From positions 1,392,501-1,456,500 of the forward strand of contig NZ_FPHO01000003.1 of NCBI RefSeq assembly GCF_900117455.1: a DNA stretch of 64,000 bases. Direction: 5' to 3'. The translations under genes and the position numbers were made by a program. This DNA is from Hyphomicrobium sp. CS1GBMeth3. Lineage in GTDB: Bacteria; Pseudomonadota; Alphaproteobacteria; Rhizobiales; Hyphomicrobiaceae. A model generated the notes under the pieces. That model did no database searches and was not told the origin of the DNA. It was given only the letters and a program-made list of their open reading frames with translations. Each line of letters begins with the position of its first letter. Within the stretch, counting starts at the first letter, position 1. Positions 1-64,000 of this stretch are shown here, piece by piece.

Positions 1-322
1 TTCTCCAACGCTTCTCACGGCCCGGACGAGCCGGCCCACAAAATCTTGGCGCACCGACCACTCGCGCGCCACTAGGCCCGGCCCTCGCCATGAGAGTCAA
101 CCACTTGCCAGCTTCTCTTAGCCTGAGGCTCTTGGGGATACCATGTTGATTGTCCGCAAGAGCCTGTCGAAGGCTCGTCCATCAACGGGGATGCTTGTCC
201 GTTAAGAAAAATGGTTCACATCGGAGATAATCGGGGTATCTCGGTGGACAACCGGCACACCTTACCCACCGCATGCCGGCCCGGCCGTTCCGTCCCGGCT
301 CAACAAGGCTCCTGATCCACAG
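1..322. other. Non-coding left flank upstream of the ppsR operon
   Basis: No convincing gene is seen here. The open frame running antisense from 730 down to 182 is a shadow of the ppsR coding sequence. The stretch holds a nested inverted repeat (145-186) and presumably the promoter of the ppsR-maf-aroE-coaE run, but no clear -35/-10 pair can be picked by eye. In related genomes a heme or rho gene often sits on the far side, so the flank may be a divergent intergenic region; this is inference. Confidence 0.5.
145..186. repeat. Nested inverted repeat (hairpin within hairpin)
   Basis: The outer arms GTTGAT (145-150) and ATCAAC (181-186) enclose inner arms GAGCCT (160-165) and AGGCTC (171-176) around the loop GTCGA. 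No T-tract follows on either strand, so it is not a classic intrinsic terminator. The inner sequence GAGCCTGTCGAAG resembles extragenic palindromes seen in many proteobacteria. It lies about 140 bp before ppsR. Confidence 0.5.
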
Positions 323-1198
323 ATGGCCAACAGCCAGCCGAGCTATTTCCACCTCCATCTCGTGTCGGATTCGACCGGCGAGACGCTGACCACGATCGCC
401 AAGGCTGCGGCCGTCCAGTACGCACAGATCCGGCCCATCGAGCATGTGCACCCGTTGGTGCGGAATGCGCGTCAGCTCAAACGCGTGCTGCAGGAAATCG
501 AGCAGGCGCCCGGCATCGTGCTCTACACAATTGTCAATCTGGATCTGATCGCGGAGCTCGAGCTGCGCTGCAAGGAACTCAAGATTCCGTGCCTTGCGGT
601 GCTGCAGCCGATCATGCAGGTATTCGAATCGTACCTCGGGGCGCCCCAGACACCGACGGTCGCCGGCCAGCACGTGCTCGATGCCGACTACTTCCGCCGC
701 ATCGACGCCTTGAATTTCACCATGGCGCACGACGACGGCCGTCTTCCGGACGACCTCAACGAGGCTGACATCATTCTGCTCGGCATCTCGCGCACGTCGA
801 AAACACCGACCAGCATCTATCTGGCCCAGCGCGGCTACAAGACCGCCAACGTGCCTCTGGTGCCCTCGTTACCGTTTCAGGAGGAGATTGCGAGCAATCA
901 CAAGGCCTTCGTCGTTTGTCTTATCGCGAGCCCGGATCGAATCGCGGAGGTGCGCCGCAATCGCGCGCTGCTGCTCGCCGACCGCGACCTCGACGATTAC
1001 GTCGATCGCAGCCGCATTGCCGCCGAGATCGCCTACACACGCAAGCTGTGCGCTAAGCATGGCTGGCCGATTATCGACGTCACGCGCCGCTCGGTCGAGG
1101 AAACGGCCGCAACCATCATCAGCCTCATGCACGACCGCGAGGCAGGCGAGCTTGCGCAGGGCGTCGAAGATATCGCCGCGCAAAGTCCTGATAAGTAA
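323..1198 (+). CDS. ppsR: Pyruvate, phosphate dikinase regulatory protein (kinase/pyrophosphorylase)
   Basis: This is a cytosolic bifunctional enzyme of the DUF299/PPRP family. Family members inactivate pyruvate phosphate dikinase (or PEP synthase) by ADP-dependent phosphorylation of a threonine and reactivate it by phosphorolysis. The 291-residue length fits. The N-terminal segment FHLHLVSDSTGET and the P-loop-like GISRTSKT (residues 154-161) are the family signatures. The ATG at 323 is the first in-frame start giving a normal N-terminus. It leads a tight run with maf (6 bp gap), aroE and coaE, the common alphaproteobacterial order. The exact target cannot be told from this window, because no ppdK or ppsA is present. 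Confidence 0.93.
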   Translation: MANSQPSYFHLHLVSDSTGETLTTIAKAAAVQYAQIRPIEHVHPLVRNARQLKRVLQEIEQAPGIVLYTIVNLDLIAELELRCKELKIPCLAVLQPIMQVFESYLGAPQTPTVAGQHVLDADYFRRIDALNFTMAHDDGRLPDDLNEADIILLGISRTSKTPTSIYLAQRGYKTANVPLVPSLPFQEEIASNHKAFVVCLIASPDRIAEVRRNRALLLADRDLDDYVDRSRIAAEIAYTRKLCAKHGWPIIDVTRRSVEETAATIISLMHDREAGELAQGVEDIAAQSPDK

Positions 1199-1204
1199 CC
1201 CGCC

Positions 1205-1819
1205 ATGAGCAGCGAACATCCATCGCTTGTGTTGGCGTCTGGCAGCGCGACACGCCGCGCTCTGCTGGAAGCGGCCGGACTCGCGATCGACGTATCGCCT
1301 GCCGACGTCGATGAAGCCGCGATTCGCGATTCCATGCGCGCGTCCGATGCGCATGTTTCACATGAATCCGTTGCTGATGCCCTCGCGGCCGAAAAGGCCA
1401 GAGCGGTAAGTGAGAAAAAGCCCACGGCACTTATCATAGGCGCCGATCAGGTTTTGTCGTTCGAGGGCCGCTTGTTCGAGAAACCGGCATCGATCGAAGA
1501 AGCCCGTGCACAGCTCATCGAGCTGCGCGGCAAGACGCATGCGCTGCATTCTGCGGTCGCCCTCGCCCGCGGCGGAAACATCGAGTGGCGCCATATCGAA
1601 ACAGCGAAACTGAAGCTTCGCGCTTTCAGCGATGCGGCGCTCGATGCCTATCTTTTGCGCGCTGGAGAGGCCGTGACCACGTCGGTCGGTGCCTATCAGA
1701 TCGAAGGCCCGGCGATTCAGCTCTTCGAGTCCATCGACGGAGACCACACGACGATTCTCGGACTGCCGGTGCTGCCGCTGCTCGCCGAGCTAAGACGTCG
1801 GGAGGTGATCATCGCATGA
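1205..1819 (+). CDS. maf: Maf-like nucleoside triphosphate pyrophosphatase
   Basis: Maf/YhdE-family house-cleaning enzyme that hydrolyses non-canonical or methylated nucleoside triphosphates to the monophosphate plus pyrophosphate. In the 204 residues the signature loop ASGSATRR (11-18), the acidic GADQV (79-83), GAYQIEG (162-168) and DGDHTTILGLP (178-188) are all visible. The usual second-position Ser-Pro of the first motif is Ser-Ala-Thr here. It starts 6 bp after ppsR, and its stop overlaps the aroE start (ATGA), so the two genes are probably translationally coupled. Whether it acts on dTTP/UTP (YhdE type) or m7GTP (YceF type) is not settled by eye. Confidence 0.93.
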   Translation: MSSEHPSLVLASGSATRRALLEAAGLAIDVSPADVDEAAIRDSMRASDAHVSHESVADALAAEKARAVSEKKPTALIIGADQVLSFEGRLFEKPASIEEARAQLIELRGKTHALHSAVALARGGNIEWRHIETAKLKLRAFSDAALDAYLLRAGEAVTTSVGAYQIEGPAIQLFESIDGDHTTILGLPVLPLLAELRRREVIIA

Positions 1820-2649
1820 AGCGCGCCTGTGTCATTGGCTGGCCGATCGAGCATTCGCGCTCGCCCGCGATCCACGGCTATTGGCTGAAGTGGTATGGCA
1901 TCGACGGCAGCTATACGAAGCGCGCCGTGCGGCCCGAGGAGATCGAAACGTTCCTGGGTTCGCTCGCAGCGGAAGGGCTGGCCGGCTGCAACGTCACCAT
2001 TCCGCACAAGGAGGCGGCGTTCCGGCTGGCTACCGAGCGCGAAGACTCAGCAGCAGCCGTCGGCGCCGCCAACACGCTGTGGCTCGATGCCGAGGGGCGC
2101 CTTTGCGCCGCGAACACCGACACCTATGGCTACATGGCCTATCTGACGCTAAAAGCCGAGGATTGGCGCCACCGCACCGCACCGATTTCGATTCTGGGCG
2201 CTGGCGGCGCAGCCCGCGCCATTGTCTACGGATTTCTGGAAGCGGGCGTGAGCGAAGTCCGCGTGTTCAACCGCTCGACCGAGCGCGCCGAAGCGCTCGC
2301 CGCCGCGTTCGGTCCGCGCGTCAAGGTCTATTCGTGGGATGAGCGCTCCCGCGCCTCAACGGAGGCGGCGGTGCTCGTCAACACCACGTCTGTCGGCCTC
2401 AAAGGAGCCGGCTCCCTGGATATGGATTTCACTGATTTCCATCCCGACTGCATCGTCTCCGATATCGTCTATGTGCCGCTCGAAACCGGGCTCATCCGCA
2501 ATGCGCGCCGCCATGGCCTGCGGACGGTCGACGGCCTCGGCATGCTGTTGCATCAGGCCGTGCCCGGATTCGAAAAGTGGTTCGGCGTTCGTCCGGAAGT
2601 CACGGTGGAGCTCTACAACCTGATCGCCGCCGATATTGAGGCCGCCTGA
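1816..2649 (+). CDS. aroE: Shikimate dehydrogenase (NADP+)
   Basis: AroE reduces 3-dehydroshikimate to shikimate with NADPH in aromatic amino-acid and folate precursor synthesis. The 277-residue protein shows the shikimate-binding SRSP (14-17), the catalytic-lysine motif NVTIPHKE with K65, NTD (100-102) and the nucleotide-binding GAGGAAR (128-134). An upstream in-frame extension exists, but the ATG at 1816 overlaps the maf stop and gives the normal AroE N-terminus (MKRACVIGWPIEHSRSP). It overlaps coaE by one base (TGATG). Confidence 0.97.
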   Translation: MKRACVIGWPIEHSRSPAIHGYWLKWYGIDGSYTKRAVRPEEIETFLGSLAAEGLAGCNVTIPHKEAAFRLATEREDSAAAVGAANTLWLDAEGRLCAANTDTYGYMAYLTLKAEDWRHRTAPISILGAGGAARAIVYGFLEAGVSEVRVFNRSTERAEALAAAFGPRVKVYSWDERSRASTEAAVLVNTTSVGLKGAGSLDMDFTDFHPDCIVSDIVYVPLETGLIRNARRHGLRTVDGLGMLLHQAVPGFEKWFGVRPEVTVELYNLIAADIEAA

Positions 2650-3263
2650 TGCTAATCGTTGGCCTCACCGGATCGATCGGCATGGGCAAATCGACGGTAG
2701 CCGGCATGCTGCGCGCGCGCGCCATCCCAGTCTTTGACGCCGACGCCGAGGTGCATCGGCTCTACACCGCCGAGGCCGTGCCGCTGATCGAGGAGGCATT
2801 CCCGGGCACGACGGCAGAGGGGCGCGTCGATCGCGTCAAGCTCGCGGCCGCGCTCGCGGGCGATGCGGGCCGCTTTCGAACGCTGGAAAGGATCGTGCAT
2901 CCGCTCGTTGCCGAATTCGAGCGACGTTTTCTGCACGAAGCGCACGGACGTGGCGATTGGCTCGCCGTGCTCGAGATCCCGCTTCTGCTGGAGGTCGGCC
3001 GTCATCTGCACGTGGACGTCGTGATTGTCGTCTCGGCACCGGCCCACCACCAACGGGCCCGCGTGCTCGAGCGGCCGGGCATGACGGAAGAGCGCCTGGA
3101 TGCTTTGTTGGAGCGGCAGCTGCCAGATCAGGAAAAACGCGAGCGCGCCGACTTCGTTGTGGATACCGGCACGTCGCTGGCCGACACCGAGGCCCAGGTC
3201 GATGCTATCTTGAGCGAGCTGAAGTCGCGCCCTGCCCACGCCTACGCGCGTCATTGGCAATAA
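2649..3263 (+). CDS. coaE: Dephospho-CoA kinase
   Basis: CoaE phosphorylates the 3'-hydroxyl of dephospho-CoA, the last step of coenzyme A synthesis. The 204-residue protein starts directly with the fold: MLIVGLTGSIGMGKST, P-loop at residues 8-16. Downstream the family segment DADAEVHRLY is visible, and the final residues form a basic tail. The start overlaps the aroE stop, which marks the ppsR-maf-aroE-coaE transcription unit. dnaQ follows after a 56 bp gap and may be read from the same message. Confidence 0.96.
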   Translation: MLIVGLTGSIGMGKSTVAGMLRARAIPVFDADAEVHRLYTAEAVPLIEEAFPGTTAEGRVDRVKLAAALAGDAGRFRTLERIVHPLVAEFERRFLHEAHGRGDWLAVLEIPLLLEVGRHLHVDVVIVVSAPAHHQRARVLERPGMTEERLDALLERQLPDQEKRERADFVVDTGTSLADTEAQVDAILSELKSRPAHAYARHWQ

Positions 3264-3319
3264 GACCCGCCCTGTTCAGAACCCCTGTCTCGCGTTGATC
3301 CAAGCATGAAGGCCGCCTG

Positions 3320-4039
3320 ATGCTGCGCGAGATCGTGTTCGATACAGAAACCACCGGGCTTGATCCTCGCAGAGGCGACCGGCTGATCGAGATCGGCTGC
3401 ATCGAGATCGTGAACCGCATTCCGACAGGCCGCGAGTTTCACCGCTATATTAATCCCGAGCGAGACGTGCCGGCCGAGGCAGAAGCCGTGCACGGACTCT
3501 CGACGCAGTTCCTGCTCGATAAGCCGCTTTTCGCGGACGTCGCACAGGAATTTCTCGATTTCATCGCCGGCGATACGCTCGTTGCCCACAATGCGGTCTT
3601 CGACATCGGCTTCTTGAACGCCGAACTCGAGCGCTGGGGCCACCCCACGACGATCTCGATGAGCCGCGTCGTCGACACGCTGCAGTTGGCGCGACGCAAG
3701 CATCCCGCCGGGCCGAACAGCCTCGACGCCCTCTGCAAACGCTATGGCATCGACAACTCGAAGCGCATCAAGCACGGCGCCTTGATGGACTCGCTGTTGC
3801 TCGCGGATGTGTACGTTGAGCTGCTCGGGGAGCGCCAGGCCAGCCTGGTGCTCGGCGGCGAGCGGGCAAGTGCCGCTCGCGACGCAACCGTCGGCGCGAC
3901 GGCCCTAAGAGGGCCACGCCCGGTTCCGCTCGCCGCGAGACTGACGGACGAGATGATTGCCGCCCATCGCGCCTTCGTCGAGACGCTGGGGCCAAAGGCC
4001 ATCTGGAAGCGTTATTTCGCGCCCGACGAAGCCACTTAA
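3320..4039 (+). CDS. dnaQ: DNA polymerase III epsilon subunit (3'-5' proofreading exonuclease)
   Basis: Proofreading exonuclease of the replicative polymerase. The 239 residues carry a complete DEDDh active site: D8-T-E10 in FDTETTG, D95 in HNAVFD, and the H152/D157 pair in KHGALMDS. The length matches alphaproteobacterial DnaQ, whose C-terminal tail contacts the alpha subunit. A usable ATG stands at 3320 and the product begins MLREIVFDTETTG with no superfluous N-terminus. It is convergent with secB, with only 2 bp between the two stop codons. Confidence 0.95.
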   Translation: MLREIVFDTETTGLDPRRGDRLIEIGCIEIVNRIPTGREFHRYINPERDVPAEAEAVHGLSTQFLLDKPLFADVAQEFLDFIAGDTLVAHNAVFDIGFLNAELERWGHPTTISMSRVVDTLQLARRKHPAGPNSLDALCKRYGIDNSKRIKHGALMDSLLLADVYVELLGERQASLVLGGERASAARDATVGATALRGPRPVPLAARLTDEMIAAHRAFVETLGPKAIWKRYFAPDEAT

Positions 4040-4041
4040 GC

Positions 4042-4557
4042 TCAGTTCGGCTTGCCGGACGCTGCCGCAGCCGCAAGCTCGTTCTTGCGGCGCAGGAAGA
4101 GCTGCCCGAAGTCAATCGGATCGAGCATCAGCGGCGGGAAGCCACCCTCGCGCGTGATGTCCGCGACCAGCCGGCGCAGGAACGGGAAGATCAGCGTCGG
4201 GCAGTTGATGAGCAAAAACGGCTCCAGCGCTTGGTCGGGAACGTTCTTGAGCTGGAACAGACCCGCATAGACGAGTTCAAGGTCGTAGATCGTGCCCTCG
4301 GCATTGGAAGCGACGGACTTGAAGTCGATGGCGCTCTCGAAAAGCTCGGGTTGCAACCGCTTGGCGGCTACGTTGATCTCGAGCTTGATGTTCGGCGCCT
4401 CGCCCGGCGTGCTCGAAAGCAGCTTGCCGATATTCGGGTTCTCGAACGACAGATCCTTGATGAACTGCCCCACCACCCGCGCCTCGACGGGCTTCTGCCC
4501 GGCCTGATCGGCGGCCTCGGAGCCTTTGGCGGCGGTCTTGGTGTCGTCGTCTGCCAT
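4042..4557 (-). CDS. secB: Protein-export chaperone SecB
   Basis: SecB holds pre-secretory proteins unfolded and delivers them to SecA. The 171-residue product has the acidic N-terminal tail MADDDTKT, the conserved LSFENPN segment and the hydrophobic INCPTLIFPFLRR stretch typical of the tetrameric fold. An in-frame ATG eight codons upstream (4581) exists, but the start at 4557 gives the standard N-terminus and has a GGAAAG ribosome-binding site before it. It is transcribed away from the Tim44-like gene, as in many Rhizobiales. Confidence 0.95.
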   Translation of the reverse strand: MADDDTKTAAKGSEAADQAGQKPVEARVVGQFIKDLSFENPNIGKLLSSTPGEAPNIKLEINVAAKRLQPELFESAIDFKSVASNAEGTIYDLELVYAGLFQLKNVPDQALEPFLLINCPTLIFPFLRRLVADITREGGFPPLMLDPIDFGQLFLRRKNELAAAAASGKPN

Positions 4558-4876
4558 CGTCGAACGCTTTCCGTGCTGCAATGCCGGAACTCGGTTAAGC
4601 TAAGCCGGCAAAGGGTGTTTAGGATCGCGTGCTGGCTAACACGCCCAGCCGGGGCCTGCAATTGGCCAAAGTCCCGAAATTACGGCCGCTCCGGATCCCA
4701 GACGGCAAGATTATTGGCTTCTCCCTCGTTGTGGCCTAAGTTGTGGATCACGCTCTGCGCGCCTCCGACGTGCGGCCGGTTTGCCGTCGGGAGATGGTAC
4801 GCCTAGACGGATCTCTCACGCGATCTTACATCAGGGCAAACCCCGTTTACGCGAGCTTGCCAGGAAGCTGCCGAGA
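4558..4876. other. Divergent intergenic region between secB and the Tim44-like gene
   Basis: This roughly 320 bp stretch contains no supported gene. The fxsA gene that often stands here in relatives is absent. A short inverted repeat (TGCCGG 4582-4587 / CCGGCA 4605-4610) surrounds an imperfect palindrome around TTAAGCTAAG and lies just upstream of secB, where an operator or promoter would be expected. Promoters for both flanking genes must lie here, but I cannot assign them with confidence. Confidence 0.45.
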
Positions 4877-5623
4877 ATGAATGGCGAAATCAATCTTCTG
4901 ACGCTTCTATCTCTAGTTATTGCAATTGTCGCGATTGTGAAGCTCAGGAGCGTTCTGGGCCGCCGCACGAGCGAGGACGAGGCGCGCATCGAAAAGCGCC
5001 GGCGCGAAGCGCAGCTCCAGAAGACGGCCGCCGCGACACAATCGGACAAGGTCGTCACCCTCCCCCGGCGTGAGCGTGAGGCGGAGAGCACCGACACCGC
5101 GGTGTCCGTCGCCGAGGTGGAGGAACGCATCAAATCGTTCGCCGGCAAGGATACCGCGCTGGCGAACGGCCTGACCGACATCCTGAAGCTCGACCCGGCA
5201 TTTGATCCCGAGCATTTCGTGCGCGGCGCACGCCAAGCTTACGAGATGATCGTGACGGCCTTCGCAGAGGGCAACCGCCGCCTGCTGCGCGATCTCCTGA
5301 GCGCGGACGTGCTCGACAGCTTCACCCGCGCCATCAGCGAGCGCGAGCAGCGCGGCCATGTCATCGACCAGAGCTTCGTCGGCATCAATAAAGCGGACAT
5401 GATCGAGGCCGAGGTGAGCCCCAAGGGCATCGCCAGCATCACTTTGCGCTTCGTCAGCCAGTTGATCAGCGCCACGCGCGACAAGGCCGGCAACATCATC
5501 GACGGCGACGACACGCGCATCAAGGATGTTACCGACATCTGGACCTTCTCGCGCGACATCTCGAGCCGGGAGGCGCGCCGGAACCTCAACTGGAAACTGG
5601 TCGGAACGCAGGCGCCCAACTAA
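4877..5623 (+). CDS. Tim44/TimA-family membrane-associated protein
   Basis: The 248 residues comprise one N-terminal membrane helix (about 6-22, LLTLLSLVIAIVAIVKL), a charged linker (about 25-100) and a C-terminal Tim44-like domain (about 105-245). The family is related to the import-motor anchor of mitochondria. In alphaproteobacteria it is thought to bind the inner membrane and envelope assembly factors, but its role is poorly defined. The frame is open from 4781, yet the ATG at 4877 puts the helix at the N-terminus and is preceded by AGGAAG. Its position between secB and mltA-smr is the conserved alphaproteobacterial arrangement. Confidence 0.85.
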   Translation: MNGEINLLTLLSLVIAIVAIVKLRSVLGRRTSEDEARIEKRRREAQLQKTAAATQSDKVVTLPRREREAESTDTAVSVAEVEERIKSFAGKDTALANGLTDILKLDPAFDPEHFVRGARQAYEMIVTAFAEGNRRLLRDLLSADVLDSFTRAISEREQRGHVIDQSFVGINKADMIEAEVSPKGIASITLRFVSQLISATRDKAGNIIDGDDTRIKDVTDIWTFSRDISSREARRNLNWKLVGTQAPN

Positions 5624-5707
5624 CGCCCCTCCTGGACACTCAAGATCGCTTCGGATCCATGGATCCGAAGCGTCGGTCCCACAGAAATCCACCACGAACG
5701 ACACGTC

Positions 5708-6832
5708 ATGCCACTCGGAGCCCGAACGTCAGAGTTGGCCAGGCTTGAGGTTGAGTTCGCGCCCGTAACGTTCGCCGAGCTTCCGGGCTGGGAAGCCGAC
5801 GATCACGTAGCGGCTTTTCGCGCTTTTCTGCGCTCCGCACGCATTCTCGTTCACGCGCCAGGCACAGCTTCGGGACAGACGAAGACGGCCGACGCATTGT
5901 TGATCGATGTGGCGAAGCGTGCGCTCTCCGCCGATGTCGCTGACGCCGCAGCCGCCCGCGCGTTTTTCGAAGCCCATTTCGTACCCCATCGCGTCGTGCA
6001 CAACGGCGCGGAAGGGCTGCTGACCGGCTATTACGAGCCGGTGCTGGCCGGCTCCCGCCAGCCAAAGAGCCCGTTCTGCAATCCCGTCTACCGTCGTCCG
6101 GCCGACCTCGTGAACCTCGTGCGCGAGGAGGAGCGCGGTGCGCTCGCCGGCGGTCTGACGCACGCACGCAAGACCGCAACCGGTGTCGAGCCCTATGCCA
6201 CGCGCGCTGAGATCGAGAACGGCGCGCTGGCGGGCCAGGGCCTGGAGCTGATCTGGCTCGCAGATGCGGTCGATACCTTCTTCCTGCACGTGCAGGGTTC
6301 GGGCCGCGTCCGCTTTCCGGACGGCAGCACCATCCGCATCACCTACGATGGCAAGAACGGCCACCCATACACGTCGATCGGCCGCGTGCTGATCGACGCT
6401 GGACATTTCACGCCGGACGAGATGACGCTGGACGTCCTCAAAACTTGGCTGTCTGCCGATCCGGCGCGCGGGCGCGCGATTATGCAGGAGAACCGCTCGT
6501 TCGTATTCTTCCGCGAGCTCGAGAACGAAGACGACGGCCCGCTGGGCGCGTTCGAGATTCCGCTCTCGGAGGGGCGCAGCCTCGCCGTCGACACGGCCTT
6601 TCACGCCCTTGGAACGCCGATTTACGTTAGTGCGCCCCAGTTGAAGCCGTGGGGCGGTCAGAAGCCGTTCGCGCGCCTGATGATCGCGCAAGACGTAGGG
6701 TCCGCTATTCGCGGCCCGGAGCGCGGCGATCTTTATTTCGGCTCGGGCGACGAGGCGGGTCGCCGCGCCGGCGCGACCAAGCACGCGGGCCGCTTCTTCG
6801 CTCTTCTGCCGCGCACGGGGATTACGTCGTGA
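5708..6832 (+). CDS. mltA: Membrane-bound lytic murein transglycosylase A
   Basis: MltA cleaves the MurNAc-GlcNAc bond of peptidoglycan with 1,6-anhydro product formation. The 374 residues contain the MltA domain (LTGYYEPVLAGSRQP) followed by the 3D domain with the conserved AQDVGSAIRG and GDLYFGSGDEAG segments, so the catalytic half looks intact. The N-terminus (MPLGARTSELARLEVEF) has no signal peptide or lipobox, which is unusual for a periplasmic enzyme. The upstream codons offer no better start, so export may depend on an unrecognised start or be lost. The stop overlaps the GTG of the Smr gene. Confidence 0.9.
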   Translation: MPLGARTSELARLEVEFAPVTFAELPGWEADDHVAAFRAFLRSARILVHAPGTASGQTKTADALLIDVAKRALSADVADAAAARAFFEAHFVPHRVVHNGAEGLLTGYYEPVLAGSRQPKSPFCNPVYRRPADLVNLVREEERGALAGGLTHARKTATGVEPYATRAEIENGALAGQGLELIWLADAVDTFFLHVQGSGRVRFPDGSTIRITYDGKNGHPYTSIGRVLIDAGHFTPDEMTLDVLKTWLSADPARGRAIMQENRSFVFFRELENEDDGPLGAFEIPLSEGRSLAVDTAFHALGTPIYVSAPQLKPWGGQKPFARLMIAQDVGSAIRGPERGDLYFGSGDEAGRRAGATKHAGRFFALLPRTGITS

Positions 6833-7455
6833 GCAAACCGCCCCATCCACCGGGGCGTAAGCGCCACTTGAGCCAGGAGGATGAGGCGCTGTGGGAACAC
6901 ACGGCCTCGACGCTAAAGCCGCTCAAGACGAAAAAAACACGCCACCATCCAGGGCTCGCCGAGATCGACGCAGCCCCGCCCTTCAAGCCCAAGTCAAAGT
7001 CCGCGGCAAAAGCCGAGCCTAAACCGGCAGAGCGCGCCGCCGCCGCGCCGCCTCGAGAGCCGACACGCCAGAATACCGCCCCCGATCTTGCCGACTTCGA
7101 CCGCAAGGCCGCGCGCAAGCTGCGCCAGGGACAGATCGAGATCGAGGCCCGCATCGACCTTCACGGCATGCGCCAGCACGAGGCGCACGCCGCTCTACGG
7201 CGCTTCCTGCTCTCCTGCTTTGGACGCGGTTTGCGCTGGGTTCTCGTCATCACCGGCAAGGGCGGCCCGCGATCTCGCGATGAGCATGATTTTGGCCGCT
7301 CGGAGCGCGGTGTGCTGCGCAAGAACGTGCCGATGTGGCTGGCTGAACCGGAGCTGCGCGCCATCGTCGTGAGCTTCACGACCGCCGCCATTTCGCATGG
7401 CGGAGAAGGCGCGCTCTACATTCAGCTTAGGAATCCGGTCCGTACGAGATCCTGA
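6829..7455 (+). CDS. Smr/MutS2-type endonuclease domain protein
   Basis: The 208-residue protein has a basic, proline/alanine-rich N-terminal half (about 1-100) and a C-terminal Smr domain. That domain is marked by IDLHGMRQHEA, the LVITGKGG loop and a final SHGGEGALYIQL segment. Smr domains are nucleases of nucleic-acid repair or ribosome rescue, but the cellular role of the stand-alone alphaproteobacterial form is unknown. The GTG start at 6829 overlaps the mltA stop (GTGA) and gives VSKPPHPPGRKRHLS, the usual beginning of this family. Coupling to mltA is conserved in related genomes. Confidence 0.88.
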   Translation: MSKPPHPPGRKRHLSQEDEALWEHTASTLKPLKTKKTRHHPGLAEIDAAPPFKPKSKSAAKAEPKPAERAAAAPPREPTRQNTAPDLADFDRKAARKLRQGQIEIEARIDLHGMRQHEAHAALRRFLLSCFGRGLRWVLVITGKGGPRSRDEHDFGRSERGVLRKNVPMWLAEPELRAIVVSFTTAAISHGGEGALYIQLRNPVRTRS

Positions 7456-7482
7456 GCAAAAAGCCCGCTGCTTTCTGTGGGA

Positions 7483-8004
7483 TCACGACGGACAGGCCGC
7501 CGCAACCGCATCGAGCGCACGGCCGAGGCCAATCAGCGAATAGGTGTCCGTGGTCAACGTGCCCCGCGTGGAGGTCCCCTTGACGATGAGGGACGAGCCT
7601 TTTTTCATCGCATCGACGAGCTTCAGCTCTTCGGTGGCATCAGCCACATAAGCGCGATCCTGATCGGGAAAGAGCTGGAACTCGGCGTCTCCGACCGCAA
7701 CTGACACGGTACTGTCGGGCTTGATCGGATAACCGAGCTTGACCGAGACCTCGGACTTCACGCCCTCTTTCGGCCACGCAGAGACGTAGAGCACGATCTT
7801 GGAGCGGTTGGCGCCTGCCGGCTCCTTGGCCTTCGGCTGCGAGGCCGCAAAACAGGTCTTCGGTCCCTCACCGGCGTTCTCGTGAACAAGCCAGTCGCCA
7901 AACGCTCCGGTCTGCACCGACCCAGGTTCCTGGGCGGCAAGGGGCGCAACCCCGACGACCAGCGCCGCGACGACGAGCGGGATGGTGGAAAACAACGGTC
8001 TCAT
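7483..8004 (-). CDS. Invasion-associated locus B (IalB) family secreted protein
   Basis: A 173-residue exported protein. The signal peptide MRPLFSTIPLVVAALVVG ends at ALAAQ-like residues about 24-26, followed by an IalB-type beta domain (FGDWLVHEN, CFAASQPK, and IVLYVSAWPKEGVKSEVSVKLGYP in part). IalB was named for Bartonella invasion, but the family is widespread in free-living Rhizobiales as an envelope protein of unclear function. The start at 8004 was chosen over the upstream in-frame start because it places the signal peptide at the N-terminus. It is convergent with the Smr gene. Confidence 0.85.
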   Translation of the reverse strand: MRPLFSTIPLVVAALVVGVAPLAAQEPGSVQTGAFGDWLVHENAGEGPKTCFAASQPKAKEPAGANRSKIVLYVSAWPKEGVKSEVSVKLGYPIKPDSTVSVAVGDAEFQLFPDQDRAYVADATEELKLVDAMKKGSSLIVKGTSTRGTLTTDTYSLIGLGRALDAVAAACPS

Positions 8005-8069
8005 GCGGTGTTCGTCAGCCCCCTGTTCTGGCGAATCCGGCTTCTTATAGAGGGTTAAGAGCCCAGCTG

Positions 8070-8633
8070 TCACCCGCCGGGCTGTCCCTTACGGTGTTGA
8101 TCGGCGCGAACAGCACCGGTGTTGGCTTGGGGCCCCCCTTCGGAAACCGGCCGCTCCGCAAACGGAGCGAGGCTTTTAACGCGATCATACATGACGATTG
8201 CGCCGGCCATAGCCACATTGACGCAAAAGCTGGTCGGGATCTTGACCGTGTAGTCGCAACGGCTGAGCAGCTCCTCCGAGAGCGAGCCGCGCTCGGGTCC
8301 GAGCACATAGGCCGCTTGCAGAGGATGGCGGAAGCTTGGCAGCGAAATAGCCGCGTCGATGAGCTCGATGCCGACAAGCTTGCAACCCTTTGGCAGCACC
8401 ATTTCACCTGGCGTTTCCCAGTTGTAGTGCGGAAGGTGCCAGTGCCCCTTGGATGTGTCCGCCCGCGCTTCCAGCGCCTGGTACTGCGCGCCGATGGTGA
8501 AAGTGAAGCTGGCCCCGAACGCATGCGCGGACCGCATCAAATTGCCGAGATTGAGGGCCTTCGAGGAGCGCTCGGCGCCGATGGCGAAATAGCCGCGCGC
8601 TTTGGGAGGCCAGGCTTGCGGTGGTGTGGTCAT
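8070..8633 (-). CDS. SpoU/TrmH-family RNA 2'-O-methyltransferase
   Basis: A 187-residue knotted (SPOUT) methyltransferase that transfers a methyl group from SAM to the 2'-hydroxyl of a tRNA or rRNA nucleotide. Visible motifs are NLMRSAHAFGAS (motif 1), YVLGPERGSLSEE (motif 2) and KIPTSFCVNVAMAGAIVMYDR (motif 3), so the active site is complete. The start at 8633 gives MTTPPQAWPPKARGYFAIG; longer in-frame extensions overlap the divergent quinone oxidoreductase and are rejected. The modified nucleotide cannot be deduced from sequence. Confidence 0.9.
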   Translation of the reverse strand: MTTPPQAWPPKARGYFAIGAERSSKALNLGNLMRSAHAFGASFTFTIGAQYQALEARADTSKGHWHLPHYNWETPGEMVLPKGCKLVGIELIDAAISLPSFRHPLQAAYVLGPERGSLSEELLSRCDYTVKIPTSFCVNVAMAGAIVMYDRVKSLAPFAERPVSEGGPQANTGAVRADQHRKGQPGG

Positions 8634-8701
8634 GAAGGGGCTCGCGTAACGGCCGGGCTCCCGGTAGAGAGGCGGCAGGATTTTGCCCTCGGAGGTCACA
8701 C

Positions 8702-9673
<972 letters not shown>

Positions 9674-9675
9674 GA

Positions 9676-10305
9676 TCACACCTCGTCGAGGACGATGAGA
9701 TGATCTGGAAGCTCGTTACTGTTGCACGAGCCCGGCGGGAAATGCGTCGCGAGATGCCCGCCCACTTCGCGAATGGCCACGACGAAACCGTCCGTGTGCC
9801 GCTCAGCGGCGAATGCCGCCGTAAGCCGGTCGACGATCTCCTGCCACGTCCCCTTCGGCACGCGCGCTTCGATGGCCGCGTCGGCAACGATCTCCGCATG
9901 CCGCTCGGCGACCGAGATGAAGATCAGAACGCCGGTTCGCCCTGATGTCGTGTGCAGGTTCTGCACCAGGAATTGCTCCTTGGCGCGCCGGTGTGCTCGC
10001 GCTCGCTTGACGCTGCGCGGAACCAGCCAATAGCGGACCGGCCGCGGTAGCGTCGCCGCGAGCACCAGGGCGAATACGCCGAGCTGTGCGAGATAAATCC
10101 AGGCCGACGGCCACCACGTCCAGATGAGGAGCGGCCACGGCACCAGAAGCGCAATCACGGAGGCCCAGAGAAACGGTGCGTAGAGATACGTGCTGCTCTC
10201 GGCCGCGACCACCGCCACGATCTCACCTGATGTCGCCTTCTCGGCCTCGGTGATGGCTTCCGCGATGCGGTTCTCGTCGCTCTTAGAAAACATCAGTCGC
10301 ACCAT
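9676..10305 (-). CDS. TPM-domain membrane protein (second TPM gene of the lemA operon)
   Basis: A 209-residue protein with an N-terminal TPM phosphatase-like segment interrupted by two membrane helices (about 45-90, rich in Trp and Leu), then the rest of the TPM domain (TGVLIFISVAERHAEIVADAAIEARV). TPM domains occur in YgcG-like proteins and in plant photosystem II assembly factors; the bacterial role is uncertain. Start choices are GTG 10308, ATG 10305 and ATG 10293. The ATG at 10305 has GAAGG six bases upstream. It lies 9 bp after the first TPM gene and is the last gene of the lemA operon. Confidence 0.82.
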   Translation of the reverse strand: MVRLMFSKSDENRIAEAITEAEKATSGEIVAVVAAESSTYLYAPFLWASVIALLVPWPLLIWTWWPSAWIYLAQLGVFALVLAATLPRPVRYWLVPRSVKRARAHRRAKEQFLVQNLHTTSGRTGVLIFISVAERHAEIVADAAIEARVPKGTWQEIVDRLTAAFAAERHTDGFVVAIREVGGHLATHFPPGSCNSNELPDHLIVLDEV

Positions 10306-10314
10306 CACGCACCT

Positions 10315-11148
10315 TCACCAGCTTCCCGATCCGCCACCGCCGCCGAAACCACCACCGCCACCGGACCAGCCTCCCCCGCCGCCCGACCATCCGCCGCCAC
10401 CCCAGGAGCCTTGGCCGCCGCCGGGGAAGATGACGAAGCCGTCGTCGCGGTCGGCACGTCCGCGCCGCAACCCGCGGCCCTCACGGCCCGCCGTCTGCGG
10501 CGCCTGTGCGGCATAGCGATATTGCGCGTAAACGATGTAGAGGACGACTGCGATCCAGAAGGCGATCAGGAAGATGCCGAGCCAGTCGGGACCGTCGTTG
10601 CGGTCGAGACCGCGTGCGCGTTCCTTCACGGCTTCCCTGTCGCCGAGCAGAGTATCCTTGATGTCGCGCACGCCGGCCCGGATGCCGGCGCCGAAATTGC
10701 CGCGGCGAAACTCCGGCAGGATGGCGTTCTCGATGATGATCGTGCTCATCAGGTCGGTGACGATAGGCTCGAGCCCGCGCCCAACCTCGACCCTGACCTT
10801 GCGCTCGTTGGGCGCCACGATCAGCAGCACGCCGTTGTCCTTGCCGGCCTGCCCGATGCCCCAATGCCGCCCGAGCTGGTAGCCGTAGTCGGCGATATCG
10901 TAGCCATCGAGGGACGGCAGCGTCACGATGACGAGCTGGTCCGTCGACTTCGCTTCGAGCGCTGCGAGGTCCGCCTCGATGGCGGCGCGATCCTCAGCGG
11001 ACAATAGCCCCGCGTTGTCGACGATGCGCCCCGTGAGCGGCGGGAACGTCGGCGCGGCCATCGTCTGCGTGCAAAGAGAAACGATCGCGGCGAGCGCCAA
11101 GGCCGCCGCGATCAATCGTTTCGAAGCCCGTGCCGCTCGTGCGCTCAC
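10315..11148 (-). CDS. TPM-domain protein with glycine-rich tail (YgcG-like)
   Basis: A 277-residue exported membrane protein. It has a signal peptide (about 1-32), a periplasmic TPM domain (about 35-180: GRIVDNAGLLSAEDRA, DQLVIVTLPSL, NGVLLIVAPNERKVRVEVG), one membrane helix (WLGIFLIAFWIAVVLYIVY) and a C-terminal tail of repeated WSGGGGG and FGGGGG units. This architecture is that of the YgcG/TPM family. The gene overlaps lemA by four bases and precedes a second TPM gene, so LemA and both TPM proteins are probably made together and may act in one membrane complex. The biochemical role is unproven. Confidence 0.88.
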   Translation of the reverse strand: MSARAARASKRLIAAALALAAIVSLCTQTMAAPTFPPLTGRIVDNAGLLSAEDRAAIEADLAALEAKSTDQLVIVTLPSLDGYDIADYGYQLGRHWGIGQAGKDNGVLLIVAPNERKVRVEVGRGLEPIVTDLMSTIIIENAILPEFRRGNFGAGIRAGVRDIKDTLLGDREAVKERARGLDRNDGPDWLGIFLIAFWIAVVLYIVYAQYRYAAQAPQTAGREGRGLRRGRADRDDGFVIFPGGGQGSWGGGGWSGGGGGWSGGGGGFGGGGGSGSW

Positions 11149-11768
11149 TTGCTCGTGCCGAAATCGACCTTTGGTACCGCTTGCTCTTCAGCAGGAATGT
11201 CGAACGTCGCCATCTCCTGCGCGGACGGATAGAGCACCATCTTCCAAAGCCGTCCGGGGAATGTCGCGATCTCGGTGTTGTATTGGCGCACGGCCTGAAT
11301 GTAGTCGCGCCGCGCGATGGAGATGCGGTTCTCGGTGCCCTCGATCTGGCTCTGCAACGCCAGGAAGTTCTGCCCGGACTTGATATCGGGATAGCGCTCG
11401 ACAACCGCGAGAAGCTGCCGAAGCGCGCCGCCGAGCGTGTTCTGCGCATCCTGGAACTGCTTCATCGCCTCAGGATTGGTCAGGATATCGGCCGGCACCT
11501 GCACGCTGACGGCCTTGGCGCGCGCCTCCGTGACATCGGTGAGCACCTTGCGCTCCTGCTCCGCGAATCCCTTCACGCTCTCGACGAGGTTCGGGATGAG
11601 ATCAGTGCGCCGTTTGTACTGGTTCTGCACCTCCGCCCAGGCGGCCTTGGCGCTCTGCTCATAGGTCGGAATGTTGTTGACGCCACAGCCGCCGAGCGAC
11701 AGCGCCGCGAAGGCGACGGCGAGCAAGGCGAACGGACGGAAACCGAGGGAAGCGAAAGCGCGGGTCAT
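11145..11768 (-). CDS. lemA: LemA family lipoprotein
   Basis: A 207-residue protein with a lipoprotein signal (lipobox LGGC, Cys28) followed by a long helical LemA domain (VQNQYKRRTDLIPNLVESVKG, then AVVERYPDIKSGQNFLALQ). LemA proteins are membrane-anchored, outward-facing helical proteins of unclear function that recur next to TPM-domain proteins, as here. The ATG at 11768 has GAGG seven bases upstream. It is the first gene of a three-gene minus-strand operon with the two TPM genes. Confidence 0.9.
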   Translation of the reverse strand: MTRAFASLGFRPFALLAVAFAALSLGGCGVNNIPTYEQSAKAAWAEVQNQYKRRTDLIPNLVESVKGFAEQERKVLTDVTEARAKAVSVQVPADILTNPEAMKQFQDAQNTLGGALRQLLAVVERYPDIKSGQNFLALQSQIEGTENRISIARRDYIQAVRQYNTEIATFPGRLWKMVLYPSAQEMATFDIPAEEQAVPKVDFGTSK

Positions 11769-11987
11769 GGCTGAGCCTCGTCAGATGGAAGTGCCGGGGC
11801 CAACGATGTAGCAGACAGAGCCGGCGCGGGAAATCGAGTGCCCGGTGGGTTGCCTTGAGACTTTCATGCCAAACTCATTCGAACGCGCGCCGTTTCAATG
11901 ACTTGTGCTTAACCAATCGAGCAGGATGCGAACAGACGGCTGCGCGGGGTGAGTAAGCTCCGGGCTCCTGCCTGGAGCGCTTCTTCC

Positions 11988-12560
11988 ATGTCCTCGCGTC
12001 GTCCTGTGGCTCTCGCCGCAATCATTTTCCTCGCCTTTGACGCCTCTCCCGCCGCCGCCTGCCGCGGCGGCGAATGCTACGACAGGGTCCGCCTGCCGGA
12101 CGTCTACCGCACGGTCGATCGGCCCGTCGTGTTGCGGCCGGGCTACCGCGAGGTGGTCGAGACAGAGCCCGTCGTCGTTATGCGGGCCGAGCGTGTCCTG
12201 GTGGCGCCGCGCCGCGTCGAATACGTGAGGACACCGCCCGTGACGCGCACCATGCTGCAGGAGGTCGTCGTGCGTCGCGGTGGATGGCGCTGGGAAACGA
12301 CGTATGGCCCCTATGGCGAGCGCCGCTGCAAGGTTCCGGTGCCGGCGGAGGTCAAGCTCGTGCCGCGCGAGGTGGTGGTTGCGCCGGGCCGCCGCGTTCG
12401 CGTTGTGTCGCCGCCGGTCTACGCGATGCGCGAACGTGCAGTTGCCGTGCGCCCGGCGGCGCGTATCATCTACGATCATCCGCCAGTGGTCGGGCGCGAG
12501 CGGGCGCGCGTGCTTGTGCGTCGCGGAGGCTCCGCGTGGGTGCGCGCGGCGAATTGGTGA
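11988..12560 (+). CDS. Hypothetical secreted Val/Arg-rich protein
   Basis: A 190-residue protein of no family I recognise. The start at 11988 begins MSSRRPVALAAIIFLAFDA, a good signal peptide cleaved near SPAAA-C; the in-frame start at 11949 would bury it. The mature part is dominated by repeated Val/Arg/Pro strands (VVLRPGYREVVE, VVVMRAERVLVAPRRV, EVVVAPGRRVRVVSPP). It has one paired-looking Cys motif (CRGGEC) near its N-terminus and few acidic residues. The pattern suggests an extended or beta-rich cationic envelope protein. It stands alone between the lemA operon and parA. Confidence 0.65.
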   Translation: MSSRRPVALAAIIFLAFDASPAAACRGGECYDRVRLPDVYRTVDRPVVLRPGYREVVETEPVVVMRAERVLVAPRRVEYVRTPPVTRTMLQEVVVRRGGWRWETTYGPYGERRCKVPVPAEVKLVPREVVVAPGRRVRVVSPPVYAMRERAVAVRPAARIIYDHPPVVGRERARVLVRRGGSAWVRAANW

Positions 12561-12760
12561 GCGAACGGACCGAGGCACCGCGTCTCCTCGCAGACAGGCG
12601 GCCCGATCTGCTACCATTGCGGAAGATCCGCACGGAGAGCTGCTAAAAATCGCGTTCATTCGCGAGGCTGCCACAATCCCGACGCACATCGGGTAAGCTG
12701 GCGGCGGTGAAGCGCGCAACGCGTCCGGACATGAAGTTTGAGGGGAGGCCGCGCATCGTC

Positions 12761-13693
12761 ATGCGCAATACGGTTGCTGTCATGAACACGAAGGGCGGTG
12801 TCGGCAAATCGACCCTTGTGCTCGCCGTGGCTGAAACTCTGTCGACGTACCACGGCAAGAACGTGTTGGTGGTCGATAGCGATTCGCAGGCCTCCGTCTC
12901 CAGCATGCTGATGACGATCCCGAATCTGCATCGCCTGCAGCAAAACGGACTGACGATGGTCGACTTCCTCGTCGCGCGTGTGCTGCAGGACGCCCCGGCC
13001 GACTGGCTGCGCTTCGTTGTGCGCAATGTATCCGACGTCGACGACGCGCAGAGCGTCTTCCTGATCCCGAGCGACATGCAGCTCACGCTGTTCGAGCGCG
13101 AGGTGTCGAAGGTATCGCAGCATGCACGCCTGCGCGCCGTGATCGGCGAGCTCCTGCGTGAGGCGCGCAACGTGTTCGACATCATTCTGATCGACTGCCC
13201 GCCGGGCCTGTCGGTGCTGACCGAGAGCTGGCTGCGCGAAGCAGACTTCCACATCTCGCCGACCAAGGCCGACTACATCTCGGTCTGCGGTCTCGAGGTC
13301 TTCCGCCGTTTCAAGGCGCTGAACCCGGAGATGGGCTTCGCGGAGAACCTCGGCGTGCTCGTCAACATGAAGGACCTCGGCTCGCCGACCGAGGAGGACT
13401 ATCACGCTTGGCTCTTGAGCAATCCGGAAAACCGCTGCTTCGACCAAGTGATCCCGCGCGCCATCGCGCTGCAGGAGGCAGCCCGCTTCCACACGCCGGA
13501 CCGATCCTATTTTGCCAAGTATCCGGGTGAGACAGGCAAGGCCGTGCGCCACCTGTGCGAGGAGATCCTGACGCGCATGGGTCTTGCTTCCGCCGCGACG
13601 TCCATTCCGGCGGCGCCGCCTCCGCTCCCTCAGGCACCGGAGACGCCCGACGACACGACGGCCCGGGTGTCGACCGAGCAGCCTGCGACCTGA
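12761..13693 (+). CDS. Orphan ParA-family ATPase
   Basis: A 310-residue deviant Walker-A ATPase. The KGGVGKST motif is at residues 11-18, a switch-like VVDSDSQASVSS follows, and Walker B is IILIDCPPG. After the ATPase fold comes a proline/threonine-rich tail (about 275-310). Starts are possible at GTG 12707, ATG 12731 and ATG 12761; the last gives the standard N-terminus (MRNTVAVMNTKGGVGKST) with GGGGAGG upstream. No parB, parS or plasmid gene is nearby, so it is more likely a positioning ATPase of another cellular cargo than a plasmid partition protein. The cargo cannot be inferred. Confidence 0.85.
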   Translation: MRNTVAVMNTKGGVGKSTLVLAVAETLSTYHGKNVLVVDSDSQASVSSMLMTIPNLHRLQQNGLTMVDFLVARVLQDAPADWLRFVVRNVSDVDDAQSVFLIPSDMQLTLFEREVSKVSQHARLRAVIGELLREARNVFDIILIDCPPGLSVLTESWLREADFHISPTKADYISVCGLEVFRRFKALNPEMGFAENLGVLVNMKDLGSPTEEDYHAWLLSNPENRCFDQVIPRAIALQEAARFHTPDRSYFAKYPGETGKAVRHLCEEILTRMGLASAATSIPAAPPPLPQAPETPDDTTARVSTEQPAT

Positions 13694-13730
13694 GAAAATC
13701 AGGTCGAAAAGCCAGAAAATCTGGGAAGAA

Positions 13731-13805
13731 TGGAGCGGGCGATGAGATTCGAACTCACGACCCTCACGTTGGCAACGTGATGCTCTACCCCTGAGCTACG
13801 CCCGC
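13731..13805 (-). tRNA. tRNA-Gly (anticodon GCC)
   Basis: On the minus strand the 75 nt fold into a full cloverleaf. The acceptor GCGGGCG pairs with CGCCCGC, the D stem is GCTC/GAGC, the anticodon stem TCACG/CGTGA carries loop TTGCCAA (anticodon GCC), and the T arm is GTGAG-TTCGAAT-CTCAT. The CCA end is encoded. It sits between parA and the thioredoxin gene. Confidence 0.97.
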
Positions 13806-14070
13806 GTCCGAGAATGGGGTAATGGCGCCGCGTGGGCGGCGCGCCCGGTCTTATTGCGCAACCGCCGCCCCTTTGCAAGGCCCTTCCCGACGAGACGATA
13901 CGTCGCCCGTTTTTCGGGCATGACCTGGGGATGGTTGCATCGGTTGCCGGCGCGAGCCATGCCGAAATACCGAACAAGGCTCGCATATTGCGCATGAGCC
14001 TACCATATTGCCAGCTTGGCGGGCGGCTGCGAACATCCGGGCCGATTTCGAGGACGCAAGGAGTGACGGA

Positions 14071-14985
14071 ATGGACCTGGGAGGATTGAAACCCGGCGGG
14101 GCTTCGCCGGGGGCGCAGGACGTGATCACGGATGGAACCTCGGCGAGCTTCGCCAAGGACGTCATCGATGCGTCTCGGAGCGCGCTCGTCCTCGTCGACT
14201 TCTGGGCCGCCTGGTGCGGCCCGTGCAAGCAGCTGACGCCGATCCTCGAGAAGGTGGTCAAGAGCTACAACGGCAAGGTGCGTCTGGTGAAGATCAACAC
14301 CGACGAGCATCCCGCCATCGCCGGCCAGCTTCGCATCCAGTCCCTGCCGACGGTCTATGCCTTCCGCGACGGTCGTCCGCTGGACGGTTTCATGGGCGCG
14401 CTGCCGGAGAGTCAGGTGCGCAGCTTCATCGATCGCCTGCTGGGCGAAGGCGGCGAGGATGATCTCGCAGGCGTGCTTGAGGCGGCTGAAGCCGCCCTCG
14501 ATCAGGGCGACCTGCAGACCGCAGCGGAAGCCTTCGCCGCCGTGCTGCAGGAGGACCAGCAGAACGTGCAGGCTTTGGCCGGCCTTGCCCGTTGCTATCT
14601 GGCAAGCGGTGACACGACACGCGCCGAGCAGACGCTCGCCCTCGTGCCGCCCGACAAGCAGGGAAGCGCGCCGGTACAAAGCGCGCGCGCTGCCCTCGAT
14701 CTTGCGAAGATCGCAGGCCAGGACGACAACAGCGCCGAGCTCGAGCAGCGGCTCGCGGCCAATCCGGCGGACCTCAAGGCGCGGTTCGATCTCGCCGTCG
14801 CCCTGGCTGCGCGCGGCAAGAAGGAAGAGGCCCTCGAGCATCTGCTCGATCTCGTCCGGCGCGACCGCAACTGGAACGACCAGGCCGCGCGCAAGCAGCT
14901 TGTGCTGCTCTTTGATGCCTGGGGACCCAAGGACCCGAGCACTCTCGAAGGCCGTCGTCGCCTATCCTCAATCCTGTTCAGCTGA
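14071..14985 (+). CDS. Thioredoxin-TPR protein (CnoX/YbbN-like)
   Basis: A 304-residue protein with an N-terminal thioredoxin domain (about 20-125, active site W48-C-G-P-C52) and a C-terminal tetratricopeptide region (about 130-300). This is the YbbN/CnoX architecture, a redox-linked holdase that hands clients to GroEL/DnaK. Unlike E. coli CnoX, both active-site cysteines are present, so it may also act as a thiol oxidoreductase. The start at 14071 was chosen because AAGGAG lies 7-8 nt upstream; the frame is open further upstream. It is followed 10 bp later by the Lon-domain gene and then Trm112, a conserved alphaproteobacterial trio. Confidence 0.9.
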   Translation: MDLGGLKPGGASPGAQDVITDGTSASFAKDVIDASRSALVLVDFWAAWCGPCKQLTPILEKVVKSYNGKVRLVKINTDEHPAIAGQLRIQSLPTVYAFRDGRPLDGFMGALPESQVRSFIDRLLGEGGEDDLAGVLEAAEAALDQGDLQTAAEAFAAVLQEDQQNVQALAGLARCYLASGDTTRAEQTLALVPPDKQGSAPVQSARAALDLAKIAGQDDNSAELEQRLAANPADLKARFDLAVALAARGKKEEALEHLLDLVRRDRNWNDQAARKQLVLLFDAWGPKDPSTLEGRRRLSSILFS

Positions 14986-14995
14986 GGAGCCTTAC

Positions 14996-15673
14996 GTGGC
15001 CTTTGCCGACCAATACAGGCATCCGTCTGACCTTCCGCCGCGCCTTCCGCTGTTTCCGTTGCGGGGAGCCATCCTGCTTCCGGGCTCGACGCTGCCGCTC
15101 AACATCTTCGAGCCGCGCTACCTCGAGATGATCGAGGACGTGATGAGCGGATCGCGGATGCTGGGTCTCGTGCAGCCGGTGGGATCCGACGACGAGGAAA
15201 GTCCGCCCGGCAACACCGTGCCGCTGCGCCGCATCGGCGGTGCCGGTCGCGTGACGAGCTACCAGGAACTCGACGACGGCCGCATCGCCATCGCGCTGAC
15301 CGGCATCTCGCGCTTCGAGATCGTGGGTGAAGCCGAGAGCGGCCGCCCCTACCGTACGGCGACCGTGAGCTACGACCGCTTCGCCGCCGATCTGACGCGC
15401 GGCCTCGGTGAGGAGCTGGTCGATCGCCCGCGCCTGATCGAGGCGCTTCGCACCTATCTCGAGGAGCACAATCTGAAGACCGATTGGTCGGTGATCGATC
15501 GCGCACCGAGCGAGTTTCTGGTCAACGCTTTGTGCGTCATGTGCCCGTACGGTCCCGAGGAGAAGCAGGCGCTGCTCGAGGCCAACGACCTCAAGTCGCG
15601 CGCCGAGGTTCTGGTGGCGCTCGCCGAGATGGAAAGCGCCACGCGCGGCGGCTCCGGCGGCACGTTGCAGTAA
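14996..15673 (+). CDS. Lon N-terminal (LON substrate-binding) domain protein
   Basis: A 225-residue protein consisting of the Lon protease N-terminal domain only ([30 protein letters not shown]), with no ATPase or protease domain. Such proteins are common partners of thioredoxin-TPR genes in alphaproteobacteria; a substrate-adaptor role is assumed, not shown. The start is the GTG at 14996 with GAGGAG six bases upstream; the open frame extends far upstream but overlaps the thioredoxin gene. A Cys pair occurs in ALCVMCPYG. Confidence 0.87.
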
Positions 15674-15683
15674 CGAGGATGCG

Positions 15684-15926
15684 ATGCCCGACAACACGCG
15701 CTCCGACCAATCGCCCGAGGAGCCAGACCCGAAGCTTCTGGAGCTTCTGGTGTGCCCGGTGACCAAGGGACCTTTGACTTACGACCGTGCAGCCCGCGAG
15801 TTGATCAGTGAAAAGGCCAACCTGGCTTTTCCGATAAAGAACGGCGTGCCGTTGATGACCGTTGAGGCCGCGCGCTCGCTCGATGCCCCCGCACCTCCGG
15901 GGGGATCTCCTTCCACATCGTCGTAA
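15684..15926 (+). CDS. Trm112 / UPF0434 family protein
   Basis: An 80-residue protein with the Trm112-like core [17 protein letters not shown] and [10 protein letters not shown]. In eukaryotes and archaea Trm112 activates SAM methyltransferases acting on tRNA, rRNA and release factors; the bacterial proteins are less studied. Only one cysteine of the usual zinc-binding set is visible, so metal binding is doubtful, as in many bacterial members. It ends the thioredoxin-Lon domain operon, 10 bp after the Lon gene. Confidence 0.88.
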
Positions 15927-16062
15927 AATTGTCTCCGAATAATGTTTCATAGGCGGCAGGCTTCCTGCGAGCCGCGTTCCTGCCCACGCGGGGATGTGAT
16001 GCTCCTGAAGCCGTCAGTTAACTGCGCCGCGAGCCTCGGCGCCCATCGCAGGTGGAACGTCC

Positions 16063-17070
16063 ATGACCATCGCTCGGCAAGGCAGGATGCGCGGCATCAC
16101 GAAGCGCATCGCTGGGCGGTGGCAGGAGCGCCCGCGCCTCAATGCGCCGCGCGGCCTCCTCGCTTTGCGCACGCTGAACGATGCCAAGCCGGCACCGATG
16201 TTGCCGTTCGTGCGCAAGCCGCCGGCCAAGGTCTATGGCCGCATCGGCGACCTCGAAGTGCGCTTGGCGCAGGGACGCAAGGACATCCTGAGCGCCCAGC
16301 GGCTTCGCTACGAGGTGTTCTACGAGGAAATGAGCGCCACGCCGAGCATGATCGCCGGCATGCGCCGCCTCGATCAGGATCCTTACGACGCCATCTGCGA
16401 TCACCTGCTGGTCGAGGATCATAGCGTCGGCGCGCGGACAGTAGCTGGCGCCTGGGCCCGCTCCCGCCGCCCCCACGTCGTCGGCACCTACCGCGTGCTG
16501 CGCCAGGAGGTCGCCCAGCGATCGCTCGGCTTCTACACCGCGGGCGAGTACGACATCGGCCCGCTGATTGCGGCCAAGTCCCCGCGCTACCGCTTCATGG
16601 AGCTGGGCCGCTCGTGCGTGCTTCAGCCCTACCGCACCAAGCGTTCGGTGGAGCTGCTCTGGCACGGCCTCTGGACGTATGTGCGCGAGCACAAAGTCGA
16701 CGTCATGATCGGCTGCGCGAGCTTCGAGGGGACCGACCCCAAGGCCCACGCTATGGCGCTGAGCTTCCTGCACCACCATGCTCTCGCGCCGGACGAGTGG
16801 CGCTGCCGCGCCCATGACCGGCTCTATGTCCCGATGGACCGGGTCCCCCGCGATAAGGTGGACACGAAAGCAGCGTTGAAAGCACTGCCTCCGCTGATCA
16901 AGGGCTATCTGCGGCTCGGCGCCTTTGTCGGCGACGGCGCCGTGATCGATCGCCAGTTCGGAACCATCGATGTGTTGATCGTGCTGCCGGTCGAGAACAT
17001 CGACCCGCGCTACTTCGGCTACTTCGGCGCCCCCGACGAGCTGAGAAGCCGCGTCGCCGTCGAGGTTTAG
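16063..17070 (+). CDS. olsB: Ornithine-acyl-ACP N-acyltransferase-like GNAT (OlsB family)
   Basis: A 335-residue member of the hemolysin-like GNAT family. OlsB moves a 3-hydroxyacyl chain from ACP to ornithine, making lyso-ornithine lipid, the first step of phosphate-free ornithine-lipid synthesis. Family segments seen are DILSAQRLRYEVFYEE, CDHLLVED, VVGTYRVLRQE and FMELGRSCVLQPYR. The N-terminal 55 residues are a basic extension longer than in the rhizobial enzyme. Its position immediately before mutS and glnD matches the rhizobial olsB locus, supporting the assignment. OlsA is not in the window. A related hemolysin-type acyltransferase of other specificity is the alternative. Confidence 0.78.
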   Translation: MTIARQGRMRGITKRIAGRWQERPRLNAPRGLLALRTLNDAKPAPMLPFVRKPPAKVYGRIGDLEVRLAQGRKDILSAQRLRYEVFYEEMSATPSMIAGMRRLDQDPYDAICDHLLVEDHSVGARTVAGAWARSRRPHVVGTYRVLRQEVAQRSLGFYTAGEYDIGPLIAAKSPRYRFMELGRSCVLQPYRTKRSVELLWHGLWTYVREHKVDVMIGCASFEGTDPKAHAMALSFLHHHALAPDEWRCRAHDRLYVPMDRVPRDKVDTKAALKALPPLIKGYLRLGAFVGDGAVIDRQFGTIDVLIVLPVENIDPRYFGYFGAPDELRSRVAVEV

Positions 17071-17234
17071 CTTCGACGGCAATCAACTGCCCGTGTGGAG
17101 AACCCGGGGGGCCTCGGGCGTTCTGAGCCCCGTGACACACGGTCCCCGCCTTTTTCCCCGATGCGCTGCCCGGAGGGTTTCCAATTCCACCTCCGACCGG
17201 CTATCCGTGGGCCGGGAACGGAGGCAGCGGGCGC

Positions 17235-20087
17235 ATGGCGGGGGCACGACGAAATCGCAGGGACGACGCGGCGGAGGTCCATCCGACCCCCGCGGCCGCA
17301 GCCGACAGCGATGCCCCCGCCGTTCAGGCTTCCGCGCCGCCGGCCGCCGGCATCGGCGAGGCGACGCCCTCGATGGCCCAGTTCCTCGAGATCAAGACGG
17401 CCAACCCGGACAGCCTGCTCTGGTACCGGATGGGCGACTTCTACGAGCTGTTCTTCGACGACGCGGTCGTTGCCTCCCAGGCGCTAGGGATTGTGCTGAC
17501 CAAGCGCGGCAAGCATCTCGGCCAGGACATCCCCATGTGCGGCGTGCCCGTAGTGCGCGCCGACGAGTACCTGCAGCGCCTGATCAAGCTCGGCTACCGC
17601 GTCGCCGTTTGCGAGCAGCTCGAGGATCCCGCCGAGGCCAGAAAGCGCGGCTCCAAGGCCGTCGTCCGGCGCGACGTCGTTCGCCTCGTCACACCCGGTA
17701 CGCTGACCGAGGAGACGCTGCTCGACGCCAAGAGCCGCAACTACCTGACCGCGCTCTTCCGCGCCCCATCCGAGGCAGAGGGGCCGCTGATCGGCTCCGA
17801 TGCGAGCGTGGCGCTGGCGTCCCTCGATATCTCGACCGGCGAGTTCGAGGTCGGCGAGACGCGCGGGCGCGATCTTCCGGGCGAGCTCGTGCGCCTCGCG
17901 CCAAGCGAGGTCATCGTGTCGGATGCTCTGATCGGCGAAGCGGACCTCAAGGCCTGGATCGAGCGCGCTGGCGGCGCGGCCACGCCGGTGCCGCAGGCGT
18001 CGTTCGACAGTCTGGCCGGCGAGCGCGATCTGAAGGCGCGCCTCGGCGTCGTCGACCTTGGCGCGTTCGGCACCTTTTCGCGGGCTGAGCTTGCCACCAT
18101 CGGCGCGCTCTTGCGCTACGTGGACCTCACTCAGATCGGCAAGAAGCCCGTCGTGCGCCCGCCGCACCGCTCGGGCGCCGGCGCAACGCTCGTCATCGAT
18201 GCCGCGAGCCGCGCCAGCCTCGAGCTTGTCCGTTCGACGTCCGGCGAGAAGGCGGGCAGCCTGCTCGACGCCATCGACCACACCGTGACTGGAGCCGGCG
18301 CCCGCGAGCTGGCCGCGCGGCTTGCGACGCCGCTGACCGACCCGCACGCGATCGAGGCTCGGCTCGACGCCGTCGCCCTGCTCGTCGATGACGAGCCGCT
18401 GCGCGACGCGGTGCGCGCAACGCTCAAGGGCGCGCCGGATCTCGCCCGCGCCGTCTCACGCCTCGCGTTCGGCCGCGGCGGCCCGCGCGATCTGAAAGGC
18501 ATCGCTCAGGGCCTCGCCGCATCCGCCGAGGTCGCGCGCCACTTGAGCGCCAAGGCCGGCGTGATCAATTTCCCCGATGAGCTGGCACGCCTGCTCAAGC
18601 GCATTGACGGCCAGGGCGCCGAGCTGCGCGCATTGCTCGATGCGGCCCTCGTCGACGAGCCGCCGCACCTGCGCCGCGATGGCGGCTTCGTGCGCCGCGG
18701 CTTCCGGCCGGCCCTCGATGACGCGATCGCGCTGCGCGACAACTGCCGCCGCGTCATGGCCGAGCTGGAAGGCCGCTATGTCGAAGAAACCGGCATCAAA
18801 ACGCTCAAGATCCGCCACAACAACATTCTCGGCTACTTCATCGAAGTGACGCAGGCAAACGCCAAGCCGCTTTCCGAGCCGCCACTGTCCGACATCTTCC
18901 GGCACCGCCAGACCATGGCAAACGCCATGCGCTTCACCACGGTCGAACTGTCGGAGATCGAGGGCCGCATTGCCTCCGCCGCCGAGCGGGCATTGTCGAT
19001 CGAGCAGGAGATCTTCAACGAGCTGGCTGCGGCGGTAGCCCGCGAGGAGCGGGTGCTGTCCGACGTCGGCGCCGCGCTCGCAGAGCTGGATCACACGACG
19101 GCGTTGGCTCACCTGGCTCACAATGAGCGCTATGTCCGCCCGGTCGTCGATGATAGCCAAGCCTTCGAGATCCGCGGCGGCCGCCATCCGGTGGTGGAGC
19201 AGGCTCTGCGTCGCGCCAAAGGCCCGCAGTTCGTCGCCAACGATTGCGTCCTGGGCCGCGCCGACGCAGAGAGCACGCCGGCTCAGGACGACATGCCGGA
19301 CGCACGCATCTGGCTCGTCACCGGCCCTAATATGGCGGGTAAGTCGACCTTTCTGCGCCAGAACGCGCTGATCGCCATCCTGGCCCAGATTGGGTCCTTC
19401 GTGCCGGCGGTCGAGGCGCACATCGGCGTCGTCGACCGCCTGTTCAGCCGCGTCGGCGCCGCCGACGATCTCGCGCGTGGCCGTTCGACGTTCATGGTCG
19501 AGATGGTCGAGACCGCCGCCATCCTGAACCAGGCGACGTCGCGCTCGCTCGTCATCCTCGACGAGATCGGCCGCGGCACGGCAACGTTCGACGGCCTCTC
19601 CATCGCCTGGGCTGCCGTCGAGTACCTGCACGAAACAAGCGCAGGGCGCGTGTTGTTCGCCACCCACTACCATGAGCTGACGGCCCTGTCCGGTCGCCTC
19701 GCCTCGGTCGCCAACGTGACCATGGACGTCAAGGAGTGGCGCGACGACATCGTCTTCCTGCACCGGATCAAGGCCGGCGCGGCCGACCGCTCCTACGGTA
19801 TCCAGGTCGCGAAGCTCGCAGGCCTGCCGGCGCCCGTTATCGGCCGCGCCCGCGAGGTCCTGGCACTCTTGGAGAAGGCGGACCGCCGCCGTGGCCAGTC
19901 CAACGGGCCGCTGGAGGAGCTGCCCCTGTTCGCCTCCGCCCGGACGGAGAATCCGCCCGCCGCAAGCGGCCCGTCCGAGGTCGAGGCGGCGCTCGATTCC
20001 ATTAACCCCGACGAGCTTTCGCCCAAGGCGGCCCTCGACGCGCTCTACCGCTTGAAGCAGCTTCGGGCGGATGCGACGGGCAAATGA
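17235..20087 (+). CDS. mutS: DNA mismatch repair protein MutS
   Basis: MutS recognises mismatches and small loops and starts repair with MutL. The 950 residues show the mismatch-binding domain near the N-terminus with the Phe-X-Glu motif in MGDFYELF, Walker A GPNMAGKST (about 697-705), Walker B LVILDEIGRGT (about 772-782) and a C-terminal helical tail. The first 45 residues are an Ala/Pro-rich extension before SMAQFLEIKTANPDSLLWYR. The ATG at 17235 has GGAGG ten bases upstream. It is followed 38 bp later by glnD. Confidence 0.97.
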   Translation: MAGARRNRRDDAAEVHPTPAAAADSDAPAVQASAPPAAGIGEATPSMAQFLEIKTANPDSLLWYRMGDFYELFFDDAVVASQALGIVLTKRGKHLGQDIPMCGVPVVRADEYLQRLIKLGYRVAVCEQLEDPAEARKRGSKAVVRRDVVRLVTPGTLTEETLLDAKSRNYLTALFRAPSEAEGPLIGSDASVALASLDISTGEFEVGETRGRDLPGELVRLAPSEVIVSDALIGEADLKAWIERAGGAATPVPQASFDSLAGERDLKARLGVVDLGAFGTFSRAELATIGALLRYVDLTQIGKKPVVRPPHRSGAGATLVIDAASRASLELVRSTSGEKAGSLLDAIDHTVTGAGARELAARLATPLTDPHAIEARLDAVALLVDDEPLRDAVRATLKGAPDLARAVSRLAFGRGGPRDLKGIAQGLAASAEVARHLSAKAGVINFPDELARLLKRIDGQGAELRALLDAALVDEPPHLRRDGGFVRRGFRPALDDAIALRDNCRRVMAELEGRYVEETGIKTLKIRHNNILGYFIEVTQANAKPLSEPPLSDIFRHRQTMANAMRFTTVELSEIEGRIASAAERALSIEQEIFNELAAAVAREERVLSDVGAALAELDHTTALAHLAHNERYVRPVVDDSQAFEIRGGRHPVVEQALRRAKGPQFVANDCVLGRADAESTPAQDDMPDARIWLVTGPNMAGKSTFLRQNALIAILAQIGSFVPAVEAHIGVVDRLFSRVGAADDLARGRSTFMVEMVETAAILNQATSRSLVILDEIGRGTATFDGLSIAWAAVEYLHETSAGRVLFATHYHELTALSGRLASVANVTMDVKEWRDDIVFLHRIKAGAADRSYGIQVAKLAGLPAPVIGRAREVLALLEKADRRRGQSNGPLEELPLFASARTENPPAASGPSEVEAALDSINPDELSPKAALDALYRLKQLRADATGK

Positions 20088-20125
20088 TAGTCACACGACG
20101 CGAGCCAATGCCTTAGGATCTGGCG

Positions 20126-22888
20126 ATGCATAAGTCTCAATTCCCGCCGGCTCCCTACTTCGACCCCCGAGAGCTGCGCGAAACCCTCACCGCCCTGGTC
20201 CGTTCCCACGGCAGCCCGCAAGAGGCGCGCCCGGCCGTGGTCGAGCGGTTGAAGACGCTGGTCAAGGCGGCGCGCGGCACGGCGCGTCTGCAACTCGAGG
20301 CCGACGGCAACGGGCGCCGCTGCGCCCAGGGCCTGGCGCGCTTCCAGGATGAGTTGGTCCGCCTGCTCTACGACTACACCATCGCGCACGTGTACCGGGC
20401 GACGAACCCGTCCGACGCCGAGCGCATGGCGGTGGTCGCGACCGGCGGCTATGGCCGCGAGATGCTCGCGCCTGGCTCCGACATCGATCTCCTGTTCCTC
20501 CTGCCCTACAAGCAGACGCCATGGGGCGAGAGCGTCGCCGAGTACATGCTCTATGTGCTGTGGGACCTGGGCTTCAAGGTCGGCCACGCGACGCGCACAG
20601 TCGACCAGTGCGTCAAGCTCGCGCAGAGCGACACCACGATACGCACTTCGCTTCTCGACATGTGGCTGATCCACGGCGACGAAAGCCTCTACGCCGAGCT
20701 CGAGCGCCGCTTCCGTGACCACGTGATCCGCGGTTCCGAGCGCGCCTTCATCGACGCAAAGATGGCCGAGCGCAGCGAGCGCCACCGCCGCGCGGGCGCG
20801 AGCCGCTATCGCGTCGAGCCCAACATCAAGGACGGCAAGGGCGGCCTGCGCGACCTGCACACGCTGCACTGGCTCTCGAAATATCTCTTGGGCCACGAGG
20901 TCGGCCCCGAGACCGTGGCCCGTGGCATCTTCACGAAGGAAGAGGCCGCCACCTTCAGGAAGTGCGAGAACTTCCTCTGGACCGTGCGCTGCTTCCTGCA
21001 CTTCTACACGGGCCGCCCCGAGGAGCTGTTGTCATTCGAGTTGCAGCCCGTGCTCGCCGAGAAGCTCGGCTACCGCGACAAGGGCGGCCTGCGCGCCGTC
21101 GAGCGCTTCATGAAGCACTACTTCCTCGTCGCCAAGGACGTCGGCGACCTGACGACGATCCTGTGCTCGGCGCTCGAGATCCAGCAGATGAAGAGCTCGC
21201 CCGTGCTCGAGAGCGTGCTGAACCCGCTCACCTGGATGACGCGCCGTCAGATCCGCGAGAAGACTGACTTCCGCATCGACAACGGCCGTATGAACATCGC
21301 CGATCCTGACGTGTTCAAGCGCGATCCCGTGAATCTGATCCGCTTCTTCGCGCAGGCCGAGAACACCAACACGTTCCTGCATCCGAATGCGATCCGCCAG
21401 CTTCGCCACTCGTACCGCCTGATCGACGAGAAGCTGCGCCACGATCCCGAGGCGAACCGCATCTTTCTGCAGCTACTGACCGGCCGCGTGAACCCGGAGG
21501 CAACGCTGCGTCGTATGAACGAGAGCGGCGTGCTCGGCCGCTTCATTCCGGAGTTCGGCCACGTCGTCGCGATGATGCAGTTCAACATGTATCATCACTA
21601 TACCGTCGACGAGCACTTGATCCGCACCGTCGGCCAGGTGACCGAGATCGAGCGCGGCAACTCGGCCGGCGACCTGCCGCTCTCGACGGAGCTGATCAAG
21701 ACCATCCAGAACCGTCGCGTACTCTACGTCGCGGCGTTCCTGCACGACATCGGCAAGGGGCGCATCGAGGACCACTCGATTGTCGGCGCCGAGATCGCAC
21801 GCAGGCTATGCCCACGGCTGGGGCTCACGCCGGCCGAGACCGACACCGTGGTCTGGCTCGTCGAGCAGCACCTGACCATGAGCAACATCGCGCAGAGCCG
21901 CGACATTAATGACCCGAAGACCGTGCGCGACTTCGCCGACATCGTGCAGAGCCCAGAGCGCCTGAAGCTGCTTCTGCTGCTGACGGTGGCTGACATTCGC
22001 GCCGTCGGCCCGGGAGTCTGGAACGGCTGGAAAGGCCAACTCCTGCGCACGCTCTACGCAGAGGCGGAGCCCCTAGTCTCGGGTGGCCACACGCAGATTC
22101 CGCGCGGCAAGCTCGTCGCGGAAGCACAGAAGGAGCTGCGAGAGGCGTTGACCGACTGGGATGAGGAGGAGGTCGACCGCTTCATCGAGCGCCATTATCC
22201 CGATTACTGGCTGCGCACGGAGCCGAAGCGCCGCGCCTACCACGCGCGCCTGCTGCAGCGCGCGGAAAAGGAAGGCAAGACCTTCGCCGCCGATCACACG
22301 ACAGACGCCTTCACGGCCATCACGGAGCTCACCGTTTTCGCGCCGAACCATCCGCGTCTGCTGGCGCTGTTTGCCGGTGCCTGCGCCGCCAACGGCGCCA
22401 ACATCTTGGGCGCCCATGTGACGACGACGCGCGATGGCTTCGCGCTCGACACCTTCCTGCTCGCGCGCGAGTTCCACGAGGATGAGGACGAGATACGCCG
22501 CGCACGGCGTATCGAGGACACGATCGAACGCCTCCTGCGCGGCGACACGTGGGTTGCGGCGCTGCTCGAAGGCCGGCGTCCGATGCCGCCGCGCGTGGAA
22601 GCCTTCACGGTGGCGCCCGAGGTCTATATCAACAACACGCTGTCGGATGCTTTTACGGTAATCGAAGTCGCGGGCCGCGATCGCACCGGTCTCTTGTATG
22701 AGCTGACTAGCGCACTCGCGGACCTCTCGCTCGACATTGCGTCGGCCCACGTGACGACGTTCGGCGAGAAGGCCGTTGACGTTTTCTACGTGACGGACCT
22801 GACCAACAAGAAGATCGCGAACGAAGCGCGCCAAGACGCCATCAAGGAGCGCCTGACCCAAATCCTCACGGGTCCAGCTTCCTCATAA
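20126..22888 (+). CDS. glnD: Bifunctional PII uridylyltransferase/uridylyl-removing enzyme
   Basis: GlnD senses glutamine and uridylylates or deuridylylates PII proteins, controlling nitrogen metabolism. The 920 residues contain the nucleotidyltransferase signature GGYGREMLAPGSDID (about 106-120), the GlnD-specific middle region, and an HD hydrolase domain with HD at about 539-540 (AAFLHDIGKGRIEDHS). Two C-terminal ACT domains begin near 733 (ELTVFAPNHPRLLA) and 844 (VIEVAGRDRTGLLYE). All catalytic motifs are intact. It is convergent with polA across a strong terminator. Confidence 0.97.
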   Translation: MHKSQFPPAPYFDPRELRETLTALVRSHGSPQEARPAVVERLKTLVKAARGTARLQLEADGNGRRCAQGLARFQDELVRLLYDYTIAHVYRATNPSDAERMAVVATGGYGREMLAPGSDIDLLFLLPYKQTPWGESVAEYMLYVLWDLGFKVGHATRTVDQCVKLAQSDTTIRTSLLDMWLIHGDESLYAELERRFRDHVIRGSERAFIDAKMAERSERHRRAGASRYRVEPNIKDGKGGLRDLHTLHWLSKYLLGHEVGPETVARGIFTKEEAATFRKCENFLWTVRCFLHFYTGRPEELLSFELQPVLAEKLGYRDKGGLRAVERFMKHYFLVAKDVGDLTTILCSALEIQQMKSSPVLESVLNPLTWMTRRQIREKTDFRIDNGRMNIADPDVFKRDPVNLIRFFAQAENTNTFLHPNAIRQLRHSYRLIDEKLRHDPEANRIFLQLLTGRVNPEATLRRMNESGVLGRFIPEFGHVVAMMQFNMYHHYTVDEHLIRTVGQVTEIERGNSAGDLPLSTELIKTIQNRRVLYVAAFLHDIGKGRIEDHSIVGAEIARRLCPRLGLTPAETDTVVWLVEQHLTMSNIAQSRDINDPKTVRDFADIVQSPERLKLLLLLTVADIRAVGPGVWNGWKGQLLRTLYAEAEPLVSGGHTQIPRGKLVAEAQKELREALTDWDEEEVDRFIERHYPDYWLRTEPKRRAYHARLLQRAEKEGKTFAADHTTDAFTAITELTVFAPNHPRLLALFAGACAANGANILGAHVTTTRDGFALDTFLLAREFHEDEDEIRRARRIEDTIERLLRGDTWVAALLEGRRPMPPRVEAFTVAPEVYINNTLSDAFTVIEVAGRDRTGLLYELTSALADLSLDIASAHVTTFGEKAVDVFYVTDLTNKKIANEARQDAIKERLTQILTGPASS

Positions 22889-22979
22889 ATCCGGTGCTGC
22901 ATTCCCCTTGCCGCGCCGACGGCGCGGGCCGCGTGGTTCGACGGGGCAAGGAAACCGGATATGCCGAAGCACCTTCGGC
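22889..22979. terminator. Bidirectional terminator region between glnD and polA
   Basis: Several perfect stems lie between the two converging stop codons. CCGCGCC-GAC-GGCGCGG (22911-22927) and GCCGAAG-CAC-CTTCGGC (22963-22979) are compact hairpins. Outer arms ATCCGGT (22889-22895)/ACCGGAT (22954-22960) and CCTTGCC (22906-22912)/GGCAAGG (22945-22951) could form one extended alternative structure. T-tracts are weak, so termination may be only partly intrinsic. Confidence 0.7.
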
Positions 22980-25900
22980 CTAATGCGCCGCTTCCCAGTT
23001 CGCGGCGGCCTTCGCGTCCACGTGGATCGGAACCGAGAACTCCACGGCCGGCGACGCCGCGCCTTCCATGACGTCCTTCGCGACCGTTATCAGCGTCTCC
23101 GCTTCGCCCTTCGACACCTCGAACACCAATTCGTCGTGCACCTGTAAAAGCATGCGCGCCGTGTCGAGCTTCGCGTCGGCCAGCGCCGGTCCCATGCGCA
23201 CCATGGCGCGACGCAGGACATCCGCGGCGCTGCCCTGGATCGGCGCGTTGATCGCCGCGCGCTCGAGGTTGCCGCGCACGCCGGGGTTCTTGGTGTTGAT
23301 CTCCGGATAGTGGATGCGCCGGCCGAAGATCGTTTCCACGTAGCCGACGTCGTGCGCGTGTTTCTTGGTCTGCTCCATGTAGTCGCGGATGCCGGGGAAG
23401 CGCTCGAAATAGGTCTTGATGTAGGCGCCGGCTTCCTCGCGCGAGATGCCGAGCTGGTTGGCAAGCCCGAACGCCGAGATGCCGTAGATGATGCCGAAGT
23501 TGATCGCCTTGGCGCGCCGGCGCACGTCGGGCGGCATGCCCTTGATCGGCACGCCGAACATTTCGGACGCCGTCATGGCATGAATGTCGAGCCCATCGGC
23601 GAAGGCGTTCTTGAGCTGCGGAATGTCGGCGATATGCGCCAAGACGCGCAGCTCGATCTGCGAGTAGTCGGCCGACACCAGCACATTGCCCTTGTCCGCG
23701 ATGAAGGCGGTGCGAATCTCGCGCCCCTCCTTGGTGCGGATCGGAATGTTCTGCAGGTTCGGATCGTACGACGCGAGCCGCCCCGTCGTCGTCGAGGCCA
23801 GTGCATAGCTCGTGTGAATGCGCCCCGTGTCCTTGTGAATGAACGCCGGCAGCGCATCGGTATAGGTCGAGAGCAGCTTCGAGAGCTGCCGCCATTCGAG
23901 CATCTTGTTGATCAGCCCGCGCGCGCTCTCCGGCACGTCCTCGTTGGCGGCGAGGTCGTCGAGCAGCCCCGCACGCGTCTCCCACTGCCCGCTTTTGGTG
24001 CGCTTGCCGCCGGGCAGCTTGAGCCGGTCGAACAACAGCTCTCCGAGTTGCTTCGGCGAGCCGAGGTTGAACTTGTGCCCGACGAGACCGTTGATCTCCT
24101 CCTCGAGCCGCGTCAGCGTCTGCGCGAACGTAGAAGAGAGCCGCGACAGCACGGACTTGTCGACGAGAATGCCGGCGTGCTCCATGCCGACGATGACCGG
24201 CACCAGCGGCCGCTCGAGCGTCTCGTAGACAGCCGTGAGCCGCTCCGCCACCAGCTGCGGCTTGAGCTTGTGCCAGAGCCGGAGCGTCACATCCGCGTCT
24301 TCGGCGGCATACTCGGCCGCCTTCTCGATCGGCACCTGAGCGAAGTTCTTCTCGCCCTTCTTGCCGGGGGCCAGCTCCAGAACCTTCTCGAAGGCGATGC
24401 ACGTATGCGAGAGATGCCGCTCGGCCAGCGTGTCCATGCCGTGCGCAGAGCGGCCTGCATCGAGCACGTAGGAGATCAGCATCGTGTCGTCGATGGGCGT
24501 GAGCCGAATGCCGTAGCGCTTGAGGACGAGCATGTCGAACTTGATGTTGTGCCCGATCTTGAGCAGCGATGTGTCTTCAAGCAGCGGTTTGATCAATGCC
24601 AGCGTCTCGGCGAGCGGCGCCTGCTGAAGCCCTCCGCTGTCGCCGAAGTCGAAGCCGCCTTCCGCCGGGCGATGCCCGACCGGCACGTAGCAGGCCTTGC
24701 CCGGCGCGACGGCGAGTGAGAACCCAACGAGATCGCAGGTCATGCAGTCGAGCGCCGTCGTCTCGAGATCGAACGCGAAGCGGCCGGTGTCCCGCGCTGC
24801 TGCGATCCACCAGGCGAGACGGTCGAGACTGATGACGGTTTCATAGGCCGCGCGGTCGAACGGCAGCTTGGCGATCTTCGCCGAAAGGATGGCCGCTCCC
24901 GCAGCCGGCGTCCCCGGCCCGTGCGTATCAGATGCCGCTAAAGCCCCTTCGCGTTGCGGCGCCGGGCTGGCGGCGGGCTCGCGACGGGCGGTCGTCACGG
25001 GGGCCTTCTCCTCGGCAGCGACAGGGCTCACACTCGCCGGTGCCGAGACACCGAGCTTCTCCGAGATTCGTTTGGTTAGCGTCGTGAATTCCATCTGCCG
25101 CAGGAAGGCGAGCAGCGATTCGGCATTGGGATCCTGCACGCCGAGCTGCTCGGCCGGGATCTCGACCGGCACATCCTCCTTGAGGCGCACGAGGTCGCGC
25201 GAGATGCGCGCCTGCTCGGCGAACTCGATCAGCTTTTCCCGGCGCTTCGGCTGCTTGATGGAGCTCGCCGCCGCGAGCAGCGAGTCGAGATCGCCGAAGT
25301 TCGTGATCAGCTCCGCCGCCGTCTTGACGCCGATGCCCGGCACGCCCGGCACGTTGTCGGTGGAATCGCCGGCCAACGCCTGCACGTCGATGACTTTGTC
25401 GGGCGACACGCCGAATTTTTCGAACACCTCGTCGCGCCCGATCTTCTTGTTCTTCATGCCGTCCCACATGACGATGCCCGGCCGCACGAGCTGCATCAGG
25501 TCCTTGTCGGATGACACGATGGTGACATCGCCGCCCGCATCCACGACGTGCTTTGCATAAGTCGCGATGAGGTCGTCGGCCTCGTAGCCGAGCTGCTCGA
25601 GGCAGGCGACGTTGAACGCGCGCACGGCCTGCCGGATCAGCGGGAACTGCGGCACGAGCTCTTCGGGCGCCGGCGGCCGGTGCGCCTTGTAGTCCTGGTA
25701 GATCTCGTTGCGGAACGTCTTCTCGGAGGCGTCGAAGATGACAGCAAGGTGCGTCGGCGCTTCCGACGCCTTGGTCTCGACCAGGAGCTTCCACAGCATG
25801 GCGCAGAAGCCGTGCACGGCTCCGACCGGCAACCCGTCCGACGGCCGCGTAAGCGGGGGAAGCGCGTGGAAGGCGCGGAAAATGTAGCCGGATCCGTCGA

Positions 25901-26003
25901 TAAGGTAGACGTGGCTACCCTTGATGATCGGCACGGGCTCGCCCTCGGGCACGGAGCACTGGGGGGCGGGGCGCTTGGAAACGGCGGGAGAAGGTTCGCT
26001 CAT
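22980..26003 (-). CDS. polA: DNA polymerase I
   Basis: Repair and Okazaki-fragment polymerase. The 1007 residues comprise a 5'-3' exonuclease/PIN domain (about 28-290, GYIFRAFHALPPL, VSSDKDLMQLV), a 3'-5' exonuclease domain with proofreading residues (FAFDLETTAL; YAAEDADVTL) and the family A polymerase domain (SADYSQIELRVLAHI, KAINFGIIYGISAFGL, VHDELVFEV). The linker around 325-375 is Ala/Pro-rich. It is longer than E. coli Pol I, as usual in Rhizobiales. The N-terminus has a 28-residue acidic leader before HVYLIDGSGYIF. tRNA-Arg lies divergently upstream. Confidence 0.97.
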   Translation of the reverse strand: MSEPSPAVSKRPAPQCSVPEGEPVPIIKGSHVYLIDGSGYIFRAFHALPPLTRPSDGLPVGAVHGFCAMLWKLLVETKASEAPTHLAVIFDASEKTFRNEIYQDYKAHRPPAPEELVPQFPLIRQAVRAFNVACLEQLGYEADDLIATYAKHVVDAGGDVTIVSSDKDLMQLVRPGIVMWDGMKNKKIGRDEVFEKFGVSPDKVIDVQALAGDSTDNVPGVPGIGVKTAAELITNFGDLDSLLAAASSIKQPKRREKLIEFAEQARISRDLVRLKEDVPVEIPAEQLGVQDPNAESLLAFLRQMEFTTLTKRISEKLGVSAPASVSPVAAEEKAPVTTARREPAASPAPQREGALAASDTHGPGTPAAGAAILSAKIAKLPFDRAAYETVISLDRLAWWIAAARDTGRFAFDLETTALDCMTCDLVGFSLAVAPGKACYVPVGHRPAEGGFDFGDSGGLQQAPLAETLALIKPLLEDTSLLKIGHNIKFDMLVLKRYGIRLTPIDDTMLISYVLDAGRSAHGMDTLAERHLSHTCIAFEKVLELAPGKKGEKNFAQVPIEKAAEYAAEDADVTLRLWHKLKPQLVAERLTAVYETLERPLVPVIVGMEHAGILVDKSVLSRLSSTFAQTLTRLEEEINGLVGHKFNLGSPKQLGELLFDRLKLPGGKRTKSGQWETRAGLLDDLAANEDVPESARGLINKMLEWRQLSKLLSTYTDALPAFIHKDTGRIHTSYALASTTTGRLASYDPNLQNIPIRTKEGREIRTAFIADKGNVLVSADYSQIELRVLAHIADIPQLKNAFADGLDIHAMTASEMFGVPIKGMPPDVRRRAKAINFGIIYGISAFGLANQLGISREEAGAYIKTYFERFPGIRDYMEQTKKHAHDVGYVETIFGRRIHYPEINTKNPGVRGNLERAAINAPIQGSAADVLRRAMVRMGPALADAKLDTARMLLQVHDELVFEVSKGEAETLITVAKDVMEGAASPAVEFSVPIHVDAKAAANWEAAH

Positions 26004-26194
26004 GGCCGCGCAATATAAGGATCCGGCGAGCCGAGGTCAGCCCCTGGTTGACGCGGCCCGTGTCAATTCACAATCGGAGGCCGAGAGGCCGTTTGCCCCG
26101 CCTGCCGGAATGCGCTATCAGGGGCTCCGGCCAGAGGCCACGAGCGCGTCAGGTTCTACCGCCTGGCGGGTGAATCGTTGCCTCAATCAAAGCT

Positions 26195-26271
26195 GCACCC
26201 GTAGCTCAGCTGGATAGAGTGCTGCCCTCCGAAGGCAGAGGTCACAGGTTCGAATCCTGTCGGGTGCGCCA
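26195..26271 (+). tRNA. tRNA-Arg (anticodon CCG)
   Basis: The 77 nt form a canonical cloverleaf. The acceptor GCACCCG pairs with CGGGTGC, the D arm is GCTC-AGCTGGATA-GAGT, the anticodon stem CTGCC/GGCAG carries loop CTCCGAA (anticodon CCG), and the T arm is ACAGG-TTCGAAT-CCTGT. G is the discriminator and CCA is encoded. No integrase or direct-repeat remnant is seen beside it. Confidence 0.97.
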
Positions 26272-26308
26272 CTCTCGAACAAGAGAGAGACCTTCGGACG
26301 ACCTCTTG

Positions 26309-27994
26309 TCAGGGCAAAGGCGAAGTTGAACCCGCAGACAGTTCACGGATCGCCTGTCGCAGGGTGGGAAAGAGGCGAATGCGCGGTTCTTCGAAGCCGC
26401 GTGCCTGCATCCAGAGGCGCCATTCGGTTGCTCGCCCCGCAGCGTTGAGATCGATGCCCCGCGCGTTGAGTGCGTCGACCACCTCGACCATTGTCAGAAG
26501 TCCGGTCGCATCGATGCTCGGGATCGGAAGTAGGTCGAGAACAACGTGCCGCAGGTCGGGCCCAGCCTGATCGGCCGCATTCATGACCTCGCGTTTGAAG
26601 TAGGGGGCATTGAAGAACGTGATCGGGGCGTTGAAGCGAAAGAGCAGCAGCCCCGGGATCGCTTGTCCCGCCTCATGACGCTCGAGTGAGTGCAGTCCCG
26701 GAAAGCCGTCGACTTTGCCCAGGATTTCGATGCTCGGGCGGGAAAGAAGTCTGATGAAGCGCATGAGCGCAAGGACGACAGCCAACAGAATGGCGTTGAC
26801 GGCACCTACGGCTACGACACCGAGAGTGGCAAGCACCGAAAGAAGCGCCTCCGTTCGATCGATGCGGTAGATCAGGCGAACGGTTGCGACATCGACGAGC
26901 GACAGCCCTGCCACGACGAGGACCGCGCCGAGCGCCGCGTTGGGAACGTATTGCAGCGGCTCCGTCAGAAAAAGCAGCACAATCGCGAGCGATGCTGCCG
27001 CGACCAAGCCTACGGCGCGGGTCCGCCCGCCCGATACATCGCTGACTGCAGTGCGCGAGTCGGCTCCGCTGATGGCGAAGCCCTGCGACAGGGCTGACGC
27101 GACATTGGCCGCACCGAGCGCAGCGAAATCGCGATCAGGATCCACCTCATAGCCGTTTTTCGAGGCGAAGCTCCGCGATGTCAGCATGAGGCTTGAAAAA
27201 CTAATCAATGCCAGACCTGCGGCATCGGCCAAAAGCGTAGGCAGAAGCGCAGGATCCACGTGCGGCAGGGTGATGGCGGGCAATCCAGCGGGCACCACGC
27301 CGAGTGTTTTGATGCCGGCCGAAGCGAGGCCGAATGCCGTGACAGCGACACCCGCGAGAACCAAACCGACGAGCGCCCCTGGAAGCCATACACAAAGAAG
27401 CGGAACGACGACGATAACGGCAAAAGTCGCCGCGGCCAGGGCGAGTGTCGGAATGTGGGTCTGATCGAGTTTGTCGACGATCTCCACCAAGCGGGGGACG
27501 ATCCCCGTGGCCTGAACATCGAAGCCGAGGATTTTTCCGGTTTGTCCAAGAACGATCGACAGCGCAACGCCGTTGAGAAAGCCAACGAGAATGGGCTTGG
27601 AGAGGAAATCAGCTAGGGCGCCGAGCCGGAAAAAGCTTGCCGCGATGCAAATGAAGCCGGTGAGAAACGCCAGCGTCATCGAAAGGGACGCATAGGTCGT
27701 TGCATCCCCGCCGGCGAGAGGAGCAACGGCGGCTGCCACCACCGCGCACGTAGCTGCATCCGGTCCGACGATGAGCTGGCGCGACGAGCCGAAAACGGCA
27801 TAGGCAACGAGTGGAAGGATGCTCGAATACAAGCCGACTTGCGCAGGGAAGCCTGCAAGCTCCGCGTAGGCAATGGCAACTGGAATAGCAACGGCCGCTA
27901 CTGACAACCCGGCTCTAACGTCAGCCGGCGCGTCGCCCCACCTGTAGTGGCGCAGCTCAGCGAGGCCAGGCGCGACGCTAGCGAGGGAACGCAT
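26309..27994 (-). CDS. SulP family anion transporter with STAS domain
   Basis: A 561-residue inner-membrane permease of the SLC26/SulP family. It has about 12-14 hydrophobic helices (residues about 25-420, with AIPVAIAYAELAGFPAQVGLYSSILPL in part as the signature). A cytoplasmic STAS domain follows (about 435-550, HVVLDLLPIPSIDATGLLTMVEVV). SulP proteins carry sulfate, bicarbonate or other anions; no carbonic anhydrase or cys gene is adjacent, so the substrate is open. It lies 23 bp downstream of the HlyD-family gene on the same strand and could be the last gene of that unit. Confidence 0.9.
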   Translation of the reverse strand: MRSLASVAPGLAELRHYRWGDAPADVRAGLSVAAVAIPVAIAYAELAGFPAQVGLYSSILPLVAYAVFGSSRQLIVGPDAATCAVVAAAVAPLAGGDATTYASLSMTLAFLTGFICIAASFFRLGALADFLSKPILVGFLNGVALSIVLGQTGKILGFDVQATGIVPRLVEIVDKLDQTHIPTLALAAATFAVIVVVPLLCVWLPGALVGLVLAGVAVTAFGLASAGIKTLGVVPAGLPAITLPHVDPALLPTLLADAAGLALISFSSLMLTSRSFASKNGYEVDPDRDFAALGAANVASALSQGFAISGADSRTAVSDVSGGRTRAVGLVAAASLAIVLLFLTEPLQYVPNAALGAVLVVAGLSLVDVATVRLIYRIDRTEALLSVLATLGVVAVGAVNAILLAVVLALMRFIRLLSRPSIEILGKVDGFPGLHSLERHEAGQAIPGLLLFRFNAPITFFNAPYFKREVMNAADQAGPDLRHVVLDLLPIPSIDATGLLTMVEVVDALNARGIDLNAAGRATEWRLWMQARGFEEPRIRLFPTLRQAIRELSAGSTSPLP

Positions 27995-28017
27995 CTACCG
28001 AACCTTAGTGTTCGACG

Positions 28018-29250
28018 TTAGTGTCCTGTGAAAACCAGGACCTTGATCGGCAGAACAAGCGCCTGAAGGCGCAGGATCATGGCGTGTACGAGGGCGACCG
28101 TATCTACCACGTGCAGGAAGAGCCAAGATCCGACGCCGACATCTCCGTGTGCCAGCCTGTCGTGATTGTTGGTGTACGCGTTCGCAATGCAGCTACTGCC
28201 CGGGGTGACGCCGTCCAGTCCACCTTCGTACAGCGGCTGCAGAAAGACCGTGAGGGTTCCAGGGCGGCCCGTCTGCAGCGCATCGACCAGTTGCTCTGAC
28301 GTTCGCACCTGGCCGGCGGCTATGAAATCCTGCACGGCAGTGACGACCATCGGAATGATCGTCAGCGGCTTCGAGGCACAAGTCACCTCGGCGGCCATTC
28401 CCACCTTCATAACCTGAGCCTCGATCTGGCCGAAGCCCGCTATGAGGTACTGGCGACCCGCGCCGGCCGGTATCAACACGCCGGCGGGCCGCATCAGCGG
28501 GTTGACGACATCCCCTACTCGCAAAGTGAATTGCTCTATGTGACCATCGACGCCTGCGCGAACGGTCATCTTGCTAAGCTCGACTTCTGCTTGGTTCCTG
28601 GCAGCCTCTGCGCTGGCTTTCTGAGCCGGCAGTAAGGTTGTCAATTTGACTTGAGCGGCTTCTCTGGTTGCTTCGGATGCTGCGAGCGACCCTTTGCGCC
28701 CGTCGGCCACGTTACGGAGCCGCTCGATCTCCCTTTGCGCTACGACGTCTGGGTTGCGCCGCTGCAGCTCCTCCTTTGTCGCGAGCTCGTCCAGGGCCTG
28801 CTGATAAGCGCCTTTAGCCTGCTGGATCTGCCCCTCTGCGGCGGCTATGTCCGCTTGCGCGACGACCATGGCGGCATCCACCTCGGCGATCTGTCGATTT
28901 GCAACCTCGAGCGCTGCCTCAGATTTTCGGCCGTCGAGTCGGAATATCGGTTGGTCTTTCTTCACCTTCCCCGTGAACTCCACGAGGACCTCTGCGACGC
29001 GACCGTTTGTCTCCGGCAGGATCGGCACAGTCCGAAAATAGCCTGTGACGTTCGTCGTAGAGGGATGGAAGTAGAAGATCACAGTGATCAATCCGACAGT
29101 TAACATCAGGCATGCGGTGATCCCGTATCTCAACTCGTACCAAACCGAATAGAATCCGATCTCAACGCCGAGCCGCTTTCCTTCCCCGTAGCGGCGATAG
29201 ATGTAGTCCGGCAGGATCGTAAAGAATGAGCAGAGAAGCAGCTCAAGCAT
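28018..29250 (-). CDS. HlyD/EmrA-family membrane fusion protein
   Basis: A 410-residue periplasmic adaptor. It has an N-terminal cytoplasmic segment (LPDYIYRRYGEGKRLG), one membrane helix (about 43-62, ITACLMLTVGLITVIFY), a lipoyl-like half (NGRVAEVLVEFTGKVKKDQPIFRLDG), a long coiled coil (about 110-230) and the second half-motif (VRAGVDGHIEQFTLRVGDVV). The C-terminal 45 residues are hydrophobic. Such adaptors link an inner-membrane transporter to an outer-membrane channel, but neither is encoded next to it except possibly SulP. It follows the small membrane protein gene by 10 bp, a pairing seen in other Rhizobiales. Confidence 0.85.
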   Translation of the reverse strand: MLELLLCSFFTILPDYIYRRYGEGKRLGVEIGFYSVWYELRYGITACLMLTVGLITVIFYFHPSTTNVTGYFRTVPILPETNGRVAEVLVEFTGKVKKDQPIFRLDGRKSEAALEVANRQIAEVDAAMVVAQADIAAAEGQIQQAKGAYQQALDELATKEELQRRNPDVVAQREIERLRNVADGRKGSLAASEATREAAQVKLTTLLPAQKASAEAARNQAEVELSKMTVRAGVDGHIEQFTLRVGDVVNPLMRPAGVLIPAGAGRQYLIAGFGQIEAQVMKVGMAAEVTCASKPLTIIPMVVTAVQDFIAAGQVRTSEQLVDALQTGRPGTLTVFLQPLYEGGLDGVTPGSSCIANAYTNNHDRLAHGDVGVGSWLFLHVVDTVALVHAMILRLQALVLPIKVLVFTGH

Positions 29251-29260
29251 AGCACCCTCA

Positions 29261-29695
29261 CTAGGTCACGCGGGCCTGCGGCAAGCGTCGACGCAGATGG
29301 TTCTGGCTTCCTTTCTCTCCCTTCGTAGCTTCGAGCAGCTCGGGCTTTTCAGTGGCCATGGTTTCCAGCGATCCCGCGATACTGTCGAGCGGCTTCGAGA
29401 AATTTGGAAACGAGAAGTCCGGGATTTTGATCAAGGCGAGGATCAGAGCCGCAACCCAGAACGCATGGATGTGTGTGAACAACGAGAGAAGCGCCAGAAC
29501 GGCGACGAGGTCGTACTGCACCCTGTTGTGGACCATTCGCTCAGGTAGCGAATGCAGCCAGAAGAAAAACACGCCTGCGCCAAGTACAGCCGCTAGCAGG
29601 ACGAACGCCATCACGACGAGGAGAACGTCAGTGTGACCAGGCGCGGTGATAAAGAAGGGCAGATGCGGCGTTGCCAAAGGGTGTGCATCTGGCAT
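29261..29695 (-). CDS. Small membrane protein paired with the HlyD-family gene
   Basis: A 144-residue protein of no family I can name. Two hydrophobic helices are evident (VLLVVMAFVLLAAVLGAGVFFF and YDLVAVLALLSLFTHIHAFWVAALILALI, each cited in part), followed by a polar C-terminal tail of about 50 residues. The ATG at 29695 is preceded by GGGAGG. The 10 bp spacing to the fusion-protein gene says the two work together, probably as inner-membrane parts of an export or envelope-stress system. Confidence 0.7.
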   Translation of the reverse strand: MPDAHPLATPHLPFFITAPGHTDVLLVVMAFVLLAAVLGAGVFFFWLHSLPERMVHNRVQYDLVAVLALLSLFTHIHAFWVAALILALIKIPDFSFPNFSKPLDSIAGSLETMATEKPELLEATKGEKGSQNHLRRRLPQARVT

Positions 29696-30113
29696 TGGGC
29701 TGCCTCCCTACTCACCTTGCGCCATTGGCCGGTCTTGCTGCTTCAAATGAATCGATGCGCGACAAGTGCCTCCTTGATCGAGTGAGCCGGAAGCACCTCT
29801 CCCCATTGAATTCCTTATGGAACAGCCCCGCCTCGTTTTGATATCGCAGCGCAACAACAATTCACCTTGCGAAACTTTATCAGTCGGTTTCGCTCTTGTT
29901 GTAAAATAGAACTTAGAGGTCCTTTTATCCAGAAGGATCTGCGTAGCAGCGCCCGCGATTAGGAAGCGGCGAGCAGCAGGCCTCGTTTTGCCGTCGACGC
30001 ATCACTGAGTCAGTAAAAATAACATGATATAAAAGTGCCAGGCACTTCGCCGCCCATCGCACCGAATTAATTGGCCGGGCGGACATTGTCAGTGTCGATC
30101 AGGGAGCATCGCC
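29696..30113. other. AT-richer divergent regulatory region before DUF3300
   Basis: This roughly 420 bp region between divergent genes has no supported coding sequence and is visibly richer in A/T than its surroundings, especially 29860-30060. It contains an 11-bp direct repeat, GCCTCGTTTTG, at 29830-29840 and 29980-29990, and an odd palindrome at 30033-30047. Promoters for the small membrane protein (minus) and the DUF3300 gene (plus) must lie here. I could not assign -35/-10 boxes with confidence. Confidence 0.55.
30033..30047. promoter_or_regulatory. Palindrome AAGTGCC-A-GGCACTT, candidate operator
   Basis: Perfect 7-bp arms flank a single central base, 66 bp upstream of the DUF3300 start and just downstream of the A/T-rich run GATATAAAA, which could be a -10 region. 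The size and symmetry fit a dimeric regulator site. The overlapping possibility is a short extragenic palindrome. Confidence 0.45.
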
Positions 30114-31382
30114 ATGCTCGACCGACTTGCCACTTGGGCGTTATTTGCCTTTACGGTTGCGATATTCGCGTGCAGTCCGGCCTTTGGCGACAATGACGAA
30201 CTCAAGAAGGAGGAACTGCAGCAGCTCCTAGCGCCGATAGCCCTCTATCCCGATGAGCTTTTGACGAACGTCCTCATTGCTTCGACCTACCCGCTCGACG
30301 TGGTGCAAGCGTCGCGATGGAGGGCCGATAAAGCAAATAGAAAACTCAAGGGCGATGCTCTGACAAAGGCGCTCGAGAGCAAAGAATGGGACCCAAGCAT
30401 CAAAGCGCTGGTGCAATTCCCGGATGTCCTCGAGAATATGAGCGATAAGCTCGAATGGACGCAGAAGCTGGGCGACGCCTTCCTTGCGCAGCAGGACGAG
30501 GTGATGGATGAGATCCAGTTCCTGCGTAACAAGGCCGACGAAGCTGGCAATCTCAAGGATAACAAGCAACAGAAGGTTGTGCGGGAGTCCGGCTCCGACG
30601 GAAGCCCGGTTTACATCATCGAGCCGGCGACGCCAGAGACGGTCTATGTGCCGGCTTACGAGCCGACCGTGGTCTACGGCGACTGGTGGTACCCGTCGTA
30701 TCCACCCTACGCCTGGAACTATCCTGGAGCATATTACGTCGACGGCTTCTGGTGGGGAGCCGGCGTGGCAATCGCAGCCGGCATCTGGGGCTGGAACCGC
30801 TGCGACTGGCATCGCCACGATATCGATATCGACGTGGACAAGTGGAACAAAATAAACGTCGATCGCGACAGGCTCGTGAACAAGAAGTGGGAGCACCGGC
30901 CCGATCACCGCGGATCCGTGCCCTACCGCAACAAGGAAGTGCGCGACAAGTATAAGCAGGCCGACCGGGGGCCAAAAGGCAAGGACGAGTTCCGCGGCCA
31001 CGATCGCGCTGAGATTCAGAGCCGACTCAAGGACAAGGATCGTCCCCGCGGCGACGACAGGGCGGTAGAGGCCCGCGACAAGACCGGAAAGCGATCAAGC
31101 GATAAAGTCAAGGATCGTGTTGGCGAGCGTCAAAAGCCTCGCGCCGCGGATCGCAAAGCCGCCAGCCGCGATCGAGAGCGGGCAAAAGCTAAGAAGCCAA
31201 ACCCGGGTGCATTCGATGTTAAGCGTGGCTCCGACGTGCGCAGAAGTGCGGATCGCGGGAAGGCAAGTCGCGTTGCGATGAAACCGAGCGCCCGCCCTCG
31301 CCCAAGCGGCAGCCGTGAATTTAGAGGAAGCCGCCCGCGTGGTGGCGGCGGGCGGCGTGGAGGTGGAGGTCGGCGCCGTTAG
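30114..31382 (+). CDS. DUF3300 domain envelope protein
   Basis: A 422-residue exported protein: a signal peptide (about 1-25), the DUF3300 domain (about 30-260, with LAPIALYPDELLTNVLIAST, a DALTKALESKEWDPS segment and aromatic VVYGDWWYPSYPPYAWNYPG), and a highly charged, disordered tail (about 265-422) rich in Lys/Arg/Asp that ends in RGGGG repeats. The domain is common in Gram-negative genomes but has no known function. The basic tail suggests binding to anionic polymers. It is followed 20 bp later by a DUF2950 gene, a recurrent pairing. Confidence 0.85.
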   Translation: MLDRLATWALFAFTVAIFACSPAFGDNDELKKEELQQLLAPIALYPDELLTNVLIASTYPLDVVQASRWRADKANRKLKGDALTKALESKEWDPSIKALVQFPDVLENMSDKLEWTQKLGDAFLAQQDEVMDEIQFLRNKADEAGNLKDNKQQKVVRESGSDGSPVYIIEPATPETVYVPAYEPTVVYGDWWYPSYPPYAWNYPGAYYVDGFWWGAGVAIAAGIWGWNRCDWHRHDIDIDVDKWNKINVDRDRLVNKKWEHRPDHRGSVPYRNKEVRDKYKQADRGPKGKDEFRGHDRAEIQSRLKDKDRPRGDDRAVEARDKTGKRSSDKVKDRVGERQKPRAADRKAASRDRERAKAKKPNPGAFDVKRGSDVRRSADRGKASRVAMKPSARPRPSGSREFRGSRPRGGGGRRGGGGRRR

Positions 31383-31402
31383 TCGACGCGATGGAGGATC
31401 AG

Positions 31403-32332
31403 ATGATTCTTCGAGGTAGTACCAGCATCGGCCTGGCCTCGTGGTTTCTGGCCGCATCTGTTGCCGTGGCATCGCCAGTAGCGGCCGGCCAACAAACCTA
31501 TACGTCGCCGCAAGCGGCCGTGGATGCTCTGGTCGACGCCGCAAGATCGGGTGATATCGACGCCATTCTCGATGTGTTGGGATCAGACGGCCGGGAGATC
31601 GCGAGTTCGGGAGACGCCGTGGCTGATGCCAACGCCCGCGAACGGTTCGTTGCCGCATACGATGAAGGCCATGAAATCCACCAAGCGGGAAGCGGACCTA
31701 CTATCCTCTACGTCGGCAAGGACGACTTTCCGTTCCCGTTGCCGCTCGTTGCCGAGGGCGGAAAGTGGCGCTTTGACACCGCAGCAGGTGCCGAGGAAAT
31801 TCTCGACCGTCGCATCGGCGAGAACGAGCTTGCAGCCATCGAAGTGTTGCGCGCCTACGTCGATGCGCAGCGCGAGTATGCTGAAGTCGATCACGACGGC
31901 AGGGGCGTCCAATATGCCCGCAGGCTGGTGAGCCGCGATGGCAAGCACGATGGCCTCTATTGGCCGACCGCCGAAGGCGAGGCGGAGAGTCCTCTCGGGC
32001 CACTCGTGGCGGAAGCACGCGCAGAAGGCTACCGGCGCGGCAAAGCCCGGCAGACGCCTTATCACGGCTATCTCTACCGGATTTTGACGGAGCAAGGATC
32101 CAATGCAGCAGGTGGCCGCCGCGAATACATCGCGAGAGGCCGTATGATCGGTGGTTTTGCCATGATCGCGACGCCTGCCGAGTATGGGAACTCGGGGGTT
32201 AAGTCCTTCATCGTTAATCAGGACGGCGAGATATTCGAGAACGATCTCGGCGAAAACAGCGCCCGCATTGCGAGCCGTATCGAAACGTTCGATCCAGGCA
32301 CCGGGTGGGCCCCGGTAGGCTCGACACCATAA
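31403..32332 (+). CDS. DUF2950 family secreted protein
   Basis: A 309-residue protein with a signal peptide (MILRGSTSIGLASWFLAASV onward, ending near SPVAAGQ) and the DUF2950 domain: YTSPQAAVDALVDAARSGD, AIEVLRAYVDAQREYA, HDGLYWPTAEGEAESPLGPL, PYHGYLYRILTEQG. GGAGG lies five bases before the ATG at 31403, which is preferred over the in-frame ATG at 31391. Function is unknown; co-occurrence with DUF3300 suggests a joint envelope role. Confidence 0.85.
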   Translation: MILRGSTSIGLASWFLAASVAVASPVAAGQQTYTSPQAAVDALVDAARSGDIDAILDVLGSDGREIASSGDAVADANARERFVAAYDEGHEIHQAGSGPTILYVGKDDFPFPLPLVAEGGKWRFDTAAGAEEILDRRIGENELAAIEVLRAYVDAQREYAEVDHDGRGVQYARRLVSRDGKHDGLYWPTAEGEAESPLGPLVAEARAEGYRRGKARQTPYHGYLYRILTEQGSNAAGGRREYIARGRMIGGFAMIATPAEYGNSGVKSFIVNQDGEIFENDLGENSARIASRIETFDPGTGWAPVGSTP

Positions 32333-32472
32333 CGGCCCACGAGATCGCTTGTGCAATCGAGTCCGGAAAGGAGAAACGGCAAGAGCTTAGGGTTAATCTG
32401 CCCGTCTCGTTGATCGATGGATCGGGCCAAATATCGTACGGAGACGGATAAAGTCTTGGCGAGAGGCACTCG

Positions 32473-33198
32473 ATGCGCCTGTTGACTCTTGCGTTCTGTG
32501 CCATTTGTTTCGCAGTCTGTGGCGAGCCCGGCCGCGCTCAGACCAACCCGGATGCGACAGTCGTTGAATTAGACGGCGCCAATTCCCTTCAGCGCATGCG
32601 CGAATATTTTGCGCACGCCCCAGAGATTGAGTTTCAGACCTCGTTTCGTGAAACGAGCGACTTGCCCGGAATGGGCCAGCACGGCACGGCACATTATTAT
32701 ATTCGCAAGCCGCGCAGCTTCCGCGTCGAGCTGTCCTCAAGCAAAGGTAATTATATCTTTGTCTCGGACGGCACGACATTCACAATGTACCGGCCGAAAA
32801 CCCAGAAGTACGCGCGCATGCCGGCCGGAAACACAATCGTGGGAACCATGTATCTGGGCATTGGCCTGCTCGGAGTTCAGGCGAAGCTGATCGACTTCAT
32901 CTGGGCCGTTGGCGATAGCGAGCAGATCTCGTTGAAGTCCATTGGCTTGGAAACGATCGGCGGAAAATCGTGTGATCACTTGAGCGTCCAACGTTTCGAA
33001 CATCACTGGGATGTCTGGATCAGGCGCGATGGCATCCCCGCCCCGTGTAAGATTGTAAACCGCAGCTTGGACTCGAACGACAATTCCGTACAACGGAATG
33101 AATTAGTTTGGGCGGAGAACCCAGCATTCCGTCCGGATCTGTTCGTTTTTGTCCCGCCCGCCGGAGCAGTAGAAGTCTGGCCGTCTGAATTTGACTAG
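32473..33198 (+). CDS. DUF2092 family periplasmic protein
   Basis: A 241-residue protein with a signal peptide (MRLLTLAFCAICFAVCGEPG, cleavage near RAQ). Its beta-rich DUF2092 body is marked by FQTSFRETSDLPGMGQ, YIRKPRSFRVELSS, SDGTTFTMYRPKTQKYARM and DVWIRRDGIPAPCKIVN. The fold resembles lipoprotein-carrier-like (LolA/LolB) barrels, but no activity is known. It lies 140 bp after the DUF2950 gene and may have its own promoter; the three genes form a small envelope-protein island. Confidence 0.8.
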   Translation: MRLLTLAFCAICFAVCGEPGRAQTNPDATVVELDGANSLQRMREYFAHAPEIEFQTSFRETSDLPGMGQHGTAHYYIRKPRSFRVELSSSKGNYIFVSDGTTFTMYRPKTQKYARMPAGNTIVGTMYLGIGLLGVQAKLIDFIWAVGDSEQISLKSIGLETIGGKSCDHLSVQRFEHHWDVWIRRDGIPAPCKIVNRSLDSNDNSVQRNELVWAENPAFRPDLFVFVPPAGAVEVWPSEFD

Positions 33199-33244
33199 CG
33201 GGAATCTGATGCAAGTCAATCGAGGCCCTTTTGCAAGCTTGAAC

Positions 33245-33300
33245 GGAACAGGCTTTGGTGCGAAAATTGTATTTTAAAACACGCTGTTCCTTCACGCTGT
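33245..33300. repeat. Inverted repeat GGAACAG / CTGTTCC upstream of DUF3141 gene
   Basis: Seven-base arms (33245-33251 and 33294-33300) flank an A/T-rich 42-base centre containing ATTGTATTTTAAAAC. It lies about 180 bp before the DUF3141 start in the intergenic region 33199-33478 that must hold the promoter of the acyl-phosphate cluster. It could be a regulator site or the weak terminator of the DUF2092 gene. Confidence 0.35.
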
Positions 33301-33478
33301 TAAATTCATTGCCTAAAAAACCACGTGAGTCCGCACGAACCGCCCTCATTGACAAAGGTGGATCGCGTTGAGCTGAAAAAACGGACACTGGGAACTCTCG
33401 GCGCCATGACTCGGATGACAGTTCGGCCATAGGTTCCACAGAGCTCGTTGCGCAATCGAGTAGATCGAGAGGCTGCAT

Positions 33479-35761
33479 ATGAGTAGGCAAGCCGGTCTCA
33501 AATCTCTGGAGCCCTCTGCAAACTATTGGTCCGTAAATTTTGCGCAGGACGCTCTGGCGTACTGGATCGACGCCTGGCAGCGTAGCGTCCTCGCTCTGGA
33601 CGTCATGCGCGAGCGCAGCGCGCGCTACCAAGTGCATGCCGCCAAGCTCGCACCGCACGTCCTGAAATTCGATTGCGAACTCGTCATGGACGGCCGTTCT
33701 TTGCCGCGGCCGGTGAACTACGTCCTTGCCCGCGTCAAGCCACCGAAGGGCGTCACAATCGACGCAAGCAAGCGTCCGTTCGTCATCGTCGATCCTCGCG
33801 CTGGCCATGGTCCGGGCATCGGTGGCTTCAAGCCCGAGAGCGAGATCGGTGTAGCGTTCAAGGCCGGGCACCCCTGCTACTTCATCGGTTTCCTTCCCGA
33901 CCCGGTCCCGGGTCAAACGATCGAGGATGTCGCGACGGCCGAGGCGGCGTTCCTAGAGCGCATCGTCGCAACTCATCCCCAAGCGGAGGGAAAGCCAGCC
34001 GTCGTGGGAAATTGCCAAGCCGGCTGGGCGGTCATGATGTTGGCGGCCCTGCGACCAGAACTCTTTGGCCCGATCATTATCGCAGGGTCCCCGCTTTCCT
34101 ATTGGACGGGGGTGCGCGGCGAAAATCCGATGCGCTACACCGGCGGCCTACTCGGCGGAAGCTGGCTCACCGCCCTCACCGGCGATCTCGGAGCCGGCAA
34201 ATTCGACGGCGCTTGGCTCGTCTCGAATTTCGAGAATCTGAATCCGGCGAACACACTCTGGTCGAAGCAATACAATCTCTACGCAAATGTCGACAAGGAA
34301 GCACCTCGCTATCTCGAATTCGAGCAGTGGTGGGGCGGGCATGTGCTGCTCAACGCGGCGGAGATGCAGTTCATTGCCGATGAGCTTTTCATCGGCAACA
34401 AACTGTCCAGGGGACGGCTTGCGACGAGCGACGGAACGCAGATTGACCTCAGGAACATCAGATCGCCGATCCTTGTTTTCTGCTCGAGGGCCGACAACAT
34501 CACACCTCCCCAACAGGCGCTCGACTGGATTCTGGATATCTATAGCTCCGTCGACGACATTCGCGCCCATGGGCAAACGATCGTCTACGCGGTTCATGAG
34601 ACCATCGGCCACCTCGGTATCTTCGTTTCCGGCTCCGTTGCTCGCAAGGAGCACGACGAGTTCACGAGTAACATCGACCTCATCGACGTACTGCCGCCCG
34701 GTCTCTACGAGGCCGTCATAACTCCGAAGGGTGCGGCCGGGAAAGACAGCGATTTGATCGAAGGCGAGTACTTGGTTCGCTTCGAGGCGCGCACACTCGA
34801 CGACATTCGCGCCTACGGCGCCAACGATGCTGGGGACGACCGCGAGTTCGCGGCCGCCGCGCGCATATCTGAGATCAATCTCGGTCTCTATCGCACCTTC
34901 ATGCAACCATGGCTCAGGCCATATATGACAGAAGGAATGGCGGGCGCCATGCGCCAGCTGCATCCGCTACGTCTCCAGTATGAGATCTTCAGCAACGAAA
35001 ATCCGTACATGAAAGCGATCGAATGGATCGCAAAGTGTGTTCGGGTGGCTAGGCAACCTGCGTTGGAAAGCAACGTCCTGTGGCAGGCGCAATGCTCCGT
35101 TTCGGACGCCATAGAAACGTCGCTGAATGCCTACCGAGACATGCGAGACACGCTTCTTGAGGCTACGTTTCACGCAATCTACGGCTCGTCGTTGCTGCAG
35201 GCGCTTGTCGGCTTGAAGGCTGACGCCGAAGAGCCGCACCAGCCGCATCCGATGACGGCTGCCCATGCGGCGTTAGTGCGTCAGCATATCGCGGAGATCA
35301 AACGCAGAGTGTCCGAGGGCGGTCCGCGTGAGGCGGCGCTGCGCGCGTTGATCTATGTGCGGCTTCCCGAGGGAGTAATCGACGAGCGTGGCTTCAACCT
35401 TCTGCGCGCCCTGCGCAGGGAAGCGGGCAAGGGATACACGCTTGAGGAATTTAAGCGCGTCCTCCGTGAGCAATTCCTGCTCGTGTTGCTCGATGAGCAG
35501 CGGGCCGTTGCGGCCATTCCCGGCATGCTCGCCAAAGATCCGGGCCTTGCAAGACGCATGGCGGCGGCCGTGCATCGCATGATCGACGCGGTTCCACTCC
35601 GCGGTGAAGAGGCCAAGGCGCGCATGGCAGAGGTCGATCACTACCTCGAGCAAGCCGCAGATGAGACCGAGAAAGGGCCAGCGGATAACGGACGTAAGCG
35701 CCCGCACGCGGTGGAGTTGCGCCACTCCCATGTGCAGGATCCGCGAGGCAGCAAGCATTAA
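33479..35761 (+). CDS. DUF3141 alpha/beta-hydrolase (PHA synthase-like)
   Basis: A 760-residue protein of the DUF3141 family. The central region (about 80-360) has an alpha/beta-hydrolase look: PFVIVDPRAGHGPGIGGFK, then the nucleophile-elbow-like GNCQAG (177-182) with Cys179 in the position of the catalytic Cys of PHA synthases, and an Asp/His-bearing part (SPILVFCSRADNITPP, HETIGHLGIFVSG). The C-terminal 350 residues are helical and specific to the family. The cysteine nucleophile suggests thioester or polyester chemistry; synthase and depolymerase are both possible. It heads the cluster of acyl-phosphate, CoA-transferase and 3-hydroxybutyrate genes. Confidence 0.8.
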   Translation: MSRQAGLKSLEPSANYWSVNFAQDALAYWIDAWQRSVLALDVMRERSARYQVHAAKLAPHVLKFDCELVMDGRSLPRPVNYVLARVKPPKGVTIDASKRPFVIVDPRAGHGPGIGGFKPESEIGVAFKAGHPCYFIGFLPDPVPGQTIEDVATAEAAFLERIVATHPQAEGKPAVVGNCQAGWAVMMLAALRPELFGPIIIAGSPLSYWTGVRGENPMRYTGGLLGGSWLTALTGDLGAGKFDGAWLVSNFENLNPANTLWSKQYNLYANVDKEAPRYLEFEQWWGGHVLLNAAEMQFIADELFIGNKLSRGRLATSDGTQIDLRNIRSPILVFCSRADNITPPQQALDWILDIYSSVDDIRAHGQTIVYAVHETIGHLGIFVSGSVARKEHDEFTSNIDLIDVLPPGLYEAVITPKGAAGKDSDLIEGEYLVRFEARTLDDIRAYGANDAGDDREFAAAARISEINLGLYRTFMQPWLRPYMTEGMAGAMRQLHPLRLQYEIFSNENPYMKAIEWIAKCVRVARQPALESNVLWQAQCSVSDAIETSLNAYRDMRDTLLEATFHAIYGSSLLQALVGLKADAEEPHQPHPMTAAHAALVRQHIAEIKRRVSEGGPREAALRALIYVRLPEGVIDERGFNLLRALRREAGKGYTLEEFKRVLREQFLLVLLDEQRAVAAIPGMLAKDPGLARRMAAAVHRMIDAVPLRGEEAKARMAEVDHYLEQAADETEKGPADNGRKRPHAVELRHSHVQDPRGSKH

Positions 35762-35807
35762 TAGGCCGAACACATGGCCAAGCATAAACAGATGGGAGGA
35801 AGGACCA

Positions 35808-36236
35808 ATGGTAACGCTTTTACGTCCCGCTGATCTCGACCAAATCGCGTCCGAATCCGAGTGGGCGAAGATGGATGAGGAGAGGAAGCTGCAAAAGAAG
35901 AAGGAGCAGCAGCAGCTCGATCTGCGCGACGCTTTCATGGCTCGCGACGTTCATCCCGAAGTCTTCGAGCGCATCAATCAGGCCGTAAGCATCGCCGCAC
36001 AACGCGGCGCGCACCAAATCCAAGTCATGACGTTCCCCAGCAGCTACTGCAGTGATGGGGGCCGCAGGATCAACATCGCGGATCCCGAGTGGCCGAGCAC
36101 TCTGCAGGGGTTTGCTCTGAAGGCATACGAATTCTTCAATAAGGAGTTGCGTCCGCACGGCTACAAATTGCATGCGGAGATCATCAGCTTCCCGGGAGGT
36201 ATGCCGGGCGAAGTCGGTCTTTTTTTGAAGTGGTAG
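35808..36236 (+). CDS. Small conserved-looking protein of the acyl-phosphate cluster
   Basis: A 142-residue soluble protein of no family I recognise. The N-terminal 45 residues are a charged helix (EWAKMDEERKLQKKKEQQQL), and the rest is a compact domain with QIQVMTFPSSYCSDGGRRIN and a C-terminus ending GGMPGEVGLFLKW. The ATG at 35808 has GGGAGGAAGG just upstream; a longer open frame exists but overlaps the DUF3141 gene. It is flanked 46 bp and 42 bp by co-directed genes, so it is probably co-transcribed with them. Function unknown. Confidence 0.75.
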   Translation: MVTLLRPADLDQIASESEWAKMDEERKLQKKKEQQQLDLRDAFMARDVHPEVFERINQAVSIAAQRGAHQIQVMTFPSSYCSDGGRRINIADPEWPSTLQGFALKAYEFFNKELRPHGYKLHAEIISFPGGMPGEVGLFLKW

Positions 36237-36278
36237 CGCCTGGCGGCGGCCCGCTCTCGTAGTTCGGGAGAACTTGCG

Positions 36279-37241
36279 ATGACGAAGAAGGCCACTGTTT
36301 CTCACATTCACGGTCACGAGAAATACGAACGTTTGATTGCAGCAGCGTCCCGATTGCTACCGCTCTCAGCAGCCGTCGCCCATCCGTGCGACGAGACTTC
36401 GCTCCGCGGCGCCATGGAGGCGGCAGAGCAGAGGCTGCTTGTGCCGATCCTTGTCGGACCCAGGCAACGCATCGTTGGACTGGCGGAAGCGTCCGGCATC
36501 GATATCAGCCATACCGAGGTTGTCGACGTCCCTCACAGCGTCGCAGCGGCTGAAAGGGCCGTCGAGCTCGTACGGGAAGGCAAGGCGGAACTCGTGATGA
36601 AGGGAAGCCTCCATTCTGATGAACTGCTCGGCGCGGTGACGCGCAGGGAAGGTGGGCTGCGCACGGGACGGCGTATCAGTCACGTCTTCATCATGGACGT
36701 CCCCACCCACGTTCAGACGTTGTTCATCACAGATGCTGCCGTGAACATCGCGCCCGATCTGATGGCCAAGCGAGACATCATTCAGAATGCGATCGACCTC
36801 TATGTCGCCCTTGGCCTCGGCGTGCCGAAGGTCGCGATCCTGTCGGCCGTTGAAACGGTTACGCCAAGCATCCCCTCCACAATAGAAGCGGCTGCGCTGT
36901 GCAAGATGGCGGAACGCGGCCAGATCACGGGCGGTGTCCTGGATGGCCCCCTGGCCTTCGACAACGCGATCAGCCTGGAGGCCGCCCGCATCAAGGGCAT
37001 CAAATCACCCGTTGCAGGACAAGCGCAGATTCTCGTCGTGCCAGACCTCGAAGCTGGGAACATGCTGGCAAAGAACCTGACATTCCTATCGGGGGCTGAT
37101 GCAGCAGGCATTGTCCTTGGCGCCCGCGTACCCGTGATCCTCACCTCGCGCGCCGACAATGTGCGAACCCGTATGGCCTCCTGTGCCGTTGCCTCGCTTC
37201 TCGCCCACAGCCGTAGAACGCAGGAACCGATAAGGGCCTGA
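36279..37241 (+). CDS. Phosphate acetyl/butyryltransferase family enzyme
   Basis: A 320-residue enzyme of the PTA/PTB family that exchanges the CoA of an acyl-CoA for phosphate. Family features are VPILVGPRQRIVGLAEASG, VMKGSLHSDELLGAV and the C-terminal NMLAKNLTFLSGADAAGIVLGARVPVILTSRAD (in part). The single-domain length is that of short Pta/Ptb proteins, not the long E. coli Pta. The kinase gene begins 4 bp after its stop codon, so acetyl-CoA (or butyryl/propionyl-CoA) to acyl-phosphate to acid plus ATP is the likely pathway. Confidence 0.9.
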   Translation: MTKKATVSHIHGHEKYERLIAAASRLLPLSAAVAHPCDETSLRGAMEAAEQRLLVPILVGPRQRIVGLAEASGIDISHTEVVDVPHSVAAAERAVELVREGKAELVMKGSLHSDELLGAVTRREGGLRTGRRISHVFIMDVPTHVQTLFITDAAVNIAPDLMAKRDIIQNAIDLYVALGLGVPKVAILSAVETVTPSIPSTIEAAALCKMAERGQITGGVLDGPLAFDNAISLEAARIKGIKSPVAGQAQILVVPDLEAGNMLAKNLTFLSGADAAGIVLGARVPVILTSRADNVRTRMASCAVASLLAHSRRTQEPIRA

Positions 37242-37244
37242 GCC

Positions 37245-38462
37245 ATGACCGACACAATTCTGGTCGTCAACGCAGGCAGCTCGAGCATCAAGTTTCAGCT
37301 TTTCACGGTTGGGGCGGGTGATCGGCTCGAGAGAATGATAAAGGGCCAGGTTGACGGTATTGGAACGCGACCGCGTTTGTTCGCGGTGACAGCACAGCGG
37401 ACAATTCTTGCCGATGAGACCTGGGCCCCGGCTGAGGTCGGGACCATTCCCGCAGCCCTTGACAAGGTCATTGCATTCCTTCGTCCTCAGATAGGCGGCA
37501 GGTTACCGGGTGCCGTTGGCCACCGCGTTGTCCATGGAGGTCCGCACTATGCAAATCCCGTGGTCGTGACCACGGGAATTCTATCCGAGCTGGAAAAGCT
37601 CACGCCCCTGGCTCCGCTACACCAACCGAACAACCTCGCCCCGATACGGACGATCTTGGAACGTCGTCCCCATCTGTTGCAGGTGGCCTGCTTCGACACT
37701 GCATTTCATCGTGGCCACCCCGAGCTTGCGGACAGATATGCGATCCCAGAGAGCCTCTATGCAGAGGGCGTGCGCCGTTATGGCTTCCATGGCTTGTCCT
37801 ACGAGTACATCGCGAGGCAACTTCCTAAAGTGGCGCCCGAAATCGCAGGCGGTCGTGTCGTCGTTGCGCATCTGGGCAGCGGCGCTTCGATGTGTGCGAT
37901 CGCCGGCGGGAAGAGTGTTGAAAGCACCATGGGCTTCACCGCCATGGACGGGCTGCCCATGGGGACCCGCCCAGGGCAGCTGGATCCGGGAGTCGTGCTC
38001 TATTTGCTGAGCGAAAAGAAAATGGACGCGCCGTCCATCCAAGATTTCCTCTACAAGGATTGCGGTCTCAAAGGTATTTCCGGCATCAGCAACGACGTTC
38101 GCGATCTTCTCGCCAGCCGAGATCCGCAGGCGAGGTTTGCATTGGATTACTTTACCTATCGCATAGTCCTCTTCACCGGAATGCTCGCCGCGGCCATGGG
38201 CGGCATCGACGCCTTCGTGTTTACCGCGGGCGTCGGAGAGAACGCACCTGCAATCCGCGAGGCCGTGATCCGGCGGCTCGAATGGCTTGGACTGGAACTC
38301 TCGACGCAAGCCAACAGGAAGAATGCAATCTGCATCTCGCGAAAAGGGGCCAGGGTGCCGTGCTTCGTGATTCCCACCGACGAGGAGCTGATGATCGCCA
38401 CGCACACGCTCCGCGTGGCGCGCGAACGGCAGTATGTCGGTCTCCAGGAGAAACGCGCATGA
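37245..38462 (+). CDS. ackA: Acetate kinase (acetate/propionate family)
   Basis: A 405-residue ASKHA-fold kinase converting acyl-phosphate plus ADP to acid plus ATP. Clear motifs are ILVVNAGSSSIKFQLF at the N-terminus, GHRVVHGG, FDTAFHRGHPELADRYAIP, YGFHGLSYEYIARQL, VVAHLGSGASMCAIAGGKS and FTAGVGENAP. The length matches AckA, and all phosphate- and substrate-binding motifs are intact. It overlaps fabI by four bases (ATGA). With the preceding phosphotransacylase it gives substrate-level ATP from acyl-CoA, useful under oxygen limitation. Confidence 0.95.
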   Translation: MTDTILVVNAGSSSIKFQLFTVGAGDRLERMIKGQVDGIGTRPRLFAVTAQRTILADETWAPAEVGTIPAALDKVIAFLRPQIGGRLPGAVGHRVVHGGPHYANPVVVTTGILSELEKLTPLAPLHQPNNLAPIRTILERRPHLLQVACFDTAFHRGHPELADRYAIPESLYAEGVRRYGFHGLSYEYIARQLPKVAPEIAGGRVVVAHLGSGASMCAIAGGKSVESTMGFTAMDGLPMGTRPGQLDPGVVLYLLSEKKMDAPSIQDFLYKDCGLKGISGISNDVRDLLASRDPQARFALDYFTYRIVLFTGMLAAAMGGIDAFVFTAGVGENAPAIREAVIRRLEWLGLELSTQANRKNAICISRKGARVPCFVIPTDEELMIATHTLRVARERQYVGLQEKRA

Positions 38463-39241
38463 TCGATCTGTCGACACTAGCCCTTCTCAAGGGCAAGAAG
38501 GCACTGGTGACGGGCATCGCCAACGACCAATCGATTGCGTGGGGCTGTGCGAAAGCGTTTCGCGCGTTTGGCGCCGATGTGGCAGTGACGTACCTCAACG
38601 AGAAATCGAAGCGCTTTGTCGAACCGCTGGCAAACGAGGTCAAGGCGCCCATAATGATGCCGCTGGATTTGCAGAAGCCCGGTGAGCTGGAGACCGTCTT
38701 CGACACAGTCAAACGAAAGTGGGGCACGCTCGACATCGTCCTTCACTCCATTGCCTTTGCACCCAAAGAAGACCTCCACGGTCGTGTCGTGGACTGCTCC
38801 CGCGAGGGTTTCCTGCTCGCAATGGAGCTGTCGTGCTGGTCCTTCATCCGCATGGCGAAGCTTGCTGAGCCCCTCATGAAAAACGGCGGCACGCTCTTCA
38901 CCATGACGTACTACGGCTCGCAAATGGTGGTCGAAAACTACAACATCATGGGGCCGGTCAAAGCGGCCCTGGAGTCGGCGACGCGTTATCTCGCTGCCGA
39001 GCTTGGCCCGCACGGTATCCGCGTGCACGCCATTTCTCCTGGCCCACTGAAAACACGTGCGGCGTCGGGCATCAGCGAGTTCGACAAGCTTCTACAGAAA
39101 GCGCAGGCGAAGGCACCCAGTCGCAGTCTGGTCTCGATCGACGATGTCGGTGTCGCCGTGGCTGTGCTGGCCATGAATGGTGCTAAGCTGATCACCGGAG
39201 AAACCCTCTACATCGACGGCGGCTATCACATCATTGACTAA
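38459..39241 (+). CDS. fabI: Enoyl-[acyl-carrier-protein] reductase (NADH), FabI
   Basis: A 260-residue short-chain reductase completing the fatty-acid elongation cycle. The N-terminal GKKALVTGIANDQSIAWGCA is the FabI-type nucleotide loop, and the active site Tyr-X6-Lys is in YNIMGPVKA. The start codon overlaps the ackA stop. Position inside a fermentation/PHB cluster, instead of beside fabB/fabA, suggests a paralogue dedicated to this pathway, perhaps a redox valve oxidising NADH. The enzyme itself cannot be distinguished from the housekeeping form by eye. Confidence 0.92.
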   Translation: MIDLSTLALLKGKKALVTGIANDQSIAWGCAKAFRAFGADVAVTYLNEKSKRFVEPLANEVKAPIMMPLDLQKPGELETVFDTVKRKWGTLDIVLHSIAFAPKEDLHGRVVDCSREGFLLAMELSCWSFIRMAKLAEPLMKNGGTLFTMTYYGSQMVVENYNIMGPVKAALESATRYLAAELGPHGIRVHAISPGPLKTRAASGISEFDKLLQKAQAKAPSRSLVSIDDVGVAVAVLAMNGAKLITGETLYIDGGYHIID

Positions 39242-39284
39242 GCCCAAACCGGGCTCGTGAACCCCGAAGAATTTGGGGGCACAC

Positions 39285-39932
39285 ATGAAGACAATATCGA
39301 TCTCAGATGTCGTCGCGCTGATTCCAGACGGCGCCCGTATTATGGTCGGCGGTTTCATGGGGGTTGGAACGCCGGAACGGATCGTGGATGAGATCGTGCG
39401 GCAAGGTAAGCGCGATCTCACCGTCATCGCCAATGATACCGCCAAGCCCGGGATAGGCATCGGCAAGCTGATCAGCGCCAGGCGCGTGCACGCCGCGATC
39501 GTGAGCCATATAGGTCTCAATCCCGAGACGCAGAAACAAATGCACGCCGGCGAGCTCCAGGTCGAGCTCGTTCCGCAGGGGACCTTGATCGAGCGCATCC
39601 GAGCCGGCGGCTATGGCCTCGGCGGGGTGCTAACCCCGACTGGCGTTGGAACGCTCGTCGAAGAGGGCAAGCGCAAGATCGAGGTAGATGGGAAGGGCTA
39701 CCTGCTCGAAACCCCGCTTCGCGCCGATTTCGCGCTCGTTCACGCGTTCCTGGCCGACTACCTCGGCAACCTCTCGTATGCCCTTACCGCGAGAAACTTC
39801 AACCCGCTTGTTGCAATGGCTGCCGCGACCGTCATCGCCGGCGCCGAGCACATCGTGCCTGTTGGCCTGATTGCCCCCGATCACGTGGTGACGCCCGCGC
39901 CATTGGTCGACTACCTCGTTGCGAACGCGTGA
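39285..39932 (+). CDS. atoD: 3-oxoacid/acetoacetate CoA-transferase subunit A
   Basis: A 215-residue family I CoA-transferase alpha subunit. The segments IMVGGFMGVGTPERIVDEIVR and the Gly-rich GGYGLGGVLTPTGVGT are typical of AtoD/ScoA. It moves CoA between acetoacetyl-CoA and acetate or succinate. The ATG at 39285 gives MKTISISDVVALIPDG; an earlier TTG at 39273 is less likely. The B subunit follows at once. Position next to a 3-hydroxybutyrate dehydrogenase indicates ketone-body/PHB use. AtoD against ScoA cannot be decided here. Confidence 0.9.
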   Translation: MKTISISDVVALIPDGARIMVGGFMGVGTPERIVDEIVRQGKRDLTVIANDTAKPGIGIGKLISARRVHAAIVSHIGLNPETQKQMHAGELQVELVPQGTLIERIRAGGYGLGGVLTPTGVGTLVEEGKRKIEVDGKGYLLETPLRADFALVHAFLADYLGNLSYALTARNFNPLVAMAAATVIAGAEHIVPVGLIAPDHVVTPAPLVDYLVANA

Positions 39933-39937
39933 CTGTC

Positions 39938-40588
39938 ATGAACGCACAAGAAATCATCGCAAGGCGCATCGCGCGCGAGTTGCGACCGGGGATGCTGGTC
40001 AACCTGGGGATCGGAATTCCGACTCTTGTGGCGAACTTCGTTCCGGCGAACGTCCACATCTTCTTCCAGTCGGAAAACGGACTGATCGGGACCGGGCCTA
40101 TACCCGAAGCAGGCATGGCGCATCCCACGCTGACCGATGCGGGCGGTAACCCTGTGACCGCGCTGCCAGGCGCGTCCACCTTCGACAGTGCAGTCTCCTT
40201 TGGTTTGATCCGCGGCGGTCACGTGGACCTGACGGTACTCGGAGGTCTCGAGGTCGATGGGCATGGCCTGCTCGCGAACTGGATGATCCCGGGAAAGATG
40301 GTGCCCGGCATGGGGGGTGCTATGGATCTTGTCACCGGCGCAAAGCGCGTCGTTGTCGCCATGCAGCACAGCGCCAAGGGAAAGTCGAAGATCGTCAAAC
40401 AGTGCTCCTTGCCGCTCACGTCGCGACGGGTCGTCGATCTTGTCGTGACGGAACTCGCAGTCTTCCAATTTCCGGGCGGCCGCGCGACGCTCGCCGAGAC
40501 GGCGCCGGGCATCTCGGTCGCCGACGTCGTAACGGCGACGGACGCCGAACTAGTCATTCCGCAGCAGGTGCCCGAGATGACACTCTAG
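39938..40588 (+). CDS. atoA: 3-oxoacid/acetoacetate CoA-transferase subunit B
   Basis: A 216-residue beta subunit carrying the catalytic glutamate in the SENG motif (FFQSENGLIGTGPIPEAG). Other family segments are NLGIGIPTLVANFVP, AVSFGLIRGGHVDLTVLGGLEVD and GAMDLVTGAKRVVVAMQH. The ATG at 39938 lies 5 bp after the A-subunit stop; a GTG at 39929 overlapping that stop is an alternative that adds three residues. Both subunits are complete, so an active heteromer is expected. Confidence 0.91.
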   Translation: MNAQEIIARRIARELRPGMLVNLGIGIPTLVANFVPANVHIFFQSENGLIGTGPIPEAGMAHPTLTDAGGNPVTALPGASTFDSAVSFGLIRGGHVDLTVLGGLEVDGHGLLANWMIPGKMVPGMGGAMDLVTGAKRVVVAMQHSAKGKSKIVKQCSLPLTSRRVVDLVVTELAVFQFPGGRATLAETAPGISVADVVTATDAELVIPQQVPEMTL

Positions 40589-40631
40589 CGAGATAGCTCG
40601 CGGCGCCAGCTGGCATTGGAGGAGAAGTGTG

Positions 40632-41462
40632 ATGAGACATGGAAGCGCAGCCGCAAAAATCGAAGCAACACCTAAGCCAACACTGAAAGGAAAATCGGCA
40701 ATCGTCACCGGCTCGACGAGCGGTATCGGTCTCGCAATCGCACGGGCTTTCGCCGCGCAGGGCATGAACGTACTTATCAATGGGCTCGGCGAGCAGACCC
40801 ACATTAAGCGCCACCGTATGGCAATCGAGAAGGATTTCGGTGTCAACACGGCCTACTCTGGCGCGGACATGTCCAGGGCCGACGAGATCTCAGCGATGGT
40901 GGAGCATGCGCGAAGCGCGTTCGGGGAGGTGGACATCCTCGTCAATAATGCGGGCATCCAGCACGTCGCGCCCATCGAAACGTTTCCCGCAGATAAATGG
41001 GACGCGATCATCGCCATCAACCTGTCGGCAGCCTTCCACGCCATGCGTGCCGTCGTCCCGGGGATGAAGAAGCGCAAGTGGGGCCGCATCATAAATATTG
41101 CTTCAGCACATGCGCTCGTCGCGTCACCGTTCAAGTCGGCCTATGTGGCATCGAAGCACGGGATCCTCGGCTTGACCAAGGCCGTAGCCCTCGAGACGGC
41201 CGAGCACGGCATAACGGTGAACGCCATATGCCCGGGCTATGTGCTGACACCGTTGGTCGAGAAGCAGATTCCTGAGACTGCCAAGGCGCGGGGCATCTCG
41301 GAAGAAGAGGTCGTGCGCGACGTTCTGCTCCACGCCCAACCGACCCACCAGTTTGTTACGGCCGATCAGATTGGTGCACTCGCCGTATTCCTCTGCAGCG
41401 ACTCAGGCGCGCAGATCACGGGCGCAGCGATCCCGATCGAAGGCGGTTGGACGGCTCAATAG
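40632..41462 (+). CDS. bdhA: 3-hydroxybutyrate dehydrogenase
   Basis: A 276-residue short-chain dehydrogenase that interconverts 3-hydroxybutyrate and acetoacetate with NAD. TGSTSGIG (26-33), NNAG, the catalytic Ser in NIASAHALVAS and YVASK with Tyr/Lys are in place. The Gln and His residues in the substrate-loop region (HAQPTHQFV) resemble BdhA. It has a basic 18-residue N-terminal extension. A GGAGGAG lies upstream of ATG 40632; GTG 40629 is in frame. It ends the plus-strand cluster. Confidence 0.88.
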   Translation: MRHGSAAAKIEATPKPTLKGKSAIVTGSTSGIGLAIARAFAAQGMNVLINGLGEQTHIKRHRMAIEKDFGVNTAYSGADMSRADEISAMVEHARSAFGEVDILVNNAGIQHVAPIETFPADKWDAIIAINLSAAFHAMRAVVPGMKKRKWGRIINIASAHALVASPFKSAYVASKHGILGLTKAVALETAEHGITVNAICPGYVLTPLVEKQIPETAKARGISEEEVVRDVLLHAQPTHQFVTADQIGALAVFLCSDSGAQITGAAIPIEGGWTAQ

Positions 41463-41487
41463 ACTCGAACGGCGACAGCGTCGATCG

Positions 41488-42336
41488 TCAGTGCAGCTCT
41501 GGCACCTCTTTCACCGGGTGCCCGGATGCGCTTGACGATGCTTTCCGCTTCGGGAGCTTCACCTCCTCGCGCGGCACACTCTTGTACGGAATCTTGCTAA
41601 GGATGTGCTCGATGATGTTGAGGCGGGCTTTCCGTTTGTCGTCGGACTTTGCGACGTACCACGGCGCCCATGCCGTGTCCGACGCGCGGAACATTTCGTC
41701 CCGTGCCTTCGAATAGTCGTCCCACCGCGTATACGACTTCAAATCCATAGGCGACAACTTCCAGATCTTGCGAGGATCGTCGATGCGGGCCTCGAGCCGC
41801 CGCGTCTGCTCCTCTGGGCCGACCTCAAGCCAGTACTTGAGCAGAATGACTCCCGACTCCGTGATAGCCTTTTCGACATCGGGCACGACATCTAGAAATC
41901 GCCTTGTTTGCTCCTCGGAGCAGAAGCCCATCACACGCTCCACGCCCGCGCGATTGTACCAGCTGCGGTCGAAGATCACGATCTCACCGGCCGCTGGCAG
42001 GTGGGGGATGTAGCGCTGAATGTACATCTGCGACTTCTCGCGCTCGGTGGGCGCGGGTAGCGCAATGACGCGGAAAATACGCGGACTGACGCGTGCCGTT
42101 ATGGCTTTGATCGTGCCGCCCTTGCCGGCGCCGTCACGTCCCTCGAAGACGATGCAGACCTTGCGGCCTTCATGCCGAACCCACTCCTGCAGCTTAACGA
42201 GCTCTCCATGCAGGCGTTTGAGCTCCTTCTCAAAGGCCGTGCGCTTCAGCTTGGCGTCGCTGTTTCGCTCGTCGTCGCGGGACTTTTGCTTCTTGGTCTC
42301 GTTCTCGCTTTTTCGTGTCGACCGTCGGTCTCCCAT
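41488..42336 (-). CDS. ppk2: Polyphosphate kinase 2
   Basis: A 282-residue PPK2-family enzyme transferring phosphate between polyphosphate and nucleoside di/monophosphates. Walker A is GRDGAGKGG (66-74), Walker B EIVIFDRSWYNRAGVERV, and the lid region ARIDDPRKIWKLSPMDLKSY. The first 35 residues are a charged tail. Length and motifs fit class I PPK2, which mainly phosphorylates NDP or makes GTP/ATP from polyphosphate; the class call is an inference. Convergent with bdhA, 25 bp between stops. Polyphosphate and the acetate-kinase genes together point to ATP buffering. Confidence 0.9.
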   Translation of the reverse strand: MGDRRSTRKSENETKKQKSRDDERNSDAKLKRTAFEKELKRLHGELVKLQEWVRHEGRKVCIVFEGRDGAGKGGTIKAITARVSPRIFRVIALPAPTEREKSQMYIQRYIPHLPAAGEIVIFDRSWYNRAGVERVMGFCSEEQTRRFLDVVPDVEKAITESGVILLKYWLEVGPEEQTRRLEARIDDPRKIWKLSPMDLKSYTRWDDYSKARDEMFRASDTAWAPWYVAKSDDKRKARLNIIEHILSKIPYKSVPREEVKLPKRKASSSASGHPVKEVPELH

Positions 42337-42577
42337 GCAAACCTCCCTGCCCGGCGGGCTGTCCCGCTTCCTGAACTCAGTGGCCGGAAAATTTCGGTAG
42401 CACTACGCGTGCAAAGCGCTTCAGCGTCGTGATGATCGCTTCGACCAGATTCGACAGTGCGTTGCACCTCGTGGCGGGTTTGAGGCTGATGCTGCCGACC
42501 GCACAATCCAGTTCGGTCTCGATAAGAGGCATTCGAGCCTCCGCGACGCTGTCCAGCCTTGGAAACCAACAGAATGG

Positions 42578-42621
42578 ACTATATCAAAAAAGCAAACACG
42601 TACGCCATCGGATGATATAGT
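42578..42621. promoter_or_regulatory. 9-bp inverted repeat ACTATATCA / TGATATAGT, candidate operator
   Basis: Perfect 9-base arms (42578-42586, 42613-42621) are separated by 26 bases and lie 48-91 bp upstream of the GTG start of the GNAT gene, in the space shared with the divergent ppk2 gene. The A/T-rich arms stand out against the GC-rich background. A two-site operator or an mRNA leader stem would both fit. Confidence 0.5.
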
Positions 42622-42668
42622 AAATGGCGGCTTCCGGACCTGCCGCGCGGCCCTCCAGAGGTGGTGCC

Positions 42669-43211
42669 GTGATTGATGCGAGAAACTACCTTTCCTCCGA
42701 TACACTTACGGACGGCACGCCGGTGACCGTTCGCGCGATTCGCGCGGACGACCGGTCCGCGGTTATTTCCGCGTTCGAGGATCTTGACCGCGAGTCCGTC
42801 TACACACGGTTCTTGACGTACAAGAAGAACTTGTCGGAGCAGGATTTGCACGCAATCACGGACGTCGATTTCGACCGCGTCGTCGCGCTCGTGGTCATAG
42901 GGCCACCTGAAAGCAGGGACGCCCTGATTGGCGGCGGTCGCTATGCCGTCGGAGGAGAGTCCGACGCCGACAAAAGTGCGGAACTGGCCTTTATCTGCAG
43001 TAAGGAGTGGCGGGGACGCGGCGATGCCTCTCTTCTCCTGAAACATCTCGTACGGATCGGGCGCGAGCGAGGTCTGGCACGCTTCGAGGCGTATGTTCTG
43101 CCGCAGAACGCGGCTATGCTTGCCGTCTTTCGCCGCAGCGGTTTGCCGATGACCGCCGAGATTGACGGCGACGTCGTATACGTCACCCTTTCACTAGCCT
43201 CACCCCACTAG
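42669..43211 (+). CDS. GNAT family N-acetyltransferase
   Basis: A 180-residue acetyltransferase with the pattern of the PatA/acetyl-CoA-synthetase-associated subgroup: TPVTVRAIRADDRSAVISAFEDLDRES (in part), then ELAFICSKEWRGRGDASLLLKHLVRIGRERGLARFEAYVLPQNAAML (in part), where the acetyl-CoA-binding Arg/Gln-X-X-Gly-X-Gly/Ala appears as WRGRGDAS. The GTG at 42669 is preferred (AGAGG seven bases upstream); the in-frame ATG at 42624 abuts the inverted repeat and lacks a ribosome-binding site. It may acetylate a protein or small molecule of the adjacent acetate cluster; this is inference. Confidence 0.78.
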   Translation: MIDARNYLSSDTLTDGTPVTVRAIRADDRSAVISAFEDLDRESVYTRFLTYKKNLSEQDLHAITDVDFDRVVALVVIGPPESRDALIGGGRYAVGGESDADKSAELAFICSKEWRGRGDASLLLKHLVRIGRERGLARFEAYVLPQNAAMLAVFRRSGLPMTAEIDGDVVYVTLSLASPH

Positions 43212-43214
43212 CTG

Positions 43215-43494
43215 TTCTGCCGACAGCGGCCGCATGCCAAGTTTCCTGGCCTGCCCTGCTCAAAAAGCATAGGCGCAGTAAGCCCCCCCGAAGCTCGGAC
43301 CTGCCAACAGTTGCCAGACGTCGGTGACGAATGACGGAACCATCAAAAGGCGTGCCGCCGCGAGCGACGAAAAGGGGGCTCCGAGCAGGGCATCGCAACC
43401 GTCGGCAGCCCATGCCTGTGACGCCCTTGACGACGCCTGCGCTGAAAAAGGTCGCAGTAACCAGCGTGAAGAGGGATATCGAAACGTCGAACAT
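43215..43494 (-). pseudogene. Decayed 5' fragment of a TauE/SafE-family permease
   Basis: From an ATG at 43494 the minus strand encodes MFDVSISLFTLVTATFF, SAGVVKGVTGMG in frame 1. GLPTVAM follows in frame 2, then ALLGAPFSSLAAARLLMVPSF and VTDVWQLLAGPSFGG in frame 3, and GGLLRLCFLSR in frame 1 again. Laid end to end this is the N-terminal about 90 residues of a sulfite-exporter TauE/SafE permease (normally about 250). Three single-base losses in G runs and loss of the rest make it non-functional, unless some lesions are assembly errors. It lies between the GNAT gene and the hupE operon terminator. Confidence 0.75.
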
Positions 43495-43661
43495 GCCCGG
43501 GCATTGTATGCATGCCATTGGTGGAGAGCGTCCCCCTTGGTTGCGCCACCAGCGGTAAGCGGAATCGCTCTCTCTCTAATATTTCAGGCGCCGGTAATTG
43601 GTTGGACGCTATGGATGCGACCCGAATCTAATCGGCGACCCCGGAGCGTTCACAAAGAAGG

Positions 43662-43694
43662 CCGGGAGGCAAGGGTGTGGGTCCCGCCTCCCGG
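43662..43694 (-). terminator. Intrinsic-type terminator of the exbB-hupE operon
   Basis: A perfect 9-bp stem CCGGGAGGC (43662-43670)/GCCTCCCGG (43686-43694) with a 15-base loop lies 17 bp beyond the hupE stop codon. On the minus strand it is followed by CCTTCTTTGTG, a modest T-rich stretch. Confidence 0.75.
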
Positions 43695-43710
43695 TTCTCG
43701 CCACTCGCCT

Positions 43711-44307
43711 TCAGAGGCTTGCACCCGTCAGGACGATGCCGGCGATTGCAACGGCACCGCCGCCGAGGCGAGCAACGTTCTGGGAATGCCGCTCCGACAG
43801 GGCGGCCGCGACGAACGCGATGGCGATGCCCAGTGCATGCAAAATTGCAGTCGCGACGACGAACCCGGCCGTATAGCCGAACAGGGACGCGTCGACAGGC
43901 ATCTCGGTGCCGTGAGCGGCGCCGTGAAAAAGTCCGAACAAAGCAACAAGCGCCGCCGCAAACGCGACCGAAATCTTGGCTTGGATCGCGACCAGCACAC
44001 CGAGGACGATGACGGAGGCGGCGATGCCGCCCTCCACGACCGGAATATGGACTCCCGCAACGGAGAGGGCTCCGCCGATCACCATGGCAAGGATGAAGCT
44101 TGCCGGCACCGCCCAAAGCGATCGGCCGCCGAGACAGGCTGCGAGGAGGCCGACGGCCACCATGGCCAGCATGTGGTCGATGCCCGTGAGCGGGTGCAGG
44201 AACCCGCTCATGAAGCTCGTTTCACCATGCAGGCCCGGATGGGCCCAGGCCGCTGTCGGCAGCATCGCCAAAGCGATGAGAGCACCGCGAGAGAGCACGT
44301 GTTTCAT
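43711..44307 (-). CDS. hupE: HupE/UreJ family nickel/cobalt permease
   Basis: A 198-residue inner-membrane protein with a cleavable signal (MKHVLSRGALIALAMLPTAA-WA) and about six helices. The HupE signature H-X5-D-H is present as H38-PLTGI-D44-H45, and the second motif FHGAAHGTE follows in helix 4-5. Family members take up Ni(II) or Co(II), usually for hydrogenase, urease or cobamide. GGAGG is seven bases before the ATG at 44307. As last gene of an operon with a BtuB-like receptor and a CobN-family chelatase, cobalt is the more likely metal; nickel is not excluded. Confidence 0.9.
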   Translation of the reverse strand: MKHVLSRGALIALAMLPTAAWAHPGLHGETSFMSGFLHPLTGIDHMLAMVAVGLLAACLGGRSLWAVPASFILAMVIGGALSVAGVHIPVVEGGIAASVIVLGVLVAIQAKISVAFAAALVALFGLFHGAAHGTEMPVDASLFGYTAGFVVATAILHALGIAIAFVAAALSERHSQNVARLGGGAVAIAGIVLTGASL

Positions 44308-44367
44308 AGATAGTCCTCCGTTTTGTGGATCTGAAAGGGACGATTGGTTCGGCATGTGATGACGGTC

Positions 44368-46404
44368 TCAGTTCAAGCTCATACGCACGCCGAGATAACC
44401 AGAGCGGCCAGCCTCTCCGGCGTTTCTTACGGTCTCGTAGTCGACGTCGAAGAGATTATCGATCCTGCCGAAGACCTGAGTGGTTTCGTCAAGCTGCCAT
44501 GTTCCGTTGAGATTCACACGCGTGAACGCGTCGAGTTCGTCCCGCTCTCGCGAGAGGTTGAACTGGCGGCCGACGTACATCACTTCCGCTCCGAGCGAGA
44601 GCCGATCGATCGGCGTGACCTGCAGCCCGAGAGACGCCACGTTCCGCGGCGTGCGCGCCAAATCGTTTCCGTCGGCTTGGTCTTGAGCGCCCATATAGGT
44701 GTAGGCGCCGGTGACGCTCACCCAGTCCAACAGTTGAGCGGCTGCGGATACCTCGACGCCTTCGGAAGCCACGTTGTCGACGTTCTCGTAGGTCGACAGA
44801 ACGCCGAAAATGACGTTCTGATAGATGATCAGGTTCTCGATATCCTGCTTGAAATAGGTGACGTCGAATTTGAGCTTTTGATCGAAGAACGATTGCTCGA
44901 CACCGACGTCGTAACCCTGACTCGTTTCAACATCGAGATCGGGATTTCCGACGAGAGTGCCTCCGAAAATCGGGTCGGCCCCGTTGAAGAAGGCTTGGTA
45001 CATAGTTGGCGGTTTGGCGCCGGTGCCGTAGCTCGCGTGAAATCGCGTTGATGTGGCTTCGAACAGGTAGGAGCCGGTTGCGCGCCAGGTATTGTGCACG
45101 CCGCCCATTCCGAAATCGTCGCTTCGACCCGCGAGCGATAGATTGAGATTGTCTACGGGGGTCCAAGCCGCCTGCGCGTAGCCCGAGAGGTTCTCGATGG
45201 AATCGTCGAACTGCGAGATGGGGGCGAGGCCGCTGCCTCCCACCTCGTTGCTCGCCTGATCCTGCTGGTAGCGGCTGCCGAACGTCAGCGTCAGCGCATC
45301 GGTTGCGCGAAATGTGCCCTGATACTCCAGGCCGTAGCTTTCCGCCCTGTAGTAGGTCGTCGGCATAGCGTTCCGCGGATTGGTTGCCTCCCGATCGCCG
45401 TACAGCGAGGAAAGCGAGACCTTATGCTCGAGCCGTCCCCCCATCGTGGTGACGATATTGTCGATCTGGCCTGAGAACAGGAAGCGTTCCGAGGTGCCCG
45501 GTCCGTCGCCGCTGGCGCTCGACAAGCTCGGATCGGTATCGGCGTCCAAGTTGGATACATGAGCAGCGAAGTTCACCTGATAGTTCGGCGCAACGCGATA
45601 TCCGCCGCGACCGGAGAAGGTGAAGATCTCCGCGCCATCCTTTTCAGAGCCGAGCTTGTTGCGGGAGAACCCATCCGTCTGCAGGAACGTGCCGGATATG
45701 GCGTAGTGTCCGCGCTCCGTGCCGCCGCTGAGGCCGGCCCCGACCTTGTAGGTCCCATAGCTGCCGCCTTCAACGGACGCACGCGCCGTCGGCGGGCCGT
45801 CGCCCTTCCGCGTCACGATGTTGATGACGCCACCGATGGCGTCGCCGCCCCACACGGCGCTTTGCGGCCCCTTGAGCACCTCGATGCGTTCGACGTCCGT
45901 CAGGGCCAGGGATGCAAAGTCGAAATCGCCACCTGGGCTGCTCGGGTCGTTGACGCGCATTCCGTCGATCAGCACCAACGTCTGGTCGCTGTCGGCGCCG
46001 CGGATGCGAACGCTGCTGTTGGCGCCGACCCCCCCGATCTGCGTTGCGTAGACGCCCGGCACGCGATTGAGAATGCCGATAACGGTCCGCTCTCCGCTCG
46101 CCTCGATTTCGGCGCGTCCCAAGACGCTGACCGAGGAGCCAAGTGTTTCGATGCTCTCCTCGGTGCGTGTTGCCGTAACGACCGTGATTTCCGGCGTGAG
46201 CGTTGCGCTCGGCTTTTTCTTTTTTGCCGTGTTCGGATCTGCGGTCACGACAAGAGGCTCAAGCTCGTATGACTCCTCCTCAAGCGCGACATCCTGCGCA
46301 TGCACGTATCCACTCCACGAGCAGCTGAGCAGAAGCGCTGCGCATGTGGACGAGAGCGAGACGACCTCGCCAACTCGTCTGATCGGACCCCGTAGAAATC
46401 TCAT
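44368..46404 (-). CDS. TonB-dependent receptor, BtuB-like
   Basis: A 678-residue outer-membrane receptor. A signal peptide (about 1-36), a low-complexity linker with KKKK (about 60-64) and a TonB-box-like ITVVTATR precede the plug (GSSVSVLGRAEIEASGERTV; SSVRIRGADSDQTLVLIDGM; GPQSAVWGGDAIGGVINIVT) and a 22-strand barrel ending in RSGYLGVRMSLN with a terminal aromatic-poor signature. The plug is of the BtuB/vitamin B12-heme group. It lies 18 bp after the CobN-like gene. Likely ligands are cobamide or another metallo-tetrapyrrole; the sequence alone does not choose. Confidence 0.88.
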   Translation of the reverse strand: MRFLRGPIRRVGEVVSLSSTCAALLLSCSWSGYVHAQDVALEEESYELEPLVVTADPNTAKKKKPSATLTPEITVVTATRTEESIETLGSSVSVLGRAEIEASGERTVIGILNRVPGVYATQIGGVGANSSVRIRGADSDQTLVLIDGMRVNDPSSPGGDFDFASLALTDVERIEVLKGPQSAVWGGDAIGGVINIVTRKGDGPPTARASVEGGSYGTYKVGAGLSGGTERGHYAISGTFLQTDGFSRNKLGSEKDGAEIFTFSGRGGYRVAPNYQVNFAAHVSNLDADTDPSLSSASGDGPGTSERFLFSGQIDNIVTTMGGRLEHKVSLSSLYGDREATNPRNAMPTTYYRAESYGLEYQGTFRATDALTLTFGSRYQQDQASNEVGGSGLAPISQFDDSIENLSGYAQAAWTPVDNLNLSLAGRSDDFGMGGVHNTWRATGSYLFEATSTRFHASYGTGAKPPTMYQAFFNGADPIFGGTLVGNPDLDVETSQGYDVGVEQSFFDQKLKFDVTYFKQDIENLIIYQNVIFGVLSTYENVDNVASEGVEVSAAAQLLDWVSVTGAYTYMGAQDQADGNDLARTPRNVASLGLQVTPIDRLSLGAEVMYVGRQFNLSRERDELDAFTRVNLNGTWQLDETTQVFGRIDNLFDVDYETVRNAGEAGRSGYLGVRMSLN

Positions 46405-46422
46405 ACCGTCTCCCCCAACGCC

Positions 46423-49400
46423 TCACACGGACTGAGCCGGCCGAGACAACACACCAAGCAACAGACAAGCGAGCATCGAGGCGACGCTCAGGATGGCGAA
46501 TGCGTGCCGCTGTCGATCCTCGAGATGGGTATGGGCCGGCGCGGTCTCTGCCTCTGCGACGACCTCCTCTTCGAGCTCGAAGCCCGTTACCGGCCGCGTA
46601 TCTCCCTCGGTAGATGCGACATCGCGGGCAACACGATCCGGTGTTTGCGGTTGGCGATGCCAGCGCGTTTTGTCTGCTGCGCGCTGAGAAAGCGCGACCT
46701 CGATTGATGTCGTTGTTGCCGTCTCGATAGACGTCAGGAATTGATCCCGTTGCTGCGGGGTAACGACACCGAGGTGCGCGGCAGTCTGCTCCGCAAAGCG
46801 CTGAAGCTCCGGATTGTCACAGCTCAGATGCTCGCACGATGGACCGTGACGGATGACGCTTTCGATATAGGTCTTGAGGAGGGATCGCGTCGTAGCCTCG
46901 GACGGCTGCCAATAGCCCTTGCGCACGACCTCGAGCATCCTGGCCGCAATGCCCTGCCGCGCGTACGGATTGTGCTGCTCGAAGAATGCCTCGAGGCCGA
47001 GCTCGTTGCGGTCCTCGATCCAGACCGCGTGCATCTCCTCCCACTTGGCGGCATCGACAACCTCGGGATAAACGACCTGCCAGCCCCACAGGTAATCGAC
47101 CGCCTGCCACACGTGGCGCGCGCCAGCGTAGCCCTCGCGCATCATCTCGCTTCCGTATTCCGGATTGAGATAGCGCGCGCGCAGCTCCTGGCCGAGAAAA
47201 CGCTGAAGAGGCTCGTGCTTCTCCGCGCCGGATTTGCGCAGGTCGGAGACATAGAACGCCGGGCTCGCACCGCCGCCGTTTGCACGCCGAACACCGAGCG
47301 CAATCGATCCCCCGTACGAGAAATAGTCGTCGTTATCGAGGGTGGCGTAGAGATTGGACGCGCGTGAATGCAGGATCAGGTCGGTGTCTTTGAGGGCGGC
47401 GCGGAACTCGTCTTCCGCGCTTTCGCCCCAGATGCCGCCGCCGTAGCCGTGCCCCATGCGGCGGATGTAGGTGTCGGCGACCTGGCTCTCGTTGTCCCAG
47501 CTCCCGCTGGCATGGGTCATCGCGTGAAGTTTGGAATCGTGCTCACCGGTCGGTTCGGCAAATATCCGGATCAGGCTTCGCTGCGTCGCGACGGTCTCGG
47601 AAAATCCGGCTTCGATGAGCGTCTGCTTGAGGGCCGCTGCGTTGCGCTTGATCGGGTTGTCCTCCTCGGGAGAGGAGGCTGCAAGCGCCACCGCGCGGTC
47701 CAGGAGTTCGACCATTCCGGGGAACGTGTCTCGGTAGAGGCTGGTCGCATGAAAGACGACGTCGATCCGCGGGCGGCCGAGGTCCGAACGCGGGATAAGC
47801 TCAAGTGAGGTGACCCGCCCGCGTGCATCACGCTGCGGCCGCACACCGAGCAGCGCGAGCCCCTGTGCCTCTTGCACGCCCTGATGACGCAAAAGCTCGA
47901 CGCCCCAGAGCTGCAGGGCGACTTTCTTGGGTGCAGCGCCATGGTCTGCGAGATGTTTTTCGATCAGCTCTTCCGCGAGTTTCCGGCCCACCGCATCGGC
48001 TGCCGCCATTGGCACTTCGCGAGGATCGAAGCTCGCGAAGTTTTTTCCCGTCGGAATGGCGTCGAGATTTCTTACCGGGTCGTTTCCCGGCCCTACCGGA
48101 ACATACTGCCCGCTGACACCGGCAAGCAGGCCCGCGTATTCGGAGGCGCCGGTTTGCGACAGGCGCTGCAGCGCGATCTCCCGCGATGCCTCACCGTTTG
48201 CTTCCGCGATCTTATTGACGAAGCGGGGCAGCCTATCGGGTTCGGGCGTTGCTCCGAAGGTATGCAGGCCGAGCGGGATCGTCTGGTGCGCGATTTGAGC
48301 GAGATAGTCTTCGAGCGTCGCAAAGCGATCATTGCGGTTGCTGTCGTGGATGTCGCCCCAGCCACGATCGGCCAGATCGATCGCCAATCCACGATCTGCA
48401 ACAGCTGTCTCGATCTCCGATGCGAGGTCGGAAGCACGCTCGGGGGAGGTCGCGCCCGCGGCGCGCCATTCACCAACGAGATTGGCCAGCTGTTGAAGCT
48501 CTGGCGCAAGCTGATTGCCGCCGAGTGCGGGCGTCAGGTGATCGACGATCGTCGCCGCCCCGCGCCGTTTCGCGACGATGCCTTCGCCGACGTCATCGAC
48601 GATATAGGGATAGACGATATGCATATCGCCGGACAGAACCTCGCCGGCATCGTCACCGGCGAGCCCGGATTCCTTGCCCGCCATCCATTCATGCGTGCCG
48701 TGGGTGCCGGTATGTACTACGACGTCCGCGTTGAACTGACGCTGCAGCCAGAGATAGGCGGCGATGTATTGGTGGTGAGGCGGCAATTCCTGCGACTGGT
48801 AGAGCGCTTCCAGATCCTGCATGCGCGCGCGATCGGGTTGCGGCATGACGACCACATGTCCGAACCGCAGTGCGGGAATGACGAAATGCAATTCGCCCGC
48901 TACCCGGCGCGTCATGATGGTTGAGGCGGTCGGTGGCCCCCAGTGGGCGAGGACGGTCTCTCGGAACGTCTTGGGAAATGTATCGAACCATCTCTGATAG
49001 GTTTCGACGGGCAGGCTTACGATGTCGCCGCGCGCGATAAGGCGATCGAGGTCTCCCGGAGCGAAGCGGCCAATGTTCAGGCCGTTCGTTCGGATGCGCC
49101 GCTCCAGCTCTTCATCGGTTTGCGTGTCGAGATTGCCGAGCGCGTATCCCTCTTTCGCGAGGCGCCGCAGCATCTGCGGGATTGAGCGGACCACGTTGAG
49201 ATAGCTCGCGCCGATATTCTGCTTTCCCGGCGGGTAGTTCCAATAGAGGACCGCGACATGCCGATCGGCGCGCGCGCGCGCGCGTAGCGCTACGAGCTTG
49301 GCGGCCCGGTCCGCAATCCGCGCGATGCGCTCGGGAATGGCCGTTGTAGCAACGCTGCTGTTCTTATTGTCGATCGCGCCGACAACGTTTGGCGGCGAGA

Positions 49401-50376
49401 GACCCGCCAGCTCCGGCGCTGCAATTTGCCAGGCGACCTCGCTGGAACTCAGCCCTTGCTTCGATTGACGCCACTCATCGACCGTGCGTCCGAAAACACG
49501 GATGGCGTTCAACACGGGCACGCCGAGCGCGCGCAGGGTGTCCGCGTTCTCCTCCTCGTGGAATTTGTGATGCAGAGAGATCACGGCATCGACGCGGGGT
49601 GCGCCGTCGGCATCTCGCAGCAGCGTGTTCACCGCAGGCACCGCGCGCTCCGCGAACACGATCACGGGCTCGAGATGCCGCTCGCGAACCGCGTTAGCGA
49701 TTGCGCTTGCAAGCCCGAGCGACTCCGCGCGCGCGCGTGCCGCATACTCGAGGATCGCCACGCGGGGCCGGTCAGAGTCAATCATGGCGTTCGGAAATTC
49801 CGCGTGGAAGCGAATATTTCCATCGCGCTCGATCTCCACAACGCCGTGCGCGAGAACGGGGCGCGGCGGATCGGGAAGAATGTTTTTCTCGCCGAGGTAG
49901 CGATGCGCGATGAACTGGAACATGTTGGCGACCTCTCCGGGTGCAGAGTTCGCCCAATAGGCATCCACGATCTCATCCGTACGCAAACGCAGGCGCGCGA
50001 ATTCGTCGGACGATCCGCGATAGCTGGATTCTTGTATGCCGAGCCGCAGGCCCGCTTCGGATGTCTCGATCCTATCGGCCTGCGATGCCACCCACTGCGT
50101 GTCCATCAACTCGACGAAAAGGACATTGTGCTGGGGAAGCTCGGAGTCGCGGAGCGTATTGGATGGAGCGCGCACGACGACGTTAAAGCGCCGCCCGAGA
50201 TCAGGATTGCTGAGCAGAAGGCGATCGAGCCCGCGGTTGATCTTCTCGACTGTCGGATCCGTTGCGATGAAGAGAACAGTGAAGCGTGCATCCTGCGGGG
50301 CTGCGCCAAATTGCGTCGCTGCCAGCAATCCACCAGCAATGAGAACAACAAACAACAGTCCCCCGACCAGACGCAT
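46423..50376 (-). CDS. Membrane-anchored CobN/Mg-chelatase H-family protein (HmuS-like)
   Basis: A 1317-residue CobN-family protein. Unlike cytosolic CobN it begins with a hydrophobic anchor (LVGGLLFVVLIAGGLLA) and ends with a second helix (FAILSVASMLACLLLGVLS), preceded by the CobN-type VTGFELEEEV. The body should therefore lie on the periplasmic side. The chelatase signature HTGTHGTHEWMAGK (from residue 555) is intact. In Bacteroidota the equivalent HmuS works with a TonB receptor and an ExbB/DUF2149 pair in heme use. No cobS/cobT or chlI/chlD ATPase is in the window. The ATG at 50376 (SD AAGAGG) is chosen over GTG 50379. Metal insertion and removal are both possible. Confidence 0.85.
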   Translation of the reverse strand: MRLVGGLLFVVLIAGGLLAATQFGAAPQDARFTVLFIATDPTVEKINRGLDRLLLSNPDLGRRFNVVVRAPSNTLRDSELPQHNVLFVELMDTQWVASQADRIETSEAGLRLGIQESSYRGSSDEFARLRLRTDEIVDAYWANSAPGEVANMFQFIAHRYLGEKNILPDPPRPVLAHGVVEIERDGNIRFHAEFPNAMIDSDRPRVAILEYAARARAESLGLASAIANAVRERHLEPVIVFAERAVPAVNTLLRDADGAPRVDAVISLHHKFHEEENADTLRALGVPVLNAIRVFGRTVDEWRQSKQGLSSSEVAWQIAAPELAGLSPPNVVGAIDNKNSSVATTAIPERIARIADRAAKLVALRARARADRHVAVLYWNYPPGKQNIGASYLNVVRSIPQMLRRLAKEGYALGNLDTQTDEELERRIRTNGLNIGRFAPGDLDRLIARGDIVSLPVETYQRWFDTFPKTFRETVLAHWGPPTASTIMTRRVAGELHFVIPALRFGHVVVMPQPDRARMQDLEALYQSQELPPHHQYIAAYLWLQRQFNADVVVHTGTHGTHEWMAGKESGLAGDDAGEVLSGDMHIVYPYIVDDVGEGIVAKRRGAATIVDHLTPALGGNQLAPELQQLANLVGEWRAAGATSPERASDLASEIETAVADRGLAIDLADRGWGDIHDSNRNDRFATLEDYLAQIAHQTIPLGLHTFGATPEPDRLPRFVNKIAEANGEASREIALQRLSQTGASEYAGLLAGVSGQYVPVGPGNDPVRNLDAIPTGKNFASFDPREVPMAAADAVGRKLAEELIEKHLADHGAAPKKVALQLWGVELLRHQGVQEAQGLALLGVRPQRDARGRVTSLELIPRSDLGRPRIDVVFHATSLYRDTFPGMVELLDRAVALAASSPEEDNPIKRNAAALKQTLIEAGFSETVATQRSLIRIFAEPTGEHDSKLHAMTHASGSWDNESQVADTYIRRMGHGYGGGIWGESAEDEFRAALKDTDLILHSRASNLYATLDNDDYFSYGGSIALGVRRANGGGASPAFYVSDLRKSGAEKHEPLQRFLGQELRARYLNPEYGSEMMREGYAGARHVWQAVDYLWGWQVVYPEVVDAAKWEEMHAVWIEDRNELGLEAFFEQHNPYARQGIAARMLEVVRKGYWQPSEATTRSLLKTYIESVIRHGPSCEHLSCDNPELQRFAEQTAAHLGVVTPQQRDQFLTSIETATTTSIEVALSQRAADKTRWHRQPQTPDRVARDVASTEGDTRPVTGFELEEEVVAEAETAPAHTHLEDRQRHAFAILSVASMLACLLLGVLSRPAQSV

Positions 50377-50741
50377 CACTGTGCCTCTTGACCGGAAGGC
50401 TCATCATTGCCCTCGGGGACATAGACAATGCTTCCGTCTTCAAGGCGATACGCGACGCCGACGCGGGCGCCGTCGCCGCTTCCGACGGTCTTGCTCAATC
50501 GGCGGATGGTGGTCTTGCGCCCCTCGCGGATCGTGATCTCGAGGCCGTCGGCCCGCTCTTTCGTGATGGTGACCTTTTGATCCGGCGCGAAAACGTCGAG
50601 CAGGTTGAGTGCGCTGATCAGCGCAACCATGAAACCCAAGGCGAGCACGATGCCGACATCGAACAGGTTGGCGACCGCCGAGACGATGTCATCGTCGCCC
50701 CTGCGCGTAAGCAGCCCCAATCCGGCCGGAGACCGTCTCAT
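50376..50741 (-). CDS. DUF2149 protein, ExbD/TolR-like in layout
   Basis: A 121-residue protein with one membrane helix (about 25-46) and a periplasmic tail of about 75 residues (VTITKERADGLEITIREGRKT in part). The helix begins ANLFDVGIVLALGFMVAL, very like the LVDVMLVLLIFFM of ExbD, with Asp28 at the place of the proton-relaying Asp. The start overlaps the exbB-like stop and its stop overlaps the CobN-like start, so the three proteins are probably made in fixed ratio. It probably forms the moving half of a proton channel complex. Confidence 0.85.
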   Translation of the reverse strand: MRRSPAGLGLLTRRGDDDIVSAVANLFDVGIVLALGFMVALISALNLLDVFAPDQKVTITKERADGLEITIREGRKTTIRRLSKTVGSGDGARVGVAYRLEDGSIVYVPEGNDEPSGQEAQ

Positions 50742-51286
50742 TCCGCGCTCTCCAGCGCATGGCGAAGCTCCGCGAGATCCAAGCGGTACCAGCGGTCCTG
50801 CGCGGTCATGACGACCCACGACAGCCCGGCGGCCAGCAAGCCCAGAACGGTGGTGCCGAATGCGAGCACCAGGTGGTTCGACAGCGTTGCAAGATCGTTG
50901 TTGGCGAGCGCGACCAGAGCCGGACCAAGCGGAACCAGCGTTCCCATGAGGCCGAGCGCTGGCGCAATGCGGACCCAAAGACGGGAGCGATCGACACGCT
51001 TTGCGAGCGCCGCCTCGGTCCTGTCGAGGACGAGCCACGACGATGCGGTTGGATCGGCCCCGCGCTGAACGAGCCATTCCCGCATACCCTGACGGTTCGC
51101 CATCGGCGCCGGAATTGTCGTGACGGTCTTCAGCGCTGCTGCTTGTCCGCGTCGTTGAATGCGCTCGACGAAGGCGTCTCCGGCGAGGAATGCGCTGTGC
51201 CCTACGGCAAACAGCAACAGCAGCGCGATCGGCCAGATGAGCACCGACGTGAATGAGAAAATCGCAAGCGCCAGTTGGTCCAACAT
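50738..51286 (-). CDS. MotA/TolQ/ExbB-like proton channel protein
   Basis: A 182-residue inner-membrane protein with helix 1 near the N-terminus (SFTSVLIWPIALLLLFAVGH), a cytoplasmic loop of about 80 residues, and helices 2-3 (WVRIAPALGLMGTLVPLGPA; LAFGTTVLGLLAAGLSWVV). The APALGLMGTLVPLG segment matches the channel helix signature of ExbB/TolQ/MotA. It is shorter than ExbB (about 240). As first gene of the operon it probably supplies proton-motive force to the DUF2149/CobN pair instead of TonB. Its leader has unusual predicted structure. Confidence 0.86.
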   Translation of the reverse strand: MLDQLALAIFSFTSVLIWPIALLLLFAVGHSAFLAGDAFVERIQRRGQAAALKTVTTIPAPMANRQGMREWLVQRGADPTASSWLVLDRTEAALAKRVDRSRLWVRIAPALGLMGTLVPLGPALVALANNDLATLSNHLVLAFGTTVLGLLAAGLSWVVMTAQDRWYRLDLAELRHALESAE

Positions 51287-51291
51287 TTCAA

Positions 51292-51379
51292 CCTGTGCGA
51301 GTGTTTGTTTCTTTTACGAAAAGCCCCGTATTCCGGGACTTGTTCTATTGAACCGCGCACAGGAAACGCCTCTGAGGCG
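51292..51379 (-). promoter_or_regulatory. Riboswitch-like structured leader of the exbB-DUF2149-cobN operon
   Basis: In the RNA of the minus strand, CCTGTGCG (51363-51356) can pair perfectly with CGCACAGG (51299-51292), which contains the putative ribosome-binding AGG five bases before the exbB ATG. Inside this closing stem are three consecutive small perfect hairpins: 51342-51353 (GTTC/GAAC), 51325-51337 (CCCG/CGGG) and 51311-51323 (CTTTT/AAAAG). The layout is a four-way junction. A further hairpin CGCCT-CAG-AGGCG lies upstream (51367-51379). No cobalamin-riboswitch consensus is visible. Confidence 0.5.
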
Positions 51380-51423
51380 CCCGCAACAATAACCCTTTTT
51401 GGGAGGGCAATTGGATTGGATGT

Positions 51424-51443
51424 CTCGCTCCTTGGCGAGCGAG
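51424..51443. terminator. Short hairpin after the luxR gene
   Basis: CTCGCTC (51424-51430) and GAGCGAG (51437-51443) form a 7-bp stem with a 6-base loop, 66 bp beyond the LuxR stop codon on the minus strand. There is no T-tract, so it may be a weak or Rho-assisted terminator that separates luxR from the chelatase operon, or only a pause site. Confidence 0.4.
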
Positions 51444-51508
51444 GCGTACGGCCGTTTCATTTCCGCCAACCGTCCCGTCGATGGTCCCTCGGTGCAAATG
51501 CGGTCGGA

Positions 51509-52255
51509 CTAGATCAATCCACGGTCCACGGCATTTGCGACGGCTTGTACGCGGTTTGTGGCATTCAGCTTGGCGATCGAGTTTTTGATGTGCAATCGGA
51601 TCGTTTCGGGAGAGCGGTCGAGAATGATCGCGATTTCTGCGGAGGTTTTCCCGAGAGCAGCCCAACGCATGCACTCCACCTCGCGGCGTGTCAGCATCAC
51701 GCGATCGGCCACTTCGATCTGTGTTTCGAAACCGCGCTGGAAGATCGCTCTCGTGAAGGCGTGCATCACGCGGAACAAGGGCTCTCGTGCACCGGTACGC
51801 AGCACATGCCAGTTCTTACACGACCTGTCGGCGATCGCGCTCATGACGGCAAAGCGGCCAAACGGCAGATGAACCGGAATTGTGATACCGCGCGATAACC
51901 CATAATCACCGAGAAACTCAAAAGCCTTGTTCTGCGCTGGTGAGATCTCGTCGCTATGTTGCACGTCGATCCAGTCGATCGGATCGGTTCCCGAAAAGCA
52001 GGCCCGATAATAGGGATCGACAGCCATGAACTGCCGCCAGCCCTGTTCCCAGCCGGCGGGGAAATTTCGAACATTCAGTTTCAGGGGCGCCCAGGTTCCG
52101 TCGCGCTGGCGCGGCATGCTGGGAATGTAACCGTAGAGAGCTTGGGTGAAACCAATTCGGCCGACAATATCGGCGAGGACATCCAGCGACTCGCCGAAGT
52201 TCTCGCTTTTGCTCACACGATCCCGGATTTCCGCGTCGTACGCTGTCGTGCACAT
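51509..52255 (-). CDS. Solo LuxR-family regulator with autoinducer-binding domain
   Basis: A 248-residue transcription factor: autoinducer-binding domain (about 15-165) and a LuxR helix-turn-helix at the C-terminus (LTRREVECMRWAALGKTSAE, then SPETIRLHIKNSIAKLNA). No luxI synthase is in the window. Of the usual ligand residues, W69, D80-P81 and W95 line up, while the Tyr position four after the first Trp is W73, and the Trp-Asp spacing is two residues short. This points to a non-standard or absent AHL ligand. GAGGGG precedes the ATG at 52255. It lies just upstream of the chelatase operon and may regulate it. Confidence 0.87.
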   Translation of the reverse strand: MCTTAYDAEIRDRVSKSENFGESLDVLADIVGRIGFTQALYGYIPSMPRQRDGTWAPLKLNVRNFPAGWEQGWRQFMAVDPYYRACFSGTDPIDWIDVQHSDEISPAQNKAFEFLGDYGLSRGITIPVHLPFGRFAVMSAIADRSCKNWHVLRTGAREPLFRVMHAFTRAIFQRGFETQIEVADRVMLTRREVECMRWAALGKTSAEIAIILDRSPETIRLHIKNSIAKLNATNRVQAVANAVDRGLI

Positions 52256-52286
52256 AACCTAGCCCCTCGTTCAAAGTGCCAAGTTC

Positions 52287-52320
52287 GTGCGAGCGCAGTT
52301 ATTTGCCCCGACACTCGCAC
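52287..52320. promoter_or_regulatory. Inverted repeat GTGCGAG / CTCGCAC upstream of luxR
   Basis: Perfect 7-base arms (52287-52293, 52314-52320) are separated by 20 bases and lie 32-65 bp upstream of the luxR start codon, where an autoregulatory site would be expected. The spacing is larger than in a classic lux box, so the two arms might be separate half-sites. Confidence 0.35.
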
Positions 52321-52562
52321 TATGAGAAAGCCCGCCTTCGACGCCGCGATCCTTCCGCTTGCCGACTTTCCCTGTAGCCCCCGTGTTCACTTGTGGTGAT
52401 GTTCATTGCCTGTCGGTGGGAATAGTTTTTCTCTTTCGCTTAACCGCTGTCAACCAGTCGATCGGCACCAATATTGGGCAACGTGCTGCCTGCGGTGGCA
52501 ATCCGACGCCGATACGTGGACGCGCGGCGCGTCATCGCGACGCGCGATCGGACGAAATGAGA

Positions 52563-52601
52563 AAGGCTCCTTTACGGAAACGCAGTCCGCAAAGGAGCCT
52601 T
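52563..52601 (-). terminator. Strong terminator of the porin gene
   Basis: AAGGCTCCTTT (52563-52573) and AAAGGAGCCTT (52591-52601) form an 11-bp perfect stem, with an inner CGGA/TCCG stem in the 17-base loop. It lies 23 bp beyond the porin stop and on the minus strand is followed by TCTCATTTC. Sequence symmetry lets it work in both directions. Confidence 0.85.
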
Positions 52602-52624
52602 GTCTCGATCACGACGATGCTTGA

Positions 52625-53722
52625 TCAGTACTGAAGCTGGAGCCCGAGCAGGTAGCCGTCGATTGCTCCCTGACCGTCGCCTTCGTAGTCCGTTTGAGAG
52701 TAGATCGCGGACAAACGTGCGTCGTGCCCTTTGATGATGTAGTTGGTCCCGACCTCCCATTTGGTCACGTCGAGACCGCCATCGTCCCGATCCAGGCTTT
52801 GGAACTGCGCCACCGGCTGGAATTGCCCGATGCCGATCTTCTCGGGAAAGAGGTAGCTGGCGAGCACATAGTAGCCGCTGCCGCTGACGAGCGGCGTAAC
52901 CTTGTCGTCGGTGTCGTAGTAATAATAGGACCCTTCGAGCGTTACGACGCCACCCGTCGCGATCTTCTTCTGCATTAGACCGTCGATGGCGAAGCTTTTG
53001 TAATCGCCACGATCAGTCGTGGTGCCCGTGGCATCTTCCTGAAATGCGGTCGAAAGGCCGATCGACAGGATCTCTTTCTGCCCGTAGTAGTCGGTTGCCG
53101 GATAGTAGCCGGGCTCGGGATCCCAGAACGCGTAGCTCAGTCGGCCGGCAAAGAGCGGATTGTCGTCGCGATTTGATCCGGTGGAGCAAGGCGCGTCGTC
53201 GCTGCATCCCTGGAATGCACCAACCTGATATTTGAACTTGCCGCCGCCCGTCTGGCCCCAGATCGCAACGCCGTTGTCACGGCCGGCAACGTACGAAGGG
53301 AAATTGTTGACGAGCGGGAAGTCCCAATTGCCCATGTAATATTGACCGGCAAGGTTCGCCCGATCGACGGGCAGAACCATGCGTCCGGCCCACACGTTGA
53401 AGTAGTCGTTGAACTCGAAGCGCGCGATGGCGTCGTAAGCGCGGAGGCTGTCGATGTCGCCTTCGGCATCGCGGCCAACGTCGGCATTGAAGGTGAAGCC
53501 GATAACCTTTGTCAGCTGCCCGCCCGTGTAGAGGCGCACGCTTTCGACATCGGCATCGTCCACGCCGTCGACATCGCGATAGATGACGCGGATGCCCGCA
53601 CCAACCGTCAGCGATGCGTCCTCGCCGAATTTCCAAGTTTCACCTGCGTTTGCGGCTACAGCCCCTGTCGAGACTGCAGCGATTAGGCATGCGGCGGTAA
53701 ACCGCCCTGTACGCGTCGTCAT
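52625..53722 (-). CDS. OprO/OprP-type (phosphate-selective) porin family protein
   Basis: A 365-residue outer-membrane beta-barrel with a signal peptide (MTTRTGRFTAACLIAAVSTG onward, cleavage near ANAGE), alternating strand pattern and a C-terminal ...LLGLQLQY ending in an aromatic residue as required for barrel assembly. Segments such as WAGRMVLPVDRANLAGQYYM and ATDYYGQKEILSIGL are of the OprO/P group. The start at 53722 has GAGGGA upstream and places the signal at the N-terminus; the frame continues open upstream. The solute is unknown. A strong terminator follows. Confidence 0.8.
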   Translation of the reverse strand: MTTRTGRFTAACLIAAVSTGAVAANAGETWKFGEDASLTVGAGIRVIYRDVDGVDDADVESVRLYTGGQLTKVIGFTFNADVGRDAEGDIDSLRAYDAIARFEFNDYFNVWAGRMVLPVDRANLAGQYYMGNWDFPLVNNFPSYVAGRDNGVAIWGQTGGGKFKYQVGAFQGCSDDAPCSTGSNRDDNPLFAGRLSYAFWDPEPGYYPATDYYGQKEILSIGLSTAFQEDATGTTTDRGDYKSFAIDGLMQKKIATGGVVTLEGSYYYYDTDDKVTPLVSGSGYYVLASYLFPEKIGIGQFQPVAQFQSLDRDDGGLDVTKWEVGTNYIIKGHDARLSAIYSQTDYEGDGQGAIDGYLLGLQLQY

Positions 53723-54186
53723 ATGTAGTTCCCTCGTGTTCATGCCGAAAAGCCGCGGATCTCCGTCGCTTCCGGCCCCCACCGACACACCGCGAACCGC
53801 GGGTGTGCCCCCAATTCCATCCTCGTGTCCCTCCCAAGGACCTTGCGAACGGTTGCGTTCGCGCGCAGCCAGCTTTCGGTCTGCGCTTCGCTGACGGAGT
53901 GCCGTTTGTTTCTCTGCGTGTGCGTCTGACGGCGCGTGCGTGAGCAATTCCGGCATCGAATCCGCTCATGAGAGCGTTCGGATCTGGGCCGGACAATCTC
54001 CCTGTTTGGGTAGATGACCCATGCTGGCGCGCGCTCGTATGCTCGAAATGGCTAGGTCGTGTGCACACGGGGTATGTGCGAGCGATCGCTCGATTAGGTA
54101 ATTCTCGCGACCGGCGAGCTTTGGCCCCAAGCGGGGACGAATTTGCCGGGCGCACTGATGCAAGGCCCGACGAAGGACAATCCACG
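53723..54186. other. Divergent intergenic region between porin and the UreA-SDR chimera
   Basis: About 460 bp without a convincing gene; the open frames that cross it are upstream extensions of the flanking genes without ribosome-binding sites. It contains a perfect 14-bp palindrome CGAGCGATCGCTCG at 54079-54092, about 95 bp before the chimeric gene, and must hold the porin promoter. If the chimera arose by deletion, this is probably the original ureA upstream region. Confidence 0.5.
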
Positions 54187-54735
54187 ATGCATATGACGTT
54201 ACGAGAGGAAGAGCGCATCCAAATCTGGGCCGCAGCGGAAATGTCCCGTAGGCGTCTCGAGAACGGCGTGCGGCTCAACTACCCGGAGGCCGTCGCACTG
54301 ATCAGCGATGAGATTCTCGAGCGCGCCCGCGAGGGGAGCATTCCGATGCTGACCGACATGATGGAGTACGGCGCGACGATCCTGAAGCGTGAGCACGTGA
54401 TGGAAGGTGTTCCCGAGATGCTCAACATGCTGCAGGTGGAAGCCATGTTCCCCGACGGGACCAAGCTCGTCACGGCCGCTTCGAAGGAGTTCGGCGCGCG
54501 CGGGATCTCGGTCACCGCGATCGGCCCCGGCCCCATGGACACGCCGTTCTTCTACCCGGCCGAAGGCGCAGACGCCGTCGCCTACCACAAGACCGCCGCC
54601 GCGCTCTCGCCGTCGACGCCAACCGGCCTTACCCACATCGAGGACATCGTCCCCTGGATCCGGTTCCTTGTCTCGGACGGCTGGTGGATGACCGGCCAGA
54701 CGATCCTCGTCAACGGCGGTTACACCACGAAGTAG
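54187..54735 (+). CDS. Chimeric protein: urease gamma subunit fused to C-terminal third of a short-chain dehydrogenase
   Basis: Residues 1-96 of this 182-residue frame are a nearly complete UreA: REEERIQIWAAAEMSRRRLE, then LNYPEAVALISDEI, KREHVMEGVPEM and FPDGTKLVT. From residue 97 the sequence becomes, without interruption, the last part of an SDR: AASKEFGARGISVTAIGPGPM, then GWWMTGQTILVNGGYTTK. The SDR Rossmann half and catalytic Tyr/Lys are missing, and the UreA tail (usually VHxPI) is replaced. No ureB, ureC or accessory gene is near. The junction is near 54472-54476. A deletion that joined two genes in frame is the simplest origin; it is likely a non-functional remnant, though it has a start and AAGGA. 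Confidence 0.8.
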   Translation: MHMTLREEERIQIWAAAEMSRRRLENGVRLNYPEAVALISDEILERAREGSIPMLTDMMEYGATILKREHVMEGVPEMLNMLQVEAMFPDGTKLVTAASKEFGARGISVTAIGPGPMDTPFFYPAEGADAVAYHKTAAALSPSTPTGLTHIEDIVPWIRFLVSDGWWMTGQTILVNGGYTTK

Positions 54736-54763
54736 TGCCCCCCGATCGGCCGGAGAAAAGCCC

Positions 54764-55033
54764 ATGCATATGGCCCAGGTGATTGCCGGTGGCCTGCTGT
54801 TGCTCGGCGTGTTTGCCCTGTTCGGCAAATTATGGGGTGGCGACGCGAGCGGCATCGCGCTCGCCACCAAGGCGTTCCTCTCGGTCTGGCTTCTGGTGGC
54901 GCTGGTGAATATGTGGGTCGGTGTCGTGAAGGCCGGCTACACCGTGGAGCAGGAGCTGCTGATCTTGCTCGTGGTCTTCATGGTGCCGGCCACTGCCGCC
55001 GTGGCGGTTCTCTGGCTGCTGGCGAAAGGCTGA
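54764..55033 (+). CDS. Small three-helix membrane protein
   Basis: An 89-residue, very hydrophobic protein with three helices (about 5-22 VIAGGLLLLGVFALFG, 35-55, 65-86) and almost no polar loops. No family is recognised. GGAGAAAAG precedes the ATG at 54764, and the gene lies 28 bp after the UreA-SDR frame. In the ancestral locus it may have followed the SDR gene. Function unknown. Confidence 0.65.
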   Translation: MHMAQVIAGGLLLLGVFALFGKLWGGDASGIALATKAFLSVWLLVALVNMWVGVVKAGYTVEQELLILLVVFMVPATAAVAVLWLLAKG

Positions 55034-55055
55034 TGCCCAATCAAGCGGCCCGCTG

Positions 55056-56468
55056 TTACGAGCGCCGTTTGAGCGATGACATTGTTCCGTCGGCCGCGTC
55101 GCGCACGCGGTACCACGTCTCGACGACCGGCACGGCGCGCTTGGCAATCGGATGAGCGGGAAAAGCGGGGAACACCAGATCGTCGAAAGCGGTCTGCCCC
55201 TCCCGGTCCCCGAGCAGCTGCAGCGCGACCTTGTGGCCGAAGTAGGTAGCGCGCGACACGCCCGTCCCGCAGTAGCCGAGCGCGTAGTGCACGCCGGTCG
55301 CCGTACGGCCAAGGTGCGGGATCTCGTCGTAGGTGTAGCCGATCATGCCGTCCCACGCGTGCGTAACGGGCACGCTGCCGACCTCGGGAAATACGTGCAA
55401 GAGATCGCGCGCGAGATGCCGGAACGCGAGCGGTGACGTGTTGCCCGCGACGCGTCCGATGCGCCCGCCCCAGATCAGCCGACGCTCGCCCGGCGCGGCA
55501 CGGAAATAATAGAACACCCGGTTCGTGTTTCCATACGCGCGGTTCTTCGGCAGCAGACGCGAGAAGATTGCTTCGGGGATCTCTGCAGTCGCGATCAGGC
55601 CCGAGCCGATCGGCACGATGCGCCGCCCCAGTTCCGGTACCAGACGATCGGTGTAGCCGTTGGTCGCGACGATCACGTTGCGGCAGCGAACCGTGCCACG
55701 CGGGGTCTGCACCGAGAAGCCGGCGCCATCCGGTGTGATGCCCTCCGCACCGGCCTGCCCGACCACCGCGCCGCCAAGCTCCTCGATGCGCCGCACGAGC
55801 CCTGCATGATAAAGCCCCGGATGCACCGATGCGTCGCTCGGCAGCACGGAGCCGCCATAGAATACGTCGGACCCGATCTCGGAATGCTGCTCGGCGCGAG
55901 GCACCATGAAGCTCTCGATGCCTGCGACCTGCCGCAGGTCCTCCATGTCGCGCGCCATGGCCTCGTAGTGCTCGGGCCGGATCGCCGCGCGGAAGCGGCC
56001 GCAGCGCGAGAAGTGGCAATCGATACCTTCGCTCTCGATGAGGTGCCCGACGTAGTCCAGCATGCGCACGCCCTCGCGCAGCATGGCCTCGGCCTTCTTG
56101 CGGCCGCGCAGCTCGATCAGGCGCTTGACCCGGAACTTCTGGTTCCCGCTGCCGATCTGTCCGCCGTTGCGCGTGCTGGCGCCGTATCCCGGCACGCCGC
56201 GCTCGAGCACCACGACCGAGCGTCCGTGCCGCAGAAGCGTCAGCGCTGCGGAAAGCCCGGTGAAGCCGGAGCCGATGATAACCACATCGGCATTCGGTGG
56301 GACGGGCGGGGCCGCGTGCTCCCGCGGCGCGGCATCCCACCAATAAGGCCGGTACTCGATGCCCGCTGAGGGCGGCACGGGACCGCGCGCAAGCTCCGCC
56401 AAGGTTGGGTGGGCCGCAGCATTGGCATCCGGAGAGGAAACAGGCGCGTTCAAATCCTGCTCGGGCAT
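55056..56468 (-). CDS. FAD-dependent oxidoreductase, gamma-glutamylputrescine oxidase-like
   Basis: A 470-residue DAO-family flavoprotein. The ADP-binding fold is near residue 60 (ADVVIIGSGFTGLSAALTLLRHG), followed by the covalent/FAD-contact region STRNGGQIGSGNQKF and a C-terminal ALGYCGTGVSRATYFGHKVA. The N-terminal REYWWDAAP-like segment (YRPYWWDAAPREHA) is typical of the PuuB/OrdL group that oxidises amine side chains of glutamyl-polyamines or related amines. No puuA/C/D is adjacent, so the substrate is open. It is convergent with the small membrane protein. Confidence 0.82.
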   Translation of the reverse strand: MPEQDLNAPVSSPDANAAAHPTLAELARGPVPPSAGIEYRPYWWDAAPREHAAPPVPPNADVVIIGSGFTGLSAALTLLRHGRSVVVLERGVPGYGASTRNGGQIGSGNQKFRVKRLIELRGRKKAEAMLREGVRMLDYVGHLIESEGIDCHFSRCGRFRAAIRPEHYEAMARDMEDLRQVAGIESFMVPRAEQHSEIGSDVFYGGSVLPSDASVHPGLYHAGLVRRIEELGGAVVGQAGAEGITPDGAGFSVQTPRGTVRCRNVIVATNGYTDRLVPELGRRIVPIGSGLIATAEIPEAIFSRLLPKNRAYGNTNRVFYYFRAAPGERRLIWGGRIGRVAGNTSPLAFRHLARDLLHVFPEVGSVPVTHAWDGMIGYTYDEIPHLGRTATGVHYALGYCGTGVSRATYFGHKVALQLLGDREGQTAFDDLVFPAFPAHPIAKRAVPVVETWYRVRDAADGTMSSLKRRS

Positions 56469-56669
56469 AGCGAAACCTGGAGTGCGAAAGACACCGCCGG
56501 GGAGAACGCGGCGCGCCGACGTTCTCGCACAATTCGCAAGCCCGCGCAGCCCCTTCCACGATTTACGTATTGATCGGTGGGCGCATGACGTTGACCGCCC
56601 GTTGAATCGTAGTTAGCTGCTTCCGTCGAAAGCGCGATCAAACGATCGGACACGCGGGGGAAGCACCTG

Positions 56670-57437
56670 ATGAAGGCCGTCATTCTGGCGGGTGGTCTCG
56701 GCACACGGCTGTCTGAGGAGACGCATCTGAAGCCGAAGCCGATGGTCGAGATCGGCGGGCGCCCGATCCTCTGGCACATCATGAAGATTTACTCCGCACA
56801 CGGCGTGAACGAGTTCGTGATCTGCTGCGGCTACAAGGGCTACGTCATTAAGGAGTACTTCGCGAATTATCCGCTGCACGTCTCCGACGTTACGTTCGAC
56901 ATGGTCTCCGACCGCATGGAGATTCACCAGCGCAAGGCCGAACCTTGGCGGGTCACGCTCGTGGATACAGGTGAGCTGACAATGACTGGCGGGCGCTTGA
57001 AGCGCATCGCGCGCTACGTTGAGAACGAACCGTTCTTTTGTCTCACCTATGGCGACGGCGTCTCCGACATCGACGTCAGTGCAGAGATTGCCTTCCACAA
57101 GCGCCATGGCCGCAAGGCGACGGTGGCCGCCGTGCGCCCGCCCGGCCGCTTCGGAGCGCTGCAGAAGGAGGGCGAACAGGTCACGGGCTTCATGGAGAAG
57201 CCGAGAGGAGACGGCGGCTACATCAACGGTGGCTTCTTCGTTCTTTCTCCGGACTGCCTCGACTACATCGACGGCGATGTGAGTTGGGAAAGCCAGCCGA
57301 TGAGCGAGCTCGCACGCGACGGCGAGCTGATGGCCTTCGAGCACGATGGCTTCTGGCAGGCCATCGATACCCTGCGCGACAAGAACCTGCTCGAGGAGCT
57401 GTGGTCGTCCGGCAAGGCGCCGTGGAGGTCATGGTGA
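56670..57437 (+). CDS. rfbF: Glucose-1-phosphate cytidylyltransferase
   Basis: A 255-residue nucleotidyltransferase making CDP-glucose from CTP and glucose-1-phosphate. The signature AVILAGGLGTRLSEETHLKP is at residues 3-22, with GRPILWHIMKIYSAHGVNEF and FMEKPRGDGGYINGGFFVL further on; length and motifs are those of RfbF. It opens a four-gene operon in which each start overlaps the preceding stop. The operon makes a CDP-linked deoxysugar, probably C-methylated by the last gene. Confidence 0.95.
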   Translation: MKAVILAGGLGTRLSEETHLKPKPMVEIGGRPILWHIMKIYSAHGVNEFVICCGYKGYVIKEYFANYPLHVSDVTFDMVSDRMEIHQRKAEPWRVTLVDTGELTMTGGRLKRIARYVENEPFFCLTYGDGVSDIDVSAEIAFHKRHGRKATVAAVRPPGRFGALQKEGEQVTGFMEKPRGDGGYINGGFFVLSPDCLDYIDGDVSWESQPMSELARDGELMAFEHDGFWQAIDTLRDKNLLEELWSSGKAPWRSW

Positions 57438-58513
57438 GCGCAGGCAGCGGGAGCTGGCGTGGCCGCCGCGTGCTCGTCACGGGGCATACGGGCTTCAAGG
57501 GCGGATGGCTCTGTCATTGGCTGAGATGGCTGGGGGCGGAGGTGCACGGCCTGGCGCTCGATCCGCCGACGGAGCCCAACCTGTTCTCGGTCGCGCGCGT
57601 GGGCGAGGCTCTGGCCGCGGATGTCAGGGCGGACATTCGCGATGCCGATGCGGTCTTGCGAGCGATGCGTGCCGCAGCTCCCGAGGTCGTCTTTCACCTT
57701 GCGGCTCAGCCGCTGGTCAGAGAGGGATACCGCGACCCGCTGGGCACGCTGGCGACGAACGTCATCGGCACGGCGAACGTGCTCGAGGCCGCGCGCCAAA
57801 CGCCGTCTCTGCGCGCCATCGTCGTGGTCGCGACCGACAAGGTCTACGAGAATCAGGAGATAGCCGCCCCCTTTCGTGAGACCGATCCGCTCGGCGCCCA
57901 CGATCCCTACAGCGCCAGCAAGGCAGCGGCGGAGATTGTGGCCGCGAGCTATCGATTGTCGTTCTTTTCGAAGCCCGGAGACGCCCGCATCGCATCGGCG
58001 CGCTCCGGCAACGTCATCGGCGGTGGAGACTGGGCCAAGGATCGCCTGCTGCCCGATTGCTTCGCAGCCTTCGCAGCCGGCCAGCCGGCGCGGCTGCGCT
58101 ATCCCAATGCCGTACGGCCCTGGCAGCACGTGCTTGAGCCGCTCGCCGGTTACATCGAACTCGCGGAACGGCTGCTCGATGACACCGCGACGGGCGTCGA
58201 CCGCGCTTGGAACTTCGGGCCGGACGCCGAGGGCGACGTATCGGTCAGCACCCTCGCGAAGCTCGCTGCCGAGATCTGGGGGCCGCCTGCGTCTGTCGTC
58301 GTCGAGCCACAACAGGATCAGCCACACGAGGCCGGCCTGCTCCGGCTCGACAGCACGCTGGCGCGAACGGCGCTGGATTGGACGCCGCGCTGGTACTTGC
58401 GCACCGCCGTCGCCAAGACCGTCGCCTGGCAAAAGGCCTGGATGTCCGGCGCCGACATGTCCGCCGAGACGCTCAAGCAGATCGAATCGTATGAACGGGA
58501 GATGCTGGCGTGA
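57431..58513 (+). CDS. rfbG: CDP-glucose 4,6-dehydratase
   Basis: A 360-residue extended SDR converting CDP-glucose to CDP-4-keto-6-deoxyglucose. GHTGFKGGW (18-26) is the NAD loop, VVATDKVYEN and YSASKAAAE carry the active-site residues, and the PWQHVLEPLAGYIELAERLL segment is typical of CDP-glucose dehydratases. The ATG at 57431 overlaps the rfbF stop; GTG 57434 is an alternative with better spacing to GGAGG. The upstream open frame is rejected because it crosses rfbF. Confidence 0.94.
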   Translation: MVSAGSGSWRGRRVLVTGHTGFKGGWLCHWLRWLGAEVHGLALDPPTEPNLFSVARVGEALAADVRADIRDADAVLRAMRAAAPEVVFHLAAQPLVREGYRDPLGTLATNVIGTANVLEAARQTPSLRAIVVVATDKVYENQEIAAPFRETDPLGAHDPYSASKAAAEIVAASYRLSFFSKPGDARIASARSGNVIGGGDWAKDRLLPDCFAAFAAGQPARLRYPNAVRPWQHVLEPLAGYIELAERLLDDTATGVDRAWNFGPDAEGDVSVSTLAKLAAEIWGPPASVVVEPQQDQPHEAGLLRLDSTLARTALDWTPRWYLRTAVAKTVAWQKAWMSGADMSAETLKQIESYEREMLA

Positions 58514-59073
58514 GCGGCCGCATCGAGATGCTGGCGACACCACTCGCGGGCGTAGCGAAGCTCGCGCACCGTCGTATCGCCGATAGCCGCGGCTGTCTTG
58601 AGCGCCTCTATTGCGCCGACGAGATGAAGGCGCTGCTCGGCTCGCGGCAGATCGCACAGATCAATCACACGCTGACGTTGCGGCAAGGCACCGTGCGAGG
58701 CCTGCATTTCCAGCATCCGCCGCACGCCGAGACGAAGATTATCACCTGCCTCAGGGGCGCAGTCTTCGACGTCGCCGTCGATCTGCGCGCCAGCTCGCCG
58801 ACGTACCTGCGCTGGCACGGAGAGGTGTTGCGCGCAGACAACGGCGCGGCGCTCGTCATTCCTGAAGGCTTCGCGCATGGCTTCCAGACTTTAGAGCCGG
58901 ACTGCGAGATGCTTTACCTGCACACGGCGCCGTATGTCCCCGCTGCGGAGGGCGGATTGAGCGCGGAAGATCCCGCCATCGGCATCCGCTGGCCGGCGCC
59001 GATCACGGAGTTGTCCGAACGCGATCGCGCATTGCCGAACGTCGCCGACGGCTTCAAGGGGCTCTCATCATGA
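58510..59073 (+). CDS. rfbC: dTDP-4-dehydrorhamnose 3,5-epimerase-family protein
   Basis: A 187-residue cupin of the RmlC/RfbC family. The catalytic His is in VRGLHFQHPP (H66), the Lys is K76 in ETKIITCLRG, and the Asp region is VAVDLR. In this operon it should act on the CDP-4-keto-6-deoxy sugar made by RfbG, epimerising C3 and/or C5, and not on the dTDP sugar of its family name. Start is the GTG at 58510 overlapping the rfbG stop; the stop overlaps the methyltransferase ATG. Confidence 0.88.
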   Translation: MSGRIEMLATPLAGVAKLAHRRIADSRGCLERLYCADEMKALLGSRQIAQINHTLTLRQGTVRGLHFQHPPHAETKIITCLRGAVFDVAVDLRASSPTYLRWHGEVLRADNGAALVIPEGFAHGFQTLEPDCEMLYLHTAPYVPAAEGGLSAEDPAIGIRWPAPITELSERDRALPNVADGFKGLSS

Positions 59074-60296
59074 AGTGCCGACACTGCCATCGCGATCTGT
59101 CGCTGCAACTCGTGGACCTTGGCAGCGCGCCACCCTCCAACGCCTATTTGACGGCCGCTGCGCTCGCCGCGCCCGAGAAATGGTACCCTCTGCGCGTGCT
59201 CGTCTGCGACGGATGCTGGCTCGCCCAGACCGAGGACTTCGCTGGCGCCCACGAGCTGTTCGCCGCCGACTACGCCTATTTCAGCAGCTTCTCCGCCAGC
59301 TGGCTCGAGCACAGCCGCCGCTACGTCGACGCGGTGATCGAACGCTTCGCACTCTCGCCACAGAGCCACGTCGTCGAGGTGGCCGCCAACGACGGCTACC
59401 TGCTGCAATACGTGAAGGCGCGCGGCGTTTCGTGCCTCGGCATCGAGCCGACGGCGAGCACGGCGGAGGCCGCCCGCGCCAAGGGGCTCCCGATTATCGA
59501 GGAGTTCTTCGGCCGCGAGCTTGCCGCCAGGCTCCACTTTGAGGGCAGAAGCGCCGACCTGATGATCGCCAACAACGTGCTGGCGCACGTGCCCGACATC
59601 AACGACTTCGTCTCGGGCTTTGCGGAGCTATTGAAGCCGCAAGGCGTGGTGACCTTCGAATTTCCCTCGCTCGTGCGACTGATCGAGGGCTGCCAGTTCG
59701 ACACGATCTATCACGAGCACTTTTCGTATCTCTCGCTCACCGCGGCCGAGTGCGTGCTCGCGGCCAACGGCTTGCGCCTGTTCGACGTCGAGGAGCTTCC
59801 AACCCATGGTGGCAGTCTGCGCCTCTTCGCCGAGCGCGCCGATACGGGCGCTCACGACGTAACGGAGCGCCTCGCCGCCGCGCGCGACCGTGAACGCGCG
59901 GCAGGCGTTGAGAGCGCAGCATTTTACACTGGGTTCCAGGCGCGCACCGAGGCGATGAAGGATGGCTTTCTGGGGTTCCTGCTGGACGCCAGGCGTGATG
60001 GCGTTGTCGTTGCGGGCTACGGTGCCGCCGCCAAGGGCAACACGCTGCTGAACTATGCCGGCGTGCGCCCGGATCTCGTCCGCTTTGTCGTCGACCGCAA
60101 TCCGGCCAAGCAAGGCCGCTTCCTCCCCGGCAGCCGCATTCCCGTCGTGGCAGAGGAGGAGCTGCGAAAGGTACGGCCCGGCTACATCGTGATCTTCCCC
60201 TGGAACCTCCGGGACGAGCTGATCGCCCAGCTCGGCTACGCGCGCGAGTGGGGCGCCCGCTTCGTGACCGCCGTACCGGCCCTCGAGGTAAGGTGA
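59070..60296 (+). CDS. Sugar C-methyltransferase (class I SAM, zinc-binding N-terminus)
   Basis: A 408-residue enzyme of the TylCIII/NovU-like C-methyltransferase family. The N-terminal zinc site is C3-X2-C6 with C46-X2-C49, the SAM-binding segment VVEVAANDGYLLQYV lies near residue 111, the IYHEHFSYLSL segment is typical of the family, and a C-terminal Methyltransf_14 domain (GYGAAAKGNTLLNYAG) ends the protein. These enzymes methylate C3 (or another carbon) of 4-keto-6-deoxysugar nucleotides. Overlap with rfbC makes a CDP-branched-sugar pathway likely. The next steps (reductase, glycosyltransferase) are not in the window. Confidence 0.9.
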   Translation: MKCRHCHRDLSLQLVDLGSAPPSNAYLTAAALAAPEKWYPLRVLVCDGCWLAQTEDFAGAHELFAADYAYFSSFSASWLEHSRRYVDAVIERFALSPQSHVVEVAANDGYLLQYVKARGVSCLGIEPTASTAEAARAKGLPIIEEFFGRELAARLHFEGRSADLMIANNVLAHVPDINDFVSGFAELLKPQGVVTFEFPSLVRLIEGCQFDTIYHEHFSYLSLTAAECVLAANGLRLFDVEELPTHGGSLRLFAERADTGAHDVTERLAAARDRERAAGVESAAFYTGFQARTEAMKDGFLGFLLDARRDGVVVAGYGAAAKGNTLLNYAGVRPDLVRFVVDRNPAKQGRFLPGSRIPVVAEEELRKVRPGYIVIFPWNLRDELIAQLGYAREWGARFVTAVPALEVR

Positions 60297-60504
60297 GCAG
60301 ACAAGTCCTGCACGCAGCCTGATTGAGGCTTATCAGGCCCTCATCACGAATGTGAGCACCTGCACACAAGGCCCATATCGGTGTGCCGCGAACTCAAGTA
60401 ACGTCGTTCATGCCTGACTTGCGTCGAGATCGCCGCAGGCAGGGGAGATGAATGAGCGACTGAAGCGGTCCGTCTTGCGTCACGTTGCAACGGAGGGAAG
60501 ACAC

Positions 60505-60756
60505 ATGGCTTTGGAAGCCCTTATTATTTGGCTAATCATTGGTGCCATCGCCGGCTGGTTGGCCGGGCAGATCATTGCGGGCGGCGGCTTCGGCTTGGTC
60601 GGCAATATCGTGTTGGGAATCGTTGGCGCTGTGGTGGCCGGTTGGTTGCTGCCGCGTATCGGCATCTATATCGGCGGCGGCATTCTGGGCGACATCATCA
60701 ACGCGACGATCGGCGCGCTGCTCGTCATTTTGATCCTAAGATTGGTGGCGCGCTGA
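60505..60756 (+). CDS. GlsB/YeaQ/YmgE family stress-response membrane protein
   Basis: An 83-residue transglycosylase-associated-type membrane protein with three short glycine-rich helices (LEALIIWLIIGAIAGWLAG; GLVGNIVLGIVGAVVAGWLL; ILGDIINATIGALLVILILR). Members are induced in stress and biofilm, mechanism unknown. The ATG at 60505 follows GGAGGG and is preferred to an in-frame start at 60448. A 12-bp stem-loop follows at 60822. Confidence 0.88.
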   Translation: MALEALIIWLIIGAIAGWLAGQIIAGGGFGLVGNIVLGIVGAVVAGWLLPRIGIYIGGGILGDIINATIGALLVILILRLVAR

Positions 60757-60821
60757 CGGCCGACTTGGCCCTGTAGACTCTCGCGTTCGAGGCACGGATC
60801 TGATGGTCCACGATCGCCTCG

Positions 60822-60859
60822 GGCCGGGCATGGCGTTGCGCTCTTCACCATGCCCGGCC
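60822..60859. terminator. 12-bp stem-loop after the GlsB-type gene
   Basis: GGCCGGGCATGG (60822-60833) pairs perfectly with CCATGCCCGGCC (60848-60859) around a 14-base loop, 66 bp beyond the GlsB-type stop. There is no T-tract on either side, so it could be a Rho-assisted terminator or an extragenic palindrome. Confidence 0.55.
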
Positions 60860-60992
60860 GAGCGCGTTGCATCGCACTGACCAATATCTAGGCGTCGGTC
60901 GGGCTTTCGTTGTGCAATCTCCTACGTCCACGTGGGCCGCGAATCGGTGCAAATAAGTCCAGGATTTTCAGGGCTCGGAGCGCGCTGAAGTG

Positions 60993-61652
60993 ATGGTCCA
61001 AGAGGCGGCAACCTTTTCTGCCGACGACTTTCTGAATAGCATCGGAATCCGCATCGATGGATTCATGTACCGGGGCTACAATAGCAACGATTACGCCATG
61101 CTCTGGTTGTCGGACGGCTTCGCACGCCTCACCGGCTATGATGCTGGGACTTTCATCCGCAATCGTACCGGCTTCGCCTCGCTGATCCTCAAGGAGGATC
61201 TGTCGAAAGTGGACACGGCCGTTGCCGACGCCTTGTCGCGCGGCGGCAACTGGCAGGTGAGCTATCGCATCCGCCATCGCGACGGACGCGTGCTGTACGT
61301 ACACGAGACGGGCGGCGCGTCATCCACGATCAATCCTGAAACGGGCGAGCCTGCATTTCTTGACGGCATCATTCTCGAGGCCGGCGCCATGTCGGCCCTT
61401 GCCGAGCGTTTGAGCCACGGTGCCGACGCCCTCGATAAGGTCGACGAGGCAGCCGGTAACATTCGCGGCACTCTGAAAACGCTGCGTCTTCTCGCCCTCA
61501 ATGCGCGCATCGAGGCCGCCCGCGCCAATGAGCACGGGGCCGGCTTCGGCGTCGTCGCCCAAGAAATGACCAGCCTCGCCGACCAGGGTGAGACAGTCAC
61601 CAACCGCATGGCCGCCGAGCTCGAAGGTTTGCGCTCGGCCATCGCCATGTAG
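60993..61652 (+). CDS. Soluble PAS domain protein with truncated methyl-accepting signalling tip
   Basis: A 219-residue cytosolic protein. The N-terminal two thirds are a PAS domain (MLWLSDGFARLTGYDAGTF; WQVSYRIRHRDGRVLYVHET). The C-terminal about 75 residues resemble the hairpin tip of a chemoreceptor: LKTLRLLALNARIEAARANE, then HGAGFGVVAQEMTSLADQ. There is no membrane helix and the receptor's return helix is short. Such proteins may feed signals to CheA/CheW. ATG 60993 is used; GTG 60990 is also in frame. No che genes are nearby. Confidence 0.82.
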   Translation: MVQEAATFSADDFLNSIGIRIDGFMYRGYNSNDYAMLWLSDGFARLTGYDAGTFIRNRTGFASLILKEDLSKVDTAVADALSRGGNWQVSYRIRHRDGRVLYVHETGGASSTINPETGEPAFLDGIILEAGAMSALAERLSHGADALDKVDEAAGNIRGTLKTLRLLALNARIEAARANEHGAGFGVVAQEMTSLADQGETVTNRMAAELEGLRSAIAM

Positions 61653-61669
61653 GCCCAACCGGAGAAGCC

Positions 61670-62083
61670 TTATCCGGCAGCCGTGTCCGCGCTCGTGAAG
61701 CGAGACCGTGCCGCCTTGATCTCGGCGTGGTGCGCGTTGGCCCATTGGATCAATTGTCCAAGGGGAACCAGTAGCGAGGTTCCGAGCGGCGTCAGCCGAT
61801 ATTCCACGCTCGGCGGCAACGTCGGAAACACATGGCGGCTGACGAGCCCGTCGCGTTGCAGATCCCGCAAGGTCTGCGTCAGCATACGCTGTGAGATGTC
61901 GGGAATGGCCCGGCGCAGCTCCCCAAACCGGTACGGGCGATCACTGAGCGTGAGCACGATGAGCGTCGTCCACTTGTCGCCGATATGGTCGAGCACATCG
62001 CGCACCGGGCAGGTCGACGGCTGCAAAATCGCACCGCTCCGGAACAGCGCCATGAGATCCCGAACCGGGTTCGAGATGTCCAT
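61670..62083 (-). CDS. HxlR family transcriptional regulator
   Basis: A 137-residue winged helix-turn-helix regulator: [59 protein letters not shown]. Cys25 just before the DNA-binding domain is at the position of the redox- or electrophile-sensing Cys in YodB/HypR-type members. It is divergent from the NmrA gene with 115 bp between starts, the standard arrangement where an HxlR regulator controls a neighbouring reductase. Confidence 0.9.
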
Positions 62084-62162
62084 TGGGTGGTTCCCTAAAA
62101 GTGCCTATCTCCCGAAAAGCTGCCGTCTTTACGTGGCGACTGCAGTCTCCATTTTAGAGGTG

Positions 62163-62177
62163 GTCTCAAAAAGAGAC
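62163..62177. promoter_or_regulatory. Short palindrome GTCTC-A5-GAGAC in the HxlR/NmrA intergenic space
   Basis: Perfect 5-base arms around five A residues lie 22-36 bp upstream of the NmrA start, where a repressor would block transcription. The wider sequence GTGGTCTC...GAGACAACCAC is symmetrical but for one extra A. It is a reasonable operator candidate for the divergent HxlR protein. Confidence 0.4.
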
Positions 62178-62198
62178 AACCACTCATAGGAGAACATC

Positions 62199-63128
62199 AT
62201 GTCGGACCCGAGTGAGAAAGCAGAGACCTTATTGATCACCGGTGCCTCGGGGCACCTCGGCCGCCGCGTTCTGGCGAACCTTCTCGATACCCTCGGGATT
62301 GCGCCGTCGCGCCTGATCGCCGTGACACGTGACCCTGCCAAGCTCGCCGACATAGCGGCCCGTGGCGTCGAGGTGCGCCGTGGCGATTTCGATGAGCCCG
62401 CCTCGCTCGCCTCTGCATTCTCGGGCGCCGATCGCGTGCTGCTCATCTCCACGGACACTCTTGATCGCCCCGGTGCGCGGATCGCGCAGCACAAGGCCGC
62501 GATCGCCGCTGCGAAGGACGCGGGCGTGAAGCATATCGTCTACACCTCGATGCCGCGCCCCGAGGGTTCGCCCATTCCATTCGCGCCGGACCATCTCGGC
62601 ACCGAGGAGGCCCTGGCCGCGAGCGGACTGGGATGGACCGTCCTGCGCAATGCCTGGTACTTTGAGAACTTGGCGCTGTCGCTGCCCAACGCCCTCGCAG
62701 CCGGCAAGTGGTACACGTCCGCCGGCGACGGCCGTTCGGCCTACCTCGCACGCGAGGATTGCGCCCGCGCCGCCGCCTACGTGCTTGCGGGCCCGTTGGC
62801 CACGAATGCGATCATCGACATTACCGGTTCGACCGCCGTGACCAACGCAGAGATTGCTGCGGCTGTGAGGGAGGCGTACGTGCGCCCGCTCGAAGTCGTC
62901 GCCGTTTCCGATGAAGAGCTTGTGGGCGGCATCATCGCGGCTGGCCTGCCGGAGCCGATCGCGCGTATTTTTGCGTCCTTCGACACGGCGACGCGCGTCG
63001 GCAACTTTGCGACTGCCACCGACGCCGTGGAGAAACTGACCGGCACGCCGCCCCAGACGCTCGCCGCGTTTTTGGCTGCCAACAAGAACCTGTTTCTGCC
63101 TCAGGAGGCGACACGAGCCACGGCATGA
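62199..63128 (+). CDS. NmrA-like/atypical SDR family NAD(P)-binding protein
   Basis: A 309-residue Rossmann protein with the N-terminal loop LLITGASGHLGRRVL, RRGDFDEPASLASAFSGADRVLLI and a downstream YTSMPRPEG, followed by the NmrA-type SDR_a5 layout. Members include NAD(P)H:quinone reductase QorB-type enzymes that reduce quinones with a bound NADPH. AGGAG precedes the ATG at 62199. Its stop overlaps the start of the VOC gene, and an HxlR regulator is divergent, so a response to quinones or electrophiles is plausible. Confidence 0.87.
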   Translation: MSDPSEKAETLLITGASGHLGRRVLANLLDTLGIAPSRLIAVTRDPAKLADIAARGVEVRRGDFDEPASLASAFSGADRVLLISTDTLDRPGARIAQHKAAIAAAKDAGVKHIVYTSMPRPEGSPIPFAPDHLGTEEALAASGLGWTVLRNAWYFENLALSLPNALAAGKWYTSAGDGRSAYLAREDCARAAAYVLAGPLATNAIIDITGSTAVTNAEIAAAVREAYVRPLEVVAVSDEELVGGIIAAGLPEPIARIFASFDTATRVGNFATATDAVEKLTGTPPQTLAAFLAANKNLFLPQEATRATA

Positions 63129-63613
63129 CCGAGAATTCGACACCCATCGACCCAGTCACGCGCATCGGCCACGTGCATCTCAAGGTGGCCGATATCGAGC
63201 GTGCCCTGACGTTCTATCGCGACGTGCTGGGCTTCGAGGTGACGCAGCGTTACGGCAGCCAGGCGGTGTTTTTGTCGGCTGGCGGCTACCACCACTATAT
63301 CGGGCTCAACACTTGGAAAAGCAGGGGCGGCAAGCCTCCGCCGCCCGGCACGACCGGCCTCTACCACGTCGCCATCCTCTATCCGACGCGCGCGGCATTG
63401 GCGGACGCTTTGCGCCGTGTGCTCGGCGCCGGCATTCCGCTCGAGGGCGCGAGCGACCACGGCGTCAGCGAGGCGATCTATCTGCGTGACCCCGACGGCA
63501 ACGGGGTCGAGCTCTACCGCGACCGAGCCCCCGACGACTGGCCGCGCACCGCCGACGGCGGGCTCGCCATGACGACGAAGCCGCTCGACCTCGCGGCCCT
63601 CGCCCGATCCTGA
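63125..63613 (+). CDS. VOC superfamily (glyoxalase/ring-cleavage dioxygenase-like) protein
   Basis: A 162-residue protein of two beta-alpha-beta-beta-beta modules. Metal-ligand positions appear as His in RIGHVHLKVADIERALTFYR (in part), His in GLYHVAILYPTR and Glu in GNGVELYRDRAPDDW, the pattern of catechol 2,3-dioxygenase-like glyoxalase proteins. Its ATGA overlap with the NmrA gene says the two are made together, perhaps clearing reactive quinones or aldehydes. Confidence 0.87.
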   Translation: MTENSTPIDPVTRIGHVHLKVADIERALTFYRDVLGFEVTQRYGSQAVFLSAGGYHHYIGLNTWKSRGGKPPPPGTTGLYHVAILYPTRAALADALRRVLGAGIPLEGASDHGVSEAIYLRDPDGNGVELYRDRAPDDWPRTADGGLAMTTKPLDLAALARS

Positions 63614-63719
63614 GCCCTTCTCCCGCCTTGCAGGACGCACGACCAAGCGGAGCATTGTTTCGCCATGGCGCCGCGCCACGCGTTCTGCGGGCAAGAAGGA
63701 GCGCGCTCCAAAAATGAAA

Positions 63720-63752
63720 CATGCGCCGCGCCGGTCTCCCGGTGGGCGCATG
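63720..63752 (-). terminator. Intrinsic terminator of rpmB
   Basis: CATGCGCC (63720-63727)/GGCGCATG (63745-63752) forms an 8-bp outer stem, with inner arms CCGG (63731-63734) and CCGG (63739-63742) around TCTC. On the minus strand it is followed by TTTCATTTTT, a good T-tract. It lies 24 bp after the rpmB stop. Confidence 0.88.
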
Positions 63753-63776
63753 CAACGCTGGAAGGAACTATTTTGT

Positions 63777-64000
63777 TTAGGCGGCCTTCTCGGCCTTGGC
63801 CTTCGCGATCTCGCGCTTGAGCTTCTGGCACTCGGGCGAAAGATCCTCGGTGCTGGCCTTGGCCAGGAAGGCGTCGAGGCCACCGCGATGCTCCACCGAC
63901 TTCAGTGCGTGGGCGGTGATGCGCAGCTTGACCTGACGGTCGAGCGTCTCGCTGATCAGCGTCACGTTCACGAGGTTGGGGCGGAACTTGCGCTTCGTCT
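63777..64000 (-). CDS. rpmB: 50S ribosomal protein L28 (partial, C-terminal part)
   Basis: The frame runs off the right edge of the window. The visible about 73 residues, [19 protein letters not shown] then [20 protein letters not shown] and a basic KAKAEKAA tail, are the C-terminal three quarters of alphaproteobacterial L28. The first about 25 residues with the start codon lie beyond 64000. A T-tract terminator follows the stop. Confidence 0.95.

Follow-up and report, generated by a model that had tools for sequence, protein, structure and literature searches.

Among the CobN homologues described so far, HmuS of Bacteroidota is a periplasmic relative that works in the opposite direction, and in vitro it needs NADH and a membrane fraction (PMC12583661, PMC13227078). 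The hmu operon that encodes HmuS comprises, like the locus analysed here, a TonB receptor, a double-anchored CobN homologue with a proposed periplasmic body, an ExbB-type protein, and a DUF2149 protein. It differs in the presence of HmuY and HmuT, in the lack of HupE, and in that HmuS has an insertion and the residues His-1209 and Glu-1212 (PMC12583661, PMC13227078). A third type of CobN, BtuS, has also been described (PMC6460266); Methanosarcina barkeri is reported to have two BtuS proteins (PMC10846266). As far as the accessible portions of these two papers go, BtuS is, like the chelatase of the present operon, a CobN homologue predicted to be exported and anchored in the membrane; its proposed function is the salvage of metalloporphyrins, and those portions describe no linkage to a Ni/Co permease. 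The main texts contain no ExbB or DUF2149 (PMC6460266) and no ExbB or MotA (PMC10846266).

In the window, i.e., the whole stretch of 64,000 nucleotides that was analysed, five genes on the minus strand (43711-51286) encode an ExbB-like protein, a DUF2149 protein, a double-anchored CobN-like chelatase, a BtuB-like receptor, and HupE. This is the set claimed in the original prediction, and all five genes were found, with Pfam domains above the cut-offs; every window coordinate given below likewise refers to the minus strand. The first gene (50738..51286; 182 residues; PF01618 MotA_ExbB 40.9 bits, cut-off 22.9) codes for an ExbB/TolQ/MotA-family proton channel protein that reaches no NCBIfam model cut-off. 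It is followed by the genes for the DUF2149 protein (50376..50741; 121 residues; PF09919 86.7 bits, cut-off 27.1), the CobN-type class I chelatase subunit with two membrane anchors (46423..50379; 1318 residues; PF02514 CobN-Mg_chel 962.6 bits, cut-off 24.5), the BtuB-like TonB-dependent outer membrane receptor (44368..46404; 678 residues; Plug 93.5, cut-off 23.9; TonB barrel 143.6, cut-off 27), and the HupE/UreJ nickel/cobalt permease (43711..44307; 198 residues; PF04955 HupE_UreJ 186.3 bits, cut-off 23). No AAA+ gene is present among the five. The predicted succession of overlaps and short gaps is seen as an overlap of the exbB stop with the DUF2149 start (ATGA), a second overlap of the DUF2149 stop with the cobN start, and gaps of 18 nt between cobN and the receptor gene and 60 nt between the receptor gene and hupE, with the hupE start taken at 44307. 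An alternative ATG start of cobN is found at 50376, and a longer start of hupE is possible at 44355.

A terminator-like inverted repeat 3' of hupE (43662..43694) has a perfect stem of 9 bp (43694-43686 / 43670-43662), a 15-nt loop, and a T-rich tail. This is the single terminator of the original prediction: the repeat and its T-rich stretch were found by eye in the sequence and are not listed by the automatic scan, which takes loops of 3-8 only. In the upstream intergenic region (51287..51508), an Rfam search of 51200-51520 (E up to 1) returned 0 matches, and the operon shows no riboswitch. Further upstream, a LuxR-type autoinducer-domain protein (51509..52255; PF03472, PF00196) is a candidate regulator; no regulatory site was found for the operon, which counts against the explanation preferred below.

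The hydrophobic anchors predicted at the two ends of the chelatase are present, with the best 18-residue windows at 50317..50370 (N-terminal, hydropathy 2.58) and 46447..46500 (C-terminal, 2.57). These values are maxima of 18-residue Kyte-Doolittle windows with 1.7 as the reference level, which is reached at either end by none of five CobNs taken as canonical. From its sequence, the body of the double-anchored chelatase is probably periplasmic. Two observations weigh against our explanation: both ends exceed 1.7 in only 56 of 89 CobNs, for which the starts are uncurated, and the CobN of the HupE-bearing Methylomonas locus L049 is less hydrophobic at its ends (1.63 and 1.58). As predicted, residues 556-565 (48685..48714) form an intact HTGTHGTHEW motif in the alignment to HmuS and CobN and in the motif table; HTGTHG at 556-561 satisfies the HxG(T/A)HG motif and holds the equivalent of HmuS His-538. 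A second motif, LDNDDYF at residues 1014-1020 (47320..47340), has Asp where HmuS has His-1209. In a FastTree phylogeny with local support, where the software itself flags long branches and uneven composition, a branch with support 100 splits five canonical CobN rows from 107 others (94 rows from the loci, 12 database proteins of unseen gene context, and the operon CobN). With its CobN-Mg_chel domain, anchors at both ends, ExbB+DUF2149 operon, and grouping apart from biosynthetic CobN, the protein matches the BtuS or DUF2149-associated type. An identity as biosynthetic cobaltochelatase CobNST, which would imply a soluble CobN and a B12 cluster, is contradicted by the two anchors and the lack of a riboswitch at the operon.

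The explanation we prefer, with a probability of roughly 45%, is that the operon encodes a cell-envelope metal-salvage system. The BtuB-like receptor would carry a metal-tetrapyrrole, or a similar metal chelate, across the outer membrane, and the CobN-type protein, whose two ends would sit in the inner membrane while its body faces the periplasm, would strip the metal. We infer that ExbB and DUF2149 act on the chelatase as a proton-driven stator and would power its cycle, a task that falls to the ATP-driven ring of CobS/CobT or ChlI/ChlD in related enzymes. HupE would then bring the released ion into the cytosol. Nickel, for the two ureases of the genome, is the most likely metal, and cobalt a less likely one.

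HupE is the only HupE_UreJ match in its genome and contains HPLTGIDH (44173..44196), which follows the HPXXGXDH signature of HupE/UreJ (PMC7689651). The PF04955 match and this signature place the protein in the HupE/UreJ family, and the proposal of a Ni/Co permease as a possible exit route for the metal is supported. Wherever the gene surroundings of HupE reveal a metal, it is nickel, which they favour as the ion transported. The readable contexts on which this is based are the hyp cluster in two congeners, where HupE follows hypFCDEAB, and one hydrogenase and one urease among four close plasmid contexts, the other two being uninformative. On the Runella plasmid pRUNSL01, a receptor-permease-ExbB-DUF2149-CobN set is located between hypABF and hypCDE-hydrogenase in a [NiFe]-hydrogenase maturation island, and its CobN, 43.9% identical to the operon CobN over the tblastn match, falls in the same supported clade. 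The HupE-adjacent receptor of three congeners is 38-43% identical to the HupE-adjacent receptor in five of seven Methylomonas HupE loci, and the operon's own genome has two urease alpha loci and, 2.7 kb away from the operon, a relic of urease gamma. Counting against the preferred explanation, this genome gave no [NiFe] hydrogenase match, the other named members of the operon CobN clade have no hyp or hydrogenase match nearby, and in eight genomes of the genus HupE occurs in six but urease gamma in one, so that HupE does not track urease.

It is possible, if doubtful, that cobamides or other cobalt corrinoids enter through the receptor, that the chelatase takes out their cobalt or exchanges it, and that HupE imports cobalt for a B12 pathway. 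The B12 receptor model TIGR01779 is the best for the receptor among the NCBIfam models listed, although its 276.5 bits lie below the cut-off of 599.7 for this BtuB equivalog. Cobalamin riboswitches, CbiZ, and CbiK in mostly deltaproteobacterial relatives suggest cobalt in the wider family: a riboswitch was found in 7 of 29 loci scanned, with a BtuF/CbiZ-type gene in six of these seven and CbiK in three, and overall BtuF/CbiZ-type genes occur in 29/80 loci and CbiK in 17/80. In addition, the pGLOV01 module lies beside cobalamin genes (PMC3403914), the active site of the operon CobN retains the CobN-type Asp rather than the HmuS His, and the same genome has a second, separate CobN (C3:408506-411439) without such anchors and near three cobalamin riboswitches. 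Against cobalt stand the lack of a riboswitch at the operon, at its seven closest named loci (L014-L020), and at the seven Methylomonas HupE loci, the lack of a CbiZ/CbiK-type match in the part of the window scanned, and the nickel contexts of HupE.

A linked ExbB-type motor beside the chelatase had been proposed, and the MotA_ExbB domain is indeed present and the ExbB+DUF2149+CobN triad recurrent. Neighbours of this CobN type that never carry ExbB and DUF2149 had been named as the outcome that would speak against the original prediction. This was not seen: of 80 related loci 72 carry the triad, as do 18 of the 19 DUF2149 loci sampled from Pseudomonadota, a recurrence that makes the grouping more than chance. 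ExbB is found within 120 nt of DUF2149 in 91 of 99 loci, and upstream of it in 96. As an alternative, the pair could energise TonB and the receptor only, with an independent chelatase, as suggested for Bacteroides HmuU/HmuV (PMC10100974). Same-strand receptors near 59/80 and 13/19 loci are consistent with this, and the accessible parts of the literature give HmuU/HmuV and PA1924 the task of energising the receptor. We nevertheless consider it unlikely, since the triad stands without a receptor match in 19 of 99 loci (in five of which 8 kb or more is covered on either side), and the archaeal methanogen Methanohalophilus (L093) has DUF2162-ExbB-DUF2149-CobN, where both ends of the CobN are hydrophobic and no receptor match lies nearby. 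Furthermore, a separate ExbD accompanies the triad in 10/99 loci, and plasmid pGLOV01 has ExbB-ExbD-TonB besides the ExbB-DUF2149 that adjoins CobN, which argues that ExbB-DUF2149 of the triad is more than a motor for the receptor. The recurrence of the triad, its receptor-less methanogen version, and its occurrence beside separate ExbD genes thus favour a pair that would serve the chelatase.

The AF2 model of DUF2149 (mean pLDDT 72.6) has a helix at 17-50 and five strands, i.e., a predicted single membrane helix and a small all-beta domain. Position 28 of this helix, Asp in the operon protein (codon 50658..50660), is D or E in 146 of 146 ungapped rows of a 148-row alignment, in favour of the proposed stator. 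The earlier ExbD-like label finds no clear support: the DUF2149 and ExbD profiles align in hhalign with a probability of 3.6%, although NLFD is matched to PLID in the best register, and no ExbD is among the 50 structure matches listed by Foldseek, which also speaks against a receptor motor. The lack of detectable homology to ExbD counts against the preferred explanation as well.

An alphaproteobacterial HmuS-type heme dechelatase, a heme-iron version of the system, is highly improbable. Kinship with the hmu set is supported: HmuS (9d26) is the best solved-structure relative of the operon CobN (448 bits, vs 397 and 391 for CobN), the triad and the hydrophobic CobN ends are in common with an hmu locus, and Met-92 and His-271 match the positions of HmuS Met-79 and His-254. 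These two residues, however, are not conserved within the clade of the operon CobN, which is separate from the HmuS rows. The methionine-rich insertion of HmuS, defined as at least 22 residues in domain IV, is absent, with 19 residues between the matched stretches (725 to 745) as against 233 in HmuS (698 to 932), and the LSLDHxxEFMGG motif is replaced by LDNDDYFSYGG, with Asp-1018 and Ser-1021 for His-1209 and Glu-1212. Compared with the six-gene hmuYRSTUV, the receptor, CobN, ExbB, and DUF2149 are present, whereas HmuY, HmuT, and FeoB are missing from the five genes and a Ni/Co permease is added. The HmuS-type motif occurs instead in another, separate copy in a congener (G007), and an alphaproteobacterial version of hmu, as originally predicted, is not supported. 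A Zur-type emergency set for zinc stress like PA1922-PA1925, in which the metal would be zinc or cobalt, is very unlikely, given the different motif (xDDPFQY) and other clade of the Pseudoalteromonas and Comamonadaceae copies compared, and HupE is not known as a zinc permease.

For the salvage system that we prefer, the permease slot is occupied by HupE here and in 7/80 loci, by a UreH/NicO-like permease in Runella, and by DUF2162, a predicted transporter according to Pfam, in 42/80 loci. This variation suggests one scaffold fitted to several metals; against our explanation, none of the 19 Pseudomonadota DUF2149 loci has HupE, UreH, or DUF2162. More speculatively, and rather doubtful as a whole, a dedicated stator of ExbB and DUF2149, with its membrane Asp/Glu and a beta-domain unlike ExbD, would replace the class I AAA+ ring across bacteria and archaea, and the present lineage would strip periplasmic nickel tetrapyrroles (e.g., coenzyme F430 or breakdown products from methanogens) to feed nickel enzymes through HupE. 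Class I chelatases have been described as ATP-driven, and driving a chelatase, if ExbB-DUF2149 does so, would be a novel function for stators of the ExbB/MotA family. The nickel reading, if true, would extend the range of metals that bacteria are able to extract from tetrapyrroles to nickel.

CobNST and the Mg chelatase ChlHID share with the operon CobN the class I chelatase family and the conserved HxGxHG motif, but are cytosolic, have no anchors, and depend on an ATP-driven AAA+ partner (PMC7689651, PMC13227078). To judge from the accessible parts of the sources, PA1922-PA1925 of Pseudomonas aeruginosa is also one operon with a receptor, a CobN-like protein, a proton-channel-family protein (named ExbD there), and DUF2149, but Zur-regulated and devoid of HupE in those accounts (PMC4542158, PMC9431628). 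The pSZ77/pGLOV01 module of Trichlorobacter lovleyi, whose genome is described as having no CobS/CobT, has receptor, ExbB, DUF2149, and CobN in one row as here, with DUF2162 instead of HupE, an extra ExbB-ExbD-TonB, and cobalamin neighbours (PMC3403914). The Runella slithyformis pRUNSL01 module likewise combines a receptor, a Ni-type permease, ExbB, DUF2149, and a CobN of the same clade, and differs in its UreH/NicO-like permease, its hydrogenase maturation island, and its gene order. The core of the operon is already known from BtuS/HmuS and PA1922-PA1925, while the HupE version and its putative link to nickel look new.

The five-gene operon of the original prediction is confirmed on the minus strand at 51286–43711, where five ORFs encode, from first to fifth, an ExbB-like protein (182 aa), a DUF2149 protein (121 aa), a CobN-like chelatase (1318 aa), a BtuB-like TonB-dependent receptor (678 aa), and a HupE permease (198 aa), each above the Pfam gathering score. 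Overlapping stop and start codons join exbB to the DUF2149 gene and the DUF2149 gene to cobN, and the remaining gaps are 18 and 60 nt. An inverted repeat 3′ of hupE (43694–43662, read by eye) has a 9-bp perfect stem and a T-rich tail; the automatic terminator scan, which permits loops of 3–8 nt, does not list it. No sigma-70-like promoter of the operon was found by consensus search, and an Rfam search of the upstream gap (51287–51508) returned zero matches at E up to 1. The LuxR-type gene with an autoinducer domain that adjoins the operon upstream on the same strand (51509–52255, minus) may encode a controller of the operon. A polyphosphate kinase 2 (PPK2) gene is located downstream of the 3′ end (41488–42336, minus).

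ExbB, DUF2149, and CobN form a real module. Loci were fetched with a profile of close DUF2149 relatives, and their gene content was scored with profiles in six-frame translation, counting same-strand matches. Among the best 80 of 254 loci, ExbB lies within 1.5 kb of DUF2149 in 77 and CobN within 6 kb in 74, with both present in 72; within 9 kb, a receptor is found in 59, DUF2162 in 42, a BtuF/CbiZ-type gene in 29, CbiK in 17, and HupE in 7, all from Methylomonas. A second set of 19 DUF2149 loci from 18 other Pseudomonadota genomes (G419 contributes two) has the triad in 18, and HupE, UreH, or DUF2162 in none of the 19. The single locus lacking the triad (L137, genome G488) holds an orphan ExbB–DUF2149 pair, with CobN absent from the locus and unmatched elsewhere in the genome. 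Taking both sets together, 91 of 99 loci have ExbB and DUF2149 no more than 120 nt apart. The association of this CobN type with ExbB and DUF2149, on which the original prediction depended, is thus recurrent. DUF2149 occurs in 19 of 397 sampled Pseudomonadota genomes, including that of the window, and CobN in 159. Two of the 60 genomes tested from the host and its close relatives, the host's own being one of them, have a DUF2149 match above the cut-off, and this sporadic occurrence suggests that the operon was acquired by horizontal transfer. The congener G007 holds another triad (L013, 231–7392), the CobN of which has an HmuS-type DH motif, STDHPFEY. A clade of DUF2149-linked CobNs (L128, L129, L132, L133, and L135) is set apart from the remaining groups by its motifs, HxGRHSTYE and the DNNDAFDY type.

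The two most hydrophobic windows in the CobN-like protein begin at residues 4 and 1294 (scores 2.58 and 2.57). A value of 1.7 is reached at either end by none of five CobNs taken as canonical (one from the host's own genome, three adjoining cobalamin-pathway genes, and one Tsukamurella plasmid copy), and is exceeded at both ends by 56 of 89 CobNs across the loci, the gene starts being uncurated; in Methylomonas L049 the ends are weaker (1.63 and 1.58). Membrane segments can be oriented by the positive-inside rule, and since an arginine precedes the first hydrophobic segment and another follows the last, the CobN body would be placed in the periplasm. The HTGTHGTHEW motif is intact. The predicted architecture is supported: a single operon holds a conserved chelatase–stator module, a CobN with hydrophobic ends, a receptor, and a permease of the Ni/Co family.

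In published models, as described in PMC10100974 and PMC4542158, the ExbB–DUF2149 pairs of the hmu operon and of P. aeruginosa are assigned to the receptor. Several observations argue that the pair serves the chelatase instead. The triad lacks a receptor match in 19 of the 99 loci, of which 5 extend 8 kb or more to each side and 14 are shortened by contig or stretch ends, and the profile, derived from relatives of the window receptor, may miss other receptor types. The archaeal locus L093 has the order DUF2162–ExbB–DUF2149–CobN, with a CobN hydrophobic at both ends and no receptor profile match in the locus, and belongs to Methanohalophilus, whose group is not known to have an outer membrane. 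A separate ExbD accompanies the triad in 10 of 99 loci, and on plasmid pGLOV01 ExbB–DUF2149 precedes CobN while an ExbB–ExbD–TonB set follows it. The original proposal that ExbB–DUF2149 drives the chelatase is thereby made more likely; its use of energy we infer. DUF2149 has a predicted fold of one helix and five strands (mean pLDDT 72.6), and position 28 (Asp28 in the window protein) is acidic in all 146 ungapped rows. This acid belongs to an NLFD register, which the best profile alignment, itself non-significant, pairs with PLID of ExbD, and ExbD is not among the fold matches listed. DUF2149 thus appears to be a stator partner whose head differs from that of ExbD. The T. lovleyi genome paper (PMC3403914) reports neither CobS nor CobT, which its authors read as pointing to a distinct function for CobN.

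In the mechanism that we prefer, the receptor would import a metal-tetrapyrrole, the CobN-type chelatase would free the metal in the periplasm with work supplied by ExbB–DUF2149 from the proton gradient, and HupE would carry the freed ion inward. Nickel is favored over cobalt as this ion on genomic context, against real counter-evidence from relatives with cobalamin riboswitches, CbiZ, and CbiK, and from the host and its genus.

The family occurs in cobalt, iron, and nickel contexts, the iron context being represented by hmu-type loci with HmuY. A cobalamin riboswitch is present in 7 of 29 loci scanned (L021, L022, L023, L025, L026, L028, and L030; by record title, five deltaproteobacterial, one Anaeroferrophillacea, and one Mariprofundaceae). 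All seven have DUF2162, six a BtuF/CbiZ-type gene, represented by a BtuF–CbiZ fusion, and three CbiK; in L030 the riboswitch stands well downstream of the triad, ahead of a second receptor. BtuF/CbiZ-type genes (29/80 loci) together with CbiK (17/80) suggest that corrinoids are remodelled, or cobalt salvaged, in the envelope. L077 encodes a periplasmic-binding-protein/CbiZ fusion of 672 aa (2234–4252). The same scan found no cobalamin riboswitch in the closest named relatives (L014–L020, n = 7) or in the Methylomonas HupE loci (n = 7).

As for nickel, Runella plasmid pRUNSL01 carries receptor, permease, ExbB, DUF2149, and CobN between hypABF and hypCDE plus hydrogenase. The 208-aa permease is annotated as a urease accessory protein; its NicO match (E 1.4e-4) and its DsbD_2 match (E 9.4e-5) each fall short of the respective cut-off. 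A FastTree phylogeny of 112 CobNs, for which the program warned of long branches and uneven composition, splits the 5 canonical rows from the 107 others (support 100) and places the window CobN in an 18-row clade (support 100) with Runella, Niastella, Planctomycetota, Omnitrophota, and Exilibacterium, where HTGTHG is present in 15 rows. Five of seven tested genomes of this clade have a nickel-enzyme match (three a strong hydrogenase, one urease, and one a short piece of urease where a contig ends); the two Planctomycetota genomes have weak hydrogenase-family matches only. All six Methylomonas genomes tested have urease, and five a strong hydrogenase match.

The host genome has two urease alpha loci, a single HupE, that of the operon, and no match in a search for NiFe hydrogenase. 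It also encodes a separate CobN, and its three cobalamin riboswitches all lie at 395–420 kb of the contig, thus near that copy. Within the genus, HupE is present in six of eight genomes and urease gamma in one (the host, with three copies; seven are without), so the presence of HupE does not depend on that of urease. A hypFCDEAB cluster ends with HupE in two congeners, a receptor lying ~1.3–1.4 kb beyond, and a third congener has this receptor type next to HupE but no hyp genes there; the other two congener HupE loci are uninformative. This receptor is 38–43% identical to the HupE-adjacent receptor in five of seven Methylomonas loci, and 47–48% identical to one in L061, a locus without a HupE match. 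The window receptor belongs to another group, and is 50.6% identical to that of L014. In the congener G003 (L172), a guanidine-II riboswitch at 4028–4069, ~3 kb from a HupE gene, adjoins a receptor, and may relate to a nickel-dependent guanidine pathway. Upstream of the operon, the ORF at 53968–54735 (plus) fuses urease gamma (PF00547) to a short-chain dehydrogenase tail (PF13561), and is probably a deletion scar; it is the third of the host's urease-gamma copies. The adjoining porin (PF07396; 52625–53956, minus) shares 53% identity with the one next to the first urease cluster (124 kb of the host contig), and a duplication may link the two regions. The chelatase may conceivably insert a metal rather than remove it, but a permease sharing the operon makes removal more natural.

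The BtuS type of CobN-like protein goes back to a 2003 proposal, cited in PMC6460266. The operon studied here joins a HupE permease to a membrane-anchored CobN module and may have a role in nickel supply; among the papers listed by searches of a largely open-access collection, titles and abstract openings gave no report of a nickel-linked or proton-driven chelatase. HmuS of the Bacteroidota hmu operon has been demonstrated to be a heme dechelatase (PMC12583661, PMC13227078). The suggestion that the window operon is an alphaproteobacterial hmu version is not supported, since its CobN lacks the methionine-rich insertion of HmuS, and Asp1018 and Ser1021 replace His1209 and Glu1212. The second catalytic motif reads LDNDDYF, compared with LSLDHVYEF in HmuS, and Asp-Asp occupies the same position in three of the five canonical CobN rows. 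Among relatives of solved structure, the window CobN scores highest with HmuS (448 bits), followed by CobN (397 and 391) and ChlH (360).
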